NCBI RefSeq assembly: GCF_030410135.1
Contig: NZ_JAUGQQ010000003.1
Coordinates: forward strand, 124,001-188,000
Length of the DNA stretch: 64,000 nucleotides
DNA from: Aequorivita aurantiaca
GTDB taxonomy: Bacteria > Bacteroidota > Bacteroidia > Flavobacteriales > Flavobacteriaceae
Direction: 5' to 3'
Shown: piece by piece, positions 1 to 64,000 of the stretch
Layout: each line of letters begins with the position of its first letter
How positions within the stretch are numbered: the stretch's first letter is position 1
Made by a program: the position numbers and the translations under genes
The notes under the pieces: model-generated
The model's input: only the letters and a program-made list of their open reading frames with translations
Told to the model about the DNA's origin: nothing
The model's database searches: none

Positions 1-2
1 AA

Positions 3-830
3 ATAGAAATCCTTTTAGTGCGGAGTGCCACGAAGGTCCGAAAAGATATAATAGACAACTGCCCTTCCTTAAAAATGATTGGTCGAGGCGGTGTGGGCAT
101 GGATAACATTGACGTGGAATATGCCGTTAAAAACGGAATTGAGGTTATCAATACTCCAGCGGCATCATCAGAATCGGTCGCAGAATTGGTATTTGCGCAC
201 CTTTTTGGAGGGGTAAGGTTCCTTCACGATTCCAATAGAAATATGCCTTTGGATGGTGACACAAAATTTAACGAACTTAAAAAAAGTTATGGCGCAGGCC
301 GGGAGCTACGCGGCAAAATTTTAGGAATTATCGGTTTCGGACGAATTGGTCGGCAGGTGGCCAAAATTGCTTTGGGCTGCGGCATGGAAGTAATAGCCAG
401 CGACCACGAAGTGGGCGAAGCGGACATCACCCTATCATTTTATGACGGGCAGCAAATAACCTTAAAAATCAAAACGGCGCCAGTGGATAATTTGATTAAG
501 CAAAGTGATTTTATAAGCCTTCACGTGCCTTCCCAGTCGGGATACTTGATAGGCAAGGAAGAAATTTCGAAAATGAAGGATGGTGTGGGTATTGTAAATA
601 CTGCCCGTGGCGGAGTTTTGGATGAAAATGCTCTTTTGGAAGGAATCGAAGATGGAAAAATTTCCTTTGCGGCCTTGGACGTTTTTGAAAACGAACCCAG
701 CCCTTCAATTAAAGTTTTGATGCACGATCAAATTTCGCTGACGCCGCACATTGGTGCAGCCACCGAGGAAGCTCAAGACAGAATTGGCACTGAACTTGCG
801 AGCCAGATTATCTCAATTTTCAGAAAATAA
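3..830 (+). CDS. serA: D-3-phosphoglycerate dehydrogenase, 5' truncated by window edge
   Basis: NAD-dependent oxidation of 3-phosphoglycerate, the first step of serine synthesis in the cytoplasm. The frame is open to the left edge and reads IEILLVRSATKVR before the internal GTG at 18, so the true start lies outside the window. Visible parts are the Rossmann motif GIIGFGRIGR, the catalytic Arg in NTARGGVLDE, the Glu in FENEPS and the His in LTPHIGAAT. The protein ends shortly after the catalytic domain with no ACT domain, so it is the short SerA type common in Bacteroidota, presumably without ACT-mediated serine feedback. The 2-hydroxyacid dehydrogenase fold is certain; 3-phosphoglycerate specificity rests on overall resemblance. 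Confidence 0.9.
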   Translation: MEILLVRSATKVRKDIIDNCPSLKMIGRGGVGMDNIDVEYAVKNGIEVINTPAASSESVAELVFAHLFGGVRFLHDSNRNMPLDGDTKFNELKKSYGAGRELRGKILGIIGFGRIGRQVAKIALGCGMEVIASDHEVGEADITLSFYDGQQITLKIKTAPVDNLIKQSDFISLHVPSQSGYLIGKEEISKMKDGVGIVNTARGGVLDENALLEGIEDGKISFAALDVFENEPSPSIKVLMHDQISLTPHIGAATEEAQDRIGTELASQIISIFRK

Positions 831-921
831 TTTTGTGCTTCTTCATTATAAATTATGTCCGCGACGGAAATTCACGGTAGAATTTGAACGATAAATACCT
901 TCTATTTTGCACTACAATGTT

Positions 922-929
922 TAACTTTG
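922..929 (+). promoter_or_regulatory. Bacteroidota-type -7 promoter element
   Basis: TAACTTTG matches TAnnTTTG and lies 14 bases before the ATG at 943, so the transcript would have a very short leader. A TTTG at 906-909 is too close (12-base spacer) to be a good -33 box, so only the -7 half is well supported. Confidence 0.45.
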
Positions 930-942
930 TAAAAATGTAGTT

Positions 943-1362
943 ATGAAAAATTTATTATTAATTGCGGCCTTTTGTATTGCCTGCTACAGTTGCGGTTCGG
1001 GAAATAAAACGTTGAATAGTAACAATACAGAAATATCAAAAAATGATACCATTCGTATTGCCAATGATAGTCTGGAATACGAAATAATAATTATAGAGCC
1101 AGGGTTTGAGTCGTGGCTTGTATCCCAACCGCCAAGAGGTTTTTACGGCCAATCCTTGTTAGAAAACAAAAACTATCAGTGGGTTACGGAATATAACACT
1201 CGCGTGCTTCAGCCAGCTAAATATTCCCCGAGTTTATATACTGAACAAATTAATTACGATCCCGCTATTGATTATGGATACGAGGTAAATTATTTACTCT
1301 ATAATTATTTTGTCTATTTTCAGGACAAGTACAATCAAAAATTTATTGGAGGAAGAAATTGA
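943..1362 (+). CDS. Small lipoprotein, DUF6146-like
   Basis: A 139-residue protein with a short hydrophobic signal and a lipobox-like CYSCG near residue 17, so probably an envelope lipoprotein. The mature part contains GFESWL and a Tyr-rich C-terminus. I recognise it as resembling the flavobacterial DUF6146 family, which has no known function. It is the first gene of a tight run: its stop overlaps the TTG start of the next gene, suggesting translational coupling. The function is unknown. Confidence 0.75.
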   Translation: MKNLLLIAAFCIACYSCGSGNKTLNSNNTEISKNDTIRIANDSLEYEIIIIEPGFESWLVSQPPRGFYGQSLLENKNYQWVTEYNTRVLQPAKYSPSLYTEQINYDPAIDYGYEVNYLLYNYFVYFQDKYNQKFIGGRN

Positions 1363-1661
1363 AAAAGCTTAAACAACGCTGGAACATCGATTCCAATTTC
1401 CAACTTTTTATAATACTTCTTGTGTTTGCCATCACAGGAAGTTCGGCAGCAAAACTGGCGGCGCCACTCACGGATTTTTTCGGAGTAGAAAGGGAAATGG
1501 GTTGGTATATTTATTGGCCTTTCAGAATTTTGATTATTCTCCCAATTTATAAAGTGCTATTGGTTTTTTTCGGATGGGTTTTTGGTGAGTCAGCATTTTT
1601 CTGGAACTTTGTCAAGAAAATGCTGCGCAATATGGGGCTCGGGTTCTTAATTAGCAAATGA
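1359..1661 (+). CDS. Small membrane protein, DUF6787-like
   Basis: A 100-residue protein with two or three predicted transmembrane segments (residues about 15-35 and 48-75) and the motif GWYIYWPFRI. It resembles the flavobacterial DUF6787 family. The start is a TTG that overlaps the upstream TGA. A GGAGG sequence at about 1348-1352, well spaced before the TTG, decides this start; such a clear Shine-Dalgarno is unusual here. The stop overlaps the next ATG (ATGA). It is probably an inner-membrane protein of unknown role. Confidence 0.75.
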   Translation: MKKLKQRWNIDSNFQLFIILLVFAITGSSAAKLAAPLTDFFGVEREMGWYIYWPFRILIILPIYKVLLVFFGWVFGESAFFWNFVKKMLRNMGLGFLISK

Positions 1662-1987
1662 TTTATTTTAAAAAGGAAATATTACGGATTATTTCAGTGG
1701 CGATTTTTTCAGCCGCGCTGTTACTTCCTACGGCAGTAAAATTAGCCCATTCCTTTGAAGGTCACCAACACGAAACCTGCACGGACATTTCGGTCCACAT
1801 ACATGAAAAGCAATTGGAATGTTCCATTTGTGATTTTCATTTTTCAATCTTCAACTTCACTCCGGCGCAACAGCCGGATTTTAAAGTCTTCCACAGCTTT
1901 CAAAACAGTAGTACCGATTATGTTTTTGCGTATTACCATTCCAATCCAAACATATATTTCCTTCGGGGTCCCCCACTGTTTTCTTGA
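1658..1987 (+). CDS. Small secreted or membrane protein rich in His/Cys, precedes TonB receptor
   Basis: A 109-residue protein with an N-terminal hydrophobic helix followed by a putative metal-binding stretch (HSFEGHQHETC, then HIH, then CSIC with nearby HFH). It ends in the short motif LRGPP. Similar small proteins sit directly upstream of TonB-dependent receptors in flavobacteria. The start overlaps the upstream stop by four bases, and the receptor begins 50 bases downstream. I infer a periplasmic metal (zinc or copper) handling role. No assigned family is recognised. Confidence 0.65.
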   Translation: MIYFKKEILRIISVAIFSAALLLPTAVKLAHSFEGHQHETCTDISVHIHEKQLECSICDFHFSIFNFTPAQQPDFKVFHSFQNSSTDYVFAYYHSNPNIYFLRGPPLFS

Positions 1988-2037
1988 TTTTTAGCATTTT
2001 ATTTTAAACCAAGATTTAATTTATAACTCAAGAAAGC

Positions 2038-4251
2038 ATGAAAAACATTCTATGCTTGCTTGCGGTATTTTCTTTATATACAGCGGCGAGCTCCCAAAAT
2101 TCCCTATTGGGAAAAATTACTTCAACAAATAATAACCAACCTGTTTCGGCCACAGTGTACCTTCCGCAATTGGAAAAGGGAACAGTTTCAGACCTAAACG
2201 GAAATTATGAAATGAAAAACATTCCAGACGGTAATTACAATGTCATTTTCTCATCGATGGGATTCGCAACCCTTTCCATAAAAATCAGTTTTTCCAACAA
2301 TCAAATCATTGATAAAAATGTGCAATTGGAAGAAAGCGCAGTTGAAATGGAACAAGTGATCGTTTCCACCCCATTCCACAAATTGCAAAGTGACAATGTG
2401 ATGAAAGTAGAAAGAGTTTCCACGGAAGAATTGAATTTTTCAGGAGCCGTAACTCTTGCAGATGGAATAAAGAACATTGCCGGGGTGGACTTGATTACAA
2501 CTGGAACGGGCATTGGAAAACCCGTAATCCGAGGGCTCAGTTCCAACCGAGTTTTGACCTACGCGCAGGGCGTGCGGTTGGAAAACCAGCAGTTTGGCGA
2601 CGAGCACGGCTTAGGAATTAATGAAGCAGGCATTGAAAGTGTTGAGGTTATCAAAGGGCCAGCTTCTCTGCTTTACGGAAGTGATGCCCTAGGCGGCGTA
2701 CTTTATCTAAATCCTGAGCGGTTCGCAATTTCCGGAGAAACACATTCCGATTTGAACAGCACCTATTTTTCAAACACGTTGGGAACCGTAACAAATCTTG
2801 GCGTTAAAACCTCGGGCGACAAAGTAAAATTTCTTGCGCGCGGCACCTATGCCACCTTCAGTGATTATAAAACGGGCGCTGCTTATCGGGTTACAAATAC
2901 TAGGTTTAATGAATCCGATTTAAAAACCGGAATACAATATTTGGGAACAACTTTTAAATCCACCGTGCGCTATAATTACAACCGATCAAATATTGGCATT
3001 GCTGAAGAAATTGGCGCGCAATCGCAATCAAAGGATTTGGAACTGCCATTTCAGGAAATTGACAATCATATCCTAAGTCTGGACAACACGTTCTTTTTCA
3101 ACAAATCCAGTGTAGATTTAAAGATTGGCTATCTATTTAACGACCGCCGCGAGTTTGAAGATGAATCCTCCGTGGCGGCACTTCGGCTAAAATTGAATAC
3201 CTTAAATTATGATTTGAAATATAACTTGCCGCAATGGGGGCAATTGGAAGCGATTGTTGGCTTACAGGGTATGTTTCAAAACAATAAAAACGAAGGCGAA
3301 GAAATTCTAATACCCGATGCGAATACCACAGATATTGGATTATTGGGAACCGCACATTATCATTTGAATAAGGTGGATTTGCAGGCCGGGTTGCGTTTTG
3401 ATTCTAGAAAAATAGAAAGCCAAGCAGCGCGAAACCCTGCGGATGAAGATTTTATTCCTGCACTGGATAAAACCTTCACCAACTTTACCGGAGCCGTGGG
3501 CGCTAAAATTGATCTATATCAAAATTTCTCAACACGAATAAATCTTGCGAGCGGTTTTCGCGCGCCTAATTTAGCGGAATTAACTTCCAATGGCGAGCAC
3601 GAAGGCACCAATAGATATGAAAAAGGGAACCCAAATTTAAAAAATGAGCAAAACTTTCAAACAGATATTTCTTTTGAATATAGAAACAAGCATGTTGAAT
3701 TTTTCGCAAATGGTTTTTATAATGCGGTGAACGATTATATTTTTATTTCACCCACGGATGAAATGGTTGACGAGTCGCAGGTTTTTGAATATTTACAGCA
3801 GGATGCAAGCCTGTTTGGAGGAGAATTTGGGTTTCATTTGCATCCCCATCCATTGGATTGGCTACATCTGGAAAGCAGTTTCGAAACGGTTACCGGCAAG
3901 TTGGAAAATGAAAAATATTTACCATTAATTCCTGCAAATTCCCTGCGGAATACATTTCGGGTGGAATTGCATGATGGGGTTATTCGAAAATCCAGCGCCG
4001 CTTTCATAACCCTCGAAAATACTTTTGACCAAAATAACATAAGTGATTTTGAAACAAAAACCGCAGGTTACTCTTTGTTAAGCGCGGGAATTGAAAGTAG
4101 CTTTCAACTACCGCAAGTGAAATTGAAAGTGGGACTGACGGCAACCAATTTAACGGATAAGGATTATATATCGCATCTTTCCCGTTTTAAGTCGGACGGT
4201 ATTTTGAATATAGGGCGAAGTATAAACGCCACGCTAAAAGTAGAACTGTAA
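2038..4251 (+). CDS. TonB-dependent outer-membrane receptor
   Basis: A 737-residue receptor with a signal peptide cleaved near AASSQ. Residues about 22-105 form a CarboxypepD_reg-like beta-sandwich. The plug follows (about 115-230), with the motifs VIRGLSSNRV and VEVIKGPASLLYGSDALGG, and then a 22-strand-type beta-barrel to the C-terminus. Such receptors import large or scarce ligands using TonB-ExbBD energy. The plug segment resembles zinc, copper or heme receptors more than SusC glycan receptors, and the His/Cys-rich neighbour supports a metal substrate. The ligand is inferred. The gene is followed by a strong bidirectional terminator. Confidence 0.9.
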   Translation: MKNILCLLAVFSLYTAASSQNSLLGKITSTNNNQPVSATVYLPQLEKGTVSDLNGNYEMKNIPDGNYNVIFSSMGFATLSIKISFSNNQIIDKNVQLEESAVEMEQVIVSTPFHKLQSDNVMKVERVSTEELNFSGAVTLADGIKNIAGVDLITTGTGIGKPVIRGLSSNRVLTYAQGVRLENQQFGDEHGLGINEAGIESVEVIKGPASLLYGSDALGGVLYLNPERFAISGETHSDLNSTYFSNTLGTVTNLGVKTSGDKVKFLARGTYATFSDYKTGAAYRVTNTRFNESDLKTGIQYLGTTFKSTVRYNYNRSNIGIAEEIGAQSQSKDLELPFQEIDNHILSLDNTFFFNKSSVDLKIGYLFNDRREFEDESSVAALRLKLNTLNYDLKYNLPQWGQLEAIVGLQGMFQNNKNEGEEILIPDANTTDIGLLGTAHYHLNKVDLQAGLRFDSRKIESQAARNPADEDFIPALDKTFTNFTGAVGAKIDLYQNFSTRINLASGFRAPNLAELTSNGEHEGTNRYEKGNPNLKNEQNFQTDISFEYRNKHVEFFANGFYNAVNDYIFISPTDEMVDESQVFEYLQQDASLFGGEFGFHLHPHPLDWLHLESSFETVTGKLENEKYLPLIPANSLRNTFRVELHDGVIRKSSAAFITLENTFDQNNISDFETKTAGYSLLSAGIESSFQLPQVKLKVGLTATNLTDKDYISHLSRFKSDGILNIGRSINATLKVEL

Positions 4252-4257
4252 AATAAG

Positions 4258-4280
4258 AAAGCCCCAATTTGGGGCTTTTT
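4258..4280. terminator. Bidirectional rho-independent terminator
   Basis: Perfect stem AAAGCCCC/GGGGCTTT with loop AATTT, T-rich on both strands. It separates the convergent receptor gene and the small membrane protein gene. Confidence 0.85.
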
Positions 4281-4583
4281 TTATTTGTTCACACGCACTT
4301 TAATGGGCTGTAGTCTTGGCTGTTTTTTCCAAACATACGTATATAGCCACATTAAGGTAAATGTGGGCACTACATCAGTAAATGGCAATATTTCTTCAAT
4401 AAAAACCAAGACTGACGCAATTTTTCCTTCGGTTCCTTTGTACATTTTGCTCATTTTCTTGGCTGCTATGGGCGCCCAAATTAAGTCTAAAAACGGCCCT
4501 ATAACTGGAATTGCCATTGTTACCATTCCAATTAAATCATATATTATTCCCTTTCGGAGCAATTTATATTTTTCGTTTTTCAT
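4281..4583 (-). CDS. Small hypothetical membrane protein
   Basis: About 100 residues from the ATG at 4583. A longer version starting at 4625 adds an unlikely polar N-terminus (MFFELNRKN). It has two or three hydrophobic segments, one with the pattern IGMVTMAIPVIGPFLD, and a basic tail ending in RLQPIKVRVNK. I recognise no family. It is downstream of and codirectional with folE, with about 50 bases between them, so it may be cotranscribed. Confidence 0.6.
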   Translation of the reverse strand: MKNEKYKLLRKGIIYDLIGMVTMAIPVIGPFLDLIWAPIAAKKMSKMYKGTEGKIASVLVFIEEILPFTDVVPTFTLMWLYTYVWKKQPRLQPIKVRVNK

Positions 4584-4635
4584 TTTTCGATGATTTATAT
4601 TTTTCCTATTTAACTCAAAAAACATTCCAAAAACA

Positions 4636-5235
4636 TCATCCCAAATCGCTGCTAATCAATTTTAAAAATTCATTACGGGTTTCAATGGCCTCAAACTGTC
4701 CGCGAAAACCGGAGGTGGTAGTAACGCTATTTTGTTTTTGCACCCCGCGCATCATCATGCACATATGGGAAGCTTCAATAACAACGGCCACTCCCCTTGG
4801 TTTCAGAGTGTCATTTATGCACTCCAAAATATCGTGCGTAAGTCGTTCCTGCACTTGCAGGCGTCGAGCAAAAACGTCAACCACGCGAGGTATTTTGCTG
4901 AGCCCTACAATATATCCATCGGGAATATAGGCTATATGCGCTTTGCCGAAAAAAGGCAATATGTGGTGCTCACAAAGCGAATAAAGCTCAATGTTCTTTA
5001 TGATTACCATATCGTGGTAAGCTTCCGCGAACATCGCGCTTTTCAGAATATCAGCAGGATTTTGACAATTTCCCGACGTTAAAAATTGTATGGCCTTTGC
5101 TGCGCGCTCTGGCGTTTTCACGATTCCTTCCCGCGAAACGTCCTCTCCGATAGTACCTAAAATTTTGGTGTAATTTTCAACCAAAGTATCTGTTACGGGT
5201 TGGTCGTATTCTTCAAAATATTTATAAGAAGCCAT
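4636..5235 (-). CDS. folE: GTP cyclohydrolase I
   Basis: Converts GTP to 7,8-dihydroneopterin triphosphate, the first step of folate/pterin synthesis (cytoplasmic homodecamer). The 199 residues are close to the family norm. Zinc ligands are visible as Cys88 and His91 in LCEHH and Cys159 in HMCMMMRG. The GTP-binding region includes [21 protein letters not shown]. The ATG start at 5235 gives a normal N-terminus. Confidence 0.95.
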
Positions 5236-5308
5236 TTTAAATTGGTTTAAAAATTCAAAATCAAAAATAGAAGTATAAGTTGGAATAAAAACTATATAAC
5301 CTTTAGGA

Positions 5309-5340
5309 TTGCATTATCGCACGATAAATAGTAATTTCAC
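5309..5340 (+). promoter_or_regulatory. Putative promoter of the LolD-like ATPase gene
   Basis: TTG at 5309-5311, a 20-base spacer, then TAATTTCA at 5332. The -7 box departs from TAnnTTTG at its last two positions. It lies just upstream of the ATG at 5357. Confidence 0.35.
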
Positions 5341-5356
5341 CCCCTAAAATTCCATA

Positions 5357-6016
5357 ATGATTGAAGCGCAAAATATTCACAAATACTACGACAGTCTGCA
5401 CGTTTTAAAAGGTGTAGATCTGCACATTAAAAAAAGTGAAATTGTTTCAATAGTGGGTGCTTCGGGTGCCGGAAAAACTACCTTGCTTCAAATTCTGGGT
5501 ACGCTCGATGCCTTTCAGGACAAGCACAGCGAATTGCTGATAAATGGGATAAATATTGGTTCGCTTTCGGGGAAAAAGTTGGCAAAATTCCGCAATGAAA
5601 ACCTTGGTTTCATCTTTCAGTTCCATCAATTGTTGCCCGAGTTTACGGCTTTGGAAAATGTGTGTATTCCAGCATTCATAAAAAAAACGCCCCGTACGGA
5701 GGCCACAAAACGGGCAAAGGAATTGCTTTCATTTTTAGGGCTTTCCCACCGTGAAAACCACAAGCCAAACGAACTCTCGGGTGGCGAGCAGCAAAGGGTT
5801 GCAGTGGCTCGGGCATTGATAAACAACCCAGCGATAATTCTGGCAGACGAACCCAGTGGAAATCTTGACACTGAAAGCGCGGAAAATCTTCACAATCTCT
5901 TTTTCCAATTACGCGACGAATTTGGACAAACCTTTGTAATTGTAACCCACAACGAAGAATTGGCAAATATGGCCGACAGAAAATTGGTTATGCAGGATGG
6001 GGTTATTGTAAATTAA
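5357..6016 (+). CDS. lolD: ABC transporter ATP-binding protein, LolD/MacB type
   Basis: A 219-residue ATPase with Walker [11 protein letters not shown]-loop FQFHQLLPE, signature LSGGEQQR and Walker [13 protein letters not shown]. The LolD/MacB/FtsE subgroup is indicated by the DEPSGNLD motif and size. In Gram-negative bacteria LolD powers lipoprotein release from the inner membrane with LolC/E. No permease gene is adjacent, so the partner is encoded elsewhere and the substrate is inferred from family only. It is followed after 65 bases by the TIGR02757 gene on the same strand. Confidence 0.85.
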
Positions 6017-6081
6017 CTTCCAAAATTTGAAGCATCAAATTCCGAATAAAATTTCAGTAAAAATTTCAAAATTCACTCCTT

Positions 6082-6846
6082 ATGAATAAAAGTGAATTAA
6101 AAGAATTTCTTGACGAAAAGGTGGTCCTTTACAACAATCCAAATTTTATTGAAACCGATCCCATTCAAATTCCCCATAAATTTTCATTAAAGGAAGATAT
6201 AGAAATTGCTGGGTTTCTTGTGGCCACAATTGCTTGGGGAAACCGAAAAAGCATCATAAACAACGGCAACAAATTGATGGGGTTAATGGGCAATTCACCT
6301 TATGATTTCGTGATGGATTTTTCGGAAAAGAATTCCGGAATACTTTCAAATTTTGTTCATCGCACGTTTAATGCTGCAGATCTAATTTACTTCATTAAGG
6401 CGCTTCAAAATATTTATCAAAATCATGGGGGGTTGGAAAAGGTATTTGCAAATCATACCAACGAGGATTCCCTTCAAACAGCAATTCACCATTTCAAGAA
6501 AATATTTTTTGAACTGCCGCACCTTTCCCGCTCTGAAAAACACATTAGTGATCCCCTGAAAAATTCGGCGGCAAAAAGAATAAACATGTTTCTGCGTTGG
6601 ATGGTAAGGAATGATGCGAAAGGGGTTGATTTTGGACTTTGGCAAAGCATTTCACCTTCGCAGCTTTCGTGCCCGTTGGATGTACACAGCGGAAATGTTG
6701 CCCGAAAATTAAAGCTGTTGATTAGAAAGCAAAATGATGCCAAGGCCCTAGCGGAACTTGACCTATCACTTCGGAAATTTGATGCCCGAGACCCCGTGAA
6801 ATATGATTTCGCGCTTTTTGGATTGGGCGCTTTTGAACGATTTTGA
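6082..6846 (+). CDS. TIGR02757 / DUF2400 family protein
   Basis: A 254-residue protein recognised from the N-terminal LKEFLDEKVVLYN, the segment FLVATIAWGNRKSI and the C-terminal DPVKYDFALFGLGAFE. The family is widespread in Bacteroidota and without an assigned reaction; it is all-helical and may relate to DNA-glycosylase folds, though I cannot show that here. Full length. It is codirectional with the LolD-like gene. Confidence 0.85.
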   Translation: MNKSELKEFLDEKVVLYNNPNFIETDPIQIPHKFSLKEDIEIAGFLVATIAWGNRKSIINNGNKLMGLMGNSPYDFVMDFSEKNSGILSNFVHRTFNAADLIYFIKALQNIYQNHGGLEKVFANHTNEDSLQTAIHHFKKIFFELPHLSRSEKHISDPLKNSAAKRINMFLRWMVRNDAKGVDFGLWQSISPSQLSCPLDVHSGNVARKLKLLIRKQNDAKALAELDLSLRKFDARDPVKYDFALFGLGAFERF

Positions 6847-6970
6847 TTTACGGGTTAACCCATTTCGCATTACTTTTTTTCGTTTTTAAGAATTTTTGGA
6901 AAATGTTGTACATTTACGCTTAATCCTTAAACACCAACCTCCAGGGGTTTGAGATAACGCTACCAATACA

Positions 6971-8173
6971 TTGATAACACCCAATTTCCCTGTTGATGAA
7001 GAGCAACGTCTTGCCGCGGTTCGTTCATACAGTCTTTTAGATACTTTACCGGAAAAAGATTTTGACAATATTACGGCCCTCACTGCTAATATTTGTGATG
7101 TTCCCATATCATTGGTGACATTGTTGGATGCGGACCGCAATTTTTTAAAATCGCACTATGGGTTAAATTTCAATGAATCCCCTCGCGATCTTTCCTTCTG
7201 CGGCCATGCAATTTTGGACGAATCAAATATTTTTATCGTTGAGGATGCTCGTAACGATCCAAGATTTCAAGACAATCCTCTTGTTACAGAAATGAATGCC
7301 ATATTTTATGCGGGGGTTCGGCTCGTTAATTCGGAGGGCTATCCATTGGGGACGCTATGTGTTTTCGACACAAAACCCCGGATGCTTTCCAAATCACAAA
7401 AAAAGGCTCTTATTTCCATGGCCTACCAAGTAGTGAACCTGTTTGAGGCTCGCAAACGGAACAGAACTTTATTGGCCGTTCAGCAAGAGCTAAAGGAGAA
7501 AAATGAGGAACTGAAAAACTTCGCCGGTATCGTTTCCCACGACATGAAAATGCCCTTGGCAAATATGATTATAACCTCGGACATATTGCGCTCCAAATAC
7601 GGTCAGCATCTTGACAAACAAGGCCAAGACTACTTGGAATATATAAAACAATCCTCTTTTACGCTAAGCGAATATATCACGGGATTGCTTGAACATTATG
7701 AAAGTGACAAAACCGCATCACTGAACAATGAGGTTTTTGACAGCAATGATCTTTTCGAAGAAATAATTGAATTATTGAATATCAATATTGACTGTGAAAT
7801 AAACCTTCCGGAAACCAATTTGGAAATGCAGGCAAATCGTGCGGCATTGGAACAAATTGTACTGAATTTGGTGGGGAACAGTTTAAAATATAATGATAAA
7901 CCAAGAATAAGGATTGATATTGAGTGCTTTGAAAAAGACGGAAGCTATCATTTTCTAATTTCAGATAATGGAATGGGAATTGCCAAAAATAAACTATCTC
8001 AAATTTTTGATCTTTTTACTACCACCGGCAACCTTGACCGAAATGGAAAAAAAGGCAACGGCATTGGCCTATCTACCGTTAAAAAACTCGTTACCAAACT
8101 TGGTGGTGAAATTGAGGTTTCTTCAAAAATTGGGAAAGGAACCACTTTCCAGTTCAGTATTAAAAAGAAGTGA
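6971..8173 (+). CDS. GAF-domain sensor histidine kinase (copy 1)
   Basis: A 400-residue soluble kinase with no transmembrane segment or signal peptide. The GAF domain spans about residues 25-160 and contains SFCGHAIL and FYAGVRLVN. A short coiled linker leads to a HisKA domain with His190 in IVSHDMKMPLAN, then HATPase_c with N box NLVGNSLKYN, DNGMGI and GNGIGLST. The TTG start at 6971 aligns residue for residue with the ATG of the tandem paralogue at 8258 (MITPNFP versus MIPPKFP), which supports it. No response regulator gene is adjacent, so its output partner is unknown. The ligand sensed by GAF is unknown. Confidence 0.9.
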   Translation: MITPNFPVDEEQRLAAVRSYSLLDTLPEKDFDNITALTANICDVPISLVTLLDADRNFLKSHYGLNFNESPRDLSFCGHAILDESNIFIVEDARNDPRFQDNPLVTEMNAIFYAGVRLVNSEGYPLGTLCVFDTKPRMLSKSQKKALISMAYQVVNLFEARKRNRTLLAVQQELKEKNEELKNFAGIVSHDMKMPLANMIITSDILRSKYGQHLDKQGQDYLEYIKQSSFTLSEYITGLLEHYESDKTASLNNEVFDSNDLFEEIIELLNINIDCEINLPETNLEMQANRAALEQIVLNLVGNSLKYNDKPRIRIDIECFEKDGSYHFLISDNGMGIAKNKLSQIFDLFTTTGNLDRNGKKGNGIGLSTVKKLVTKLGGEIEVSSKIGKGTTFQFSIKKK

Positions 8174-8257
8174 TACGCCATTATTATAAGCTTACTGTTT
8201 TCAGTAATTATTATACCCGTATATTTAGGGGCATAAAAAATAAGCCTTGAAATTTTC

Positions 8258-9454
8258 ATGATTCCGCCAAAATTCCCCGACAATGAAAAAGAACGCATTG
8301 CCGAATTAAAGAATTACAACTTACTCGACACTCTTTCCGAAAACGATTTTGACAATATTACCGCGCTCGTTGCCAACATCTGCGAGGTGCCCATTTCATT
8401 GATTACCCTATTGGATAGCGATCGGAATTTCTTTAAATCGCATTTCGGATTGGATTTTAACCAAGCGCCCCGAAATACCTCTTTCTGCGGCCACGCTATT
8501 TTGCAGGAGGAAGAAATGTTTATTGTTGAGGATGCAAGAAAGGACATACGGTTTCAAGATAATCCATTAATTTCCGAAGTAAACGCCATTTTCTATGCCG
8601 GCGTGCCGCTTGTAAACAGTAACGGCTTCAAGCTTGGCACCCTTTGCGTTTTTGACCATAAACCCCGAATTCTTTCCGAGATACAGCTAAATTCATTGAA
8701 ATCATTGGGAAAGCAGGTAGTGATTCTTTTTGAACTGCGCAAAAAAAATAAGTTGTTGACCGAGTTCCAAAAGGAATTGCAGCAACGCAATGAGCGGCTG
8801 GTGAATTTTGCGAACGTTGTTTCCCACGACCTAAAATCGCCTTTGGCAAATATTACCTCCCTCACCAGAATGCTGCGCGAGGATAATGTTGAAAAGCTAT
8901 CCGAAGATTCCGATATGTATCTCAATTATATAGAAGACTCAACTTTTTCCCTGAAAAACTACATTAATGGAATTCTAAAATTTTATAAAACAGATGAGTT
9001 GTTAGGGTCGCAAAAGCAGGATGTTGAAATGAAATTGCTTTTCGAGGAAATAAAGGAAATCTTGATAACGGAAGATATTGTTTTTGAATTTCCCAATGAA
9101 GGAATTCTTCATAACGTGAACAAGGCTGCGCTGACACAGATTTTTCTCAACTTGATTGACAATAGCCTGAAGTACAACTTAAATGATCACAGAATGGTGA
9201 AAATATCTTACATGGATGAAGGCGATTTTCATAGCTTCGCAATTAAGGACAACGGCATGGGTATTGATCTTGGGGTGCAGCAAGAAATTTTTACCTTATT
9301 CAAAACCACCGGAATCAAGGATCGCGACGGCAAGGATGGCACAGGCATTGGCTTGGCTACCGTTAAAAGCTTGGTTTCAAAGATGGGTGGCAGTATAAAT
9401 TTGGAGTCGGAACCGGGAAAAGGAAGTATCTTTAGCTTTACTATCCAGAAATAG
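8258..9454 (+). CDS. GAF-domain sensor histidine kinase (copy 2)
   Basis: A 398-residue cytosolic kinase with the same architecture as its upstream neighbour: GAF (about 25-160, SFCGHAIL), HisKA with His190 in VVSHDLKSPLAN, and HATPase_c (NLIDNSLKYN, DNGMGI, GTGIGLAT). The two align almost without gaps through residue 200, so this is a tandem duplication that has since diverged. The intergenic gap is 84 bases. No receiver-domain protein is nearby. Confidence 0.92.
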   Translation: MIPPKFPDNEKERIAELKNYNLLDTLSENDFDNITALVANICEVPISLITLLDSDRNFFKSHFGLDFNQAPRNTSFCGHAILQEEEMFIVEDARKDIRFQDNPLISEVNAIFYAGVPLVNSNGFKLGTLCVFDHKPRILSEIQLNSLKSLGKQVVILFELRKKNKLLTEFQKELQQRNERLVNFANVVSHDLKSPLANITSLTRMLREDNVEKLSEDSDMYLNYIEDSTFSLKNYINGILKFYKTDELLGSQKQDVEMKLLFEEIKEILITEDIVFEFPNEGILHNVNKAALTQIFLNLIDNSLKYNLNDHRMVKISYMDEGDFHSFAIKDNGMGIDLGVQQEIFTLFKTTGIKDRDGKDGTGIGLATVKSLVSKMGGSINLESEPGKGSIFSFTIQK

Positions 9455-9475
9455 CTTTATTTACGTTCCATTTTT

Positions 9476-9483
9476 TATCTTTG
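9476..9483 (+). promoter_or_regulatory. Bacteroidota -7 element upstream of the BatA-like gene
   Basis: TATCTTTG is an exact TAnnTTTG match 17 bases before the ATG at 9501. The upstream half is only a TTTA-rich stretch. Confidence 0.5.
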
Positions 9484-9500
9484 GACAATTATTTATAGGA

Positions 9501-11423
9501 ATGCAGTTTAAAAACCCCGAAATTCTTTACGCCCTTTTCCTGCTTCTCATTCCAATATTCATTCACCTTTTTCAACTCCGGCGTTTCCAAAAAGTAGATT
9601 TCACCAATGTTGCTTTTCTTAAAAAAGTGACCATCCAAACCCGCAAAAGTTCCCAATTAAAAAAATGGCTAACATTACTAATGCGCTTATTGGCCATGGC
9701 GTGCATAATAATAGCATTCGCCCAACCTTTCACCGCCACAAAAACAGCTCTAAGCACTAAAAAGGAAACGGTAATCTATTTGGACAATTCCTTCAGTATG
9801 CAGACAAAGGGATCCAAGGGTCCGCTGCTGGAACGCAGCCTTCAGGAATTGTTTGAAAATAACAGTGGTGCAGAAAAAGTGAGCTGGTTCACCAATAATT
9901 CTGAAAAAAGAAACGCAAGCGCCGCTGATTTTAAAAGTGAAATCCTATCAATTGGATATTCCCAAAACCAATTGACGCCCTCACAAGTTCTGCTAAAGGT
10001 GGGTCAACTCTTTTCCGATGAAAAAGACGTTTTGCGCCGACTGGTCTATATTTCAGATTTTCAGCAAACAGAAACCTTTCCTAAAATTCCCGACAATCTA
10101 ATTGTGGACGCCGTGCAATTGAAACCGGTGAAAGCTTTTAATGTTTCCCTTGATAGCGTCTTTATCGCCTCAAAAAATGCTTCGGTAACGCAATTGAAAG
10201 TAAAGATTTCGAATATTTTAAACGAATTTTCAGAAGTACCTGTTTCGCTTTTTAAAAATGAAAAACTAATTGCCAAAACAGCGGTGGATTTTTCAGAAAA
10301 TGCTGTGGGCACGGTTAATTTCGACATTGATAATTCCGAAGGTTTTGTCGGCAAGATTCAGTTAACCGAACCGAACGTTACTTTTGACAATACTCTATTT
10401 TTCAGCATCAACAAACCCGAAAAAATAAAGGTTTTGGCAATTAATGAGGCTGATGGCAAATTTCTGCAACGGCTATTTGAAAAGGAAGAATTTCAATTTC
10501 TTCAACAAACGTCCAAAGCCCTCAACTATAATGAAATTCCAAATCAAAACTTTATTGTCTTAAATGAATTGAAGGAAATTCCCGCCTCGTTGGCAACGGC
10601 TATACAAGCCTTTAGCGCTGCGGGCGGTAGCGTGCTCATAATTCCCGCGCCAGAAGTGAATTTGGGCAGCTACAACAATTTACTTGCAACCATGACGCTG
10701 GGAATACTGTCTTCCGAAACAATACAGGAAAAAAGAATTACCAAAATCGTTTTTTCGCATCCCCTATTTAAAGACGTTTTTGAAAAGGAAGTGGCTAATT
10801 TTCAGTATCCGAATGTCAATTCGTTCTATCCTATTTCCACAAACGCAATTACGGCCTTATCGTTTGAGGACAGTAAACCCTTTTTGGTTCAAAAGAACAA
10901 CACTTTCCTGTTTACCGCACCCATAAACAGAACAAGTTCAAATTTTCAAAGCTCGCCTTTAGTAGTGCCAACATTATATAATATGGCATTGGGAAGCCTG
11001 CCGTTACCTCGATTGTATTATACTATAGGGGAACAAAATGCTATTGCGGTTCCAGTAAAATTGGGCGCGGACGAGATTTTGAAAATTAGGGACAGTGTGG
11101 GCAGTTTCATTCCGCTTCAACAAACGAAATCCAATTTCGTTTTATTGGAAACCACGGACGAGCCTAATATAGCCGGCAATTATCAAATTGTAAGGGAAAA
11201 TGAATTTCTGGAAAACATCAGTTTCAATTATTCAAGAAATGAAAGCAAGTTGCAATATCTGAATGTCGAAAATTGGAGCGGTGCCAAAATCCATAAAAAT
11301 TTAGATGCACTTTTTGATAGCATTAATGAAGCTACTTCCATAAACGGTTTCTGGAAATGGTTTGCTATTTTTGCGTTGCTATTTTTGATTTTTGAAATGC
11401 TTATTTTAAAATTCTACAATTAA
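9501..11423 (+). CDS. BatA-type protein: membrane anchored VWA protein
   Basis: A 640-residue protein starting with the BatA N-terminal region (MQFKNPEILYALFLLLIPI, then QLRRF). A second membrane helix lies at residues 55-75. A VWA-like domain follows with the MIDAS-type sequence LDNSFSM (DxSxS) near residue 93, and a single helix sits at the C-terminus. BatA-like proteins in Bacteroidota belong to aerotolerance/MoxR-linked loci, but no moxR or bat genes are adjacent, so this is the stand-alone long form. Its role is unknown beyond an inner-membrane, periplasm-facing scaffold. Confidence 0.85.
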   Translation: MQFKNPEILYALFLLLIPIFIHLFQLRRFQKVDFTNVAFLKKVTIQTRKSSQLKKWLTLLMRLLAMACIIIAFAQPFTATKTALSTKKETVIYLDNSFSMQTKGSKGPLLERSLQELFENNSGAEKVSWFTNNSEKRNASAADFKSEILSIGYSQNQLTPSQVLLKVGQLFSDEKDVLRRLVYISDFQQTETFPKIPDNLIVDAVQLKPVKAFNVSLDSVFIASKNASVTQLKVKISNILNEFSEVPVSLFKNEKLIAKTAVDFSENAVGTVNFDIDNSEGFVGKIQLTEPNVTFDNTLFFSINKPEKIKVLAINEADGKFLQRLFEKEEFQFLQQTSKALNYNEIPNQNFIVLNELKEIPASLATAIQAFSAAGGSVLIIPAPEVNLGSYNNLLATMTLGILSSETIQEKRITKIVFSHPLFKDVFEKEVANFQYPNVNSFYPISTNAITALSFEDSKPFLVQKNNTFLFTAPINRTSSNFQSSPLVVPTLYNMALGSLPLPRLYYTIGEQNAIAVPVKLGADEILKIRDSVGSFIPLQQTKSNFVLLETTDEPNIAGNYQIVRENEFLENISFNYSRNESKLQYLNVENWSGAKIHKNLDALFDSINEATSINGFWKWFAIFALLFLIFEMLILKFYN

Positions 11424-11506
11424 AAATCGACAGGAAAAAAGACAATGTTCAAAGAAACCTAAACCTGTAAAATTGGAGGCCGAACTTTGAAACTTAAATT
11501 TTGATT

Positions 11507-12763
11507 ATGAAATTACTTCTAAAATCTGCAACCATTGTTGATGCATCCAGCAAGCTCCATTTAAAGAAACGGGATGTTTTGATAGAAAATGGAAAAATTT
11601 CAAAAATCGCCGCTAATATTCCTTCTTCCAACAAGGTTCGGGAAATATCGTTAAAAAATCTACACATTTCGCAGGGCTGGTTTGATAGCAGCGTTTCTTT
11701 TGGAGAACCAGGTTTTGAAGAAAGGGAAAATATTGAAAACGGTTTAAAAACAGCGGCATTAAGCGGTTTTACAAGTGTTGCCGTAAATGCGAACAGCTTT
11801 CCGGTAACTGACAGCAAAGCACAAATTAAATATTTGAAAAGCAAAGCCGAAGGACAATCGGTAAACCTCTACCCTATTGGTGCACTTACGGTGGGCAGCA
11901 AGGGCGTGGACCTTGCAGAACTTTTTGATATGCAAAACCAAGGCGCGATTGCTTTTTATGATTACAAAACTCCGATTGCGAATGCAAACCTCTTAAAAAT
12001 AGCCTTACAGTACAGCCAGAATTTTGATGGTTTGGTGCAATCATTTCCATTTGATAATTCGGTGGCTAAAAATGGAATGGTAAACGAGGAAGTGAACAGC
12101 ACCCGGCTAGGCTTAAAGGGTATTCCGGCACTTTCGGAAGAACTTCAAATAATCCGGGATTTGTATATTTTGGAATACACCGGAGGGAAACTTCACATAC
12201 CTACTATATCCACCAAAAAATCGGTGGAATTGATTAAGGACGCGAAGAAAAAGGGTTTGGATGTTAGTTGCAGCGTGGCCATATTCAATTTAGTTTTAAC
12301 GGATGATGCGCTGGAGGAATTTGACACCAATTTCAAACTGTTGCCACCGCTCCGCACAAAACAGGATACCCAAGCGCTTTTAAAAGGATTGAAAGATGGC
12401 ACTATTGATGCGGTTACCAGTGACCACAATCCAATTGACGTGGAACATAAAAAAATAGAATTCGAGCACGCATATTTCGGAAGTATAGGTTTGGAAGCTT
12501 GCTTTGGCGCCTTAAATGGAATCATTGGCTTTGAAGATGCGGTGACCGTTCTTACCGGTCTAAAAAATAGGTTCAAAATCTCCACCAATCCAATAGCCGA
12601 AGCCAATGCAGCAGAACTTACCCTATTCGACCCCACGGAAAATTGGGTGTTTTCTGAAGATGATATTTTTTCCACCTCAAAGAATGCTGCTTTGCTGGGT
12701 GCCAAATTAAAGGGTAAAGTGTACGGAATTGTTTCAAATAATAAATTAGAGCTTAATAAATAA
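11507..12763 (+). CDS. Dihydroorotase-like protein lacking the metal-binding HxH
   Basis: A 418-residue amidohydrolase-fold protein. The ATG at 11507 is preferred over a TTG two codons earlier. It aligns with class I dihydroorotase (EPGFEERENIENG, LTVGSKG, LHIPTISTKKSVELI, TSDHNPID). However, the two histidines of the metal-binding HxH motif are Ser62 and Ser64 (FDSSVSF). That is the pattern of non-catalytic PyrC-prime/PyrX proteins, which can act as partners of aspartate transcarbamoylase. Many flavobacterial annotations call it dihydroorotase; catalytic activity looks unlikely. It overlaps the next ATG by one base. Confidence 0.85.
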   Translation: MKLLLKSATIVDASSKLHLKKRDVLIENGKISKIAANIPSSNKVREISLKNLHISQGWFDSSVSFGEPGFEERENIENGLKTAALSGFTSVAVNANSFPVTDSKAQIKYLKSKAEGQSVNLYPIGALTVGSKGVDLAELFDMQNQGAIAFYDYKTPIANANLLKIALQYSQNFDGLVQSFPFDNSVAKNGMVNEEVNSTRLGLKGIPALSEELQIIRDLYILEYTGGKLHIPTISTKKSVELIKDAKKKGLDVSCSVAIFNLVLTDDALEEFDTNFKLLPPLRTKQDTQALLKGLKDGTIDAVTSDHNPIDVEHKKIEFEHAYFGSIGLEACFGALNGIIGFEDAVTVLTGLKNRFKISTNPIAEANAAELTLFDPTENWVFSEDDIFSTSKNAALLGAKLKGKVYGIVSNNKLELNK

Positions 12764-13086
12764 TGAATACTACTCCTTCCGCCGGCAGAACCACAGCCTT
12801 AATTGCCTATGCCCCATTTGTGGGGTTTATGATTGCATTTTTTATTAATAAAGATGAAAACCAGCCATTTGCAACCTGGCATATCAAAAATATGTTCGGA
12901 CTGTTTATAATGTTCGTAGTTTCAATGATTGTACAAGCACAAATAAATGTGGCCACAGGTGATATTTTATGGCTCCTATGCGTTTTTCTTTGGCTTTATT
13001 GTTGGGCCATGGCCTATCTGTATAAGGAAAAAGGTATTCCTTTTCTAAGTGAAAAATTTCAACAATGGTTCACTTTTTTGAATTAA
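12763..13086 (+). CDS. Small DUF4870-like membrane protein
   Basis: A 107-residue protein with three predicted membrane helices, an N-terminal AGRTTALIAYAPFVGFMIAF, a central WHIKNMFGLF and a C-terminal FLSEKFQQWFTFLN. This is the organisation of DUF4870/TIC20-like small membrane proteins. It shares its first base with the preceding stop codon (TAATG), so it is translationally coupled to the dihydroorotase-like gene. A second homologue follows immediately. Function unknown. Confidence 0.75.
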   Translation: MNTTPSAGRTTALIAYAPFVGFMIAFFINKDENQPFATWHIKNMFGLFIMFVVSMIVQAQINVATGDILWLLCVFLWLYCWAMAYLYKEKGIPFLSEKFQQWFTFLN

Positions 13087-13137
13087 AGTATTGGCTATCT
13101 TTAACTTAAATTAAAACAACTTAAATATTCTAACCAA

Positions 13138-13461
13138 ATGGAAACAACAACAGATAATGGCAAAACGGTTGCTATAATTGCATACATTACACTTATTGGG
13201 TGGATCATTGCCCTTTTAATGAACAACGGAAATAGAACAACGCTCGGCTCCTTCCACGTGCGCCAATCCTTGGGAATTATGTGTGTGGGCGTGGTACTCA
13301 GTATCATAATAGGATTTATTGGAATTTCCCTGCTCAGCTGGATAGTTCAATTGGCAATCCTAGTTTTTTGGATTTTAGGTTTGATTAGTGCCGTACAGGG
13401 TGAAATGACACCTGTGCCGGTATTTGGCGAACAGTTCCAGGAATGGTTTAAGGGAATTTAA
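13138..13461 (+). CDS. DUF4870-family membrane protein
   Basis: A 107-residue protein with three hydrophobic segments and the typical order IAYITLIGWIIAL, FHVRQSLGIM, PVFGEQFQEWFKGI. Two relatives are in this window, at 12763 and at 45233 (minus strand). A TATCTTTA element at 13096-13103 may be its own promoter. Function unknown. Confidence 0.85.
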   Translation: METTTDNGKTVAIIAYITLIGWIIALLMNNGNRTTLGSFHVRQSLGIMCVGVVLSIIIGFIGISLLSWIVQLAILVFWILGLISAVQGEMTPVPVFGEQFQEWFKGI

Positions 13462-13538
13462 TTTTTAAAGAAAATTTAACGGGACCTTTGAAGCTGAAAA
13501 TCGTTCAGTTTAAAAGGTCTTGTTTATTTTTACACGAT

Positions 13539-14195
13539 ATGAAAAAACAGACACTACTTTTAGAACACAATTATAGACCCGCAAAAAATTCGTCCGAAAA
13601 CCCGCCTGCAATAATAATGCTCCACGGTTTTGGCAGCGATGAGCACGACTTATTTGCATTCGCCGAGGAATTGCCCGAAAAATATGCCATTTTCTCCCTA
13701 AAAGCGCCCATACGTTTGGAGCCTTATGGCTATGCATGGTATAATATTTATTTTGACAATGCCCAGGGAAAATTCAGCGATGATACACAAGCGATAGCCT
13801 CGCGTGAATTGGTGTCGAAATGTATTGACGAAATAATAGAAAAGTACAATATTGATGGCGAAAAAATTACATTAGTTGGGTTTAGTCAAGGTACAATTTT
13901 AAGTTTTGCCCTAGCCTTGAGCTATCCGGAAAAAGTAAAAAACGTAATAGGTTTGAGCGGCTATGTAAATGAAGATATTTTAAAGGAAGGCTACGAACAA
14001 AACGACTTTAGCAGTCTTCATATTTACACCTCGCACGGAAATGTGGATCAAGTTATTCCTGTGCAATGGGCACGCAAAACCGAACCATTTTTGAAAAATT
14101 TGAACATTGACGTAACTTATTCCGAATTTCCCGTGGGCCATGGGGTGGCGCCACAAAATTTTCACGAACTTAAAGATTGGTTGGGAAAACACTAA
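13539..14195 (+). CDS. Alpha/beta hydrolase, phospholipase/carboxylesterase family
   Basis: 218 residues from the ATG at 13539, which fits the family length; a TTG at 13488 would add 17 unlikely residues. The nucleophile Ser is in GFSQG, the acid in GNVDQVIP and the His in PVGHGVAPQ. An oxyanion region is visible in MLHGFGSDEHD. Members hydrolyse carboxylic esters or lysophospholipids in the cytoplasm. The substrate cannot be told. A second hydrolase of similar size lies at 62818. Confidence 0.88.
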   Translation: MKKQTLLLEHNYRPAKNSSENPPAIIMLHGFGSDEHDLFAFAEELPEKYAIFSLKAPIRLEPYGYAWYNIYFDNAQGKFSDDTQAIASRELVSKCIDEIIEKYNIDGEKITLVGFSQGTILSFALALSYPEKVKNVIGLSGYVNEDILKEGYEQNDFSSLHIYTSHGNVDQVIPVQWARKTEPFLKNLNIDVTYSEFPVGHGVAPQNFHELKDWLGKH

Positions 14196-14274
14196 TTCTC
14201 TTTCCGTAGTTGTTTCTTTCTCCCGAAAATCGGCATCAAAATTTAAAAAAATTCAATAATTGAAAATGAAAATT

Positions 14275-14775
14275 TTACTGCGGATAAAGTAAGGAACCTA
14301 AGGTAGTTAATTCAAGCTCATTTTTTTCATTGAAATAATATTCCAGGATCATTTCACCCCAATATTTGCCATCACTGAAGTCTGCCAAAATCCATTTATG
14401 GTTCAAAAATTTCAGTTTGTTTATTTTCATTTCGCCGTTCATTCCCTCAAATGGGACAAGCGGATTGTTGCCCTTGGTTAAATTGAAATCATAGATTCGG
14501 TCGGAAACCATGGCTTCAACGTCTGCTGCTTCGTAACCCATTTTTTCGAGATAGGTCATGGCGTTGTCATTTCCCAAAAGCGAAAAATAATTTAAATCGC
14601 GTACCTGAGTCTGCAATTGGGCAATGGAATCATTGTTGGTTTCAATTGTTGCTTCCAACGTTTCAATTCTGGATTCCTGTGATTCAAAGATTTTCTTTTC
14701 ATTCATATATTGAAAGAAAATGAAAAGCAATGCGAAAAAAAACAAGTATATAAAAATTTTGTTTCTCATAATCAA
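14275..14775 (-). CDS. Hypothetical membrane-anchored coiled-coil protein
   Basis: 166 residues: one N-terminal transmembrane helix (residues 6-23), a coiled coil (about 30-62, with repeated E/I/L heptads and Q/N), then a globular domain with many aromatic residues ending in LGSLLYPQ. The ATG at 14775 overlaps the stop of the upstream MBL gene by four bases (ATGA), which decides the start over a second ATG two codons later. No family recognised. The operon partner suggests a shared envelope or metabolite function, but this is only context. Confidence 0.7.
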   Translation of the reverse strand: MIMRNKIFIYLFFFALLFIFFQYMNEKKIFESQESRIETLEATIETNNDSIAQLQTQVRDLNYFSLLGNDNAMTYLEKMGYEAADVEAMVSDRIYDFNLTKGNNPLVPFEGMNGEMKINKLKFLNHKWILADFSDGKYWGEMILEYYFNEKNELELTTLGSLLYPQ

Positions 14776-15548
14776 ACTGTTATAGTCAAGGTATCAAATG
14801 CTAAATGTACTTTTTCGGGAAGTTTTTTTTCAACTTCTTCGTGAAAGCCCATTAGATGGCTGATGTGTGTAAAATAAGTTTTTTCCGGTTTCACTTTTTC
14901 AACAAAATTGAGTGCTTCGGCTATATTGAAATGGGAATAATGTGGATTTTCGCGCAAGGCATTTATTACGAGAACTTTTGTGCCTTTCACTTTTTCGGTT
15001 TCCACATCTGAAATGGTTTTAACATCTGTCAAATATGTGAAGTCTTCAATTCTAAATCCCAAAACCGGCAGCACATCGTGCATTGCTTCAATGGGAACCA
15101 CTTTTTTTTCTCCAATTTCAAAAGGAGTATTTTTATCAATCTCAATTTCGTGAATGCTCGGGGCGCCGGGATACTTGTTGACCGTGGCAAAAATATAAGC
15201 AAAGCGTTCCCGCAATGATTTAAAAACGCGCTTGTGTGCGTAAACCGGCATATTGCCCTGCAAAAAGTTGAACGGTCGAATATCGTCCAATCCCGCGGTG
15301 TGGTCGCTATGTTCGTGAGTCAGTAAAATACCATCTACTCTTTTCACATTTTCACGCAACATTTGCTGTCTAAAATCGGGGCCGCAATCAATTACATATG
15401 AAAAATTTTCCCAGCGCAATAAAACCGATACTCGCAAACGTTTATCCTTTGGATTGGAGCTTAAACAAACGGGATGATCACTACCAATCACTGGGATTCC
15501 CTGTGAAGTTCCAGTGCCGAGAAATGTTACGGTGAATCTTGAATTCAT
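14772..15548 (-). CDS. Metallo-beta-lactamase-fold hydrolase, PhnP-like
   Basis: 258 residues. The metal-binding motif LTHEHSDHTAGLDDIRPF (HxHxDH) is near residue 77. The N-terminal FLGTGTSQGIP and the loop with D-P-V-C/R-L-R-VSVLL match the PhnP-like cyclic phosphodiesterase/MBL group common in Bacteroidota. A further His is seen in YFTHISHLMG. It probably hydrolyses a phosphodiester or related bond in the cytoplasm; the substrate is unknown. It is first in a two-gene leftward operon. Confidence 0.88.
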   Translation of the reverse strand: MNSRFTVTFLGTGTSQGIPVIGSDHPVCLSSNPKDKRLRVSVLLRWENFSYVIDCGPDFRQQMLRENVKRVDGILLTHEHSDHTAGLDDIRPFNFLQGNMPVYAHKRVFKSLRERFAYIFATVNKYPGAPSIHEIEIDKNTPFEIGEKKVVPIEAMHDVLPVLGFRIEDFTYLTDVKTISDVETEKVKGTKVLVINALRENPHYSHFNIAEALNFVEKVKPEKTYFTHISHLMGFHEEVEKKLPEKVHLAFDTLTITV

Positions 15549-15572
15549 TCCCGCAAAAATAATGGTATTTTT

Positions 15573-15602
15573 TTTGTTTACCTATTGTAATCGCTACCTT
15601 TG
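15573..15602 (+). promoter_or_regulatory. Bacteroidota housekeeping promoter
   Basis: TTTG at 15573-15576, an 18-base spacer and TACCTTTG at 15595-15602, the full two-box consensus. The ATG of the downstream gene is at 15627. Confidence 0.75.
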
Positions 15603-15626
15603 TTAATTCCAAAATAGAACGTTGCT

Positions 15627-17081
15627 ATGCCAGAATCCATAATAGGAGACAAGGAATTTGAAAATATTCCTTCCATAAAAAGTAAGGCTTTACGTATAAA
15701 TCTGAACGAGAACATTTATGGCACTTTTGCCGAAATTGGTGCCGGGCAAGAAACCGTTCGTAATTTTTTTAGGGCCGGCGGCGCATCTGGTACCATTGCA
15801 AAAACAATGTCTGCGTATGATAAGGATTTTAGTGACGCTATTTACGGCATTGAGGAAGACGGTCGGTATGTTACGGAATCGAGGCTCCAAAAAATGCTTT
15901 CCCATGAATTTAATTTAATTGAAGAGCGCATCAATCGCGAAAAGCACCCAAACAGGCTTTTCTTTTCCTATGCCAATACAGTTGCCACCATTGATTTTGC
16001 TAAAAAATACAAAGGCCATGGTTGGGTGGGCATTCGGTATCAAATTGATCCGAAAGAGCCGTATAATGAAATAACCCTGCACATTCGTTTTCACGAGAAT
16101 GATGCGCAGTTGCAGCAAATTACCTTGGGAACTTTGGGCGTAAATCTTATTTATGGGGCTTATTATAAATACGACCAGCCCAATAAACTGCTGCGTTATC
16201 TTTACGATCATATCGATAAGGATAAAATTGAAATTGATACTATAAATTTTTCCGGACCCCGTTTTGCTGAAGTTGACAACCGGCTTATGAGCCTTCAATT
16301 AATTAAAAACGGCATGACCGATGCGGTTATGTTTGATCCTGACGGGCACAACATTTTACCTGCTCGCATCCTTTATAAGAAAAATATATTGGCCCTTCGT
16401 GGAAGTTTCAGACCGGTAACCAAGGTGAACATTGATATGTTCAGACGTTCTTATGAAATGTTTCTAAATGAAAATAGAGTAGAAAAAGAGAGAACCGAAG
16501 TGATTTTTGAAATTACACTTTCAAATTTGCGCGCTGAAGGCGAGATAGATGAGGAGGATTTTATGGACCGTGCCCGATTGCTCTGCTCCTTGGGATACAC
16601 GGTTATGATTTCTAACTTTCAGGAATACTATAAACTCGTGGAATATTTTTCGCGATACACTAAAATGCGAATGGGCCTGGCAATGGGGGTGAACAATTTG
16701 GTTGATATTTTTGATGAAAAGTATTATCGACATTTGAGTGGTGGAATTTTGGAAGCTTTCGGAAAATTGTTTTTTAAAGATTTAAAAGTATATCTATATC
16801 CGATGAAAGATCCCGAAACCGGGGAGTACATCAATAGTGAAAATCTAAAGGTGCACCCACGCATGAAGGAATTGTATAAATTTTTTAAATACAACGGTAA
16901 AGTGGTGGACATTGCAGATTATAATCCGGAGAATATGGATATTTTTTCCCGAGAGGTATTATCAAAAATAGATTCGGGAGAGGATGGTTGGGAAGAAATG
17001 CTACCACCGGGTGTTGCGGATATTATAAAAGAGAAAGGTCTTTTCAATTATAAGGCACTTTCGGCGAAAATGAATAATTAA
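15627..17081 (+). CDS. Large conserved Bacteroidota protein of unknown function
   Basis: A 484-residue soluble-looking protein with no signal peptide or membrane helix. Distinctive segments are FFRAGGASGTIAKTMSAYDKD, FSYANTVATIDF and MRMGLAMGVNN. I recall homologues throughout Bacteroidota and other phyla, sometimes under names such as nicotinate-nucleotide adenylyltransferase. No HxGH nucleotidyltransferase motif is visible, so I would not transfer that name. It has a strong promoter of its own, and its stop overlaps the convergent bcp gene by three bases, so there is no terminator between them. Confidence 0.8.
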   Translation: MPESIIGDKEFENIPSIKSKALRINLNENIYGTFAEIGAGQETVRNFFRAGGASGTIAKTMSAYDKDFSDAIYGIEEDGRYVTESRLQKMLSHEFNLIEERINREKHPNRLFFSYANTVATIDFAKKYKGHGWVGIRYQIDPKEPYNEITLHIRFHENDAQLQQITLGTLGVNLIYGAYYKYDQPNKLLRYLYDHIDKDKIEIDTINFSGPRFAEVDNRLMSLQLIKNGMTDAVMFDPDGHNILPARILYKKNILALRGSFRPVTKVNIDMFRRSYEMFLNENRVEKERTEVIFEITLSNLRAEGEIDEEDFMDRARLLCSLGYTVMISNFQEYYKLVEYFSRYTKMRMGLAMGVNNLVDIFDEKYYRHLSGGILEAFGKLFFKDLKVYLYPMKDPETGEYINSENLKVHPRMKELYKFFKYNGKVVDIADYNPENMDIFSREVLSKIDSGEDGWEEMLPPGVADIIKEKGLFNYKALSAKMNN

Positions 17082-17530
17082 TCCAGAATTTGGGCCGCGT
17101 GATCTTTGGTTTTGACGCTATCTATTACGCGGGTAATCGTTCCGGTTTCGTCAATTAAGAATGATTTTCTATGTATGCCTTCATATTCCCTGCCCATAAA
17201 CTTTTTTAGGTCCCAAACCCCAAAGGCATTAATAACTTCTTTATTTTCATCAGCCAGCAATGGAAATGGAAATTTGTATTTGTCCTTAAAATTTTTCTGA
17301 CGCTTTTCAGTGTCTGCACTTACTCCCAAAATTTCAAAACCTTCATTCTGAAGACGCTTATAATTATCGCGCAAATTGCAAGCTTGAGCCGTACAGCCAG
17401 GAGTATTAGCTTTAGGATAAAAAAACAGTATCCATTTTTTGCCATTATAATCAGATGCTGAAATGATATTCCCATCTTGGTCCTTTACCTCAAAATTGGG
17501 CACCTTGTCCCCTACTTTTAACGTTTTCAT
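17078..17530 (-). CDS. bcp: Thiol peroxidase, Bcp/PrxQ type peroxiredoxin
   Basis: 150 residues from the ATG at 17530; the 14 extra residues upstream are not peroxiredoxin-like. It reduces hydrogen peroxide and organic hydroperoxides with thioredoxin as reductant. Peroxidatic Cys46 is in TPGCTAQAC and a resolving Cys51 sits five residues later, the PrxQ arrangement. The family core FYPKANTPGC and HRKSFLIDETG are present. It is convergent with the preceding gene and divergent from nth, with about 30 bases between starts. Confidence 0.93.
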   Translation of the reverse strand: MKTLKVGDKVPNFEVKDQDGNIISASDYNGKKWILFFYPKANTPGCTAQACNLRDNYKRLQNEGFEILGVSADTEKRQKNFKDKYKFPFPLLADENKEVINAFGVWDLKKFMGREYEGIHRKSFLIDETGTITRVIDSVKTKDHAAQILD

Positions 17531-17560
17531 TATGCTTATTTTTGCGTAAAAATAAATAAA

Positions 17561-18199
17561 ATGACAAAACAAGAAAAGGTAACTTTCGTTATTGAAACAT
17601 TAAATGAACTTTATCCACAAGTTCCCATTCCATTAGACCATAAGGACCCCTATACCTTATTGATAGCTGTTCTTCTTTCCGCACAAAGTACCGATGTTCG
17701 GGTGAATCAAATTACACCTCTTTTGTTTGAGATTGCCGACAACCCTTATGATATGGTGAAACTTTCTGTGGAGGAAATCCGGGAAATAATTAAACCTGTA
17801 GGTCTTTCACCTATGAAGTCCAAAGGAATATATGGACTTTCAAAAATATTGATTGAAAAATATCAGGGCCAAGTTCCCGCTGATTTTGATGCATTGGAAT
17901 CACTTCCGGCAGTTGGTCATAAAACAGCTAGCGTGGTTATGAGTCAAGCTTTTAATATTCCTGCTTTTCCAGTGGATACTCACATCCATAGGCTAATGTA
18001 CCGATGGGGTTTTTCAAATGGAAAAAATGTTGTGCAGACAGAAAAAGATGCAAAAAGATTGTTTCCGATGGATTTGTGGAACACGCTTCATCTCCAAATC
18101 ATTTGGTACGGAAGGCACTACAGCCCAGCAAGAGGATGGGATTTGGAAAAGGATATAATTACGAAAACCATTGGCAGAAAAAAGTTAATAAATGAATAA
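17561..18199 (+). CDS. nth: Endonuclease III homologue without the iron-sulfur cluster motif
   Basis: A 212-residue DNA glycosylase of the HhH-GPD superfamily, acting in base excision repair of oxidised pyrimidines. The helix-hairpin-helix is LPAVGHKTASVV with catalytic Lys121, followed by catalytic Asp139 in FPVDTHIHR. The C-terminus, where typical Nth has four cysteines for a [4Fe-4S] cluster, reads YGRHYSPARGWDLEKD and has no Cys at all. The catalytic core is intact, so activity is plausible. Short intergenic divergence from bcp. Confidence 0.9.
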   Translation: MTKQEKVTFVIETLNELYPQVPIPLDHKDPYTLLIAVLLSAQSTDVRVNQITPLLFEIADNPYDMVKLSVEEIREIIKPVGLSPMKSKGIYGLSKILIEKYQGQVPADFDALESLPAVGHKTASVVMSQAFNIPAFPVDTHIHRLMYRWGFSNGKNVVQTEKDAKRLFPMDLWNTLHLQIIWYGRHYSPARGWDLEKDIITKTIGRKKLINE

Positions 18200-18250
18200 A
18201 TGGAGAAGCGCGGATGAGCGAGGCAATCTGAATATTCAAGAGAAGCAAAA

Positions 18251-18281
18251 AAAAACCCCGAAAAGCTAATTCCAGGGTTTC
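18251..18281 (-). terminator. Putative rho-independent terminator (minus strand)
   Basis: On the minus strand, AAACCC...GGGGTTT forms an imperfect stem of about ten pairs with a short loop, followed by a run of T. It lies just after the stop of the 50-residue gene. The stem has mismatches, so strength is uncertain. Confidence 0.5.
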
Positions 18282-18289
18282 TCCAAAGT

Positions 18290-18442
18290 TTAGTTTAGAA
18301 GTGCTTCAAACTTCATTTTATGGTAATCTATAACACTTAAAGCCATCGAATAATCCAGAAGAAATTTTATGGTTTCTTCTTTTGGAACAAGATTTTTATT
18401 CACGTCGTCCACACGTGATGTTTCCGGGTAAAATTTTTGCAT
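18290..18442 (-). CDS. 50-residue conserved flavobacterial small protein
   Basis: A short gene encoding a 50-residue acidic/basic soluble protein that begins MQKFYPETSRVDD and ends KMKFEALLN. The central part KEETIKFLLDYSMALSVID looks like an amphipathic helix. I recall similar short proteins downstream of an ECF sigma factor in other flavobacteria. The start is 57 bases after the stop of the sigma gene and a terminator follows, so the two may form one transcript. It could be a regulator or partner of the sigma factor, but there is no direct evidence for that. Confidence 0.65.
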   Translation of the reverse strand: MQKFYPETSRVDDVNKNLVPKEETIKFLLDYSMALSVIDYHKMKFEALLN

Positions 18443-18499
18443 AGAATGTTATTTTGAGGTTTTATTTCCAAATAACGCAGCAAAAATTAGTTTATTGTA

Positions 18500-19084
18500 T
18501 CAATTGGTCAATATAATATTATGTTTGTCAATTACTTTACGCAAATTGATGAGCGCATAGCGCATACGACCCAAGGCAGTATTGATGCTCACGCCGGTTT
18601 GAATGCTTATTTCCTTAAAGCTCATGTCTTTATAAATACGCATAATCAATACTTCTTTTTGATCATCCGGAAGTTCTTCTATCAATCTTCTGACGTCATT
18701 TTCCACTTGACCTTTTATAATTTGTCGCTCAATATTTAAGGAATTATCACTCAATACCGAGAATATATTGAAATCATCATTATTCTCAAATTTGGGCATT
18801 CGGTTATTTTTGCGGAAATGGTCGATTACCAAATTATGGGCAATGCGCATTACCCATGGCAAAAATTTGCCTTCCTCGTTATAGGCTCCCCTTTTCAATG
18901 TTCTTATAACCTTAATGAAAGTGTCCTGAAAAATATCTTCAGCAACATCCCTGTCGAAAACCTTTGAATATATAAAACTGTAGATTCTTTGCTTGTGACG
19001 AGTTATTAACTCGCTGAGTGCAGATTCATTACCGCTCATATAAGCGTTTACCAAAAACGCATCAGAATTTGTGCTTTGCTTCAT
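18500..19084 (-). CDS. ECF-type RNA polymerase sigma factor
   Basis: A 194-residue sigma-70-family factor. Region 2 (residues about 20-90) includes EDIFQDTFIKVIRTL and FLPWVMRIAHNLVIDHFRK. Region 4 (about 135-185) includes LPDDQKEVLIMRIYKDMSFKEIS and a helix-turn-helix. No anti-sigma gene is adjacent. It directs RNA polymerase to an unknown promoter set. It is divergent from uvrA across a 257-base AT-rich region. Confidence 0.9.
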   Translation of the reverse strand: MKQSTNSDAFLVNAYMSGNESALSELITRHKQRIYSFIYSKVFDRDVAEDIFQDTFIKVIRTLKRGAYNEEGKFLPWVMRIAHNLVIDHFRKNNRMPKFENNDDFNIFSVLSDNSLNIERQIIKGQVENDVRRLIEELPDDQKEVLIMRIYKDMSFKEISIQTGVSINTALGRMRYALINLRKVIDKHNIILTN

Positions 19085-19341
19085 ATCAATACTTCTTTAA
19101 AAAATAAACAACTATGGATTTTGGTTGCTTAGTTACAATGTTTATTTGTTTAAAAGTAATGATCAGCTATAGGCAATATTTTTTTTATATGGCGTTAAGA
19201 GCCGTAAATATAATAACAAAGAATTCACAAATGCAAAAAAAAGGTTAAATATTTCTATTAAAAATAATACGATACACGAGGATGCATTCCTAATGCTGAT
19301 ATACTATCTTTGCTAAAAGCTAAAAATTAAGAAGATTTAAA
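19085..19341. promoter_or_regulatory. AT-rich intergenic region between sigma gene and uvrA
   Basis: A 257-base divergent region. An exact TATCTTTG -7 element lies at 19305-19312, 30 bases before the uvrA start. On the sigma side there is only a weak TATTTTTT. No SOS/LexA-like box could be picked out by eye. No further gene, tRNA or repeat was seen. Confidence 0.45.
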
Positions 19342-22119
19342 TTGATTGCAGAAACATTTGATACTAAAAAAAATATCCTGATTCAGGGGGCAAAACTCCA
19401 CAACCTTAAGGACATAACAGTCGCAATTCCTCGAAATAAATTAGTGGTTATTACCGGGCTTTCTGGAAGTGGAAAATCTAGCCTCGCTTTTGACACTTTA
19501 TATGCTGAAGGCCAGCGGCGATATGTAGAAAGCCTTTCCAGCTATGCTCGCCAATTTTTAGGAAGGCTGGACAAACCAAAGGTTGATTCCATTAAAGGAA
19601 TAGCGCCAGCAATTGCCATTGAACAAAAAGTAAATTCCACCAACCCGCGGTCGACAGTGGGTACCTCCACGGAAGTATATGATTATTTAAAGTTATTATA
19701 TACCCGTATTGGAAAAACCATTTCGCCAATTTCGGGAAAAGAAGTTAAAAAGGACACAACAACGGATGTCATTAATTTCATAAAAAAATTTCCGGAAGGT
19801 GAAAAACTACTGCTTCTTGCGCCAGTTCATTTGGAAAAAAACAGATCGATCGACAACAAAATTCAAGCTCTTGCCCAACAGGGGTATTCTAGGATTAAGA
19901 GCAAAGGGGAAATTTTCAGAATTGACGAATTGCATGATAAAATCTTGCCGGGGAATATTGATTTGGTTATTGACCGAATAATCACCAAGGAGGAAGACGA
20001 TTTCTACAACCGTCTTGCGGACGCAGTTGAAATTGCCTTTTTTGAAGGAAAGGGAGAACTTTTTATTGAGGAGCTCTCAACCAAAAAAATTACGTCGTTC
20101 AACAATCGTTTTGAAGCTGATGGCATGGTTTTTATGGAGCCCAATGTTCATCTTTTCAGTTTTAACAATCCTTATGGCGCATGCCCCACTTGCGAAGGTT
20201 ATGGGGATGTGATTGGTATTGATGAGGATTTGGTAATTCCAAACACAGCGCTTTCCGTTTATGAAAATGCCATATTTCCTTGGCGCGGCGAAAGTATGAG
20301 TTGGTATCGAGATCAATTGGTGAACAATGCCTACAAATTTGATTTTCCAATCCACAAACCTTGGTTCCAGCTATCCGACACCCAAAAACAACTGGTCTGG
20401 GAAGGAAATAAATATTTTGAGGGCCTAAATTCCTTCTTCTCTTTTTTGGAATCCAAAAGCTATAAAATACAAAACAGAGTAATGCTCTCGCGTTATCGCG
20501 GAAAAACGAAATGCACAACCTGTAAGGGAAAGCGTCTGCGTCCCGAAGCTGGCTATGTAAAAATAAACGGTACTGCAATTCAAGAATTGGTGGAATTACC
20601 GCTGGATAGAGCTGCGGATTTTTTCAAAAAAATTAAACTTACGAAATTTGAAGAAAAGGTGGCCAAACGCTTGTTGCTCGAAATCAATAACCGCCTGAAG
20701 GTTTTGGAAGATGTTGGCCTAGGATATCTTACCCTAAACCGAAAATCGAACACTCTATCCGGAGGCGAATCGCAACGAATAAATCTTGCAACCTCTCTTG
20801 GAAGTAGCCTTGTTGGCTCCATGTATATATTGGACGAACCCAGCATCGGGCTCCATCCAAAGGATACCGAAAGATTGATCACTGTTCTACAATCTCTCCG
20901 TGACTTAGGAAATACAGTTATTGTAGTTGAACACGACGAAGACATTATGAAAGCGGCCGATCAAATCATAGACATTGGCCCCGAAGCGGGAACATTTGGC
21001 GGCGAGGTTGTTGCCCAGGGAAGTTATGCCGAAATACTAAAATCCAGTTCTCTTACGGCCAAATATTTGAACGGCGAAATGGAAATTGAAGTACCGAAAA
21101 AGCGACGAACCTCAAAAAACAAAATTTCCATTAGAGGCGCCAGGCAAAACAATCTTAAAAACATTGACGTAACCTTTCCGTTAAATATTTTCACGGCGGT
21201 TACAGGAGTTTCCGGTAGCGGAAAAAGCACTTTGGTGAAGAAAATTCTTTATCCCGCTTTAATGAGGGAAATTGGTGGATACGGCGAAAAACCCGGCCAA
21301 TTTTCAGAAATAAAAGGGGATTTTGGAACAATAAAAAGTATTGAATTTATTGACCAGAACCCGATTGGCCGTTCCAGCCGAAGCAATCCAGTAACCTATA
21401 TTAAAGCCTACGATGACATCCGGAATCTTTATGCATCCCAAAAACTTTCAGATATACGGGGTTATAAAGCCAAACATTTCAGTTTCAATGTTGATGGCGG
21501 GCGTTGCGAAACCTGTAATGGAGAAGGCGAAGTTACAATAGAGATGCAATTCATGGCGGATGTGCATTTGATTTGTGACACCTGTAATGGAAAACGTTTC
21601 AAAAAAGAAGTTTTGGAAGTAACTTTCCAAAACAAGAATATTGATGACGTTCTTACCATGACTGTAGATGATGCGGTGAAATTTTTTAATGAGCACAAAC
21701 AAGATAAAATTGCGGCAAAGTTACAACCCTTGCAGGATGTGGGGCTGGGCTATGTTCAGTTAGGCCAAAGCTCTTCCACGCTTTCTGGAGGCGAGGCACA
21801 ACGTATCAAATTAGCATCTTTTTTGGTGAAGGGAACATCCAAGGAAAAAACCGTGTTTATATTTGATGAACCCACAACGGGGCTTCACTTCCATGATATT
21901 AAAAAATTATTGGCTTCCTTTTATGCTCTATTGGAAAAAGGGCATACCGTAATAGTAGTTGAGCACAATTTGGATTTGATAAAATGTGCTGATTTTATAA
22001 TAGACTTGGGCCCGGAGGGCGGCGAAAATGGAGGAAATATTGTGGCACAAGGAACTCCCGAAAAAATCGTTCAAATAAAGGATTCTTTTACTGCCTATTA
22101 TTTAAAAGATAAACTATAA
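19342..22119 (+). CDS. uvrA: UvrABC excinuclease subunit A
   Basis: A 925-residue damage-recognition ATPase of nucleotide excision repair. The first nucleotide-binding half has Walker [10 protein letters not shown] at residues 39-47 and signature [12 protein letters not shown]. The second has Walker [10 protein letters not shown] and signature [12 protein letters not shown]. Zinc-finger cysteines are visible as CPTC, CTTC, CETC and CDTC pairs. The start is a TTG (no ATG in a sensible position); it gives the usual N-terminus a few residues before [12 protein letters not shown]. Length is normal. Regulation may include the TATCTTTG promoter upstream. Confidence 0.96.
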
Positions 22120-22200
22120 GATATTATACTTTTATGGCACACTAATTGAAACCAAAAATAGAAAATATATAGTTTTTAGTTTTTGGTTGGTTAGTTTTTA

Positions 22201-22242
22201 AAATCCGTCAAATGTGATAAAACACTTTGGCGGATTTTTTAT
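22201..22242 (+). terminator. Terminator after uvrA
   Basis: AAATCCG...CGGATTT hairpin with extra pairing through CAAA/TTTG, followed by a T-tract. A TTGGTTGGTTA motif lies just before it. Confidence 0.7.
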
Positions 22243-22288
22243 TTTATGAATATTCCTGCTTCAATTTTCAAAAAAACACTTTTAAAAC

Positions 22289-22305
22289 TTGGCACGGTCG
22301 TTGGT
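22289..22305 (+). promoter_or_regulatory. Putative sigma-54 (RpoN) promoter
   Basis: TTGGCACG, four bases, then TTGGT. The -24 GG doublet is intact and the -12 doublet lies at the correct N10 distance but reads GG rather than GC. It is about 70 bases before the ATG at 22374. It overlaps an inverted repeat GTTGGTA-AAA-TACCAAC (22300-22316). No RpoN gene or activator is in the window. Confidence 0.45.
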
Positions 22306-22373
22306 AAAATACCAACGTGCTCAGCTGACCAAAAAAATAAAGCAAGTACGAACCTATTAAATTTTCAACATTT

Positions 22374-23654
22374 ATGAAAAATCTCGCCCTAATTTTCAGC
22401 ATCCTGTTCGTTGGATTTTCAACCAATCAAACATCCGCAAAAAATAATGACAATCACAGAAAAGGTTATAACGGTAACGCCTATATATTTGTGGAAGGCG
22501 ATGTGGAATTCTCAGTTTTTCCCGATGGTCAGTTTGACTTTGTTTATATTGGCCCACAAACTTCATCCCAAGTAGTCATTAATACTCCCAACGTTAACAT
22601 CAGCTTCAATTCAGGCTATGATTATGAAACCTACGTACAGTATGATGATTACGGCGCAGTAATTCAAGTGGAAAATGTACCCATATATTATGACGAATAT
22701 GGTAGAATTACACAAGCCGGAAGCGTTGATATTCGCTACAATAATAGAAGGATTGTACGAGTTGGCGGATTGAATGTAATCTATAATAATTATGGATATT
22801 TCTCCCATTGCTCCGGAGTTATTAATATGCATAACCCCTATTATGTTTATCGTCCGTGGCACGTGTATTATGCCCCGCCCATTTACACCCACTGCGTGGT
22901 GTATGATATGCCCTATAGAAGATATTACAGTCCCGTAAGGTATAGCTACCACGATCATTTGGTTTATTATAAAAATAGAAGTCGCACAGCATATCACAAT
23001 GGCCGAAGAGATTTTTACCGTCCCGGAAGCCGTATTTATGACAAAAATGGGAGGGCCACTGTAAATAGAAATTACAACCCAAACCGTGCTAACACTATGG
23101 TTGCTTCAAACAATACACGTACAAATAGCACTTTAAGAAGCAACCAAACCCAACGTAATAGCGCAGTTAGAAATAACGATAGCCGAAACAGCCGTGTAGA
23201 TCAAACCAACGTTTCAAGAAGCGGCTCCGCAATTAGAAATAGTAGCATTAACAGTAAAGGCGCAACATCGGTTGATAGAAGCACACGTAGTTCACAAAGA
23301 AATTCCAGTACTGCTTCCACAAGAAATAGGGAGAATGCGGGTGAAAATAATTCTATTCGCAAAAGCAATACTTCTACTAAAGATGTAAAAGCCATTCGAG
23401 GTGAAAATTCGGTACGGTCGCAACAAACGCAACGTACAAATAATGGAAGAAATGTAGAAAATCAGCAGACGCAACGCGTTTCTTCAAAAAGTACTCGTAG
23501 CACTACCTCAAGTGCGAAGGTAGCTTCACCAAATCGGCAATCCGCAGGCAGGAAAACAGTGTCAAAATCAAACACCGCCTCACGTAGCAGTGATGGGAGA
23601 AACTCCTCAAGAGGAAATACCACGAAAGAAGTGGGCTCAAGAGGAAGAGGATAA
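22374..23654 (+). CDS. Secreted protein with low-complexity basic Asn/Arg/Ser/Thr-rich C-terminus
   Basis: 426 residues with a signal peptide cut near TSAKN. Residues about 30-150 hold beta-type repeats rich in Tyr, Asn and Gly with VYIG, IYYDEYGRI and VNIS motifs. Residues about 150-200 are Tyr/His-rich (YRPWHVYYAPPIYTH). From about 230 to the end the sequence is a disordered tail rich in Asn, Arg, Ser, Thr and Gln and strongly basic. No enzyme motif is seen. A sigma-54-like promoter and a terminator flank it, so it is a single-gene transcript. Perhaps a surface or matrix protein; function unknown. Confidence 0.8.
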   Translation: MKNLALIFSILFVGFSTNQTSAKNNDNHRKGYNGNAYIFVEGDVEFSVFPDGQFDFVYIGPQTSSQVVINTPNVNISFNSGYDYETYVQYDDYGAVIQVENVPIYYDEYGRITQAGSVDIRYNNRRIVRVGGLNVIYNNYGYFSHCSGVINMHNPYYVYRPWHVYYAPPIYTHCVVYDMPYRRYYSPVRYSYHDHLVYYKNRSRTAYHNGRRDFYRPGSRIYDKNGRATVNRNYNPNRANTMVASNNTRTNSTLRSNQTQRNSAVRNNDSRNSRVDQTNVSRSGSAIRNSSINSKGATSVDRSTRSSQRNSSTASTRNRENAGENNSIRKSNTSTKDVKAIRGENSVRSQQTQRTNNGRNVENQQTQRVSSKSTRSTTSSAKVASPNRQSAGRKTVSKSNTASRSSDGRNSSRGNTTKEVGSRGRG

Positions 23655-23677
23655 GAAAGTTTTTTGGTTGGTTGGTT

Positions 23678-23727
23678 AAACCCCTGTGAATCACTAACAG
23701 TGAAGATCGGGGGTTTACTTTTTTATT
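23678..23727 (+). terminator. Terminator after the secreted basic-tail protein gene
   Basis: AAACCCC at 23678-23684 pairs with GGGGTTT at 23710-23716 and encloses a small TCACT-AAC-AGTGA hairpin; ACTTTTTTATTT follows. A TTGGTTGGTTGGTTA motif sits just before the stem, echoing the one before the uvrA terminator. Confidence 0.7.
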
Positions 23728-25007
23728 TAAGAATTTACAATTAGTGAAGCCATACGCTTTGTGATTTCGCGTCTGCTGTACTTTTCGATTCCTTGAGAAA
23801 TAATTACCAACTTTCCACTTTTATATTTTTCGTACAATTGAAGTATTTCCCCTTTCAATTCTTCGTTATCCCAGTAACCGAAAAATTTGCCCGATTGCGT
23901 TTCGTCAATAATTCCCTCAATATCGCTTTCCTTTGGCCCCAACGCTATTATTGGGCGCTTCGCCGCCAAATATTCAAAAAGTTTTCCGGGAATAATTGCT
24001 CGCGTTTCGGCACTGTTTATTTCCACCAAAAGCAACAGTTGGCTTTCCCGCTGAAGCCTTAGCGCCTCGGAATGTGAAATGTAACCCAAAAAACTGCAAT
24101 TCTCTAAAAGATTCAAACTTTCAAGACTCTTCTTCACTTCATCGCTTACGGCGCCAGCAAATTTCAGCATCAAATCATTTTTAAAAGTTTTACTTTCCTT
24201 ACAAATTTCCGAAAGAACTTTCCATAAAACCTCCGGATTGCGTTCACTTAAAAGTGACCCAATGTGCGAAATTGAAAAGAGGCAATCCAGTTCAAAATCA
24301 ATTTCTTTGGAATTATCAAAGCCATTGGTAATTATCTCTATCGGCGTGCTGGTAATCGTTTCAAATTCCTTTTTCGTCGTGGGGCTCGTTACCGTTATTA
24401 TATCCGCTGATTTCAAAACCGAAGCTTCCAATTCCTTATGTCTTCTTTCGGAAGTTTTGTTCAATCGAAGGGATTTGTGATAGTGAATTGTTGTCCACGG
24501 GTCACGAAAGTCCGCAATCCATTTCACGTCTAATTCCTTTTGAAGTTGCTTTCCAATAAGATGAAGACTGTGCGGTGGACCTGTTGTAATCACCACATCC
24601 ACAGGATTTTCAGAAATATATTTTGAAAGAAATTTTACCGATGGTTTCACCCAAGCCACACGCGCATCGGGAATGAAAAAATTTCCGCGGATGTAGAGCA
24701 TGAATTTTTCAAGCGATGAAATTTTCTTATTGGAAATAATCCCGCTACTTATCTGTTTGGTTTTCTTTTTTGAGAAAATCTTTGCAAAACGATATGGCTC
24801 GTTAATCCGGGCCTTTAATATTTCAATGTCGGAAGGAATTTCTGTTGAAAAGTTTTCATCGACAAAAGGATAGTTGGGATTTTCCGGCGCATACACAATC
24901 GGTTCCACGCCAAACTCCCTGAAATATTTTACGAATTTTAACCATCTCTGAACGCCCGGCCCACCCGCGGGTGGCCAATAATATGTGATGATTAGGGCGC
25001 GTTTCAT
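23727..25007 (-). CDS. Glycosyltransferase, GT4-like (GT-B fold)
   Basis: 426 residues. The N-terminus MKRALIITYYWPPAGGPGVQRW is the usual start of GT4-like proteins that locate a sugar acceptor. A donor-side region includes WIADFRDPWTT, ITNGFD and SHIGSLLSERNPEVLW, followed by FEYLAAKRPIIALGP (the nucleotide-sugar binding GPx/E loop). No signal peptide is seen; it is likely peripheral to the inner membrane. It probably takes part in surface polysaccharide or glycan synthesis; substrate unknown. It precedes no other sugar genes; YfhO lies upstream on the same strand, 87 bases away. Confidence 0.85.
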   Translation of the reverse strand: MKRALIITYYWPPAGGPGVQRWLKFVKYFREFGVEPIVYAPENPNYPFVDENFSTEIPSDIEILKARINEPYRFAKIFSKKKTKQISSGIISNKKISSLEKFMLYIRGNFFIPDARVAWVKPSVKFLSKYISENPVDVVITTGPPHSLHLIGKQLQKELDVKWIADFRDPWTTIHYHKSLRLNKTSERRHKELEASVLKSADIITVTSPTTKKEFETITSTPIEIITNGFDNSKEIDFELDCLFSISHIGSLLSERNPEVLWKVLSEICKESKTFKNDLMLKFAGAVSDEVKKSLESLNLLENCSFLGYISHSEALRLQRESQLLLLVEINSAETRAIIPGKLFEYLAAKRPIIALGPKESDIEGIIDETQSGKFFGYWDNEELKGEILQLYEKYKSGKLVIISQGIEKYSRREITKRMASLIVNS

Positions 25008-25094
25008 TATGGGTTATTATGTGATTAATTATTATTGGTTTGATTCTGAATAAAGCGAATAGCTTAAATATTTTTTCAACCTAATACAAAATAA

Positions 25095-27536
25095 TTAAGC
25101 TGATTCTCCTTTATCTTTCTTCTTAAAAGCAAAATAAATACCGCTCAACAGAATCAAGAGAAAAATAATACTGCTTATCAATGAAATGGTGCTTCCAGTT
25201 TGGATTACTTCGGGTTCAAATTTAAATTCGATTTTGTTGTTTCCCGAAGGAATGGCCATTGCACGTAGCAAATAATTGGCGCGGAAATATTCCGCAGGTT
25301 TCCCGTTGATGTACGCATTCCACCCATGTGGATAATAAACTTCGGAAAATATAACCAATTGTTCAGTGGCAGAGGACGCTTCATAAACCAAATGGTTGGG
25401 TTTATAGCTGAACAATTCAATAGTGGCGGTGCTATCCCTTCCAATGTTCCGATTTGGGACTTGCGGAAGAAATTCCTTGTTAATTACTGCGACTCTTTTA
25501 GTATCCAAACTATCCAATAATTGTATTTCCTCATTGGCATTATCGGCCGGAAGAACATTATCAACAAACCACGCGTTACCGTTGGCATATGGGTTGCGCT
25601 GCGCCACTGCCCCACCGTTTTTGTTTTGCACTATAATATAGCGCACGTTCATCATATTCAGAATTCCAATATTTCCTTGGCTGATATAATATTCGTATAA
25701 ATCCTGCATACGGCCTGGTTTCGCGGCGTGATATCCGCCCAAGGTTTTGTGAAAATAGCTAGCGCGCCCACTGTTGAAAGCATTAGTTGTAGCATCATAA
25801 ACTCGATAATGGCCCTCATCATTCAAAATTTGATCGTCAGCGGCATTTTTCTGAAAAGGCTCATCCACCAATTTTGCCTGTACAAATGCCTCTTCGTTTA
25901 CATATCGTCTGTCAACGCCCACCAAATCTATTATCACCAAAACAGAAAGTGCTGCAATGGCAAAGCCCTTTTTCAATTTTCCTTTTATAAAAAACCAAAG
26001 CACGGCAGCTGTCAATATCACAAAGATCAGCGAACGGATAGCATCGGAGGTGAACAATGACATTCTATCCTCGCGGATTGCCTCCACAAAAGGCAAGCCC
26101 ATTTCGTCCCTAAAGTAACTGTCATAAGGACCGGCAAAATCGAAAAGGGTATTTTTAAAAAGAATAAAAATTAAAGTAAGTCCGCCCACAATTCCGGTGG
26201 AATAAATTAATGCCTTTCTTTTTTCCGCATCCCTTTCAAAATGGTTGAAAAACTGGTGCAACCCAACAATAGCTAGTATTGGAAGGATTAATTCAATAAT
26301 AACTTGGATTGAAGAAACCGCGCGAAATTTATCGTATAACGGAACATTTGCAATAAAGAATTCCGTAAGGCCGCTGAAATTCTTTCCCCACGACAGCAGC
26401 AATGTTAATGCAAACGCTGAAATCACCCACCACTTTAATCGTCCGCGAACCAAAAACAGAGCCAATACCGCCAGAAAAATAATAATTGCACCTACATAAG
26501 CCGGCGCTCCCACAAAACTCTGATCGCCCCAATACATCGGAATTTGGCTTAAAACTTGGTTCGCCTCTTGCGATGAAGCACCCATCCGCATCAAACTTTC
26601 CACGGTTTTTGAATCCTTCGGAAATGCTTCGGAGGAACTGCCGCCCATAAACCGCGGGATAAACAGGTTAAAACTCTCAAGTTTTCCGTAGCTGTACTCG
26701 GTAATGTAATCGTAATCTAAACCTGTTTTGTTATCTTTTGGAGTGCCGTCCACATTATTAGTTAATTCGGTTTTTCCACGGGTTGAAGTTTCGGCATATT
26801 CCTGGGTTGCCAAAATATTCGTCGCATTTAAACCAATGGCAAGAATTACAGCAACAGCCATTATGCCCACTGCCTTAAAATAATGTGGCAATAATTTCTT
26901 TTTAACAGCATCAATCAAATATACGATGCCAATTATTATGACCAAAAGCATTAAATAATATGTCATTTGGAAGTGGTTCGCCACCAATTCAAGAGCCATT
27001 GAAACAGTCAGCAATAAAAATCCCCAAATATATTTTCCGCGGAAGGTGAGAAAAATTCCACTCAAAACGAGCGGCATATAAGCAATGGCATGGGCCTTTG
27101 CGTTGTGCCCGACGCCTAAAATTATTATCAAATAAGTGGAAAAACCAAATGCCAAAGCGCCGAGAAATGCCAATTTATAATCCACTTTTAGCACCAAGAA
27201 AAGGATGTACATTCCAATAAAATATAGAAAAAGATAATCCGCAGGGCGCGGTAGAAAACGAATGGCCAGATCTAGCTGTTTTATATAATTGTTTGGGTAT
27301 TTGGCGCCCAATTGATAGGTTGGCATCCCGCCAAAAGCCGCATCGGTCCAATAAGTTTCTTCGCCGGTTTCATTTCTGAAATCGTTTTGCTGCTTTGCCA
27401 TGCCCGTGTACTGCACAATATCGCTTTGAAATATTTTCTTGCCCTGCAAAACAGGGTTGAAATATGCCAGCGAGGCCACGATAAACAAAACGAAAACAAC
27501 GAGATGCGGAAGAAATTTTTTATAGTCGGGTTGCAT
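25095..27536 (-). CDS. YfhO-family membrane protein
   Basis: An 813-residue protein with about 12 or more membrane helices covering the N-terminal 480 residues and one at the C-terminus (ISLISSIIFLLILLSGIYFAF). A soluble domain between (about 590-780) includes RVYDATTNAFN, LGGYHAAKPGRMQDLYEYY and VYYPHGWNAYINGKPAEY. This is the YfhO architecture, seen in proteins that may transfer sugars to lipid-linked or wall polymers. It is codirectional with a GT4 glycosyltransferase, which fits. Substrate unknown. Confidence 0.88.
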   Translation of the reverse strand: MQPDYKKFLPHLVVFVLFIVASLAYFNPVLQGKKIFQSDIVQYTGMAKQQNDFRNETGEETYWTDAAFGGMPTYQLGAKYPNNYIKQLDLAIRFLPRPADYLFLYFIGMYILFLVLKVDYKLAFLGALAFGFSTYLIIILGVGHNAKAHAIAYMPLVLSGIFLTFRGKYIWGFLLLTVSMALELVANHFQMTYYLMLLVIIIGIVYLIDAVKKKLLPHYFKAVGIMAVAVILAIGLNATNILATQEYAETSTRGKTELTNNVDGTPKDNKTGLDYDYITEYSYGKLESFNLFIPRFMGGSSSEAFPKDSKTVESLMRMGASSQEANQVLSQIPMYWGDQSFVGAPAYVGAIIIFLAVLALFLVRGRLKWWVISAFALTLLLSWGKNFSGLTEFFIANVPLYDKFRAVSSIQVIIELILPILAIVGLHQFFNHFERDAEKRKALIYSTGIVGGLTLIFILFKNTLFDFAGPYDSYFRDEMGLPFVEAIREDRMSLFTSDAIRSLIFVILTAAVLWFFIKGKLKKGFAIAALSVLVIIDLVGVDRRYVNEEAFVQAKLVDEPFQKNAADDQILNDEGHYRVYDATTNAFNSGRASYFHKTLGGYHAAKPGRMQDLYEYYISQGNIGILNMMNVRYIIVQNKNGGAVAQRNPYANGNAWFVDNVLPADNANEEIQLLDSLDTKRVAVINKEFLPQVPNRNIGRDSTATIELFSYKPNHLVYEASSATEQLVIFSEVYYPHGWNAYINGKPAEYFRANYLLRAMAIPSGNNKIEFKFEPEVIQTGSTISLISSIIFLLILLSGIYFAFKKKDKGESA

Positions 27537-27638
27537 AATTTGGTTTTGGAATATGAAGTGGGGAAATTATGAAAAAATGTTGAATGACGGATGCTGTGTG
27601 ACGGGTGTATATCTTATACGATCATCCAACACCCAGCT

Positions 27639-27902
27639 TCACTCCACCTCTTCATATTCAACATATTCCCCAACTTTTTTGCTGGAGCGGGAATTGCGGG
27701 ATGGATTTTTATCAATGGTTATATTTCCCTCTTTTTCACGCTGGTTGCCCATATTTGAATTGTTTCCGAAGAATTGCTCAAACTGCTGCCCGGCCTTTTT
27801 TGAAATGTAACGCATTAAATATGGGGTGGCGAGCCTGATCAAAAATTTAAGCCCAAAATATACCAGAAGAACGATTAAAATCGTTTTTAGGAATGTTATC
27901 AT
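27639..27902 (-). CDS. DUF4834-like small membrane protein
   Basis: 87 residues with one N-terminal helix (residues 5-25) and a polar, charged C-terminus (KKVGEYVEYEEVE). It matches the flavobacterial DUF4834 family. A minus-strand TATTTTTG element about 20 bases upstream is a likely promoter. The next gene on the strand is YfhO, 100 bases downstream. The role is unknown. Confidence 0.75.
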   Translation of the reverse strand: MITFLKTILIVLLVYFGLKFLIRLATPYLMRYISKKAGQQFEQFFGNNSNMGNQREKEGNITIDKNPSRNSRSSKKVGEYVEYEEVE

Positions 27903-27982
27903 AATTGTAAAATTGATTCCAAAAATAAGTATTGATGCAGAAAAAGACGAATGTTCTCTATTAAATAAATGGTAAAATCTTA

Positions 27983-27990
27983 TATCTTTG
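27983..27990 (+). promoter_or_regulatory. Bacteroidota -7 element
   Basis: TATCTTTG, an exact TAnnTTTG match, 18 bases before the ATG at 28009. The -33 half is not clear. Confidence 0.5.
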
Positions 27991-28008
27991 AACTAAACCC
28001 AACTTTCC

Positions 28009-28986
28009 ATGAACATTAAATTTCCCTATTCATTTTTCCTTTGCTTTTTTACCTTTCCAACCGTGTTTGCGCAGTACACCGAAATGATTAATACCAATCG
28101 TCCGGGGGGTTCACAAGGCGCTTTTGCCGTTGGTACCAACGTGCTTCAGTTTGAAACAGGATTTAGCTATGGAAAGGAAAAGCACGATCTATTGGAAACT
28201 GAAACAAATGCTTGGGCAATAGATTATTCTGTTCGTTATGGTTTCTGGAAAGAGCTCCTTGAGGTGAGCTTAATGTGTGAATTCCAATCAAACAATGTAA
28301 CGGACAACCGATCAACAACAGCAAGGGAATACAGCCTTTCAAATTTTAAAAGCAATACCTTGGGTGCGAAATATTTAATCTACGACCCATATCGAAAACG
28401 CGAATTGAAAGGGCCAAACCTTTATAGTTGGAAGGCAAACAATCGAACACAGTGGGCGGATTTAATTCCGGCAATTTCCATATATGCCGGAGCCAATTTT
28501 GATTTCGCCGACAATCCATTTACACCCGAACCAGAAGGAAAAATTAGTCCGAAATTCGTTCTTTCAACACAAAATAATTTTATTGGTGGTTGGGTTTTTG
28601 TGACGAATATTATAGTAGATCGAGTAACTACGGATTTTCCAACCTATGGATACATTGTCACGCTAACTCACGCCACCAACCGCTGGTTCTCAGTATTTTT
28701 GGAGAACCAAGGTCTTAAAAGTGATTTCTATTCAGACCAATTACTTCGCGGTGGCGCGGCAACGTTGATCAACGAAAATTTTCAGGTGGACCTTTCCCTA
28801 ACCTATAGCTTTAAAGATACCCCGTCAAAGTTTTATGGCCGTGCAGGTGTTGCCTATCGGTTTGATATGCACGACAAAGATGAATATCTGGAAGATGATG
28901 CCAATAAAGAGCTGAAAGAAAAGGAAAAGAAGGATAAAAAGGACGCAAGAGAGGAAGAATTGGTTCCAGAAGATAATGGCGAATAA
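28009..28986 (+). CDS. Outer-membrane beta-barrel, Phenol_MetA_deg-like transporter
   Basis: 325 residues with a signal peptide (cut near VFAQY) and alternating beta strands ending in aromatic residues. INTNRPGGSQGAF, FETGFSYG and FYGRAGVAYRF are typical of Phenol_MetA_deg/MetA-pathway barrels. The C-terminal 35 residues are highly charged (Lys/Glu/Asp), an unusual tail beyond the last strand, probably periplasmic. The ATG of the downstream GNAT-like protein is 10 bases on, so the two are likely cotranscribed. Ligand unknown. Confidence 0.8.
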   Translation: MNIKFPYSFFLCFFTFPTVFAQYTEMINTNRPGGSQGAFAVGTNVLQFETGFSYGKEKHDLLETETNAWAIDYSVRYGFWKELLEVSLMCEFQSNNVTDNRSTTAREYSLSNFKSNTLGAKYLIYDPYRKRELKGPNLYSWKANNRTQWADLIPAISIYAGANFDFADNPFTPEPEGKISPKFVLSTQNNFIGGWVFVTNIIVDRVTTDFPTYGYIVTLTHATNRWFSVFLENQGLKSDFYSDQLLRGGAATLINENFQVDLSLTYSFKDTPSKFYGRAGVAYRFDMHDKDEYLEDDANKELKEKEKKDKKDAREEELVPEDNGE

Positions 28987-28995
28987 TTTTATTAT

Positions 28996-30114
28996 ATGAT
29001 TACTGTAAAACAACTAACCTCCAACAGCGAACTGAAAAAGTTTGTGACTTTTCCCTTTAAGCTTTATAAAGATAGTAAATATTGGGTTCCATCATTGATT
29101 AAGGACGAAATGGAAACTTTAGATACCGAAAAAAATCCGGTTTTTCAGAATGCCGAAGCTTGGTATTATTTTGCCTATAAAAATGATGAAGTGGTTGGAA
29201 GAATTGCTGTTATTCTGAACCATTTGGAAGTGAACGAAATTGGAAAGAAAAAAATCCGTTTCGGATGGCTGGATATGGTGGACGATATTGAAGTGACCAA
29301 AGCACTTTTGGAAAAAGCTTTTGAAAAGGGCCGAGAGCACAACCTCGAATACGCTGAAGGTCCCGTTGGGTTCAGCAATATGGAAAAAGCTGGGATTTTG
29401 ACACTGGGTTACGAGGAAATGAACACCATGATTACTTGGTATCATTATCCCTATTATGCCGAGCACATGAAAAAACTTGGTTTTGAAAAACAGGCAACTT
29501 GGGTGGAATATACCCTTAAAATCCCCGAAACTATTTTCGAAAAAGTTGCAAAATTTTCGAAGATTGTTCGGGAGCGGTACAAACTTTCCGTTATTCGCTT
29601 TAAGGACAAAAAGGAGATTTTGCCTTACGTAGATGAAATGTTCGGTCTTTTAAATAAAACCTACAACACTTTACAAACCTTTGTTCCCATCCAGCAATAC
29701 CAAATTGACTATTACAAAAAGAAATATTTCAGCTTTATTCACCCCGATTATATTTGTTGCATCAAGGATGAAGCAGGAAAGTTAATTGCCTTTTCTATTG
29801 TAATGCCTTCCTTTTCCAAAGCCTTGAAAAAAGCGAATGGAAAACTTTTCCCTTTTGGTTGGAATTATATTTTGCAGGCGCAAAAAAAGAACGATACCGC
29901 TGCGTTTTATTTAATTGGAATAGACCCAGAATACCAAGGAAAAGGAGTTACGGCGATTATTTTTGAGGAAATGCAACATCTCTTTAATTCAAAAGGAATT
30001 CATACCGTTGAAACAAATCCAGAATTGAAGGAGAATACTGCCGTGCAATTGCTTTGGAAGGATTACAATCCTGTGCAACATAAGGAACGGAGTACTTTTA
30101 GGAAGGATATATAA
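28996..30114 (+). CDS. GNAT-fold acyltransferase-like protein
   Basis: 372 residues. The C-terminal half has a GNAT-type coenzyme-binding region (FYLIGIDPEYQGKGVTAIIFEEM) and ends with ETNPELKENTAVQLLW. The N-terminal half (LYKDSKYWVPSLIKDE) matches a family I recall being annotated in Bacteroidota as an N-acetyltransferase or, wrongly, as GTP cyclohydrolase. GNAT-like enzymes of this size include bacterial ceramide N-acyltransferases. The serine-palmitoyltransferase-like gene is the convergent neighbour, so an N-acyl transfer role in lipid synthesis is an attractive inference. A bidirectional terminator separates the two. Confidence 0.75.
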   Translation: MITVKQLTSNSELKKFVTFPFKLYKDSKYWVPSLIKDEMETLDTEKNPVFQNAEAWYYFAYKNDEVVGRIAVILNHLEVNEIGKKKIRFGWLDMVDDIEVTKALLEKAFEKGREHNLEYAEGPVGFSNMEKAGILTLGYEEMNTMITWYHYPYYAEHMKKLGFEKQATWVEYTLKIPETIFEKVAKFSKIVRERYKLSVIRFKDKKEILPYVDEMFGLLNKTYNTLQTFVPIQQYQIDYYKKKYFSFIHPDYICCIKDEAGKLIAFSIVMPSFSKALKKANGKLFPFGWNYILQAQKKNDTAAFYLIGIDPEYQGKGVTAIIFEEMQHLFNSKGIHTVETNPELKENTAVQLLWKDYNPVQHKERSTFRKDI

Positions 30115-30118
30115 ATTA

Positions 30119-30147
30119 AAAAATCCACCTAAATAAGGTGGATTTTC
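30119..30147. terminator. Bidirectional terminator
   Basis: AAATCCACC/GGTGGATTT perfect nine-pair stem with a seven-base loop. It lies between the convergent GNAT-like gene and the PLP enzyme gene. Confidence 0.85.
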
Positions 30148-30166
30148 CCCTATACAATAATTTGTT

Positions 30167-31435
30167 TTAGATTTTTTCGCCCATCGCTTCAGCAACGGCT
30201 GCGGAAAGACGTTTGTAAGTTCCATTCTCCAATCGCTCGCGTATGGCAGAAAAAGCCGTAAGTGTTTCTTCTATATCTTGCATTGTATGGGTGGCTGTTG
30301 GAATCATTCGCAACAAAATCAACCCTTTCGGGATTACTGGATACACTACAATTGAGCAGAAAATACCGTGGTTTTCACGAAGATCTTTTACCAAAGCCAT
30401 CGCCTCAGGAATGCTTCCTTTTAAATAAACGGGCGTTACACAGCTTTGCGTGGTGCCCAAATCAAAACCTTTTTTCCTGAGTCCGTTTTGTAATGCGTTT
30501 ACATTTTCCCATAGTTTGTTTTTAAGCTCGGGCATTGTGCGCAGCATATCCAAACGTTTTAGCGCACCTTCCACCAACTGCATCTGCAACGATTTTGCAA
30601 ACATCTGGGAACGTAAGTTGTATTTCAGATAATTCATTATTTCCTCATCGCCTGCAATAAAAGCGCCCGTGCTGGCCATTGATTTTGCAAAAGTTGCAAA
30701 ATAAACATCAATACCATCCTGTACGCCTTGTTCCTCGCCCGCTCCGGCACCTGTTTTTCCGAGTGTTCCGAATCCGTGCGCGTCATCCACAAAAAAGCGG
30801 AAGTTGTATTTTTTCTTAAGCTCGATAATTTCTTTCAACTTACCCTGTTCGCCGCGCATTCCAAAAACCCCTTCGGAAATAAGCAAAATTCCACCGCCGG
30901 TTTTTTCAGCAACCTTTTCGGCGCGTTGCAGGTTTTTTTCGATACTTTCCATATCGTTGTGCTTGTACGTAAAACGTTGCCCCAAGTGAAGACGGACGCC
31001 GTCTATAATACAGGCGTGGGCGTCAACATCATAAACAATCACGTCATCTTTTGAAACAAGTGCATCAATGGTAGAAACCATTCCTTGATAGCCAAAATTC
31101 AATAAATAAGCGGCTTCCTTGTGTACAAATGCGGCAAGTTCGCGTTGCAGTTGCTCGTGAAGATCGGTGTGGCCACTCATCATTCGAGCACCCATTGGGT
31201 ATGCCGAGCCCCATTTTGCGCCAGCTTCAGCATCTGTTTTTCTCACTTCGGGGTGGTTGGCGAGGCCCAAATAATCATTGATGCTCCAGGTTATAACCTC
31301 TTTGCCCTTAAATTTCATTCGGTTGGAAATGGGACCTTCCAGTTTTGGGAAAACAAAATAGCCTTCCGCCTGCTCGGCCCATTTTCCTAATGGCCCTTTA
31401 TCCTTGTAGATTTTATCAAATAAATCTTTCATCAA
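30167..31435 (-). CDS. PLP-dependent alpha-oxoamine synthase (serine palmitoyltransferase / cysteate acyltransferase-like)
   Basis: 422 residues. Lys251 in VYFATFAKSMAS is the PLP Schiff-base lysine; the AsxxH motif DDAHGFGTLG precedes it. GARMMSGHTDLHEQLQ and LLRMIPTATHT are family signatures. Family members condense an acyl thioester with an amino acid (serine, cysteate, glycine or alanine). Bacteroidota use such enzymes for sphingolipids or, with cysteate, for sulfonolipids (capnine). The next gene on this strand is a cysteine-synthase-like enzyme and a GNAT-like gene is convergent, which favours a sulfonolipid or sphingolipid role. Substrate not proven. Confidence 0.85.
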   Translation of the reverse strand: MMKDLFDKIYKDKGPLGKWAEQAEGYFVFPKLEGPISNRMKFKGKEVITWSINDYLGLANHPEVRKTDAEAGAKWGSAYPMGARMMSGHTDLHEQLQRELAAFVHKEAAYLLNFGYQGMVSTIDALVSKDDVIVYDVDAHACIIDGVRLHLGQRFTYKHNDMESIEKNLQRAEKVAEKTGGGILLISEGVFGMRGEQGKLKEIIELKKKYNFRFFVDDAHGFGTLGKTGAGAGEEQGVQDGIDVYFATFAKSMASTGAFIAGDEEIMNYLKYNLRSQMFAKSLQMQLVEGALKRLDMLRTMPELKNKLWENVNALQNGLRKKGFDLGTTQSCVTPVYLKGSIPEAMALVKDLRENHGIFCSIVVYPVIPKGLILLRMIPTATHTMQDIEETLTAFSAIRERLENGTYKRLSAAVAEAMGEKI

Positions 31436-31457
31436 TAATAGTGATTAAATTGGTTGG

Positions 31458-31487
31458 CAAAATTAAATAAATAAATCAGCATAGCAA
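31458..31487 (-). promoter_or_regulatory. Promoter of the alpha-oxoamine synthase gene
   Basis: On the minus strand TTG (31487-31485), a 19-base spacer and TAATTTTG (31465-31458), a full Bacteroidota consensus. The start codon is at 31435. Confidence 0.65.
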
Positions 31488-31542
31488 GATTTACGATATA
31501 TGATTTTGGTGTGCCCTATCCGCAAAAATTATATTAAATTAA

Positions 31543-31572
31543 AAAACCGATTGAAAATTTTCAATCGGTTTT
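31543..31572 (-). terminator. Terminator of the cysteine-synthase-like gene
   Basis: A 30-base perfect palindrome, arms AAAACCGATTGAAAA and TTTTCAATCGGTTTT, about 35 bases after the stop codon. Because it is symmetrical it could function in either direction. Confidence 0.8.
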
Positions 31573-31605
31573 AAATAACGTGTATCCACAAGTGTAAGTC
31601 TAAAA

Positions 31606-32643
31606 TTATTTGATGTATTCTATTTGATGGATTTCGGCAGTTTCTGAATCGAAGAAACCTTGTTTTTGCATCCATTCATCATTATAAATTTTGCTCATAT
31701 AACGAGACCCGTGATCTGGAAAAATAACAACAACGTTGCTTGCTTCGTCAAATTCCCCTTCTTCTTCCAATTGTTTTATGCCTTGCATTGCGGCACCGCT
31801 GGTATATCCAACAAATAGTCCTTCTGTTTTTGCCAATTCACGAGCTGTATGGGCACTTGCCTCATCCGTTACTTTTTCGAATTTGTCAATGATAGTGAAA
31901 TCGGTAGCAGTTGGAATCAAATTTTTACCCAAACCTTCTATTCGGTATGGATAGATTTCATTGGCATCAAATACCATTGTTTGGTGGTATTTCTGAAGAA
32001 CTGATCCGTATGCATCAATTCCTATAACTTTTATATCAGGATTTTGTTCCTTTAAAAAACGCGCCGCTCCTGAAATAGTGCCGCCCGTGCCACTGCAAGC
32101 TACCAAATGCGTAATTTTTCCCGCGGTCTGTTCCCAAATTTCTGGGCCAGTGGTTTGGTAATGGGCATCAATATTCAATTCATTAAAATATTGATTTATG
32201 TAAACCGAACCTTTAATTTCATTGTGCAATTTTTTGGCCACTTCGTAATAGGAACGTGGATCGTCTGCACTCACGTGAGCCGGGCAAACATACACTTTGG
32301 CCCCCATGGTTTTAAGCATATCAATCTTATCAGCCGAAGATTTTGAACTTACAGCCAATATACATTCATAACCTTTTATTATACTAACCATTGCGATGCT
32401 AAAGCCGGTGTTTCCGCTTGTAGTTTCAATAATGGTATCGCCTGGTTTAAGGATTCCCTTTCTCTCGGCTTCTTCAATAATATAGAGTGCAATACGGTCT
32501 TTGGTAGAGTGTCCTGGATTGAACGCTTCAACTTTTGCGAAATAATTACCTTTTAGATTCTGGGTAATTTTGTTAAGCTTTATCAACGGTGTGTTACCTA
32601 TAAGTTCCAACACGTTATTGTGGGCTTTTATTTCTTCTTTCAT
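31606..32643 (-). CDS. PLP-dependent cysteine synthase / cystathionine beta-synthase family enzyme
   Basis: 345 residues of the fold type II PLP family. PLP lysine is Lys48 in [16 protein letters not shown] ([11 protein letters not shown]) binds the substrate; the phosphate-binding loop is [10 protein letters not shown]. There is no C-terminal CBS domain. It could be an O-acetylserine-using cysteine synthase, or a cysteate-forming enzyme that uses phosphoserine and sulfite. The neighbouring alpha-oxoamine synthase favours cysteate, but motifs alone cannot decide. It has its own promoter and its own terminator. Confidence 0.88.
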
Positions 32644-32699
32644 AAAGAGGGTATTGGTTTTAAAATGACTTCAGCCTGAAACTGAAAATTTTAACCGCA

Positions 32700-32707
32700 C
32701 AAAGGTA
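32700..32707 (-). promoter_or_regulatory. Promoter of the cysteine-synthase-like gene
   Basis: TACCTTTG on the minus strand, about 57 bases before the ATG at 32643. No clear -33 TTG is visible. Confidence 0.5.
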
Positions 32708-32721
32708 AGTAAATATTTTTA

Positions 32722-34860
32722 TTACTCTGTAATTCCTTCCAAATCCAACAGAAATGCATAGTCCATTGCTACCTCCTTGAGTGCTTCAAAACGCCCGGAA
32801 GCGCCACCATGGCCCGCATCCATATTTGTTTGCAAAAGAAGTTGGTTGGAATCAGTTTTTTTGTCGCGAATCCTGGCCACCCATTTGGCGGGTTCCCAAT
32901 ATTGCACTTGGCTATCGTGCAATCCTGTGGTAACAAGAATGTTCGGATAGTTTCTGGCTTGCACATTATCATAGGGTGAATAACTTTTCATGTAGTTATA
33001 ATATTCCGGATCATTAGGATTTCCCCATTCGTCATATTCACCGGTAGTCAATGGAATTGAGTCATCAAGCATGGTGGTAACCACATCAACAAAAGGGACC
33101 GAAGCTATGATGCCGTTGTATAATTCCGGCGCAATATTTACTATTGCGCCCATAAGAAGCCCCCCTGCGGAACCTCCCGAAGCGTAAAGATGTTCTGGGG
33201 AAGTGTAGCCTTGTTCAATTAAATATTTGGAGGCATCAATAAAATCGGTAAACGTATTTTTCTTTTTAAGCAATTTTCCATCCTCATACCATTGTCGGCC
33301 CATATATTCTCCGCCGCGGATGTGGGCTATAACATATATAAAACCACGATCCAGCAGGCTTAAGCGCACGGATGAGAAATATGGGTCCACTGTGGCGCCA
33401 TAGGATCCGTACCCATAAATGAGCAATGGGTTTTTGCCATCTTTTTTAATTCCCTTTCTGTAAATAACCGACATGGGAATTTTTGTGCCGTCCGTTGCAT
33501 TGGCCCACAGCCTCTCGGTTTCATAGTTATTTTTATCAAATTTGCCACCCAAAACCTCTGTTTCCTTTAGTACAGTTTTCTCTTTGGTTTCCATATTGAA
33601 ATCAATTACCGAGGCGGGCGTATTCAAGGAATTATAACCGTAGCGTAATATTTTTGTGTCGAATTCTGGATTTTGCGTAGTATGTGCCGTATAGGTTTCA
33701 TTGTCGAAGGGCAGGTAATAATCCGCGTTCCCATCCCATTTTTTGATTCGTATTTGGGTTAGCCCATTGTTGCGTTCGCTGACCACCAAAAAATCCTTGA
33801 AAATATCAATATCCTCTAACAGAACATTATTCCTATGCGGAATCATATCTACCCAATTTTCTTGGGTAGTTGCGCCTTCCGCAGTTTTCATCAATTTAAA
33901 ATTAAGAGCGTTGTCCTTATTTGTCAATACATACCAATTATCGCCAAAGTGGGAAATACTATATTCCAGTCCTCGTTCCCGCGGTTGGAAAATCCTGAAA
34001 TCACCCGTGGGATTATTGGCCTCCAAAACTCGGTATTCCGATGTTAATGTACTGTATGATCCAATAACAATGAATTTTTTCGACTTTGTTTTATACACAT
34101 AGGTGCCGAAGGTTTCATCTTCTTCTGTAAATATCAGTTCGTCCGTAATGGGGTCGGTTCCCAGAGTATGGCGATAAATTCTATCGGCGCGAAGGGTTTT
34201 TTCGTCCTTTCGAGTATAAAATAAAACCGAATTATTGCTATCCCAAGTAGCGCTTCCCGTAGTTAGCGGAATACGCTCGGGATAAATTTCCCCTGTTTCA
34301 AGGTTTTTTATATATATGTCATATTTTCTTCGGCTTAACGTATCCACCCCGAAGGAAATAAGTTTATTGTCCTCGGAAACATTTAAGCCGGTAAGGTTGT
34401 AGTAGGAATGTCCTTTTGCCATTTCATTTACATCAAAAAGAATTTCCTCTTTAGCGTGAAGCGAGCCCTTTTTACGGGTATAAATTGGATAATCCTTTCC
34501 GGTTTCGAATCTGGTGATGTAAAAATAACCGTTCAATTTATAGGGAACTGACTGATCATTTTCCTTTATGCGCGCCTTCATTTCCTCGAACAGATCCTCT
34601 TTGAATTTTTTAGTGTGGGCGGTCATCGATTCATAATAAAGGTTTTCCTCCTTTAAATAATCAATAACCTTTTCATCTTCGGGATTGTTTAGCCAATAAA
34701 ATTCATCGATGCGAACATCACCGTGGGCAGTTAACTGCTTTTGGATTTTTTGGGCTTTCGGGGGAGTAATTTTCATATTAGGTTTTGAAATTTCCTGCGC
34801 ATTTATTGAAGCGGCAAAAATAAGGGATGCAATTGAAAGGAAGGCATATTTTTTCATCAT
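32722..34860 (-). CDS. S9 family prolyl oligopeptidase, secreted (PtrB-like)
   Basis: A 712-residue serine protease. The ATG at 34860 starts a clean signal peptide (AFLSIASLIFAASINAQEIS); a longer reading back to 35109 would run across the divergent ybaB gene and is rejected. An N-terminal seven-bladed propeller limits access to the catalytic domain. Nucleophile Ser564 is in ASGGSAGG, Asp in TGLHDSQVQYWEP and His in MDAGHGGASGR. It cleaves short proline- or basic-residue peptides, probably in the periplasm or outside. Divergent from ybaB by 61 bases. Confidence 0.92.
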   Translation of the reverse strand: MMKKYAFLSIASLIFAASINAQEISKPNMKITPPKAQKIQKQLTAHGDVRIDEFYWLNNPEDEKVIDYLKEENLYYESMTAHTKKFKEDLFEEMKARIKENDQSVPYKLNGYFYITRFETGKDYPIYTRKKGSLHAKEEILFDVNEMAKGHSYYNLTGLNVSEDNKLISFGVDTLSRRKYDIYIKNLETGEIYPERIPLTTGSATWDSNNSVLFYTRKDEKTLRADRIYRHTLGTDPITDELIFTEEDETFGTYVYKTKSKKFIVIGSYSTLTSEYRVLEANNPTGDFRIFQPRERGLEYSISHFGDNWYVLTNKDNALNFKLMKTAEGATTQENWVDMIPHRNNVLLEDIDIFKDFLVVSERNNGLTQIRIKKWDGNADYYLPFDNETYTAHTTQNPEFDTKILRYGYNSLNTPASVIDFNMETKEKTVLKETEVLGGKFDKNNYETERLWANATDGTKIPMSVIYRKGIKKDGKNPLLIYGYGSYGATVDPYFSSVRLSLLDRGFIYVIAHIRGGEYMGRQWYEDGKLLKKKNTFTDFIDASKYLIEQGYTSPEHLYASGGSAGGLLMGAIVNIAPELYNGIIASVPFVDVVTTMLDDSIPLTTGEYDEWGNPNDPEYYNYMKSYSPYDNVQARNYPNILVTTGLHDSQVQYWEPAKWVARIRDKKTDSNQLLLQTNMDAGHGGASGRFEALKEVAMDYAFLLDLEGITE

Positions 34861-34870
34861 TATATAATTG

Positions 34871-34899
34871 TTGAATTGTACCACAAAGTAGTAAATTTG
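34871..34899 (+). promoter_or_regulatory. Promoter of ybaB
   Basis: TTG at 34871-34873, an 18-base spacer and TAAATTTG at 34892-34899. Start codon at 34922. Confidence 0.7.
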
Positions 34900-34921
34900 G
34901 ACCAAATTAAAATATAAAAAT

Positions 34922-35245
34922 ATGTTTGGAGATTTAATGGGAATGATGGGCAAACTGAAAGAAACCCAAGAAAAAGTAGAAGCCACAAAAAAACGCTTAG
35001 ACACAGTGCTTATTGGTGAAGCAAGCCACGATGGCCTGTTGAAAATAACACTTACTGCCAACCGGAAAATAAAATCCATTGCAATTGATGACAGCCTCTT
35101 GGAGGACAAGGAGCAACTGGAAGACTATTTAATACTAACCTTAAACAAAGCAATCGAAAAAGCCACAAATGTGCACGAAACTGAAGTTGCAGCCGTAGCA
35201 AAAGAAGGAATGCCCAACATTCCTGGTTTGGATATGTTTAAATAA
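34922..35245 (+). CDS. YbaB/EbfC nucleoid-associated protein
   Basis: A 107-residue homodimeric DNA-binding protein recognised from the helical [20 protein letters not shown]-terminus, the strand [22 protein letters not shown] and the C-terminal helix [15 protein letters not shown]. In other bacteria this family coats the nucleoid and influences expression. It is usually near dnaX/recR; here it is isolated, flanked by a peptidase and the E1 gene. Confidence 0.9.
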
Positions 35246-35341
35246 CTAATTTCCAGTGCAAATGCCGTTGCCGAAGAGGTATTAGTTATAAAATTGATAT
35301 ACATTTTTATAATTCGCAATTGACTTGTGAATAATTAAGCA

Positions 35342-35372
35342 TTGCGAACCACGGCCGATTTCGCTATTTTTG
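35342..35372 (+). promoter_or_regulatory. Promoter of the E1 dehydrogenase gene
   Basis: TTG at 35342-35344, a 20-base spacer and TATTTTTG at 35365-35372. The ATG is at 35396. This also argues against the longer reading that would start at 35342 inside the promoter. Confidence 0.7.
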
Positions 35373-35395
35373 CAATAATCAAAAAAATTTATAGA

Positions 35396-37810
35396 ATGCA
35401 GACTGACCCAAAAACTAACGGCGAAATTTCTTTCGAAGATTTTAAGGAAACCGTTCTAAACGATTATAAAATAGCAGTAACCAGCCGTGAGTGTAGTTTG
35501 TTGGGCCGTCGCGAAGTGCTTACCGGCAAAGCAAAGTTTGGGATTTTTGGTGATGGAAAGGAGATTCCCCAATTAGCGTGGGCAAAAGCGTTCAAGAATG
35601 GCGATTGGCGCAGTGGCTATTATCGCGATCAAACTTTTATGATGGCCATTGGCCAGCTTACGGTTGAACAGTTTTTTGCGGGTCTATACGCGCATACCGA
35701 TATAAAAGCCGACCCAATGAGCGCCGGAAGACAAATGGGTGGTCATTTTGCAACCCACAGTTTAAATGAGGACGGCAGTTGGAAAAACCTTACACAACAA
35801 AAAAACAGTAGCGCAGATATTTCCCCCACAGCTGGGCAAATGCCCCGTTTGCTAGGATTGGCGCAGGCATCAAAAATTTTTAGAAACGTAAAGGGGATTG
35901 AAAACAAAACCAATTTCTCCATAAATGGGAATGAAGTAGCCTGGGGAACCATTGGAAACGCAAGTACCAGCGAAGGACTGTTTTGGGAAACCATAAACGC
36001 TGCGGGTGTGCTTCAAGTGCCGATGGTAATGAGTATTTGGGACGATGAATACGGAATTTCCGTTCACGCAAAATACCAGACAACCAAAGAGAACATTTCT
36101 GAAATATTAAAAGGTTTTCAGCGAACCGAAGATGAAAATGGGTATGAAATAATCCGTGTTAAGGGCTGGGATTATCCGGAACTTATAGAGGTTTACAACC
36201 GTGCTTCCACAATTGCGCGCGAAGAGCACGTTCCCGTTTTAATCCACGTGCAACAATTAACGCAGCCACAGGGCCACAGTACAAGCGGCTCGCATGAACG
36301 CTACAAAAGTAAAGAACGTTTGCAGTGGGAGGCTGAATACGACTGTAATGTAAAAATGCGCGAATGGATAATTGCCAGCGATATTGCTACAGATGAAGCT
36401 CTAACAAAAATTGAAAACGAAATAAAAAAACAAGTTCGCGATGGAAAAAAGGCGGCTTGGGAAGCCTTCCTCGCGCCCCAGAAAAAGGAAAAGGATGAAG
36501 CCGTTTTATTGCTAGGGAATCTCGCCGAAAACAGCGCCAATAAAAATTTCGTTGAAACAATAAAGAACGAATTGACTTCGGAAACGGAGCCATTACGAAG
36601 AAATATTCTTGCCGCTGCCCGTAGAGCGTTGCGATACACCGTTAGCGAGCAGTCTTCCGAAAAGAAACAACTGCAGGATTGGATCAATAATTATTTCGAA
36701 ATAATCCAACCCAAATACAGCGCGCATCTCTATTCCGAAGCAAAGGAAAATGCCACTACAATAAAAGAGGTCCTTCCCTCCTACGCCAGCGATGCCGAGG
36801 AAGTGGACGGCCGAGTGATCCTTCGTGATAATTTTGATGCTATTTTCAGCAAGCATCCCGAAGTATTGATTTTTGGTGAAGACAGCGGTACAATTGGGGA
36901 CGTGAACCAAGGTCTGGAAGGAATGCAGGAAAAATACGGCGAACTGAGAGTTGCCGATTCGGGAATTAGGGAAGCCACCATTCTCGGACAGGGAATCGGG
37001 ATGGCGATGCGCGGCCTGCGCCCCATTGCAGAAATTCAATATCTCGATTACGTTTTGTACTCCCTGCAAATAATGAGCGACGATTTAGTAACAGTTCGAT
37101 ACCGAACCAATGGCACCCAAAAAGCACCGTTGATTGTCCGCACCCGTGGGCACAGGCTTGAAGGCATTTGGCACAGCGGTTCGCAAATGGGCGGCTTAGT
37201 TCATTTGCTTCGAGGGATGTACATTCTCGTGCCTAGCAATATGACCAAAGCCGCCGGCTTTTATAACACCCTGCTTGAAACCGATGAACCCGCTTTGGTG
37301 ATAGAATGCTTGAACGGCTACCGTTTAAAAGAAAAAATGCCAAATAATCTAGGCGAACTTAAAACCCCAATAGGGGTCGTGGAAACCGTAAAAGAAGGTA
37401 CTGACATCACGTTGGTTTCTTACGGAAGCACACTGCGCATTGTGGAAGAAGCCGCGAAGGAACTGCAACAAGCGGGAATAAATGCCGAGGTTATTGATGT
37501 GCAATCCCTGCTTCCCTTAGATTTAAATCAAGATATGGTGAAAAGCGTGGCCAAAACCAATAGGCTTTTGGTAATTGATGAAGACGTTCCGGGCGGGGCT
37601 GCGGCGTATATTTTAAACCACATTGTTGAAACGCAAGGTGCATACAAACATTTGGACAGCAAACCTCAAACACTCACCGCGAAAGCGCATCGCCCACCCT
37701 ATGGAACCGACGGCGACTATTTTACAAAACCTTCCGTGGAAGATGTATATGAAAGGGTTTATGAAATTATGCATGAGGCTAATCCGGCGGAATTTCCCAA
37801 GTTAAGATAA
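35396..37810 (+). CDS. 2-oxo acid dehydrogenase E1 component, fused alpha and beta subunits
   Basis: 804 residues from the ATG at 35396. The N-terminal half is an E1-alpha-like domain with SAGRQMGGHF and the ThDP region GNEVAWGTIGNASTSEG. The C-terminal half (about residue 455 onward) is an E1-beta domain with VLIFGEDSGTIGDVNQGLEG, IRE and GMAMRGLRPIAEIQYLDY. It decarboxylates a branched-chain or similar 2-oxo acid and transfers the acyl group to lipoyl-E2, using ThDP. The fused form is typical of Bacteroidota. E2/E3 genes are not in the window. Confidence 0.92.
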   Translation: MQTDPKTNGEISFEDFKETVLNDYKIAVTSRECSLLGRREVLTGKAKFGIFGDGKEIPQLAWAKAFKNGDWRSGYYRDQTFMMAIGQLTVEQFFAGLYAHTDIKADPMSAGRQMGGHFATHSLNEDGSWKNLTQQKNSSADISPTAGQMPRLLGLAQASKIFRNVKGIENKTNFSINGNEVAWGTIGNASTSEGLFWETINAAGVLQVPMVMSIWDDEYGISVHAKYQTTKENISEILKGFQRTEDENGYEIIRVKGWDYPELIEVYNRASTIAREEHVPVLIHVQQLTQPQGHSTSGSHERYKSKERLQWEAEYDCNVKMREWIIASDIATDEALTKIENEIKKQVRDGKKAAWEAFLAPQKKEKDEAVLLLGNLAENSANKNFVETIKNELTSETEPLRRNILAAARRALRYTVSEQSSEKKQLQDWINNYFEIIQPKYSAHLYSEAKENATTIKEVLPSYASDAEEVDGRVILRDNFDAIFSKHPEVLIFGEDSGTIGDVNQGLEGMQEKYGELRVADSGIREATILGQGIGMAMRGLRPIAEIQYLDYVLYSLQIMSDDLVTVRYRTNGTQKAPLIVRTRGHRLEGIWHSGSQMGGLVHLLRGMYILVPSNMTKAAGFYNTLLETDEPALVIECLNGYRLKEKMPNNLGELKTPIGVVETVKEGTDITLVSYGSTLRIVEEAAKELQQAGINAEVIDVQSLLPLDLNQDMVKSVAKTNRLLVIDEDVPGGAAAYILNHIVETQGAYKHLDSKPQTLTAKAHRPPYGTDGDYFTKPSVEDVYERVYEIMHEANPAEFPKLR

Positions 37811-37876
37811 CGCTAAAGTATTGTTATTAGTGGGCTAACCTGCGTATCTTATAGCGTATTTTTAAATATTAACGCT

Positions 37877-38398
37877 ATGAGAAAGATTTACACACTTTTA
37901 TTATTCCTGCTTTTTTCAGCAGTCCTTCCGGCGCAAAACGTCAAGAATAACACCCAATTTATACCTCAATCTGAAGTACCACTTCCTGTATTGGAACGAC
38001 AAAAAAGTGTTTTCCCAACCAATTTTGTGTCTGAGTGGCAGGTTCAAAAAATAAATGAAATGCAAGATGCCCCTAACTTACGTTATATTGCAAAATTTGA
38101 GGAAGACGGTAGACCTGGTTTTTCAGCCTCGTATTTCCCCGATGGATTGTTACTTTACCATTCTGAATTTATTCCGGGGGAAATAATTCCAGCGCCTGTT
38201 CGCTTAAAGATTGAAGAAAATTATAAAGATTTCACCATCCATAATTCTGAATTTATATCTCTATATTATCCGCAACGGGAAATTTATTTGGTGAAATTAA
38301 TGGATGATATGCAGATGCAATATGTTTTTTACGACACAAACGGAAACGAAATTGATAAAAACAATCTTCCGGTGGAATTGCTATTTCTTTTGAGATAG
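37877..38398 (+). CDS. Secreted PepSY-like hypothetical protein
   Basis: 173 residues with a signal peptide (LLLFLLFSAVLPAQN). The mature part has alternating strands with YIAKFEEDGRPGFSASYFPDG and ends NLPVELLFLLR, which recalls the PepSY-like periplasmic domains of Bacteroidota. It probably works in the periplasm. It is followed by the noncoding leader region of asnB. Function unknown. Confidence 0.65.
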   Translation: MRKIYTLLLFLLFSAVLPAQNVKNNTQFIPQSEVPLPVLERQKSVFPTNFVSEWQVQKINEMQDAPNLRYIAKFEEDGRPGFSASYFPDGLLLYHSEFIPGEIIPAPVRLKIEENYKDFTIHNSEFISLYYPQREIYLVKLMDDMQMQYVFYDTNGNEIDKNNLPVELLFLLR

Positions 38399-38553
38399 TT
38401 ATAAGATTACTAATAGGATGGGTTTGAAGCATTAAAGCATTTCATCGGAATTTTCATTTCATTGAACAATTAAATGAATTTTCTTCGGAAAATTTTTGGA
38501 AAGCTTAAATTTATTACATTAAATTAGCCAAACAGTTAAAGCAAAAGAAGTTT

Positions 38554-38613
38554 ATGATACGTTTCAGATTAAATAATAATAATAATAATAATAATAATAA
38601 CGAGCTGCCGTAA
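38554..38613 (+). CDS. Leader peptide with ten consecutive asparagines (asnB attenuator)
   Basis: A 19-codon ORF: MIRFRL, ten Asn codons (nine AAT and one AAC), then ELP and TAA. It has an ATG start with AAGAAG a few bases upstream and a stop only one base before the antiterminator arm. The size and position, and the regulated amino acid being the product of the downstream gene, match classical attenuation leader peptides. The poly-Asn could be an accidental trinucleotide tract, but the in-frame ATG, stop and the RNA structures argue against that. TTTTTG (38493-38498) and TACATTAA (38515-38522) are a possible promoter. Confidence 0.8.
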   Translation: MIRFRLNNNNNNNNNNELP

Positions 38614-38614
38614 C

Positions 38615-38670
38615 AAAAACTTGTCGCGATATAGGGCCTGTCAAGTTTTTTCTTGACAGGCTTTTTTTTT
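38615..38670 (+). promoter_or_regulatory. Antiterminator/terminator attenuator of asnB
   Basis: Terminator: GCCTGTCAAG (38636-38645), six T, CTTGACAGGC (38652-38661), then nine T; a perfect ten-pair stem. Antiterminator: AAAAACTTG (38615-38623) can pair perfectly with CAAGTTTTT (38642-38650). The two structures share 38642-38645 and cannot coexist. The antiterminator's 5' arm starts one base after the leader stop codon, so a ribosome finishing the leader would cover it, while a ribosome stalled on Asn codons would leave it free. This predicts read-through into asnB when charged Asn-tRNA is scarce. Confidence 0.8.
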
Positions 38671-38671
38671 A

Positions 38672-38747
38672 CATCCCCCTTGCCCCCTTTCAAAGGGGGA
38701 ATTTTGAAGTAAAAGCTCCTTCCCCCTTTAAAGGGAGGGCTGGGATG
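38672..38747. repeat. REP-like imperfect palindromic element
   Basis: Begins CATCCC and ends GGGATG, with inner palindromes CCCCCTTT-C-AAAGGGGG and CCCTTTAAAGGG. Such C/G-rich hairpins are common dispersed elements in flavobacterial genomes. It lies in the 5' untranslated region of asnB between the attenuator and the ATG. No second copy in the window. Confidence 0.6.
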
Positions 38748-38788
38748 CGATTTTTTTAATAAGTAACTAACCAATAAAAATTGAAATC

Positions 38789-40456
38789 ATGTGTGGAATT
38801 GTATGTGCATTCAAACTTAAAGAACCAGCGGAATCGCTTAGGCTTCAAGTATTATCAATGTCGAAATGTATCCGTCACCGCGGGCCGGACTGGAGCGGAA
38901 TTTTCAGCAACGACAAAACAATTATGGCACACGAGCGGCTCGCGATTGTGGATCCAACTTCTGGGAAACAACCGCTTTTCAGCAGTGATGGCAACTTGGT
39001 ACTCGCCGCAAATGGTGAAGTCTATAATCATATGGAACTTCGGAAGCAATTCAAAAATTATGACTTCCAAACCAAGAGCGACTGCGAGGTAATCCTTCCT
39101 TTATACAAGGAAAAAGGTTCAAGCTTTTTAGATGAAATGAACGGCATCTTCGGCTTTGCACTTTACGATATAGAAAATGACAACTACTTTGTGGCGCGTG
39201 ACCATATGGGAATCATTCCGCTATATATGGGATGGGACCAGCATGGCACATTTTATGTAGCTTCGGAACTGAAAGCCTTGGAAGGCGTTTGTACCAAAAT
39301 TGAACTCTTTCCTCCCGGCCATTATTTGGACAGTCGCGAAGGCGAACTGAAACGTTGGTACTCTCGCGATTGGATGGATTATGAAAACGTAAAGGACAAC
39401 GAAACCAACATTGCGGAACTCCGCAAGGCAATGCAAGCCGCCGTACACCGCCAATTGATGAGTGATGTGCCTTACGGCGTTTTACTTTCCGGGGGGCTGG
39501 ACAGCAGCATTACTTCCGCCATTGCAAAAAAATATGCCGAAAAGCGTATTGAAAGCGAAGATACGGAAGGCGCTTGGTGGCCACAGCTGCACAGTTTTGC
39601 CATCGGTTTGGAAGGCAGCCCAGATCTAGCCGCAGCACAAAAAGTGGCAGACCATTTAAAGACTGTACATCACGAAATAAAATTCACAATCCAAGAGGGT
39701 ATTGACGCCATTCGCGATGTAATTTACCACCTCGAAACCTATGACATCACCACCATCCGTGCCAGCACGCCTATGTATTTAATGGCCCGCGCCATTAAGG
39801 CGATGGGCATAAAAATGGTGCTGAGCGGTGAAGGGGCCGATGAAATTTTTGGCGGCTACCTTTATTTTCACAAAGCGCCAAACGCAGAGGAATTTCATAA
39901 AGAAAATGTGCGCAAGTTGGACAAACTGCATATGTACGATTGCCTTCGCGCCAACAAGTCACTGGCCAGTTGGGGCATTGAGGGGCGCGTACCTTTCCTC
40001 GATAAGGAATTTATGGACGTGGCAATGCGCATCAACCCGCAGGACAAAATGATAAATGGTGAGCGAATGGAAAAGTGGGTGTTGCGAAAGGCTTTTGAGG
40101 ATATGTTGCCCGAAAGCGTGGCCTGGCGCCAAAAGGAACAATTTAGCGACGGCGTGGGCTACAGCTGGATTGATACCTTAAAGGAAATGGTAGCAAACAA
40201 AGTAACCGACGAGCAATTGGCAAACGCCAAATACAAGTTTCCCATCCAAACGCCCACCAGCAAAGAGGAGTTTTATTACCGAAGCATTTTTGCCGAACAT
40301 TTTCCCAGCGACACCGCCGCACTGAGTGTACCCTCCGTTCCATCTGTGGCGTGCAGCAGTCCCGTTGCTTTGGAGTGGGATGCCAGTTTTAAAAATATGA
40401 ACGATCCAAGCGGAAGGGCGGTTAAGAATGTGCATGCAGATGCCTATGCTAAGTAG
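38789..40456 (+). CDS. asnB: Asparagine synthetase B (glutamine-hydrolysing)
   Basis: A 555-residue cytoplasmic enzyme making asparagine from aspartate, glutamine and ATP. The class II glutaminase begins MCGIVCAF with catalytic Cys2, followed by CIRHRGPD and ANGEVYNH. The synthetase domain has the PP-loop LLSGGLDSS and GEGADEIFGGYLYF. Length matches E. coli AsnB. Its leader contains an Asn-rich peptide and an attenuator, so expression is probably controlled by the charging of tRNA-Asn. No other amino acid gene follows; it appears to be monocistronic. Confidence 0.95.
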   Translation: MCGIVCAFKLKEPAESLRLQVLSMSKCIRHRGPDWSGIFSNDKTIMAHERLAIVDPTSGKQPLFSSDGNLVLAANGEVYNHMELRKQFKNYDFQTKSDCEVILPLYKEKGSSFLDEMNGIFGFALYDIENDNYFVARDHMGIIPLYMGWDQHGTFYVASELKALEGVCTKIELFPPGHYLDSREGELKRWYSRDWMDYENVKDNETNIAELRKAMQAAVHRQLMSDVPYGVLLSGGLDSSITSAIAKKYAEKRIESEDTEGAWWPQLHSFAIGLEGSPDLAAAQKVADHLKTVHHEIKFTIQEGIDAIRDVIYHLETYDITTIRASTPMYLMARAIKAMGIKMVLSGEGADEIFGGYLYFHKAPNAEEFHKENVRKLDKLHMYDCLRANKSLASWGIEGRVPFLDKEFMDVAMRINPQDKMINGERMEKWVLRKAFEDMLPESVAWRQKEQFSDGVGYSWIDTLKEMVANKVTDEQLANAKYKFPIQTPTSKEEFYYRSIFAEHFPSDTAALSVPSVPSVACSSPVALEWDASFKNMNDPSGRAVKNVHADAYAK

Positions 40457-40475
40457 GGATTAGGATTCGTGGTAG

Positions 40476-40507
40476 GTATTCAGTTGTTAGTATTCAGTGT
40501 TCAGTGG
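40476..40507. repeat. Short degenerate ATTCAGT repeat tract
   Basis: Two GTATTCAGT units and one GTTCAGTGG in about 32 bases. A reverse-complement relative is at 55597-55625. Such tracts occur in flavobacterial intergenic DNA. The rest of the 286-base gap after asnB holds no gene or clear signal that I can see. Confidence 0.4.
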
Positions 40508-40742
40508 TAGAAATTTAATCTCGAAAAAAAAACGACCAAAATAGAACGTAGAAATATGAAATCAAGATTTGAACGAATGCTTTTCCCAAAACAGGATTCT
40601 AGATTTATTTACTTCCCTCCTTTAACTTTTAAAATGATTTCGTTGTTAAATAATGTTAGGATTTATGGTAAAGCGCTGAGAATTTAATAGCTTGTATTCA
40701 GAATTATTAAAATCAAATTTTATCAATCTAAAATTTTAAATT

Positions 40743-40883
40743 ATGAAAACACCAAATTTTGAAGACAAACAAGGAAAGCACCCCATTCCCCACGCCAAAG
40801 GAATTGCCAAGGACGATAACCTCAATCCAAAATCGCAAACGGATGGAAAAGGTGCAAAAAAAGAAAAGAAGGAAGAAGAGTAA
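40743..40883 (+). CDS. 46-residue hydrophilic small protein
   Basis: A short gene, MKTPNFEDKQGKHPIPHAKG to GAKKEKKEEE, very rich in Lys, Asp, Glu, Asn and Pro with no hydrophobic core; predicted disordered. The next gene encodes a similar small protein 37 bases on, so the two may form a two-gene transcript ending in a terminator. They resemble small stress-related proteins in composition, but the role is unknown. Confidence 0.55.
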   Translation: MKTPNFEDKQGKHPIPHAKGIAKDDNLNPKSQTDGKGAKKEKKEEE

Positions 40884-40920
40884 ATTGAACAAGTTATAAC
40901 CGAATTCAAAAAATATCAAG

Positions 40921-41127
40921 ATGGAAAAGAAAACACCAATGCTAGATCCCAAAAATAAAAACGAACAAAATATAGAAAAGCAAGATGGGCCGGAAGAACC
41001 AAATTCCAAACCTGAAGCCGTAAAGGAACCTAAAAAGGAAAATTCCAAAGAGGTGCCAGAATCCAATGACCCTGCGGGTTATAGCGAATCTGGAAATATT
41101 AAGAAATCTCCTATTAAGAAAAAATAG
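40921..41127 (+). CDS. 68-residue hydrophilic Lys/Glu/Pro-rich small protein
   Basis: Begins MEKKTPMLDPKNKNE and ends GNIKKSPIKKK. It is strongly charged, almost free of hydrophobic residues and probably disordered. It resembles the preceding 46-residue protein in composition, with a start 37 bases after that stop. The stop codon lies inside the downstream terminator stem. No family recognised. Confidence 0.6.
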   Translation: MEKKTPMLDPKNKNEQNIEKQDGPEEPNSKPEAVKEPKKENSKEVPESNDPAGYSESGNIKKSPIKKK

Positions 41128-41137
41128 GAGATTTTTA
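41104..41137 (+). terminator. Terminator overlapping the end of the small protein gene
   Basis: AAATCTCCTA (41104-41113) pairs with TAGGAGATTT (41125-41134), followed by T-rich sequence. The 3' arm contains the gene's stop codon TAG. Confidence 0.75.
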
Positions 41138-41185
41138 TTTTAAAATTCCAATTTCAAATGCGAAATTCCAAATTCTAAAATTCAA

Positions 41186-43729
41186 CTATCCATTCTTCCG
41201 AAGTACCTCCAATGGAGAGCTCATTAAAACTCCGCGAATGTTGCTTAATCCTATTACCAAAACCAATAGGGAGATTCCGGGTAAGAAAACTAAAAATGGC
41301 AATATTGATGGTGTAAAGGGTTCCTCAAATACAAATAGTGCCAATAACAAACTGCTAACTAGTGCCAAAAGTATTCCCAAGAGACTGCCCAAAATTCCCA
41401 AAAATAAATATTCCAGGGCCGTGATGCTCAATATCTGCTTGTTTTTTGCGCCGAGGGTCCGCAGCAATACACTCTCTTTTATACGCTGATATTTACTGGT
41501 ACGTACGGAGCCAATTAATACAATTATTCCCGTAAGGATACTGAAGAATGCCATAAAATTTATAATCCATGAAACCTTATTCAGAATATCCTCTACTACG
41601 GCAAACATTTGTCTTAAATCAATTACGGAAACATTTGGGAATTTGGTTACCAGCTCCCGCTGCAGGTTTGCCGAACGCTCCTCAGTGGGAGCATAGGTTG
41701 CCAAAACATGGAATTGTGGCGCGCTTTCCAAAACGCCTGCTGGAAAAACGACTGAAAAATTAGGCTGAAGGGTTGTCCAATCCACTTTTCGAATGCTTGC
41801 AACCTCAGTTTGCATTAGCACCCCTTGCACATTAAAAACCATAGCATCGCCAACCGTTACATTGGCATCTTCCGCCAGATTTTCGGAAATGGAGATTTGG
41901 ATGGTTTCGTCTGCACTTTGCTCTGTCACCCACTGTCCTGCCAAAATTTCTTCGGAATCGGTAAGCTTATTGCGATAGGTGGTCCTAAACTCATGATTTA
42001 AAAGCCAGCTTTTGATCATGGATGTACTATCCGTTCGCAATTCATTTACCGATTCATTTTTTATGCTATGCAGCCGCATAGTAACCAGCGGAATATTATC
42101 CAAGACCGGTAGATTATTTGCTTTAAAAGTGCTTACAACCTCCCCGACTTGATCCGGTTGTACGTCTATGGTAATAAGATTTGCACTTTCGGCAGTTTGC
42201 CCCAAGGCGGCTTTATCCATTAAAATATATTTTGTAAAGTGTAGTGTGCTAATTAAAAATGTTCCCAAACCTATAGCGACCAGCAGCACAATAGTTTGAT
42301 TGTTGGGACGAAATAAATTCAGCAAACTTTGCCTTGTAGTAAATCCGGCGCCCTTCGGAAAATATTTCTTAACCAAGTGCATTGTAAATGTGGCAATACT
42401 CGTCAAAATTCCGAAGGTTATAAATACTCCTCCTATGAACGCAAGCGCAAATAAAAAATCCCGAAGCAACCAATAGGAAATGGCATATAAAAACAAAACA
42501 ATAACGGCGATGGCAACGAAGCGAGCCTTATGAGCTTGTTTTGAAGTCTCGCCGCTAAATCGCAACACTTCCAAGGGCGAAACGTACCAAGTGCGCAGAA
42601 GTGGTAGTAACGCAAATAAAATTGACATCACCAAGCCCAGAAGTACTCCCATAATTATAGGTTGCGCAGTAATAGTTATGGTTAAATCAAACGGTAGAAA
42701 TTCCTTTAATACGATCGGAAAAAGCTGCTGAAGCCCTACCCCAATTAGAGTTCCGATTAGGCCCCCCAAGATGCCAATTCCCGCAATTTGTATCAAGAAA
42801 ATCAAAAAGCTTTGTTTTCGGGATGCGCCCAAACATTTTAGAATCGCTATGGCCTTTATTTTTTCCTTTATATAAATATTAACCGAACTGGCAATTCCTA
42901 CACAGCCCAACAGCAGTGCGATGAAGGCGGTTAGGTTTAAGAAAGAACCAACATTTTCATACCGGCGGCCTAATCTACTGCTCGTACTGGTGTGGGTATC
43001 CAAATCTGCATTTTCCGCTTCCAGTATTGGTTGGAGCTTTTCTTCCAACGCGATTAAATCTGCATTGGGTTGTTTGTAATAAAACTGATATTCCTTTCGG
43101 CTTCCGAACTGCAACAGCTCTGTACCCGCTACAAACCGGGAGGGAATAATCACCATTGGGGCAACCGAACTTGCTACAGCAGAATTTCCGGGAATCGCGT
43201 TTAATGCACCAGCGATGGGCAAGGTTATTTCGCCAATTTTAATAGAATCGCCAGCGTTCAAATTATATTGCAACATTAAAGTGGCGTCCACCAAAGCCCC
43301 GCCGGAAGTTTGATAGTTAAAGGCGGCTTGTACGGGCTGTGTTTCCAAATCTCCATAAAAAGGAAAATCGCCCTGTAATCCGCGGACGCGTACCAATTTC
43401 GTTCCATTTTTTTTAGGAAAGGCAACCATTGAAACAAAATTCACTTCCGAAGCATCGGGTTTCAGGGAATCTATAATTGCTTGCGCCCGCTCGTTCGGAA
43501 CCTGATCTGTATCAATAAGAAAATCGGCACCCATCAAGGATTTTGATTGCCGCTGAATATTGTCAGTAAGGTTTTGGCTGAAGAGTTGAATGGAAACTAC
43601 GGCTGCAATGCCTAAAATAATGGAAGCCATAAAAAGTAACAGTCGCGCCCGGCTTGCCTTTGCATCACGCCAAGCCATCTTAAAAAGCCAAGAGAGATTC
43701 ACTGTAGATTTTAACTGGGAATTTTTCAA
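41186..43729 (-). CDS. ABC exporter permease, YbbP-like (two FtsX domains)
   Basis: 847 residues with an N-terminal helix (residues 29-50), a large periplasmic region (about 55-250), six or more helices, a second periplasmic region (about 505-720) and four C-terminal helices. Repeats of the FtsX-type core (GCVGIASSVNIYIKEKIKAI, then GSVRTSKYQRIKESVLLRTLG) show a duplicated MacB/FtsX unit as in YbbP. The first base of its ATG is inside the stop of the ATPase gene (ATGA). The divergent gene is a TesA-like hydrolase, repeating the E. coli ybbP-ybbA-tesA order. Substrate unknown. Confidence 0.88.
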   Translation of the reverse strand: MKNSQLKSTVNLSWLFKMAWRDAKASRARLLLFMASIILGIAAVVSIQLFSQNLTDNIQRQSKSLMGADFLIDTDQVPNERAQAIIDSLKPDASEVNFVSMVAFPKKNGTKLVRVRGLQGDFPFYGDLETQPVQAAFNYQTSGGALVDATLMLQYNLNAGDSIKIGEITLPIAGALNAIPGNSAVASSVAPMVIIPSRFVAGTELLQFGSRKEYQFYYKQPNADLIALEEKLQPILEAENADLDTHTSTSSRLGRRYENVGSFLNLTAFIALLLGCVGIASSVNIYIKEKIKAIAILKCLGASRKQSFLIFLIQIAGIGILGGLIGTLIGVGLQQLFPIVLKEFLPFDLTITITAQPIIMGVLLGLVMSILFALLPLLRTWYVSPLEVLRFSGETSKQAHKARFVAIAVIVLFLYAISYWLLRDFLFALAFIGGVFITFGILTSIATFTMHLVKKYFPKGAGFTTRQSLLNLFRPNNQTIVLLVAIGLGTFLISTLHFTKYILMDKAALGQTAESANLITIDVQPDQVGEVVSTFKANNLPVLDNIPLVTMRLHSIKNESVNELRTDSTSMIKSWLLNHEFRTTYRNKLTDSEEILAGQWVTEQSADETIQISISENLAEDANVTVGDAMVFNVQGVLMQTEVASIRKVDWTTLQPNFSVVFPAGVLESAPQFHVLATYAPTEERSANLQRELVTKFPNVSVIDLRQMFAVVEDILNKVSWIINFMAFFSILTGIIVLIGSVRTSKYQRIKESVLLRTLGAKNKQILSITALEYLFLGILGSLLGILLALVSSLLLALFVFEEPFTPSILPFLVFLPGISLLVLVIGLSNIRGVLMSSPLEVLRKNG

Positions 43730-44415
43730 ATGTTTACTGTTGCTTCATTCGTTAAAATCTTTCCACCTTTCAATCTTAGGATCTGTTGGGTTTTTGCCGC
43801 TAAATCCAAATCGTGCGTGATCATCACTAAAGTAGTGCCTGCCTCCTCATTGAGGTCAAAAAGTAGCTGTATCACCTTGCTGCCGGTTTCTTCGTCTAAA
43901 TTTCCGGTGGGCTCGTCAGCAAATAAAATAGCGGGATTATTGGAAAAAGCCCGTGCTACGGCAACACGCTGTTGCTCCCCGCCCGATAATTGTGAGGGGT
44001 AATGATGGATGCGATTTGCCAAACCAACTTTCTGCAAAAGTTCCTTCGCTCTGGCAACGGCGTTTTTTGCACCTTGCAGCTCTAAAGGCACACTTACATT
44101 TTCTAGGGCAGTTAATGTGGGTAATAATTGAAAATCCTGAAAAATAAATCCTACATTTTTATTGCGAAGTTGGGCCCGCTCATCCTCATTGAGGGTATTT
44201 AGATCATATCCACACAATTCCACAGTGCCGGCACTGGGAGTATCGAGTCCAGCGGCTAATCCTAATAAGGTTGTTTTTCCACTTCCCGAGGGACCGACTA
44301 TGGAAAAAGTTTGTCCTCTTTGAACGTCAAAGGAAATATTTTGTAACACGGTTAATTGCTTGGAACCGCTACTATAAGTTTTCCCCAGCCCATTAATCTT
44401 TAATATCTTTGTCAT
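43726..44415 (-). CDS. ABC exporter ATPase, YbbA-like
   Basis: 229 residues: Walker A GPSGSGKTT, Q-loop FQDFQLLPTL, signature LSGGEQQR, Walker B ILFADEPTGNLDEETG. It powers the permease encoded next on the same strand. The stop overlaps the permease ATG by four bases, a fixed-ratio arrangement. MacB/LolD/YbbA subfamily by motif. A TATTTTTA promoter on the minus strand is at 44432-44425. Confidence 0.92.
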   Translation of the reverse strand: MTKILKINGLGKTYSSGSKQLTVLQNISFDVQRGQTFSIVGPSGSGKTTLLGLAAGLDTPSAGTVELCGYDLNTLNEDERAQLRNKNVGFIFQDFQLLPTLTALENVSVPLELQGAKNAVARAKELLQKVGLANRIHHYPSQLSGGEQQRVAVARAFSNNPAILFADEPTGNLDEETGSKVIQLLFDLNEEAGTTLVMITHDLDLAAKTQQILRLKGGKILTNEATVNI

Positions 44416-44457
44416 TTAAATTTTTAAAAATAGTCGCCATTATGCCGAAGTCCAAAA
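44404..44457. promoter_or_regulatory. Overlapping divergent promoters between ybbA-like and tesA-like genes
   Basis: Plus strand: TATCTTTG at 44404-44411 inside the first codons of the ATPase gene, 31 bases before the tesA-like ATG at 44442. Minus strand: TTTTG (44457-44453), a 20-base spacer and TATTTTTA (44432-44425). The two transcription starts would lie within about 20 bases of each other, so the units are probably mutually affected. Confidence 0.5.
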
Positions 44458-45197
44458 CTACACAAAGCCTTTTAAATAGTACAGATTCCAAGTTTCGAAA
44501 CCTCATAAAGTTTTGTTATTTATTGATGGCTTTTGTGTTGATATCCTGTGGGAATGAGACGAAATCAAAGGCTCAGGTAGACTCCAATGAAAATGAAACT
44601 ACTGAATCTGAAACCACAGAAAAAACTTCCGGCAGGACTATATTGTTTTTTGGTGACAGCATTACTGCTGGGTACGGTCTGGATGATACCAATGATGCTT
44701 TTCCTGGAATAATTCAGGGGAAGATTGATTCCTTAGGTTTAAATTACGAAGTCGTAAATTCCGGTGTGAGCGGCGAAACTTCCGCTGGCGGCAGAAGCAG
44801 AATTGAGTGGATTTTAAATCAGAACATTGATATATTCGTGCTTGAATTGGGCGCAAACGATGGGTTGCGCGGTGTAGCAATCACTGAAACAAAAGCCAAT
44901 TTACAGGCAATTATTGACACTGTGAAATCGAAAAGCCCAAATACCAAAATTGTGCTTGCGGGAATGCAAATGCCTCCAAATATGGGGCAAGAATATACTA
45001 CACAATTCAAGGATATTTTCACCGAATTAGCTTCGGAAAATAATATTGCCTTTATTCCATTTATTTTGGAGGATGTGGGGGGCGTGAAGGAATTGAACCA
45101 ACAGGATGGAATTCATCCCACAGCGGAAGGCCATAAAATTGTGGCTGAAAATGTTTGGAAGGTTCTTGAAAGATTGATTGATGAAAAGAAAGGTTGA
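44442..45197 (+). CDS. tesA: TesA-like SGNH/GDSL esterase, lipoprotein
   Basis: 251 residues from the ATG at 44442; the TTG at 44409 would lie inside the promoter. A long N-region and hydrophobic helix end with lipobox LISCG (Cys36). Block I GDSITAG has nucleophile Ser73; block II GVSGETSAGG; block III LGANDGLRG; block V DGIHPTAEGH with the Asp and His. TesA hydrolyses acyl esters and thioesters in the periplasm; this one is probably membrane tethered. Divergent from the YbbA/YbbP-like genes as in E. coli. Confidence 0.9.
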   Translation: MPKSKTTQSLLNSTDSKFRNLIKFCYLLMAFVLISCGNETKSKAQVDSNENETTESETTEKTSGRTILFFGDSITAGYGLDDTNDAFPGIIQGKIDSLGLNYEVVNSGVSGETSAGGRSRIEWILNQNIDIFVLELGANDGLRGVAITETKANLQAIIDTVKSKSPNTKIVLAGMQMPPNMGQEYTTQFKDIFTELASENNIAFIPFILEDVGGVKELNQQDGIHPTAEGHKIVAENVWKVLERLIDEKKG

Positions 45198-45232
45198 TCC
45201 AATCAAGAACTTCCCGCGCATATAAAAGTATT

Positions 45233-45574
45233 TTAAATATTTTTAAACCACTCTTCAAACTTCTTTCCTAAAAAGGGAACTGGAGTTTCTACTTTATTAA
45301 TTGCATTCATTAAGCCTTTTATCCATAAAAAAAGCAGGACAAACATTCCAAAAAAGGAAATAATCCATCCCAAAATAGGAATTATATTCAGAAGGCCCAA
45401 TGCAAAACCACAGCATGCAAGTCCGAGAGATTGCCTTATATGATAATTGACCAAAGGTTTCTTTTCCTTATTCAACATAAAAGCAATGATCAAACCTATT
45501 ATGGTTATGTATGCTATTACGGCCAAATTTGTATTGTTTTCCTGAGTGCTGTGATTTTCAATTTGTGTTTCCAT
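45233..45574 (-). CDS. DUF4870-family membrane protein
   Basis: 113 residues with three hydrophobic segments: NLAVIAYITIIGLIIAFML, YHIRQSLGLACCGFALG, PFLGKKFEEWFKNI. Close in layout to the protein at 13138. Function unknown. Confidence 0.85.
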   Translation of the reverse strand: METQIENHSTQENNTNLAVIAYITIIGLIIAFMLNKEKKPLVNYHIRQSLGLACCGFALGLLNIIPILGWIISFFGMFVLLFLWIKGLMNAINKVETPVPFLGKKFEEWFKNI

Positions 45575-45622
45575 GGTTGTTTTGTAATTAATATGAGATT
45601 AAGTTTATATTTTATTAAAGAA

Positions 45623-46372
45623 TTAATCCGTCACTAACGGAAGCGGTTTTTTAATCCAAGTGCCCTTCTCATCTTGGATGTAATAATTATAATCTCCAAC
45701 GGTTGCCCAATATGGATTAGGGCCAAAATTCTCCAATTCTAGCATAAAATTGTCGCGATTTATATGCGTTACCACTTGATTTTTGCTAAATATATTTGTA
45801 AAATTCAATTCGGCTACCGGTAACTTTACATCACCATCCATCGTATTAAAACCGTAGATAATATTTGAATTAAGGGAAATGTCTTCCGTAATAAAAACAT
45901 TTTGTTGTCCCATCATTTTTTTGTAGTGCATCGTAAAACCTTTACTATGAATGTTGGGCTGGACGATATTGCTTTGATCAATAACCTTTTTCTCGGGAAG
46001 TTCTATAAATTCAATAAAATCATCAGATTCTGGAAGTTCCCTTTCTGCGTCCCCCCTCCCATCTTCGATAAATATGGATTGTTGTAATGACACCACTTTT
46101 TCATCGTGGCCATTGTTGCCAAAAACGTAATAATTACCCAAGCTATCCGCAATCACAAAATCTATCATTTCATCGTTTGGAATGTAGAGGAAGTTTCCCG
46201 TTTCGCTGTTGTGATAAATCCAAAACTCTCCTTGCCTATCGGGTGACTTATATGAATAGATAAGCGCTTCATCAAAATAGACAGTTGGAGGCGTTTCGCT
46301 AATAGCATCATCAGAGTTTTGCGCCGCATACATACTCATAGCAAAGAGAAAGAGGAGTTTTAAAATCTTCAT
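45623..46372 (-). CDS. Secreted hypothetical protein
   Basis: 249 residues with a short signal peptide (LKLLFLFAMSMYAAQNSDD) and beta-rich sequence, including FDEALIYSYKSPDRQGEFWIY and FGPNPYWATVGDYNYY. Acidic overall. It is last in a leftward group of envelope genes (gaps of about 50 bases). No recognised family. Confidence 0.65.
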   Translation of the reverse strand: MKILKLLFLFAMSMYAAQNSDDAISETPPTVYFDEALIYSYKSPDRQGEFWIYHNSETGNFLYIPNDEMIDFVIADSLGNYYVFGNNGHDEKVVSLQQSIFIEDGRGDAERELPESDDFIEFIELPEKKVIDQSNIVQPNIHSKGFTMHYKKMMGQQNVFITEDISLNSNIIYGFNTMDGDVKLPVAELNFTNIFSKNQVVTHINRDNFMLELENFGPNPYWATVGDYNYYIQDEKGTWIKKPLPLVTD

Positions 46373-46430
46373 ATTTTGGATTTACTGGTTTTTATTTTAC
46401 GAAATTTAATAAAGAATGAGCTTTTAAAAA

Positions 46431-47060
46431 TTAAAAATATATCGTTTCCTTTTCAACACCCACAGCAACTATATTTGGATTTTTGCACATTATAGTCACT
46501 GTTATTGGCTGCCATTTTTCTTTTTTGTGCATGTCCACAAGCAAGCCTCCGTTTCCAACAATTTCTAAGATAACTTCATCTTCCGTTAATTTTAAAACTG
46601 TAAGTTCACCTTCATAAACCTTTGGTGCTTCGCGAAATTTATTCTTCTGTCCCTCTTCTGGAATGCCCGTAAGCATAGTTGCAAAATATTCATTATTGCT
46701 GGAACTTAAAGTGAATTTTCCCTTTAGTGGACGTTGCTCATAATTGTCGGGCACCTTCACACTGACTCCAATTACATATCCGTTGTGGCTTAGATCTACT
46801 AATAGAGCATTTTTTGATATAGTAATATTGGCCTGAAAATCGTCTTTATTTACAATCGTTTCTCCGTTATAAACAATTTTTCCTGTTGCCTTGTTGGGTT
46901 TTGACTTGGAGGGACGCTTTAGATCTATGTCCACATCGGCATTTTTTTCAATTTGCTTTTCTATATCACTGAGAATTGAATCAGTCAATTTTTCCTCTGA
47001 TTGTTTACAGCCAAAAAACACAATGCCGCTAAGAAGGAAGATAAATACTAGTTTTTTCAT
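46431..47060 (-). CDS. Lipoprotein, member of a tandem pair
   Basis: 209 residues with signal and lipobox FFGCKQ near residue 18. The C-terminal half contains KGKFTLSSSNN and WQPITVTIMCKNPNI. It shares a distant C-terminal pattern (W-x-P ... KNP) and general layout with the product of the next gene upstream (47072), which suggests tandem duplication. Function unknown; located in the periplasm or anchored to the outer membrane. Confidence 0.7.
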   Translation of the reverse strand: MKKLVFIFLLSGIVFFGCKQSEEKLTDSILSDIEKQIEKNADVDIDLKRPSKSKPNKATGKIVYNGETIVNKDDFQANITISKNALLVDLSHNGYVIGVSVKVPDNYEQRPLKGKFTLSSSNNEYFATMLTGIPEEGQKNKFREAPKVYEGELTVLKLTEDEVILEIVGNGGLLVDMHKKEKWQPITVTIMCKNPNIVAVGVEKETIYF

Positions 47061-47071
47061 AATAAATAAGT

Positions 47072-47683
47072 TTAATAATATAGATTGGTTATGTTCGTTT
47101 GATTCTCTATTTCAGGATTTTTGGCAACAATTTTCGCGTAAAAAGGTTTCCAATTTTCTGGATTATTCATTTCGCTGTAAAATCCTCCCCTTGCGTTAAT
47201 TTCAATTTGAATTTCTTGCTTATTGAATGCTTCCAAAGTTGCGGTGCCATCGAAAAGTATCGGGACTTTAATTTTTTCATTGCCGTTTTCCGTTGTCGAT
47301 TCTTCCAAATAGAGATTTAAAAGCGCCGTGGTTTCATTTTCTTTGGGAGCGGTTGTGAATATTCCAGCAAAGGGTTTTTGGGAATATAAATTTGTGCCAC
47401 CCAAACTGAAATTGATTTCCTGTTTGTCCTTTAGCAATTGTAATACTAAGTTGCCATCATATAAAAATACTTTGGTTTCAAAATTTGAAATTTCAGAAAG
47501 AATTTTCCCATCGTAGGTAAATAGGGCTGAGGCATTTTTCGTTTCCTGGGTGGCAGTAGCCGCACTCTCATGTCCAGCAACTGCCTTTTCTTTTCCAGTA
47601 CTTGCTAAATCAATTTTTTTATTTTGCTCATTACAGCTCAGCGCTGAAAAAACAGTTAGCACACATATAATTACTTTATACAT
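47072..47683 (-). CDS. Lipoprotein, member of a tandem pair
   Basis: 203 residues from the ATG at 47683, giving a tidy lipoprotein signal (IICVLTVFSALSC); the upstream 15 residues are not signal-like. The mature part has LFTYDGKILSEISNFETKVF and ends in KPFYAKIVAKNPEI, matching the pattern of the following gene's product. The next gene starts 12 bases downstream, so they are cotranscribed. Function unknown. Confidence 0.65.
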   Translation of the reverse strand: MYKVIICVLTVFSALSCNEQNKKIDLASTGKEKAVAGHESAATATQETKNASALFTYDGKILSEISNFETKVFLYDGNLVLQLLKDKQEINFSLGGTNLYSQKPFAGIFTTAPKENETTALLNLYLEESTTENGNEKIKVPILFDGTATLEAFNKQEIQIEINARGGFYSEMNNPENWKPFYAKIVAKNPEIENQTNITNLYY

Positions 47684-47792
47684 ATTATAGATTTTGAAAA
47701 AAATGTCAATATTATAGTTAATAGACAAAGTATAGTTTGGAAATCAAATCTCCTTTGCTGGCTTAAACAATATAGGTTTCAGTAATATCTTA

Positions 47793-48044
47793 CTATTTTA
47801 TTTTGAATACCTGTCGTGCATTTCCAAATTCGCTGTGCCCTAAAATTTTGTCGTGTTTGAAATCAGTAAAAACTTCCAACTCAAAAGATTTTGCGGGATC
47901 ATTCCATTCCTTATTTGGAATAAAAATATTGAAATCCCTATTGAAGTTGATGAGTTCTGTGCCGCTCCAAGTACGTTTTTAGGGTGAATAGATAATGTGA
48001 AGTTTTCATATTTGCTATTTTGGATATTATTTAAATTCAGGATA
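47793..48044 (-). pseudogene. Probable frameshifted gene remnant
   Basis: On the minus strand a 61-codon open frame without a start ends at the TAG 47795-47793 and reads protein-like (TWSGTELINFNRDFNIFIP, then HSEFGNARQVFKIK). It is preceded in frame by a TAA at 47981-47979. The sequence just upstream is coherent in another frame (DFNILNLNNIQNSKYENFTL). Joined by one frameshift the two parts would make a plausible protein. I recognise no family. Alternatively this is plain intergenic DNA. Confidence 0.4.
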
Positions 48045-49007
48045 TTAAAATCCGGATCGTTGATATTCTGAGGTATTAATGGAGTATTCTTTTTTAAGAA
48101 GCTCTATCACAGTCATTTTTGTTGTGGTATTGCTGGAAACATCCGTGGTTGTCATTTCCATCATAAAGCCGTTTTGGGGCCAAGAAACATTTGGCACCCC
48201 TTCATTGCTTTTCTTGGTCAAAGTGAGAATGGATTTGGAAAAATTGCCCATATCAAAATCCACTTCCTTGCTGAACCAGAATTCACCTTTTATATCTTCG
48301 GACTTCATTTCATATTTGTCACAGTTGTAGCCTATAATTTTCTTTTTACCGGATACTTTATTAAATGTTGTGGACGTATCTTCCTCTTCGTCAGTATTCA
48401 AATTCTTATAGATATCGCCGAACATACTCATCGGGATTACCTGCATCGTTTTATCTTTCTTGGAAAGCATGAGCATTGTTTCCTTTTCCAAATCATAGAC
48501 GATAAATGCATTTACATCAGCGCCCATTTCCACACCGAAAATACCATCATCCGTACCGAACCAATAGGTTATCTGCTCCTTTTTGTTTGCTCCTGTATCT
48601 ATTTCATAAACAACTTTATTATTGAAGTTATATGAGCCGGAAATTTCAACATTTTGGGCATTATTCATTGAATTCAGAATATTTCCGAAATCCATTGCGC
48701 TTTCATTGTCATCATCGGCATCAGAGCCAATTATATTATTGTTTTTTTCCGATTTCTTCTCCTTTTTCTTCTTTTTATTGTTTTCCGTTTCTTCTTCAAT
48801 AGCTTTTTCAGGAGCATCAATTACGGTATCTACCCCTTCATCTATTTTACTATCCAATTTTGATTCTTGCTCATTCGCCTTGTTGTCCAGCTTTCTTTCT
48901 ATACTCCTTTCCACTTTTTCTCCCAACTTTTTAAAAATCTGGGCGTTGACGTGGCTGGCATAACAGCAAAAAATAAGAACAAGTGTTATTTTTAAAATGT
49001 TTTTCAT
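48045..49007 (-). CDS. DUF4412-like secreted protein with charged coiled-coil region
   Basis: 320 residues. A signal peptide (LKITLVLIFCCYASHVNAQ) is followed by an amphipathic, highly charged segment (residues about 30-90: VERSIERKLDNKANEQ, then KKKKKEKKSEK). The globular part includes YEIDTGANKKEQITYW, GYNCDKYEMKSEDIKGEFWFSKEVD and WPQNGFMMEMTTTD, matching the DUF4412 fold in Bacteroidota. It probably sits in the periplasm or outer membrane. Sits in the leftward envelope cluster; 10 bases from the next gene upstream. Confidence 0.75.
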   Translation of the reverse strand: MKNILKITLVLIFCCYASHVNAQIFKKLGEKVERSIERKLDNKANEQESKLDSKIDEGVDTVIDAPEKAIEEETENNKKKKKEKKSEKNNNIIGSDADDDNESAMDFGNILNSMNNAQNVEISGSYNFNNKVVYEIDTGANKKEQITYWFGTDDGIFGVEMGADVNAFIVYDLEKETMLMLSKKDKTMQVIPMSMFGDIYKNLNTDEEEDTSTTFNKVSGKKKIIGYNCDKYEMKSEDIKGEFWFSKEVDFDMGNFSKSILTLTKKSNEGVPNVSWPQNGFMMEMTTTDVSSNTTTKMTVIELLKKEYSINTSEYQRSGF

Positions 49008-49017
49008 AATTAGTAAC

Positions 49018-49572
49018 TTAATCGTTAATAAATTTAAAATCTACTTCCCCTTCCACTTGATACTCAACCATATCGTTGGTGCCAACGGGTCCCCCGATAA
49101 ATACTCCAGAAAAAGAAACTTTAATGGATGCATAGGCACCACCGGAGCCTATTTCAAATCTTTCGGAAACACAGGTGCCAGAAAGGCTTTCAAGGCTATA
49201 TAACTGACCCTGGTTTTTTAAGATAATTTGAAGGTGTGAATTTTCTGGTTCGCTTCCGATATTTTCTCCTAAAGGCAATAATGTATTATTCTGCCTTAAA
49301 AAGTAACCGGAAAGAGTTTCGTCACCTTCTGAAATGGTAAAAAAAGCAGCAGCATATGGCGTGTTCGGAATAAGTGTATACGAACAGAAAGTTTCAGCGT
49401 TCGGCACTACAGCATTGTAGGTTATGCCATTAATATCTGGGCCCGAAACTGTAAATGTAAAGGTATGGTCGCCCTGTTGCTCAGTTTCTTCATTGGAGGA
49501 ATCGTCATCCTTAGAACAGCCCGTAAGGATTAAGGCGAAAAGGCAAAAGCTGAATATAATAAGTTTTTTCAT
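49018..49572 (-). CDS. Lipoprotein of unknown function
   Basis: 184 residues; signal and lipobox LTGCSKDDDSS (typical acidic stretch after the Cys, which in Bacteroidota can act as an outer-membrane surface export signal). A beta-sandwich-like mature part contains FTFTVSGPDINGITYN and VEYQVEGEVDFKFIND. Surface exposure is therefore possible. No recognised family. Confidence 0.75.
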   Translation of the reverse strand: MKKLIIFSFCLFALILTGCSKDDDSSNEETEQQGDHTFTFTVSGPDINGITYNAVVPNAETFCSYTLIPNTPYAAAFFTISEGDETLSGYFLRQNNTLLPLGENIGSEPENSHLQIILKNQGQLYSLESLSGTCVSERFEIGSGGAYASIKVSFSGVFIGGPVGTNDMVEYQVEGEVDFKFIND

Positions 49573-49617
49573 AATAGTCTGTTTATAAAGGTTTTCAATT
49601 TTTATGGGTTTAAAATT

Positions 49618-50115
49618 TTATATATTGAACTTAATTCCTGCATTTATTACCAACTGATCAAAATCGCTTATTACATATTTTAATTCAGCAAATGGGACCC
49701 AATTTTTTCCAAAGTTGAAAGTGGCTCCCCCGCCAATGTTAGCTCCAATTTTGCCATCGCTTTCGGAATAATCTCCCAATCCAAAACCATCTGCCTTTAC
49801 CTTTACGTTTGTATAGTTGATGCCTCCCAAACCATAGAAGGCAAAGGATTCCAATTCCATGAAATAATAGTTCACATTGCCATTAATTTCAAAAATGCTG
49901 GTTTTCACAAATACATGGTCGCGCGGAAAAAAATAAACAAAACTGGGTGCAATTGTAAAACTTTCGAACAGCGGAATTTCACCCACTACACCAATACCAA
50001 CAGATTCAATTTCAGAACCGTAGCCCAACATAGCCCCAATACGCATATCGGTTTGTGCAGTGGTGCAGAGACTACTTAAAAGAATAAAGCTGATTCCACA
50101 AATAATTTTTTTCAT
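49618..50115 (-). CDS. Small outer-membrane beta-barrel protein
   Basis: 165 residues with a signal peptide and eight-strand-type pattern (MLGYGSEIESVGIGVVGEIP, FAFYGLGGINYTNVKVK, FAELKYVISDFDQLVINAGIKFNI). The terminal INAGIKFNI strand is typical of porin-like barrels recognised by Bam. First gene of the leftward envelope cluster and divergent from the ECF sigma gene. Function unknown. Confidence 0.8.
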   Translation of the reverse strand: MKKIICGISFILLSSLCTTAQTDMRIGAMLGYGSEIESVGIGVVGEIPLFESFTIAPSFVYFFPRDHVFVKTSIFEINGNVNYYFMELESFAFYGLGGINYTNVKVKADGFGLGDYSESDGKIGANIGGGATFNFGKNWVPFAELKYVISDFDQLVINAGIKFNI

Positions 50116-50165
50116 AATTTGATTTAGTTTTTATTAAAAATTTGTTTGAATTTTGTCGTGCTTTT

Positions 50166-50249
50166 GTAAACACTTTCCTTTTAGTGTAGTGCTTTTAAAA
50201 AAGTAAACACTTATATTACATTTTTAATTATTTTATTTAAAGTGCTTAC
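50166..50249. promoter_or_regulatory. Repeated GTAAACACTT motif between divergent genes
   Basis: GTAAACACTT occurs at 50166-50175 and 50203-50212 (37 bases apart, start to start). An inverted copy with one change (AAGTGCTTAC) lies at 50240-50249. The two direct copies and one inverted copy lie between the outer-membrane gene and the sigma factor gene, the position expected of an operator or autoregulated promoter. Confidence 0.45.
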
Positions 50250-50271
50250 CTACTGACACTAACCAACACTA

Positions 50272-50817
50272 ATGAATAAAGAAACCCAAATCATTATTGG
50301 CCTCAAAAATGGTGATGAACGTACCATTCATTCCCTCTACAAGGCATATAAACCGGAATTTCTAGCCTTCGCATCAAAATATAATCTTACGGCCGATGAT
50401 TTGTTGGATGTTTATCAGGATGCAATGGTAGCGCTGTGTGAGAATGCGAAAAAAGGAAATTTGGAAAATCTGAACAGCACCGTGAAAACCTATTTTTTTA
50501 GTATCGGGAAGTATATGATTTTTGCAAGATTAAAGAAGAAAAAGCAGCTTTTCGCTATGGAGGATTTGGAAACGTTTCCTTTTGAATGGGAAGATGAATA
50601 TGAAGAAATGGACGAGGAGATTGTCATTCTTAAGAATCTTTTTAAAAATCTGGGCGAGCAGTGTCAACAGATATTGAGGCTCTTTTATTACGAAGAAAAG
50701 AATCTTGATGAAATAACAGTTTTAATGAATTATGAAAATAAAAATGTCGCCAAAACCCAAAAATACAGATGTATAAAATATTTAAAGCAACTTTTTAAAG
50801 ATCGCAATAATGGATAA
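50272..50817 (+). CDS. ECF-type RNA polymerase sigma factor
   Basis: 181 residues. Region 2 contains LTADDLLDVYQDAMVAL and TYFFSIGKYMIFARLKKKKQ; region 4 contains LGEQCQQILRLFYYEEKNLDEI and a helix-turn-helix. Its last eight bases overlap the ATG of the membrane TPR protein, so the two are coupled. The cluster suggests regulated expression of envelope genes or of the convergent CHAT protein; the target set is inferred. Confidence 0.88.
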   Translation: MNKETQIIIGLKNGDERTIHSLYKAYKPEFLAFASKYNLTADDLLDVYQDAMVALCENAKKGNLENLNSTVKTYFFSIGKYMIFARLKKKKQLFAMEDLETFPFEWEDEYEEMDEEIVILKNLFKNLGEQCQQILRLFYYEEKNLDEITVLMNYENKNVAKTQKYRCIKYLKQLFKDRNNG

Positions 50818-51508
50818 AAATGAGCTAATACAGAAGTATTTTGAAAAGTCGCTTTCCCCCGAGGAAGCAGCTATGTTTGAAAATCTTCTTGCCGATAAAG
50901 AATTTGCTGACGAAGTTGCTTTTCAAAAAAAGATAAAAAAGGTAATAACCCATGAGGAAAGAGCGACCCTAAAAGATAAACTCCGAACGTTTGAGAACCA
51001 GAAAACTTCCACCGATAAATGGTGGTATGCAGCGGCCAGTGTATTTGTACTCTTGGGAACCGCGATATGGTTTATGGGTCAGAAACCTGATTATGATACT
51101 TTATACGCTTCATATTACGAAACTTATCCAAACGTAATAGCACCAGTGGTAAGAAATAATAATGATACAATTACCGATACGGAAAAAGCTTTTGCATATT
51201 ATGAAAAACAAGATTATAACAAAGCGTTGGAAATATTTCAAACAATAATCCGCACCAGCCCCCAAGAGGAATATGCGCAGTTTTACAGTGCTATTAGTTA
51301 TATGGAATTGGCTAAATTTTCCGAGGCCTCTAAAATATTATCTGGAACAAATTGGTCAAAAAAATATGCCGATGATGCCATATGGTATCTGGCGCTTCTC
51401 GAATTAAAAACCGATAATCCAGACGCTAGTAGGAAGTTCTTGCTAGAAGCATCAAAAACAAGCAGATATCAAAAAGAATCATTGGAACTTTTGAAAAAAT
51501 TGGATTGA
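50810..51508 (+). CDS. Membrane-anchored TPR protein, possible anti-sigma factor
   Basis: 232 residues. The N-terminal 60 residues are helical and charged, on the cytosolic side (YFEKSLSPEEAAMFENLLADK, resembling the start of anti-sigma proteins). A transmembrane helix at 72-90 (WWYAAASVFVLLGTAIWFM) is followed by two or three TPR-like repeats (AFAYYEKQDYNKALEIFQTI) in the periplasm. The gene overlaps the sigma gene by eight bases, which fits a sigma/anti-sigma pair. Its 3' end overlaps the CHAT gene by 40 bases. Confidence 0.8.
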   Translation: MDKNELIQKYFEKSLSPEEAAMFENLLADKEFADEVAFQKKIKKVITHEERATLKDKLRTFENQKTSTDKWWYAAASVFVLLGTAIWFMGQKPDYDTLYASYYETYPNVIAPVVRNNNDTITDTEKAFAYYEKQDYNKALEIFQTIIRTSPQEEYAQFYSAISYMELAKFSEASKILSGTNWSKKYADDAIWYLALLELKTDNPDASRKFLLEASKTSRYQKESLELLKKLD

Positions 51509-54500
51509 TTTTTTCTTATAAAAAGGATGAAAATTACAATTAAAATTATCCCTGCCAAAAGCACGTACCACCACCATGAAAAACCGTACTTTATTGGTGA
51601 AATATCGCCACTAACCACAAATCCCGCCCAATAATATGGATGCTTTAGCTCTGGCTGCTTTACATTTTCTAAATAATGTAATTTGGCATTGGCAAGAGCT
51701 TCATTCTTATTTTGGCCCTTTTCCAGATTTTTATAAAAATTGATCATAATGATGGAGGTTTGCGCATCGGGGACCTTCCACAAACTCATAACCGTACTCG
51801 GAACCCCCGCATAAGCAAAGGCTCGGGACATACTCATAATCCCATCATTTTCATAATTGCCGCCTCCAGTTTCGCAAGAGCTAAGTACCGCCAAATCTGA
51901 TTGTAACTTCAAACCATATATTTCTGATGCGGTCAATTCAAAAGGGTCTTTTCCATTATCGTAGAAAATCATTTTGTTCAACATTGGGTTTGCTTTGTCC
52001 AGCGAAGTATGCGTTGCAAGGTGCAAAATGGAAGCTTGGGAACCCAAATCCAAAAAATTCTGCTTGGTTGCCTCTGGCCCAAGCGAATATTTTCCTTCCA
52101 TTAAATTTCCTATCATTTGCACTTCTTCCTTGTTTGCCGATAAAAAATTATCTTTATAGTCAGGCGCAAATCCCAACCAGTCTACATTAATTCTTTCCCG
52201 TCTATGAATTTCAACCTGTTCTTGATATAATTGAAGGGAACCAGCATAACTAATGTGATAGTTTTGAAGCAAATATGTATTGTTATAATCCAAAATCTCA
52301 AAAGGCAATTGGCTTAGACTTCCATCCACAATGAATATAATTTCCTCAATGGAATCAGCAAATATTGGCAACAAAGAGGTTCCTATTATATTTCGTAAGT
52401 CATCTATTTGCTCTCTTTGCAGCAGATTAACCATTAGGTTTTCTACCTGTGCAATTATATTTTTTGAATTTGGAATTTCTTTAAAATTGATTTCATTTTT
52501 GGAAATTACCAATCGATAAAGTCTTTCATCACTTAAATAATATTCTACGATACATTGATTTTTCCTTAAAATATTCGTTTGATAAAAATCCAGGGATTTG
52601 GCTTCAGATAGGTTTCTGGAATTATAATAATCAGGAAATTCATTTTCTAAATGCTTTTCAATACTGTCAATCCTATTATTGAGCGCTAATTGCTTATCAT
52701 ATAGCGCACTTAACTTTCGTGAATTAATAGCAGTATCGGTTTTTATTTTATCAATAGTTTCGTTGACGGCCAATAGATTCTTTTTTGTTTTTGCCTCATC
52801 TTCCATCACGGTTTCGGGAATGCCTTTTTGTGTTTTTAATTTAAAATCTGTAATACCGTCCAGAAGTATGGAGGATTTGTTGATTTCCATTAATTTAAAA
52901 ATTGTATTCAAAACTTCCGGATTTTTATCCTTTCCATATTTTATATGGCATATTTCCAATGATTTATCGATGTATGGAACAATACTTTTACTATAAAATA
53001 TTTTAGACTCTTGATAATTGTAATTCCTTTTTCCCGCAATTAATTGTTTAATCAGTTTATTAATGTTGCCGTAGGCTTTTTCTAAATCAGATTGTGATCC
53101 ATTTTGTTTGTAGTTTTCTAATAAAACTGCATTTTCCAAAGCTAATAATTGAATTTTTAAGCCACTTACGTTTTCGTATAAAGGCAAATTTTTTGCAACT
53201 TCTTCTAAAATTACCCGTGCGCTATCTAATTGTTTAAGACCTAAATAGGCCTCAGCAATATATAAGTCAGTTATAATTTTTACTTTGTAATCATTTTCCA
53301 AATGTTGCTGCATTAAATTCTTTGACATTTTGGAATACTTTAGTGCCTTTTCAAACTCTTTATTCTGCAGGTACAGTTCATATAAATAAGCATAAGAAGC
53401 GTGACGGGAATACACTCTATCTATCGCTTCCGAAACCTTTGCTGATTGCAACAGATAAGGTTCTGCATCCTTATAATTTTTAGCGCCAATTTCAATCATT
53501 GCCCTATCAATATACGCTTGCGAGGTAAACTTGTCCTGCTCGCCGAAAAAGGCAATGCTTTCTTCCAAAACTGTATCCATTAATTTCCTTGCCTCATTAA
53601 ATTGTTTCTTGGAAGTATATACTTTTGAAAGTGACATGGCAGCCAAGGAACGTAGATAAACACTTTCGGTTTTTATTATTTCGGTTGCAAGAAAGTATGC
53701 CTTATTTGCATAAAATTCTGCCTGTTCAATATCTTTAAGGAAGTAAAAATTGTCTGCAAGTAAGGAATAATAGGTAATCAATATAGGGCTTTCTTCCCCA
53801 TGTGCCAGTATTTCAAATGAAATGGCTTCCTTTAAAAAATCTTCCGCTTCAATATATTCACCTGTTTTTCCTTGATTTATGATGCCAATATTAAAGGCCA
53901 ATTCTCCCAATCTCTTGTAATTCTTCGATCTTGTTTTTTTAATTTCCCTATAAGCTTTCTTCATATAAAATAAAGAGCTATCAATTTTATCAACATTATA
54001 ATAAGCAGCCCCAGTTGATTGTAAGGCGTTTATGTAAAGTTGATTTGTGTTGGGATAGTTAAAATAAGGGATGGATTTTTTGAAAAACTCAACGCTCGGT
54101 CCAAAGTCTTTTTTCCGATAATAATCATTTCCCAATAAATCATACGCCCAACTAACGATAAACTTATCTGGATTTTTGGATTTCAACTGTTCATCAATAA
54201 TCCTTAAAACAGCATCTTCGGCATCGGGTTTATTCAATTTGAACCTTGCCCTTTCCTTAAAAAATAGCAATTTCTCAAAAAGTTCTGGGTAATTATTTTT
54301 TTTGGAAGAAAACTTAACGATAAGATTATTAAGAACCTTCAAGTCCTTCTCAGGATCTTTTGCTGAATTGATCTTTATAATGTATAAATGTGAAAGGATT
54401 TCCTGTTCATCAGATGCAAATTTATTTTTAAGAACCATCGAATGGAATATGGAATCTGCCCGTTTCCAGCCCGAATAATCTCCATTTTTATATGCATTCT

Positions 54501-54600
54501 TTAAAAGTATTTCTGCCTGGGAAAATTCGTCCATTTGGACTTGCGGGTAGAATGGAAGAAATGTGAATAAAATAAATACAACTATCAGGTTGTTCCTCAT
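51469..54600 (-). CDS. Secreted TPR-CHAT (caspase-like) protein with C-terminal membrane anchor
   Basis: 1043 residues: a signal peptide (VVFILFTFLPFYPQVQMD), about ten TPR repeats from residue 100 to 500, then the CHAT domain (about 760-1010). The catalytic dyad is His864 in LHLATHTSLDKANP and Cys909 in VLSSCETGG. A C-terminal transmembrane helix follows (YVLLAGIILIVIFILFI). CHAT proteases cleave partners after a TPR-type sensor is engaged; similar domains occur in defence, quality-control and cell-death systems. The protein would face the periplasm. Convergent with the sigma/TPR gene pair, overlapping by 40 bases. Confidence 0.85.
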   Translation of the reverse strand: MRNNLIVVFILFTFLPFYPQVQMDEFSQAEILLKNAYKNGDYSGWKRADSIFHSMVLKNKFASDEQEILSHLYIIKINSAKDPEKDLKVLNNLIVKFSSKKNNYPELFEKLLFFKERARFKLNKPDAEDAVLRIIDEQLKSKNPDKFIVSWAYDLLGNDYYRKKDFGPSVEFFKKSIPYFNYPNTNQLYINALQSTGAAYYNVDKIDSSLFYMKKAYREIKKTRSKNYKRLGELAFNIGIINQGKTGEYIEAEDFLKEAISFEILAHGEESPILITYYSLLADNFYFLKDIEQAEFYANKAYFLATEIIKTESVYLRSLAAMSLSKVYTSKKQFNEARKLMDTVLEESIAFFGEQDKFTSQAYIDRAMIEIGAKNYKDAEPYLLQSAKVSEAIDRVYSRHASYAYLYELYLQNKEFEKALKYSKMSKNLMQQHLENDYKVKIITDLYIAEAYLGLKQLDSARVILEEVAKNLPLYENVSGLKIQLLALENAVLLENYKQNGSQSDLEKAYGNINKLIKQLIAGKRNYNYQESKIFYSKSIVPYIDKSLEICHIKYGKDKNPEVLNTIFKLMEINKSSILLDGITDFKLKTQKGIPETVMEDEAKTKKNLLAVNETIDKIKTDTAINSRKLSALYDKQLALNNRIDSIEKHLENEFPDYYNSRNLSEAKSLDFYQTNILRKNQCIVEYYLSDERLYRLVISKNEINFKEIPNSKNIIAQVENLMVNLLQREQIDDLRNIIGTSLLPIFADSIEEIIFIVDGSLSQLPFEILDYNNTYLLQNYHISYAGSLQLYQEQVEIHRRERINVDWLGFAPDYKDNFLSANKEEVQMIGNLMEGKYSLGPEATKQNFLDLGSQASILHLATHTSLDKANPMLNKMIFYDNGKDPFELTASEIYGLKLQSDLAVLSSCETGGGNYENDGIMSMSRAFAYAGVPSTVMSLWKVPDAQTSIIMINFYKNLEKGQNKNEALANAKLHYLENVKQPELKHPYYWAGFVVSGDISPIKYGFSWWWYVLLAGIILIVIFILFIRKNQSNFFKSSNDSF

Positions 54601-54687
54601 ACAATTTTTTAATTGAATATAATATATTTTTCCTTTACCGAAAGAAATCTACTCAAATGGGAAGCAATATTTCCGGGTATCAAAAAC

Positions 54688-55560
54688 TTATGAACTAGAA
54701 TTTGTCTTGCGGAAAATAACCATATCCTGATATTCTGTTTTGGCGATATCACGCACTTCATCTTTCCAAAACCCCTCAATGATTTTCACTTCCTCAAAAT
54801 GTGCCTCACAAAGCATCCGGAAAAGATTGTTTTTATGAATGGCAATGTTACCCGATTTTACGCTATCGTTCATCAATCTATAATTCTCCTTCTTCATGGG
54901 AAAACTAAAACTTTTATTCCCAGAAATGAGTTCCTCAGAAGTATCGTCGTATAGAAAAAAAGTGGAAAGACAAACTCCACCTGGCTTTAATATCCGATGA
55001 ATTTGATTAAAATAATGTTGGATTTCCTCAATCTGCATATGCGTAAAAACTGAAAAGGAAAACGCAACGTCAATTGAATTGTCGGCATAGGGAAAAATGA
55101 ATTCCGTTGCCTTTAGTTTAGCAGTGTTGTAGAGATCATTGAAAAGCGGCACATACTGAAAATTAAAGTTTGGATATTCCTTATGAATTCGAGAATTGCA
55201 CCACTGCACTCCTCTTTCAACCACATCAAAACCTTCGTAGCTTCCACTTTCGTTTATATAATCGGTAAGTGCAATTGCCGTTCTTCCGATGCCGCTGCCG
55301 ATGTCCAAAATGGCGTGGCCAGGCTGGAGCTTGGCGTATTCCTTAAGCATATTTACCTGATGCTGTCCCTGCTTCAAATAATCCTCAGCACTAGCCGGGG
55401 AGCCAGTATAGATATAACCACGCGGGGGAACATATTTGTGGCGTTTCCCCGTAAGGGTATCCATAGTATCTTTGGGCAAATAGTAAACTCTTCTGATAAA
55501 AAACCGCTGGTTAGAGGAAAGCGAATACCATATATTGCGCAGTTTGGATGATTTTTTCAT
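54688..55560 (-). CDS. Class I SAM-dependent methyltransferase
   Basis: 290 residues from the ATG at 55560; a TTG at 55572 is less likely. SAM motif I is HAILDIGSGIGRTAIALTDYI, preceded by EYAKLQPG; motif II EFIFPYADNSIDVAFSFSVF and IHRILKPGGVCLSTFF follow. The first 80 residues form an extra helical region (RRVYYLPKDTMDTLTGKRH). The substrate is unknown. menB lies downstream on the same strand but is not necessarily cotranscribed. Confidence 0.85.
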   Translation of the reverse strand: MKKSSKLRNIWYSLSSNQRFFIRRVYYLPKDTMDTLTGKRHKYVPPRGYIYTGSPASAEDYLKQGQHQVNMLKEYAKLQPGHAILDIGSGIGRTAIALTDYINESGSYEGFDVVERGVQWCNSRIHKEYPNFNFQYVPLFNDLYNTAKLKATEFIFPYADNSIDVAFSFSVFTHMQIEEIQHYFNQIHRILKPGGVCLSTFFLYDDTSEELISGNKSFSFPMKKENYRLMNDSVKSGNIAIHKNNLFRMLCEAHFEEVKIIEGFWKDEVRDIAKTEYQDMVIFRKTNSSS

Positions 55561-55596
55561 TATTGTTGGCAAATAATTGAAAGATTATTGAATAAT

Positions 55597-55625
55597 ATTC
55601 ACTGATTACTGAACACCGATTACTG
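55597..55625. repeat. Short degenerate repeat (reverse complement of the 40476 tract)
   Basis: ATTCACTGATTACTGAACACCG and further ATTACTG; the reverse complement contains TCAGT units like those at 40476-40507. Immediately precedes the stop codon of menB. Confidence 0.35.
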
Positions 55626-55627
55626 CG

Positions 55628-56467
55628 TTAAGGCAACCATTTCTTCTGAAAATTAGGTTTACGCTTCTCAAGAAATGCATCACGACCTTCTTTCGCTTCG
55701 TCCGTCATGTAAGCTAAGCGCGTTGCTTCTCCAGCAAAAACCTGTTGGCCCACCATTCCGTCATCGGTAAGGTTCATTGCGAATTTCAGCATTTTAATGG
55801 AAGTTGGGCTTTTCGCCAGAATTTCCTGCGCCCATTCATACGCTGTGGCTTCCAATTCGTTGTGGGGGATTACAGCGTTCACCATTCCCATTTCAAAAGC
55901 CTCATGCGCACTATAATTTCTTCCGAGGAAAAAGATTTCCCGTGCGCGCTTCTGCCCTACCATTTTCGCTAAATACGCACTTCCGTAGCCACCATCAAAA
56001 CTTGTGACGTCCGCATCTGTCTGCTTAAAGATGGCGTGCTCCTTGCTCGCCAAGGTGAGATCGCAAACTACGTGCAAACTGTGACCACCCCCAACTGCCC
56101 AACCCGGAACCACACAGATAACAGCTTTTGGCATAAAACGAATCAATCGTTGTACGTCCAAAATATTCAATCTGTGATAGCCGTCATCACCAACATAGCC
56201 TTGGTGCCCGCGGGCTTTTTGGTCGCCGCCGCTGCAAAAACTGTAAATGCCATCTTTGCTGGAAGGTCCTTCGGCAGAAAGTAGCACCACGCCAATGGAC
56301 GTATCTTCCTGCGCATCGTGAAAGGCATCCAACAATTCGGCAGTGGTTTTTGGGCGAAAAGCATTGCGCACCTCGGGACGATTGAAAGCAATCCGTGCCA
56401 CGCCGTTTGATTTTTTATAGGTGATATCGGTATATTCTTTGGCTGTTTTCCAATTGGGTGAAGACAT
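55628..56467 (-). CDS. menB: 1,4-dihydroxy-2-naphthoyl-CoA synthase
   Basis: A 279-residue crotonase that cyclises o-succinylbenzoyl-CoA to 1,4-dihydroxy-2-naphthoyl-CoA in menaquinone synthesis. Motifs: IAFNRPEVRNAFRPKT, GIYSFCSGGDQKAR, PGWAVGGGHSLHVVCDLT. At residues 149-161 it reads QTDADVTSFDGGY; Asp here is the feature of the bicarbonate-independent MenB class rather than the Gly of E. coli. The first gene downstream is the leftward menaquinone set at 59.6-62.8 kb, so men genes are split. Confidence 0.93.
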   Translation of the reverse strand: MSSPNWKTAKEYTDITYKKSNGVARIAFNRPEVRNAFRPKTTAELLDAFHDAQEDTSIGVVLLSAEGPSSKDGIYSFCSGGDQKARGHQGYVGDDGYHRLNILDVQRLIRFMPKAVICVVPGWAVGGGHSLHVVCDLTLASKEHAIFKQTDADVTSFDGGYGSAYLAKMVGQKRAREIFFLGRNYSAHEAFEMGMVNAVIPHNELEATAYEWAQEILAKSPTSIKMLKFAMNLTDDGMVGQQVFAGEATRLAYMTDEAKEGRDAFLEKRKPNFQKKWLP

Positions 56468-56526
56468 AATTGTTATTTTAGCGTAAATATATGAAATCCC
56501 AACTTTACAAAACGGATGTCTTCTCG

Positions 56527-56580
56527 AGCGCAGTTGAGAGATTATTCTAACTTAAAAATTGAAAAGGTCTCATCTGCGCT
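56527..56580. repeat. REP-like inverted repeat
   Basis: AGCGCAGTTGAGA (56527-56539) and TCTCATCTGCGCT (56568-56580) are inverted copies with one mismatch, separated by 28 AT-rich bases. The arms resemble CTCGAGCGCAGTCGAGAG elements scattered through flavobacterial genomes. Lies between divergent menB and the C1 peptidase gene. Confidence 0.55.
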
Positions 56581-56596
56581 GGACCTGGCATAAATT

Positions 56597-57715
56597 ATGA
56601 AATATTTTCTTTTATTCTTCGGAATGCTATTCTCATTAATCCTTTCCGCCCAAGAAGCCTACAAATTCAAAACCGTCACCGATCTCGAAACCACGCCGGT
56701 TATTAGTCAAGGCGTAACTGGAACTTGTTGGAGTTTTAGCAGTATTTCTTTTCTGGAGAGTGAGATTATTCGTCTTACGGGAAAGAAAATTGATTTAAGC
56801 GAAATGTATCAAGTGCGCAATACATATCCTTTAAAAGCTGAAAATTATATAATGCGGCAGGGCAAGGCGCAGTTTAGCGAAGGTGGATTGGCGCACGATG
56901 TGATGAATTCCGTGGCAAAAAATGGTTTGGTGCCGAAGGAAGCTTTCAGCGGACTTTCCGAAGGTCAGGAAAACCACAACCACGCTGAAATGGTGGCCGT
57001 TTTAGAGGCTATGTTAAAAACTTATATTGACAATCCTGGCAGAAGGCTGAGTAAAAATTGGCGTGCTGCTGTTGAGGGCGTTTTAGATGTTTACATTGGT
57101 AAAAATATACAAACTTTCAATTTTGAAGGGAAACAATATACACCACAATCATTTTTGGTGATGACCAAAATAAAGCCGGAAGATTATGTGAATTTAACCA
57201 GTTTTACCCAAGCACCGTTCTATTCGCAATTTATTTTGAACATTCCGGACAATTGGAGCAATGGCAGTTTTTACAACGTACCTCTAGACGAAATGATGGC
57301 AACCATTGACAATGCTTTGGAAAAAGGCTTCACCGTTGAATTGGATTGCGATGTGAGTGAAAAAACATTTTCTTCAAAAGATGGCGTTGCCGTTATTCCC
57401 GAGAATGCCGAGAACAATATAAAGGCTTTGCAAGGTATTTATCCAGAAAAGAAAATTACACAGCAATATCGACAAGATGAATTTGAAAACTATGCCACAA
57501 CGGACGACCATTTAATGCACATCACTGGAATGTTGCGTGACCAAAATGGGACAAAATATTACAAAGTAAAAAACAGTTGGGGCACGGATGAAACCAAAAC
57601 CGCAAAGGGTGGCTTTGTTTATTTTAGTGAGGCCTATATGCGGTTGAAGGCAATAAGTGTTATGGTTCACAAAGATGCGCTTATGGAGAAAACATCTAAA
57701 AAATTGAACTTATAA
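56597..57715 (+). CDS. Secreted C1-family cysteine peptidase (aminopeptidase C / bleomycin hydrolase-like)
   Basis: 372 residues with a signal peptide (LLFFGMLFSLILSAQEA). Nucleophile Cys in GVTGTCWSFSS, catalytic His in TTDDHLMHITGML and Asn in VKNSWGTDE, all in the right order. It lacks the long N-terminal hook of cytosolic PepC. The domain cleaves peptides from the N-terminus; here probably in the periplasm or outside. Transcribed divergently from menB. Confidence 0.9.
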   Translation: MKYFLLFFGMLFSLILSAQEAYKFKTVTDLETTPVISQGVTGTCWSFSSISFLESEIIRLTGKKIDLSEMYQVRNTYPLKAENYIMRQGKAQFSEGGLAHDVMNSVAKNGLVPKEAFSGLSEGQENHNHAEMVAVLEAMLKTYIDNPGRRLSKNWRAAVEGVLDVYIGKNIQTFNFEGKQYTPQSFLVMTKIKPEDYVNLTSFTQAPFYSQFILNIPDNWSNGSFYNVPLDEMMATIDNALEKGFTVELDCDVSEKTFSSKDGVAVIPENAENNIKALQGIYPEKKITQQYRQDEFENYATTDDHLMHITGMLRDQNGTKYYKVKNSWGTDETKTAKGGFVYFSEAYMRLKAISVMVHKDALMEKTSKKLNL

Positions 57716-57777
57716 AAACCAATATTCGACCTTCAACTATCAACCATCCACCAAATAAAAATTGGCGTAAATTTTGA

Positions 57778-57785
57778 TACCTTTG
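57778..57785 (+). promoter_or_regulatory. Bacteroidota -7 element
   Basis: TACCTTTG six bases before the ATG at 57791, so the transcript would be nearly leaderless. TTG at 57762-57764 has a 13-base spacer, short for the -33 box. Confidence 0.45.
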
Positions 57786-57790
57786 CAATA

Positions 57791-58243
57791 ATGAAAAAAT
57801 TGCTGTTTCTTCTTTTGTTTTTCCCAATCATGGCTTCGGCGCAGCTTGATTTCGAATCCAATAAATTCAAATTGGACTTTGTCAAACTTCCTGAAGTTGA
57901 GAGTTTAATGAGCACTACCCTACCTTCCAACACTGATTTTTCGAAAAAAATTTCATCTAAACTACCATCATTTAAGTTGGATAAAAACAATTACCGCCAA
58001 CCGGTAAGCATGTATGATGCGATGGCGGCAAATGAAAATTATGTGCAATCCAAAATCCAGATTTCCTTGGATCCAAAAGAATATGGTGTTTATGGCGGCA
58101 ACAGCAGCTACACGCCCGATGGTTCCACAAAAGTGAAAAACATAGCGTATAAAGATGCCAGCAGAGGTTTTTTGATTGCGGATTCATGTCCGCCCTATGG
58201 CGTTTGCCCGCGTTGTGCGCCCTATAGAATCAATGGATATTGA
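57791..58243 (+). CDS. Secreted hypothetical protein with C-terminal Cys-Pro motif
   Basis: 150 residues; signal peptide (LLFLLLFFPIMASAQ). No recognised fold; low in secondary-structure cues. The last 20 residues hold four Cys or Pro-rich contacts (CPPYGVCPRC), which could bind a metal or form disulfides. I recall similar proteins in flavobacteria but cannot name a family. Confidence 0.65.
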   Translation: MKKLLFLLLFFPIMASAQLDFESNKFKLDFVKLPEVESLMSTTLPSNTDFSKKISSKLPSFKLDKNNYRQPVSMYDAMAANENYVQSKIQISLDPKEYGVYGGNSSYTPDGSTKVKNIAYKDASRGFLIADSCPPYGVCPRCAPYRINGY

Positions 58244-58267
58244 TGATTTGAAAAGGGAATAAAGTTT

Positions 58268-59098
58268 TTAGACCAATTCTATTCCATCTTCCTTTATCAC
58301 AATCTGCTTATCCTTGTAAAGCGTTCCAATTGCTTTTTTGAAACTTTTCTTGCTCATTCCCAATAGGTTTTTTATCGAGTCGGGATCTGATTTGTCGTGA
58401 AGTGGCAAAAACCCACCGGCGGCTTCCAATTCCTTGCGAATAAAATTAGCGTTGGGCTCAATACTTTTATAGCCGGGAGTTTGAAGCACGAGGTCAATTT
58501 TATTGTCGGGGCGAATTTTCTTTACATAAGCTTTCATTTTATCACCCGTGCGAATGTCTTCAAAAATATCCTCAATATAAATCAGACCTTTATGTAGCCC
58601 GTTCACAATTGCGTTTGCGCCTTTTTCCGTAATATGCGTCACTAAAATATCCACTTCCTGAAAAGGTTCAACGGTCAAATTTTCATTTTGCAGAAAATTG
58701 TTGGTTTTGCTGGAGCCGACCAATCGGTTTGTTTTCTCGTCAATATATAAATAAACGATGTACCAATTCCCGTTTTTCATAGGGCGTGCTTGCTCCTTAA
58801 ATGGAACGAACAATTGCTTCTCCAAGCCCCAATCCATAAACGCGCCATATTCGGTAACCGCACTGCAATGCAGATAGCCGAAAGAATTTAATTGCAGGAA
58901 AGGATCCAAAGTGGTTGCAATGGGGCGCTCTTCATTATCAAGATATATAAAAACGGAAATTTTATCGCCTATTTCATATTCCTCCGGTTTGTATTTGTGT
59001 GGCAGTAGTACCACATTTTCCTCATCATCGCCCAAATATAGCCCCGGATCGGTTTCCCGCAGGATTTCCAAAGTATTGTATTCGCCAAGTTTTATCAT
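58268..59098 (-). CDS. CvfB-like S1-domain RNA-binding protein
   Basis: 276 residues. S1-like beta-barrels (YLGDDEENVVLLPHKYKPEEYEIGD, then FGYLHCSAVTEYGAFMDWG, then NAIVNGLHKGLIYIEDIFEDIRTGDKMKAYVKKIRPDNKID) and a winged-helix-like C-terminus (PDSIKNLLGMSKKSFKKAIGTLYKDKQI) match the CvfB family order. It probably binds RNA and alters translation or stability. A minus-strand TAACTTTG at 59111-59104 is its likely promoter. Confidence 0.88.
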   Translation of the reverse strand: MIKLGEYNTLEILRETDPGLYLGDDEENVVLLPHKYKPEEYEIGDKISVFIYLDNEERPIATTLDPFLQLNSFGYLHCSAVTEYGAFMDWGLEKQLFVPFKEQARPMKNGNWYIVYLYIDEKTNRLVGSSKTNNFLQNENLTVEPFQEVDILVTHITEKGANAIVNGLHKGLIYIEDIFEDIRTGDKMKAYVKKIRPDNKIDLVLQTPGYKSIEPNANFIRKELEAAGGFLPLHDKSDPDSIKNLLGMSKKSFKKAIGTLYKDKQIVIKEDGIELV

Positions 59099-59103
59099 AG
59101 TTG

Positions 59104-59111
59104 CAAAGTTA
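59104..59111 (-). promoter_or_regulatory. Promoter of the CvfB-like gene
   Basis: TAACTTTG on the minus strand; ends six bases from the start codon at 59098. Upstream is T-rich but without a clear TTG. Confidence 0.45.
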
Positions 59112-59183
59112 CTGTATTCTAGTTATAAAAAAATGTGAAACACGTAGATGGAATTGAAACTTAAAAATTAAATTCACAATTAA

Positions 59184-59594
59184 ATGGAACTAATTTCACC
59201 ACATAATCTCCCATCCGATTTTCAGCTTGATAAAGTTTGGGAAACACAGATTGGTTTGGTTTATTTTTTCAATGATCTTGTGGTGTTTGAAGCCCATGAG
59301 GGTGTTATTGTTTCTTATAAAACAGCATTTTCTGTTCTGGAGGAAGGAATAAACTATCTCGGCGAAAAAAATTGGTCTTTCGTTTCAAACCGTGTTAATT
59401 CCTATTCCATAAAGCCTATGGATTATAAATACCTTCACAATATTTCTAGTTTAAAATCGGTTGCAGTGGTTTACTATAACGAAATTGCCAAATCCAATGC
59501 CATTATGGAATCCAAGTTTTGCAAAAAACCGTTTAAGGTATTTGACAATTTATTGGAAGCTGCAGTTTGGGGAAAAGGTTTTCTTATTGTATAA
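59184..59594 (+). CDS. Hypothetical protein, STAS-like size and pattern
   Basis: 136 residues, soluble, alternating strand/helix pattern (VYFFNDLVVFEAHEGVIVSY, then LKSVAVVYYNEIAKSNAIMES, KKPFKVFDNLLEAAVW). The last segment resembles the SpoIIAA/STAS-like fold seen in some small Bacteroidota proteins, but I cannot assign a family. Its last 11 bases overlap the convergent menD gene. Confidence 0.55.
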   Translation: MELISPHNLPSDFQLDKVWETQIGLVYFFNDLVVFEAHEGVIVSYKTAFSVLEEGINYLGEKNWSFVSNRVNSYSIKPMDYKYLHNISSLKSVAVVYYNEIAKSNAIMESKFCKKPFKVFDNLLEAAVWGKGFLIV

Positions 59595-61248
59595 ATTCGA
59601 AATAATCCAAAAGCACTTTATCGTTTAAAGTCGATGGCGTGAAAATTTCCAATAAGGCGGGCCCTTCATTTTTATAGAAGAAATTTCGAATTCCTTCCTT
59701 TAATTTTTCCGAAGTGCCAATTGCAGCATATTCAAAACCATACATTTTCGAAAGTTGTTTTGCACTTAGATTGTGTTTCGTCTCAAAATAAGTGTCGAAA
59801 AGCTGCGAATCCTTTTCGCCGGGAAGAATTCGGAAAATGCCGCCACCCCCATTATTTACTACAATTATTTTGAAATTTTTCGGTATGTAATTATTCCAAA
59901 GTGCATTGCTGTCATAGAAATAACTTAGGTCACCGGTAATGAAAATAGTTGGTAATTTTGAGGCGTAAGCCGCGCCAATAGCGGTACTCGTGCTTCCGTC
60001 AATACCACTTGTGCCCCGGTTGCAGAATACTTCGGCAGAAGGCGGTAATTGAAAAAGTTGTGCATAACGAATGGTGGCACTGTTGCTCAATTGCAATTGC
60101 ACATTTTGGGGAAGGCTGTGGAATATTTCACAAAAAACCATGAAATCTGAAAATGGCATTTCCTTTTCGAAGATTTCATGCCGCTGTATCCTATAATCCC
60201 TTATTGAAAGCCAATACGGTTGATAATCGCTCTCACCGAAAATCGTTTGCGGCAGAAATTCTGCCAAAAAATTATTGATGGAAGTTTTGAAATGCATTTT
60301 CAAATTAAAAAAAGTGTCATATGCCTTCTTCGAATCCACATGCCAATGTTCCAAGGGTGGATGATTTCTTAAAAACGCCTTTACTTTTTTTGAAACCACC
60401 ATTCCACCGAAAGTGAGCAAAAGATCGGGCTTCAGTTTTGCAAAACCTTCATCGGTTAAGGGTGCGATAAGCTGATCTATAGCTGATATGAAATTTACAT
60501 GGTGCAAATTTGATGTGGTCTCGGTCAAAACCAGAACACTTTTGTCCTTTGCCAATTGTTCAATAAAATGCCGTTCCACACTATTGGGCGCCAATACTCC
60601 CACGATGATCATTTTTTTTCTGCTCGAATTCCATTTTTTTGCGAAATTGGAAATATCCTCATCAAAATACTCAGCTTCCGCACGAGGTATTACATTTTGG
60701 GGCCAAATTAATTGGTTTTCAACAGTACGATATAATGGTTCTGAAAAAGGAATATTTATATGAACGGGGCCCTTCAATTCGATTGCCGTATTAAGGGCAA
60801 TATTTATTTCGGTTTCATTTTTAATCTGGAATTCCTCCCCTTCCACGCAATTTGCACTGTAGAGAATATGCTTGTCAAAAACCTTTTCTTGCCGGATGGT
60901 TTGCCCATCGCCAATGTCAATAAATTCCGACGGCCTATCTGCAGAGATAATTATCAGAGGGATATCACTGTAAAATGCCTCGGCCACAGCGGGATAATAG
61001 TTGAGCAAGGCTGAACCAGATGTACAAACCACCGCCACAGGTTTTTGGAGCTGTTGCGCAATTCCCAATGCGAAAAATGCCGCGCAGCGCTCATCAACAA
61101 TGCTGAAACATTTATAATCTGAATGTTCAACGAAACCTATTGTAAGGGGCGCGTTTCGCGAGCCGGGAGAAATGACTATATGGTCAATTGCTTTGTTCAA
61201 ACAGAGTTGAACGAGCGTCTGGGAAAGAATTTTATCGGAGAATTTCAT
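59584..61248 (-). CDS. menD: 2-succinyl-5-enolpyruvyl-6-hydroxy-3-cyclohexene-1-carboxylate synthase (SEPHCHC synthase)
   Basis: A 554-residue ThDP enzyme that joins isochorismate and 2-oxoglutarate. The ATG at 61248 gives the usual N-terminus (MKFSDKILSQTLVQLCL); an upstream extension would run into menF. ThDP glutamate region HIVISPGSRNAPLTI, CTSGSALLNYYPAVAEA, GTSGIDGSTSTAIGAA, GDLSYFYDSNALW and VVNNGGGGIF are all present. Part of the menaquinone pathway. It follows menF by 31 bases. Confidence 0.93.
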   Translation of the reverse strand: MKFSDKILSQTLVQLCLNKAIDHIVISPGSRNAPLTIGFVEHSDYKCFSIVDERCAAFFALGIAQQLQKPVAVVCTSGSALLNYYPAVAEAFYSDIPLIIISADRPSEFIDIGDGQTIRQEKVFDKHILYSANCVEGEEFQIKNETEINIALNTAIELKGPVHINIPFSEPLYRTVENQLIWPQNVIPRAEAEYFDEDISNFAKKWNSSRKKMIIVGVLAPNSVERHFIEQLAKDKSVLVLTETTSNLHHVNFISAIDQLIAPLTDEGFAKLKPDLLLTFGGMVVSKKVKAFLRNHPPLEHWHVDSKKAYDTFFNLKMHFKTSINNFLAEFLPQTIFGESDYQPYWLSIRDYRIQRHEIFEKEMPFSDFMVFCEIFHSLPQNVQLQLSNSATIRYAQLFQLPPSAEVFCNRGTSGIDGSTSTAIGAAYASKLPTIFITGDLSYFYDSNALWNNYIPKNFKIIVVNNGGGGIFRILPGEKDSQLFDTYFETKHNLSAKQLSKMYGFEYAAIGTSEKLKEGIRNFFYKNEGPALLEIFTPSTLNDKVLLDYFEFIQ

Positions 61249-61254
61249 GCCCTG

Positions 61255-61262
61255 CAAAGGTA
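61255..61262 (-). promoter_or_regulatory. Internal promoter element of menD
   Basis: TACCTTTG on the minus strand in the 31-base gap between menF and menD. The predicted transcription start falls at or very near the menD ATG, implying a leaderless or nearly leaderless message. Confidence 0.45.
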
Positions 61263-61279
61263 CGAAGACATATAAAATT

Positions 61280-62347
61280 TTACAGCATTGGCTGCAATAC
61301 TTGTAGCATGGTTTGCATTTTGTTTTGGGTCTCGACCCATTCGTCGGCTGCTTTTGAGTCTGCCGTAATGCCCCCACCCACAAAAATAGAAGCGCAGTTG
61401 TTTTCAATTTTCATGCACCGAAGGTTTACCATTAATGAAGCGGTGTTTCCACCCTCCGTTACGTGGCCCAGAAATCCGGTATAATAACTGCGGTCATACC
61501 CTTCATTTTCAAGGATATAATTTTTTGCGATTTTCTTTGGGGTACCGCAAACCGCGGGCGTCGGGTGTAGCGCCGAGGCAATGGTAGTCAATGTGGCCTT
61601 GCCATTTTTTAGCGCTCCGGAAATGTCCGTTCGCAAATGCAATAATGACCCCGCTTGATGAGTAAAAGGTTTGGAAATTTTTAGAACTGAGGTTACTTTT
61701 TGCAAATTATCCAATATGGCATCCGTTACCATTTGTTGCTCATCCAATTCCTTTGGGCCCCAAAGTACAGGTTGCCGATCCGAAAGGGGTTGAGTTCCCG
61801 CCAATGCCATTGTTTTGAAGGAATGGTTATTAATTTCAACCAACGTTTCCGGCGTTGCACCGCACCAGAACCCAGTGTGCGGATGGTACCACAAATAGCG
61901 AAAGGCGGTAGGATAAATTGAAAATAGCTGTTCGACAAGCGTTTTAATAGAAAATTTTTGCAACTTAAAATCCTTCTTTCGGGAGATTACAATTTTGATT
62001 GCATTACCTCTTTTAATGGTATCAACAGTTTTTGAAATTAATTTCATATACTGGCTTTGTACCCCTATTTCCTCGGAAAGCTCTCCAGGATTTATGGTTA
62101 AAGATTTCGTGATGAGTTCACATTGCAAAATTTCAGATTCCTTTTCGGGAATAAATATGGAACTTTCCCGAGAATCGAATGGAGCGAAAATAAAGCCGTT
62201 GCTATTGAAATTATCTATTGTATGGACCGCAGTGTTTTTTTGAAGTAGCGCTGAAACCTCATTATTGTTCGGCAATGAAAAAATCACAAAAGGCAACCCA
62301 TCTTCATATTGTTGCGCAATTTTTTCGATCAAAAATTTATAATCCAT
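61280..62347 (-). CDS. menF: Isochorismate synthase
   Basis: 355 residues of the chorismate-binding family; converts chorismate to isochorismate at the start of menaquinone synthesis. It is shorter than the E. coli enzyme, missing part of the N-terminal region. Conserved C-terminal motifs: YPTAFRYLWYHP, GATPETLVEI, HLRTDISG, ALHPTPAVCGTPKK, GYDRSYYTGFLGHV, LMVNLRCMKI, VGGGITADSKAADEW. It shares its start base with the stop of the upstream thioesterase gene (TAATG). Confidence 0.9.
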   Translation of the reverse strand: MDYKFLIEKIAQQYEDGLPFVIFSLPNNNEVSALLQKNTAVHTIDNFNSNGFIFAPFDSRESSIFIPEKESEILQCELITKSLTINPGELSEEIGVQSQYMKLISKTVDTIKRGNAIKIVISRKKDFKLQKFSIKTLVEQLFSIYPTAFRYLWYHPHTGFWCGATPETLVEINNHSFKTMALAGTQPLSDRQPVLWGPKELDEQQMVTDAILDNLQKVTSVLKISKPFTHQAGSLLHLRTDISGALKNGKATLTTIASALHPTPAVCGTPKKIAKNYILENEGYDRSYYTGFLGHVTEGGNTASLMVNLRCMKIENNCASIFVGGGITADSKAADEWVETQNKMQTMLQVLQPML

Positions 62348-62772
62348 TAATTCTTTTTAGGTAAAGTGAGGGTTGTTAGTTTCACAAGAGAAACCAGCGC
62401 GCCATCCTCATTTGTGATTTTTATTTGCCAAAGTTGCGTGGTCATTCCTTTGTGAATGATACTTGCACGGGCATACACAAAACCATCTCGAACACTTTTA
62501 ATGTGGTTGGCAGCAATCTCAATTCCGCGCACCACTACTTCGGTGGAATTTAAAAAAACAAAAGCGCCTGCACTGCCAACACTTTCGGCCAAAGCAACAG
62601 ATGCTCCGCCATGCAATACCCCATCCGGCTGATGCACCCTAGGTGTTACCGGCATTCGTGCCACTATGTAATTTGCGCCCACATCGGTAAATTCAATGCC
62701 CAAGGTTTCCATTAAGGTATTTTGACACATTTTGTTGCAGACGGCCAATATTTGTTCGTTGGTGTACTTCAT
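62347..62772 (-). CDS. menI: Hotdog-fold thioesterase, probable DHNA-CoA thioesterase
   Basis: 141 residues with the PaaI/YbgC-type hotdog motif PDGVLHGGASVALAES. The operon with menF and menD suggests it hydrolyses 1,4-dihydroxy-2-naphthoyl-CoA (MenI activity), the step after MenB. First gene of the leftward operon. Substrate is inferred from position, so menI is a reasonable but not proven name. Confidence 0.8.
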   Translation of the reverse strand: MKYTNEQILAVCNKMCQNTLMETLGIEFTDVGANYIVARMPVTPRVHQPDGVLHGGASVALAESVGSAGAFVFLNSTEVVVRGIEIAANHIKSVRDGFVYARASIIHKGMTTQLWQIKITNEDGALVSLVKLTTLTLPKKN

Positions 62773-62782
62773 TGTATTGGTT

Positions 62783-62790
62783 TACATTTG
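62783..62790 (+). promoter_or_regulatory. Bacteroidota -7 element
   Basis: TACATTTG 28 bases before the ATG at 62818. On the minus strand a TATTTTTA with TTTTG 15 bases upstream may serve the men operon. Confidence 0.45.
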
Positions 62791-62817
62791 TAAAAATACA
62801 AAATTGAATTTAACAAA

Positions 62818-63462
62818 ATGGCCCAAGAAAAGGAAGCTCTTTACACTGCAACCAATACCTATTCCACACTCAATACATTAACTGAAAAAACCAAAAACAT
62901 TTGGATCGTTTTTCACGGAATGGGTTATTTGAGCAAATATTTCATTAAGTATTTTCGGGACCTGAATGCGGATGAAAATTTTGTGGTTGCCCCACAAGCC
63001 CCATCTAAATATTATCAGGGAAACAATTTTAAACATGTGGGCGCCTCTTGGCTGACTCGTGAAAATACTTTATTGGACACCAAAAACATTTTGAATTACG
63101 TAGATGCGGTTTTTGAAAAGGAAATTACAAACGTTAAGCCCAATTTAATTGTTTTGGGGTATTCGCAGGGAGTTTCCATTGCAAGCCGTTGGGTGGTTTC
63201 CCGAAAAATTCAATGCGAAAAATTAATCTTGCATTCGGGAGGAATTCCCAATGAGCTTCAGCCAAACGATTTTCAATTTTTGAATCCCACCACTGAAGTA
63301 ATCTACATTTATGGGAACAAAGACCAATATATTACCGAAGCAATTGAAACCGAAGAGAAAATAAAGGGTGAAAAACTATTTCAAGATAGATTGAGAATTG
63401 AAGTTTTTGAAGGCATTCACGAGATGAACCGAGATTTCTTACTCGATATTTCAAAACAATAA
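62818..63462 (+). CDS. Alpha/beta hydrolase, phospholipase/carboxylesterase family
   Basis: 214 residues: oxyanion region FHGMGYLSKYF, nucleophile Ser in GYSQGVSIASRW, acid in YGNKDQYI and His in EGIHEMNRDF. No signal peptide. Similar family to the protein at 13539 but only distantly alike. Substrate unknown. Confidence 0.85.
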   Translation: MAQEKEALYTATNTYSTLNTLTEKTKNIWIVFHGMGYLSKYFIKYFRDLNADENFVVAPQAPSKYYQGNNFKHVGASWLTRENTLLDTKNILNYVDAVFEKEITNVKPNLIVLGYSQGVSIASRWVVSRKIQCEKLILHSGGIPNELQPNDFQFLNPTTEVIYIYGNKDQYITEAIETEEKIKGEKLFQDRLRIEVFEGIHEMNRDFLLDISKQ

Positions 63463-63555
63463 TATTTTTTAGAATGTATTTCATCGAATAGTTTTGGGAT
63501 TTAAATTCTTTTAGATTTCATTTACTGCGCATTAACAACCAAATAGCCCCAAACT

Positions 63556-64000
63556 ATGAAAAATGCTGTACTAACCTGCATAGGTCTTTTTTTTGCGTCC
63601 GCAGCTTTGGCGCAAGTGAGCAGTCAAGAAAAAGAGATTCTTCTGGATTTCTATTCGGCGACCAATGGAAATAACTGGACCAAAACATGGAATTTGCAAG
63701 AGCCAGTAACCCAATGGCACGGAATTACTGTTGAAAACAATACCGTAACGGGAATAAACATGTTGTTCAACAATTTAACCGGAACCCTACCAGGCTCCTT
63801 GGGCCAACTAAAAAATTTAAAGAAACTTGAACTCTCCTTTAACCAGCTGTCCGGCAGCATTCCCCCCGCTTTGGGAAATTTGGAAAATCTTGAGATTTTA
63901 GCCTTAAACGCCACCGACATCCAAGGCATCATACCTGCTGAGTTAGGAAAACTTTCCAATTTGAAACAGTTACATTTAAGCAGCAACAAATTATATGGCA
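63556..64000 (+). CDS. Secreted leucine-rich-repeat protein, 3' truncated by window edge
   Basis: The ATG at 63556 starts a signal peptide (AVLTCIGLFFASAALAQ). The mature part begins like bacterial plant-type LRR proteins (EILLDFYSATNGNNWTKTW), followed by repeats of about 24 residues with L-x-x-L-x-L-x-x-N-x-L-x-G-x-I-P (for example LKKLELSFNQLSGSIPPALG). The frame is open at 64000. It probably is a secreted or surface protein, possibly with a C-terminal sorting domain outside the window. Confidence 0.85.
   Translation, partial: MKNAVLTCIGLFFASAALAQVSSQEKEILLDFYSATNGNNWTKTWNLQEPVTQWHGITVENNTVTGINMLFNNLTGTLPGSLGQLKNLKKLELSFNQLSGSIPPALGNLENLEILALNATDIQGIIPAELGKLSNLKQLHLSSNKLYG

Follow-up and report, generated by a model that had tools for sequence, protein, structure and literature searches.

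The ribosome-mediated attenuators of amino acid biosynthesis characterized so far cover few amino acids and come mainly from Proteobacteria, as exemplified by the trp, his, thr, ilv, leu, and pheA leaders. The leader described here, located upstream of the asparagine synthase gene asnB in Aequorivita aurantiaca and other Flavobacteriaceae, shares with them a short open reading frame (ORF) rich in the codon for the product of the pathway, an intrinsic terminator before the biosynthetic gene, and mutually exclusive 2:3 and 3:4 pairings, to which a candidate 1:2 pairing may be added. It differs from them in its predicted signal, asparagine, and in the phylum of its host, Bacteroidota. Its architecture also departs from that of the trp leader, where arm 1 lies over the control codons, whereas in the asnB leader the candidate arm 1 precedes the start codon. 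On the other hand, asparagine genes from Firmicutes can be governed by a T-box, which senses the charging of tRNA-Asn and can control termination. However, the T-box binds the uncharged tRNA directly and needs no leader peptide, unlike the asnB element, which holds one. Ribosome-mediated attenuation itself is textbook knowledge, and the new points of the present case are its predicted asparagine specificity, its Bacteroidota host, and the placement of the candidate arm 1.

Comparative genomics has predicted leader-peptide attenuators in Actinobacteria for Trp, Cys, Leu, and branched-chain amino acids (PMC1262725); they share runs of control codons with the asnB leader, terminators are described there for trp and ilvB, and neither asparagine nor asnA or asnB appears in the main text of that work. 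According to the main text of a comparative survey from 2010, where the word asparagine is also absent, the Firmicutes example of the survey itself was, ermC aside, the first to be demonstrated in a phylum other than Proteobacteria and Actinobacteria (PMC2965389). From the same family as the window, the transcriptome of Flavobacterium psychrophilum has provided clues to leader peptides in front of operons for amino acid biosynthesis, with no mention of asparagine in the main text (PMC9723704). The original prediction knew of no described asparagine-specific leader of this kind, and none was found among the matches listed, which are open-access papers without their supplements.

The window—the whole stretch of 64,000 nucleotides analysed here—holds the elements of such a leader, some of them as candidates, immediately upstream of asnB (Table 1), where 10 of the 19 codons of the leader ORF are Asn codons. 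The original prediction had placed at this locus an ORF with ten Asn codons, an antiterminator pairing between AAAAACTTG and CAAGTTTTT, a ten-pair terminator followed by nine T, and an asnB gene downstream of the T-run. Re-reading of the sequence found the ORF exact to the base, as were the coordinates of the nine antiterminator pairs, both terminator arms, and the T-run, while the identity of the gene starting with the ATG at 38789 is supported by a match of 932.6 bits to the NCBIfam family NF006949 "asparagine synthase B" (cut-off 499).

Table 1. Features of the asnB leader region, in positions of the window.
Feature	Positions	Strand	Basis
Possible -33 promoter element, TTTG	38495..38498	+	sequence
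Candidate -7-like promoter box, TAAATTAG	38520..38527	+	flavobacterial consensus TAnnTTTG
Candidate arm 1, AAGTTT, directly 5' of the leader start codon; potential partner AAACTT (38617-38622)	38548..38553	+	predicted fold
Leader ORF MIRFRLNNNNNNNNNNELP, 19 codons, ATG at 38554-38556, stop TAA at 38611-38613 included	38554..38613	+	read in sequence
Asn control codons, ten (nine AAT and one AAC)	38572..38601	+	read in sequence
Spacer ELP, three codons between Asn run and stop, Pro last	38602..38610	+	leader comparison
Arm 2, AAAAACTTG, 5' arm of antiterminator and partner of arm 1	38615..38623	+	
Terminator 5' arm, GCCTGTCAAG, overlapping arm 3	38636..38645	+	
Arm 3, CAAGTTTTT, as 3' arm of antiterminator	38642..38650	+	
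Terminator 3' arm (arm 4), CTTGACAGGC	38652..38661	+	
U-run of intrinsic terminator, nine T	38662..38670	+	read in sequence
asnB, asparagine synthase B, 555 aa, the putative regulated gene	38789..40456	+	NF006949

The leader peptide was compared across 66 distinct leaders, selected by three criteria: the pattern AA[AG]?C[CT]?TTG after the stop codon, a loosely defined arm 3, and a minimum of three Asn among the final 22 residues. Seven duplicates were merged, and each start was set at the last ATG that gives nine codons or more before the stop. The selection rule excluded one locus, L041, which is the same record as L165 and has three Asn codons and an antiterminator of six pairs. The peptides consist of 11–19 residues, start with ATG in 65 leaders and with GTG in one, and are composed of Asn to 42.7%, encoded by 305 AAT and 121 AAC codons. 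Exactly three codons separate the final stretch of at least two consecutive Asn from the stop in 59 leaders (two codons in three leaders, five in two, seven in one, and no run in one). The original prediction proposed to follow in relatives the spacing between the ORF and the antiterminator arm, and this distance proved to be practically fixed: counted from the first base of the stop codon, the CTTG core of arm 2 begins at +9 in 63 leaders, at +12 in two, and at +8 in one. Given the usual footprint, arm 2 would be masked by a ribosome standing at the stop and left open by one whose A site holds the last Asn codon. Attenuation demands just such a fixed spacer. The last residue is Pro in 54 leaders (codons CCG in 44, CCT in eight, and CCC in two), Thr in 11, and Arg in one, and the third bases of the terminal Pro and Thr codons vary. 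Slow release at a Pro-stop junction is known from work in E. coli, and our guess is that the terminal Pro slows release at the stop, keeping arm 2 covered.

In the window, the terminator folds with 11 pairs and -19.1 kcal/mol (z -6.3 against shuffles), whereas the antiterminator, folded without arm 4, reaches -9.1 kcal/mol (z -2.2). The terminator being far the stabler of both structures, any switch between them must be kinetic. Both pairings were examined in an alignment of the 66 leaders, which yield 63 distinct rows. The 2:3 helix shows standard pairs in 99.6% of its 504 cells, a figure favoured, like that for the 3:4 helix, by the use of the arm-2 pattern and the loose arm-3 pattern in choosing the leaders; among the first 21 loci, chosen by visual inspection of a scan that looked for hairpins and Asn-rich ORFs and used no arm-2 pattern, 97.8% of 178 cells are paired. 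When the partner is slid by one to three columns, pairing falls to about 70% or less. In 13 rows, one pair of this helix has switched from A-U to G-C, and three of the eight pairs never vary, so that the covariation consists of one pair plus wobble; the covariation score was reached by none of 500 shuffles, although related sequences can attain such scores without structure. For the 3:4 helix, 99.0% of 629 cells are standard pairs, and six of its ten pairs vary on both sides. Arm 3 is shared by the 2:3 and 3:4 helices, so that the conserved antiterminator and the terminator are mutually exclusive. Position 43 of arm 3 is occupied by A in 33 rows and by G in the other 30, and pairs with arm 2 in every row as U-A or U-G; its partner in arm 4 is C in 19 and U in 11 of the G rows, while three of the A rows are unpaired there. 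The conservation of the Asn-rich ORF and of both stems in relatives, one of the criteria by which the original prediction was to be judged, was thus found; the terminator covaries clearly, the antiterminator at one pair.

A further arm appears to complete the classical 1:2/2:3/3:4 set, although it is weak in the window. The tetranucleotide CAAG, which can pair with the CTTG of arm 2, is present in the 18 nt preceding the start codon of 50 of the 66 leaders, compared with 0–2 of 66 in six control segments further upstream. The duplex between arm 1 and arm 2 has a mean of -6.4 kcal/mol, versus -2.6 for the control segments; measured against 100 mononucleotide shuffles, only 28 of the 66 duplexes rank in the top 5%. 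The match is longer at one locus, L174, where GCACAAG faces CTTGTGC. The remaining 16 leaders lack CAAG; the window keeps only AAGTTT/AAACTT, and its 1:2 fold is no better than that of shuffles (z -0.57). The original prediction did not include the candidate arm 1 ahead of the ORF, nor the constant spacer of three codons, nor the Pro at the end of the peptide.

Upstream of the leaders, TTTGGA is found 50–100 nt before the ATG in 24 of the 66, compared with one of 66 for the adjacent 50-nt segment further upstream; this element, like the TTTG of the window, is possibly a -33 box. Closer to the ORF, 25–65 nt before the ATG, ATATTT[GA] or ATTAG (forms picked after viewing the sequences) occurs in 48 leaders, versus six and two of 66 in two upstream control segments. 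The published consensus of the flavobacterial -7 box is TAnnTTTG (PMC9723704), which in its exact form is not enriched before the leaders (3 vs. 4 of 66), and the relaxed TAnnTTT[ACG] hardly is (15 vs. 11). We infer that ATATTT[GA] and ATTAG are variants of this box and constitute a candidate promoter before the leader, whose frequency would speak against a transcription start for asnB located only downstream of the terminator. Regarding the supply of the signal, one asparaginyl-tRNA synthetase above the family cut-off is encoded in the genome (588 bits, cut-off 342.6), so that, the GatCAB transamidation route aside, the charging of tRNA-Asn should depend on free asparagine, the product of AsnB.

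Taken together, these features make it very probable that the leader is a ribosome-mediated transcription attenuator by which the expression of asnB would follow the charging of tRNA-Asn, a function proposed from sequence. According to this model, the transcript would start approximately 20 nt 5' of the leader ATG, and a ribosome would translate the Asn-rich leader close behind the RNA polymerase. With plentiful charged tRNA-Asn, the ribosome would reach the stop codon, and its footprint would extend over arm 2, which starts one base past the stop, allowing arms 3 and 4 to form the terminator, so that transcription would end before asnB. With scarce charged tRNA-Asn, the ribosome would stall within the Asn codons, with three or more codons still separating it from the stop, so that arm 2 would stay accessible and pair with arm 3 the moment the latter emerges; the terminator would then be blocked and asnB transcribed. 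For a leader that no ribosome translates, arm 1 may keep arm 2 shut, and the default would be termination. A more elaborate version, in which this is an undescribed Asn-specific attenuator, old in Flavobacteriaceae, where arm 1 in the start region turns an untranslated leader into a terminated one and the terminal Pro delays release, making the ribosome hold arm 2 until the terminator has formed, is put forward tentatively, as it falls somewhat short of what could be called probable.

The window alone contains 569 ATG-started ORFs of 8–35 codons. A run of at least four identical residues is present in three of them, and, among these, only the Asn leader is followed by a terminator-like hairpin within 110 nt. 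A simple terminator scan of positions 36000–42000 returned eight sites, versus 7.9 in shuffles, and the leader terminator is the one with the most pairs (13). The exact arm-2 motif AACTTGTCGCGATA has a single copy in the genome, at asnB. When as many as two mismatches to the arm-2 pattern were allowed, 19 places were found in the genome, versus 39 for a reversed-pattern control, and the 18 places away from asnB were set aside as chance matches. No Rfam family matched the window at its gathering score, and the best match within 38450–38800 was CyaR_RyeE, with 31.2 bits (E 0.0005), below the gathering score of 47. Given the conservation among relatives, a chance origin of the leader element is untenable.

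Within the genus, 28 genomes were searched, and the leader with its terminator is present in all 23 that have this asnB orthologue. In the family, it precedes asnB in 12 of 80 loci from named relatives, including Marixanthomonas, Luteirhabdus, Thermobacterium, Patiriisocius, Planktosalinus, and Pukyongia, while the other 68 lack it, with nothing leader-like detected before asnB by the model R2; the upstream DNA available is short in some of these 68, with 7 nt in L049 (which was not judged), 174 in L080, and 337 in L090. The scans for ORFs and hairpins and for the pattern found no such leader at 17 loci titled Flavobacterium, and a leader is present in a metagenome bin under that title (L038). 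A covariance model restricted to the part from the stop codon to the U-run (R1), built from 21 leaders, was run over 397 genomes of the family, 132 of which gave some match at E <=1e-3, mostly weak. Of the matches, 50 (30 + 20) were inspected; 40 lie at asnB and ten do not, so that no fewer than 40 of the 397 genomes, from 25 genera, carry the element before asnB, a few of them being the same records as the named loci. At all 40 asnB loci, an ORF containing a minimum of three Asn codons ends at the element, which represents an independent test, since R1 is blind to the ORF except for its stop codon. The other ten matches (L167, L169, L171, L172, and L175–L180; E 5e-7 to 1.5e-5) have no asnB nearby and were taken as plain terminators.

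At the level of the class, a search of 395 genomes with R2 at E <=1e-5, under strict filters that lose weak matches, returned only the window and two places away from asnB, and the element was not found outside the family. Close relatives of AsnB were detected in 20 of 159 class genomes, and the 500 nt before asnB were scanned at 19 of these loci, three of which belong to the same family. Over the 87 leaderless loci (68 named and 19 from the class), R2 gave seven weak matches, the best with 33.8 bits; the only one located before asnB and on its strand, L193, lacks an Asn-rich ORF. Asn-bearing short ORFs of another kind were seen at three asnB loci: L190, from the same family, and L191 and L197, from other families of the class. 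The Asn-rich ORFs of L190 and L191 have no terminator U-run. L197, which looks the most attenuator-like of the three, holds a short ORF with three Asn codons, MKTQTHNNNRFFALASR, followed by a terminator. Among the seven genomes of its family, the one other close asnB (L196) lacks such an ORF, and a pattern derived from the L197 leader occurs at three places in the 395 class genomes, two of them away from asnB.

The history of the leader was approached through an AsnB tree of 118 rows, 50 with a leader and 68 without, in which two changes of leader state suffice, versus about 38 with shuffled labels; this is a quick tree without bootstrap that includes six of the 23 genus loci, with strong support on 26 of 115 inner branches. 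Leader-bearing sequences are found on several deep branches, and L173 and L174 are on long ones. An old origin of the leader with later losses is a fair reading of this distribution. The gene neighbourhood bears on this history, as well as on a simpler explanation, by which the hairpin would be the plain terminator of an upstream gene—either the one at 37877–38398 or the E1 dehydrogenase gene before it—and the Asn-rich ORF would be incidental. Both genes lie on the same strand as the leader, and the leader is tied to synteny, as the E1 dehydrogenase gene is near 57 of the 66 leader loci versus none of the 68 named leaderless ones, whose lineages have asnB elsewhere. Nevertheless, neither of the usual upstream genes was found at seven of the 66 leader loci (flanks of 1.5–3 kb), where the terminator persists, which suggests that the leader element goes with asnB. 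Moreover, a plain terminator has no need for an Asn ORF at fixed three-codon and +9 offsets, nor for a conserved second pairing partner, and we regard this explanation as very unlikely.

It is just as improbable that the leader acts through translation or through binding of a protein or RNA, either as an upstream ORF coupled to asnB or as the target of an arm-2-binding protein. In favour of such a role, the segment from arm 2 to the terminator, GTCGCGATATA, is conserved beyond the needs of pairing in part of the set, but it differs in another part (GTACCCTATA). In addition, a strong terminator with its U-run stands between the leader and asnB, and the leader stop lies 76–217 nt before asnB in the 66 leaders, too far for coupling. 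Finally, a functionless AAT microsatellite in AT-rich DNA can practically be dismissed as the origin of the Asn run, because, despite nine of the ten Asn codons of the window being AAT and the longest run ranging from one to ten among relatives, both AAT and AAC are used in 61 of the 66 leaders, arguing for conservation of the amino acid rather than of a DNA repeat, and the frame is kept with spacer and stop position nearly fixed.

If true, an asparagine attenuator in Bacteroidota would add one amino acid and one phylum to the known systems, and the leader would represent a natural sensor of asparagine-tRNA charging. The 66 natural variants constitute a set for testing the number of control codons, the spacer, the terminal proline, and the strength of the arms, and the 60-position model could be used to annotate the control of asnB across flavobacteria.

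The two most divergent leaders in the set are those of L173 and L174, two asnB loci of relatives. In both, arm 1, which lies before the leader ATG, and arm 2, which follows the leader stop, are predicted to pair through GCAC/GTGC, either besides or in place of CAAG/CTTG, and their terminators are built with CCGCCGGG.

Other Asn-bearing ORFs are found before asnB at three further loci (L197, L191 and L190). L197 belongs to a genome from a different family of the same class as the window. Its ORF, which includes three consecutive Asn codons, is followed by a terminator with a U-run and then by asnB. The other asnB of the same genus (L196) has no such Asn ORF, and a search of 395 genomes with the pattern of the L197 leader gave an asnB-linked match solely at L197 itself. 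This arrangement is possibly an independent asparagine leader, or it may have arisen by chance. L191, whose host genome is also from another family within the class, holds an Asn-rich ORF followed by a GC-rich hairpin lacking a U-run. At L190, the asnB reading frame appears to be broken and the Asn-rich ORF has no terminator behind it; this ORF may be a relic.

Features flanking the leader of the window and Asn-bearing ORFs before asnB in other genomes
Feature	Position	Strand	Context or sequence
Gene for a 173-aa protein	window 37877-38398		between the E1 dehydrogenase gene and the leader
C/G-rich inverted-repeat segment	window 38672-38752		between terminator and asnB; CCCCCTTGCCCCCTTTCAAAGGGGG...
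L197 Asn ORF and terminator	~160 to 40 nt before asnB	reverse (locus)	MKTQTHNNNRFFALASR
L191 Asn-rich ORF, 28 codons	~150 to 60 nt before asnB	reverse	MKMQFRHNGNFGGNHNVNFNIVNSNNNS
L190 Asn-rich ORF	~80 to 30 nt before asnB		MIFTFNNNNSNCLFAS

The gene upstream of the leader encodes a protein with a hydrophobic N-terminus, which matched nothing in an NCBIfam search; 21 of the 66 leader loci yielded a relative. Downstream, the inverted-repeat segment looks like a small repeat element: four further sites in the A. aurantiaca genome match 26-36-base pieces of it, and some congeneric species have similar stretches in their leader-asnB gap (L003, L005, and L017-L019).

On a quick AsnB tree, built without bootstrap and including 6 of the 23 Aequorivita loci, the genus appears in two places, with L019, L020, and L022 apart from L001, L012, and L014. 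The leaders of these two groups, however, resemble each other and differ from the leaders of the loci that adjoin L019 on the tree. Either asnB and its leader have had separate histories, or the tree is wrong at that point.
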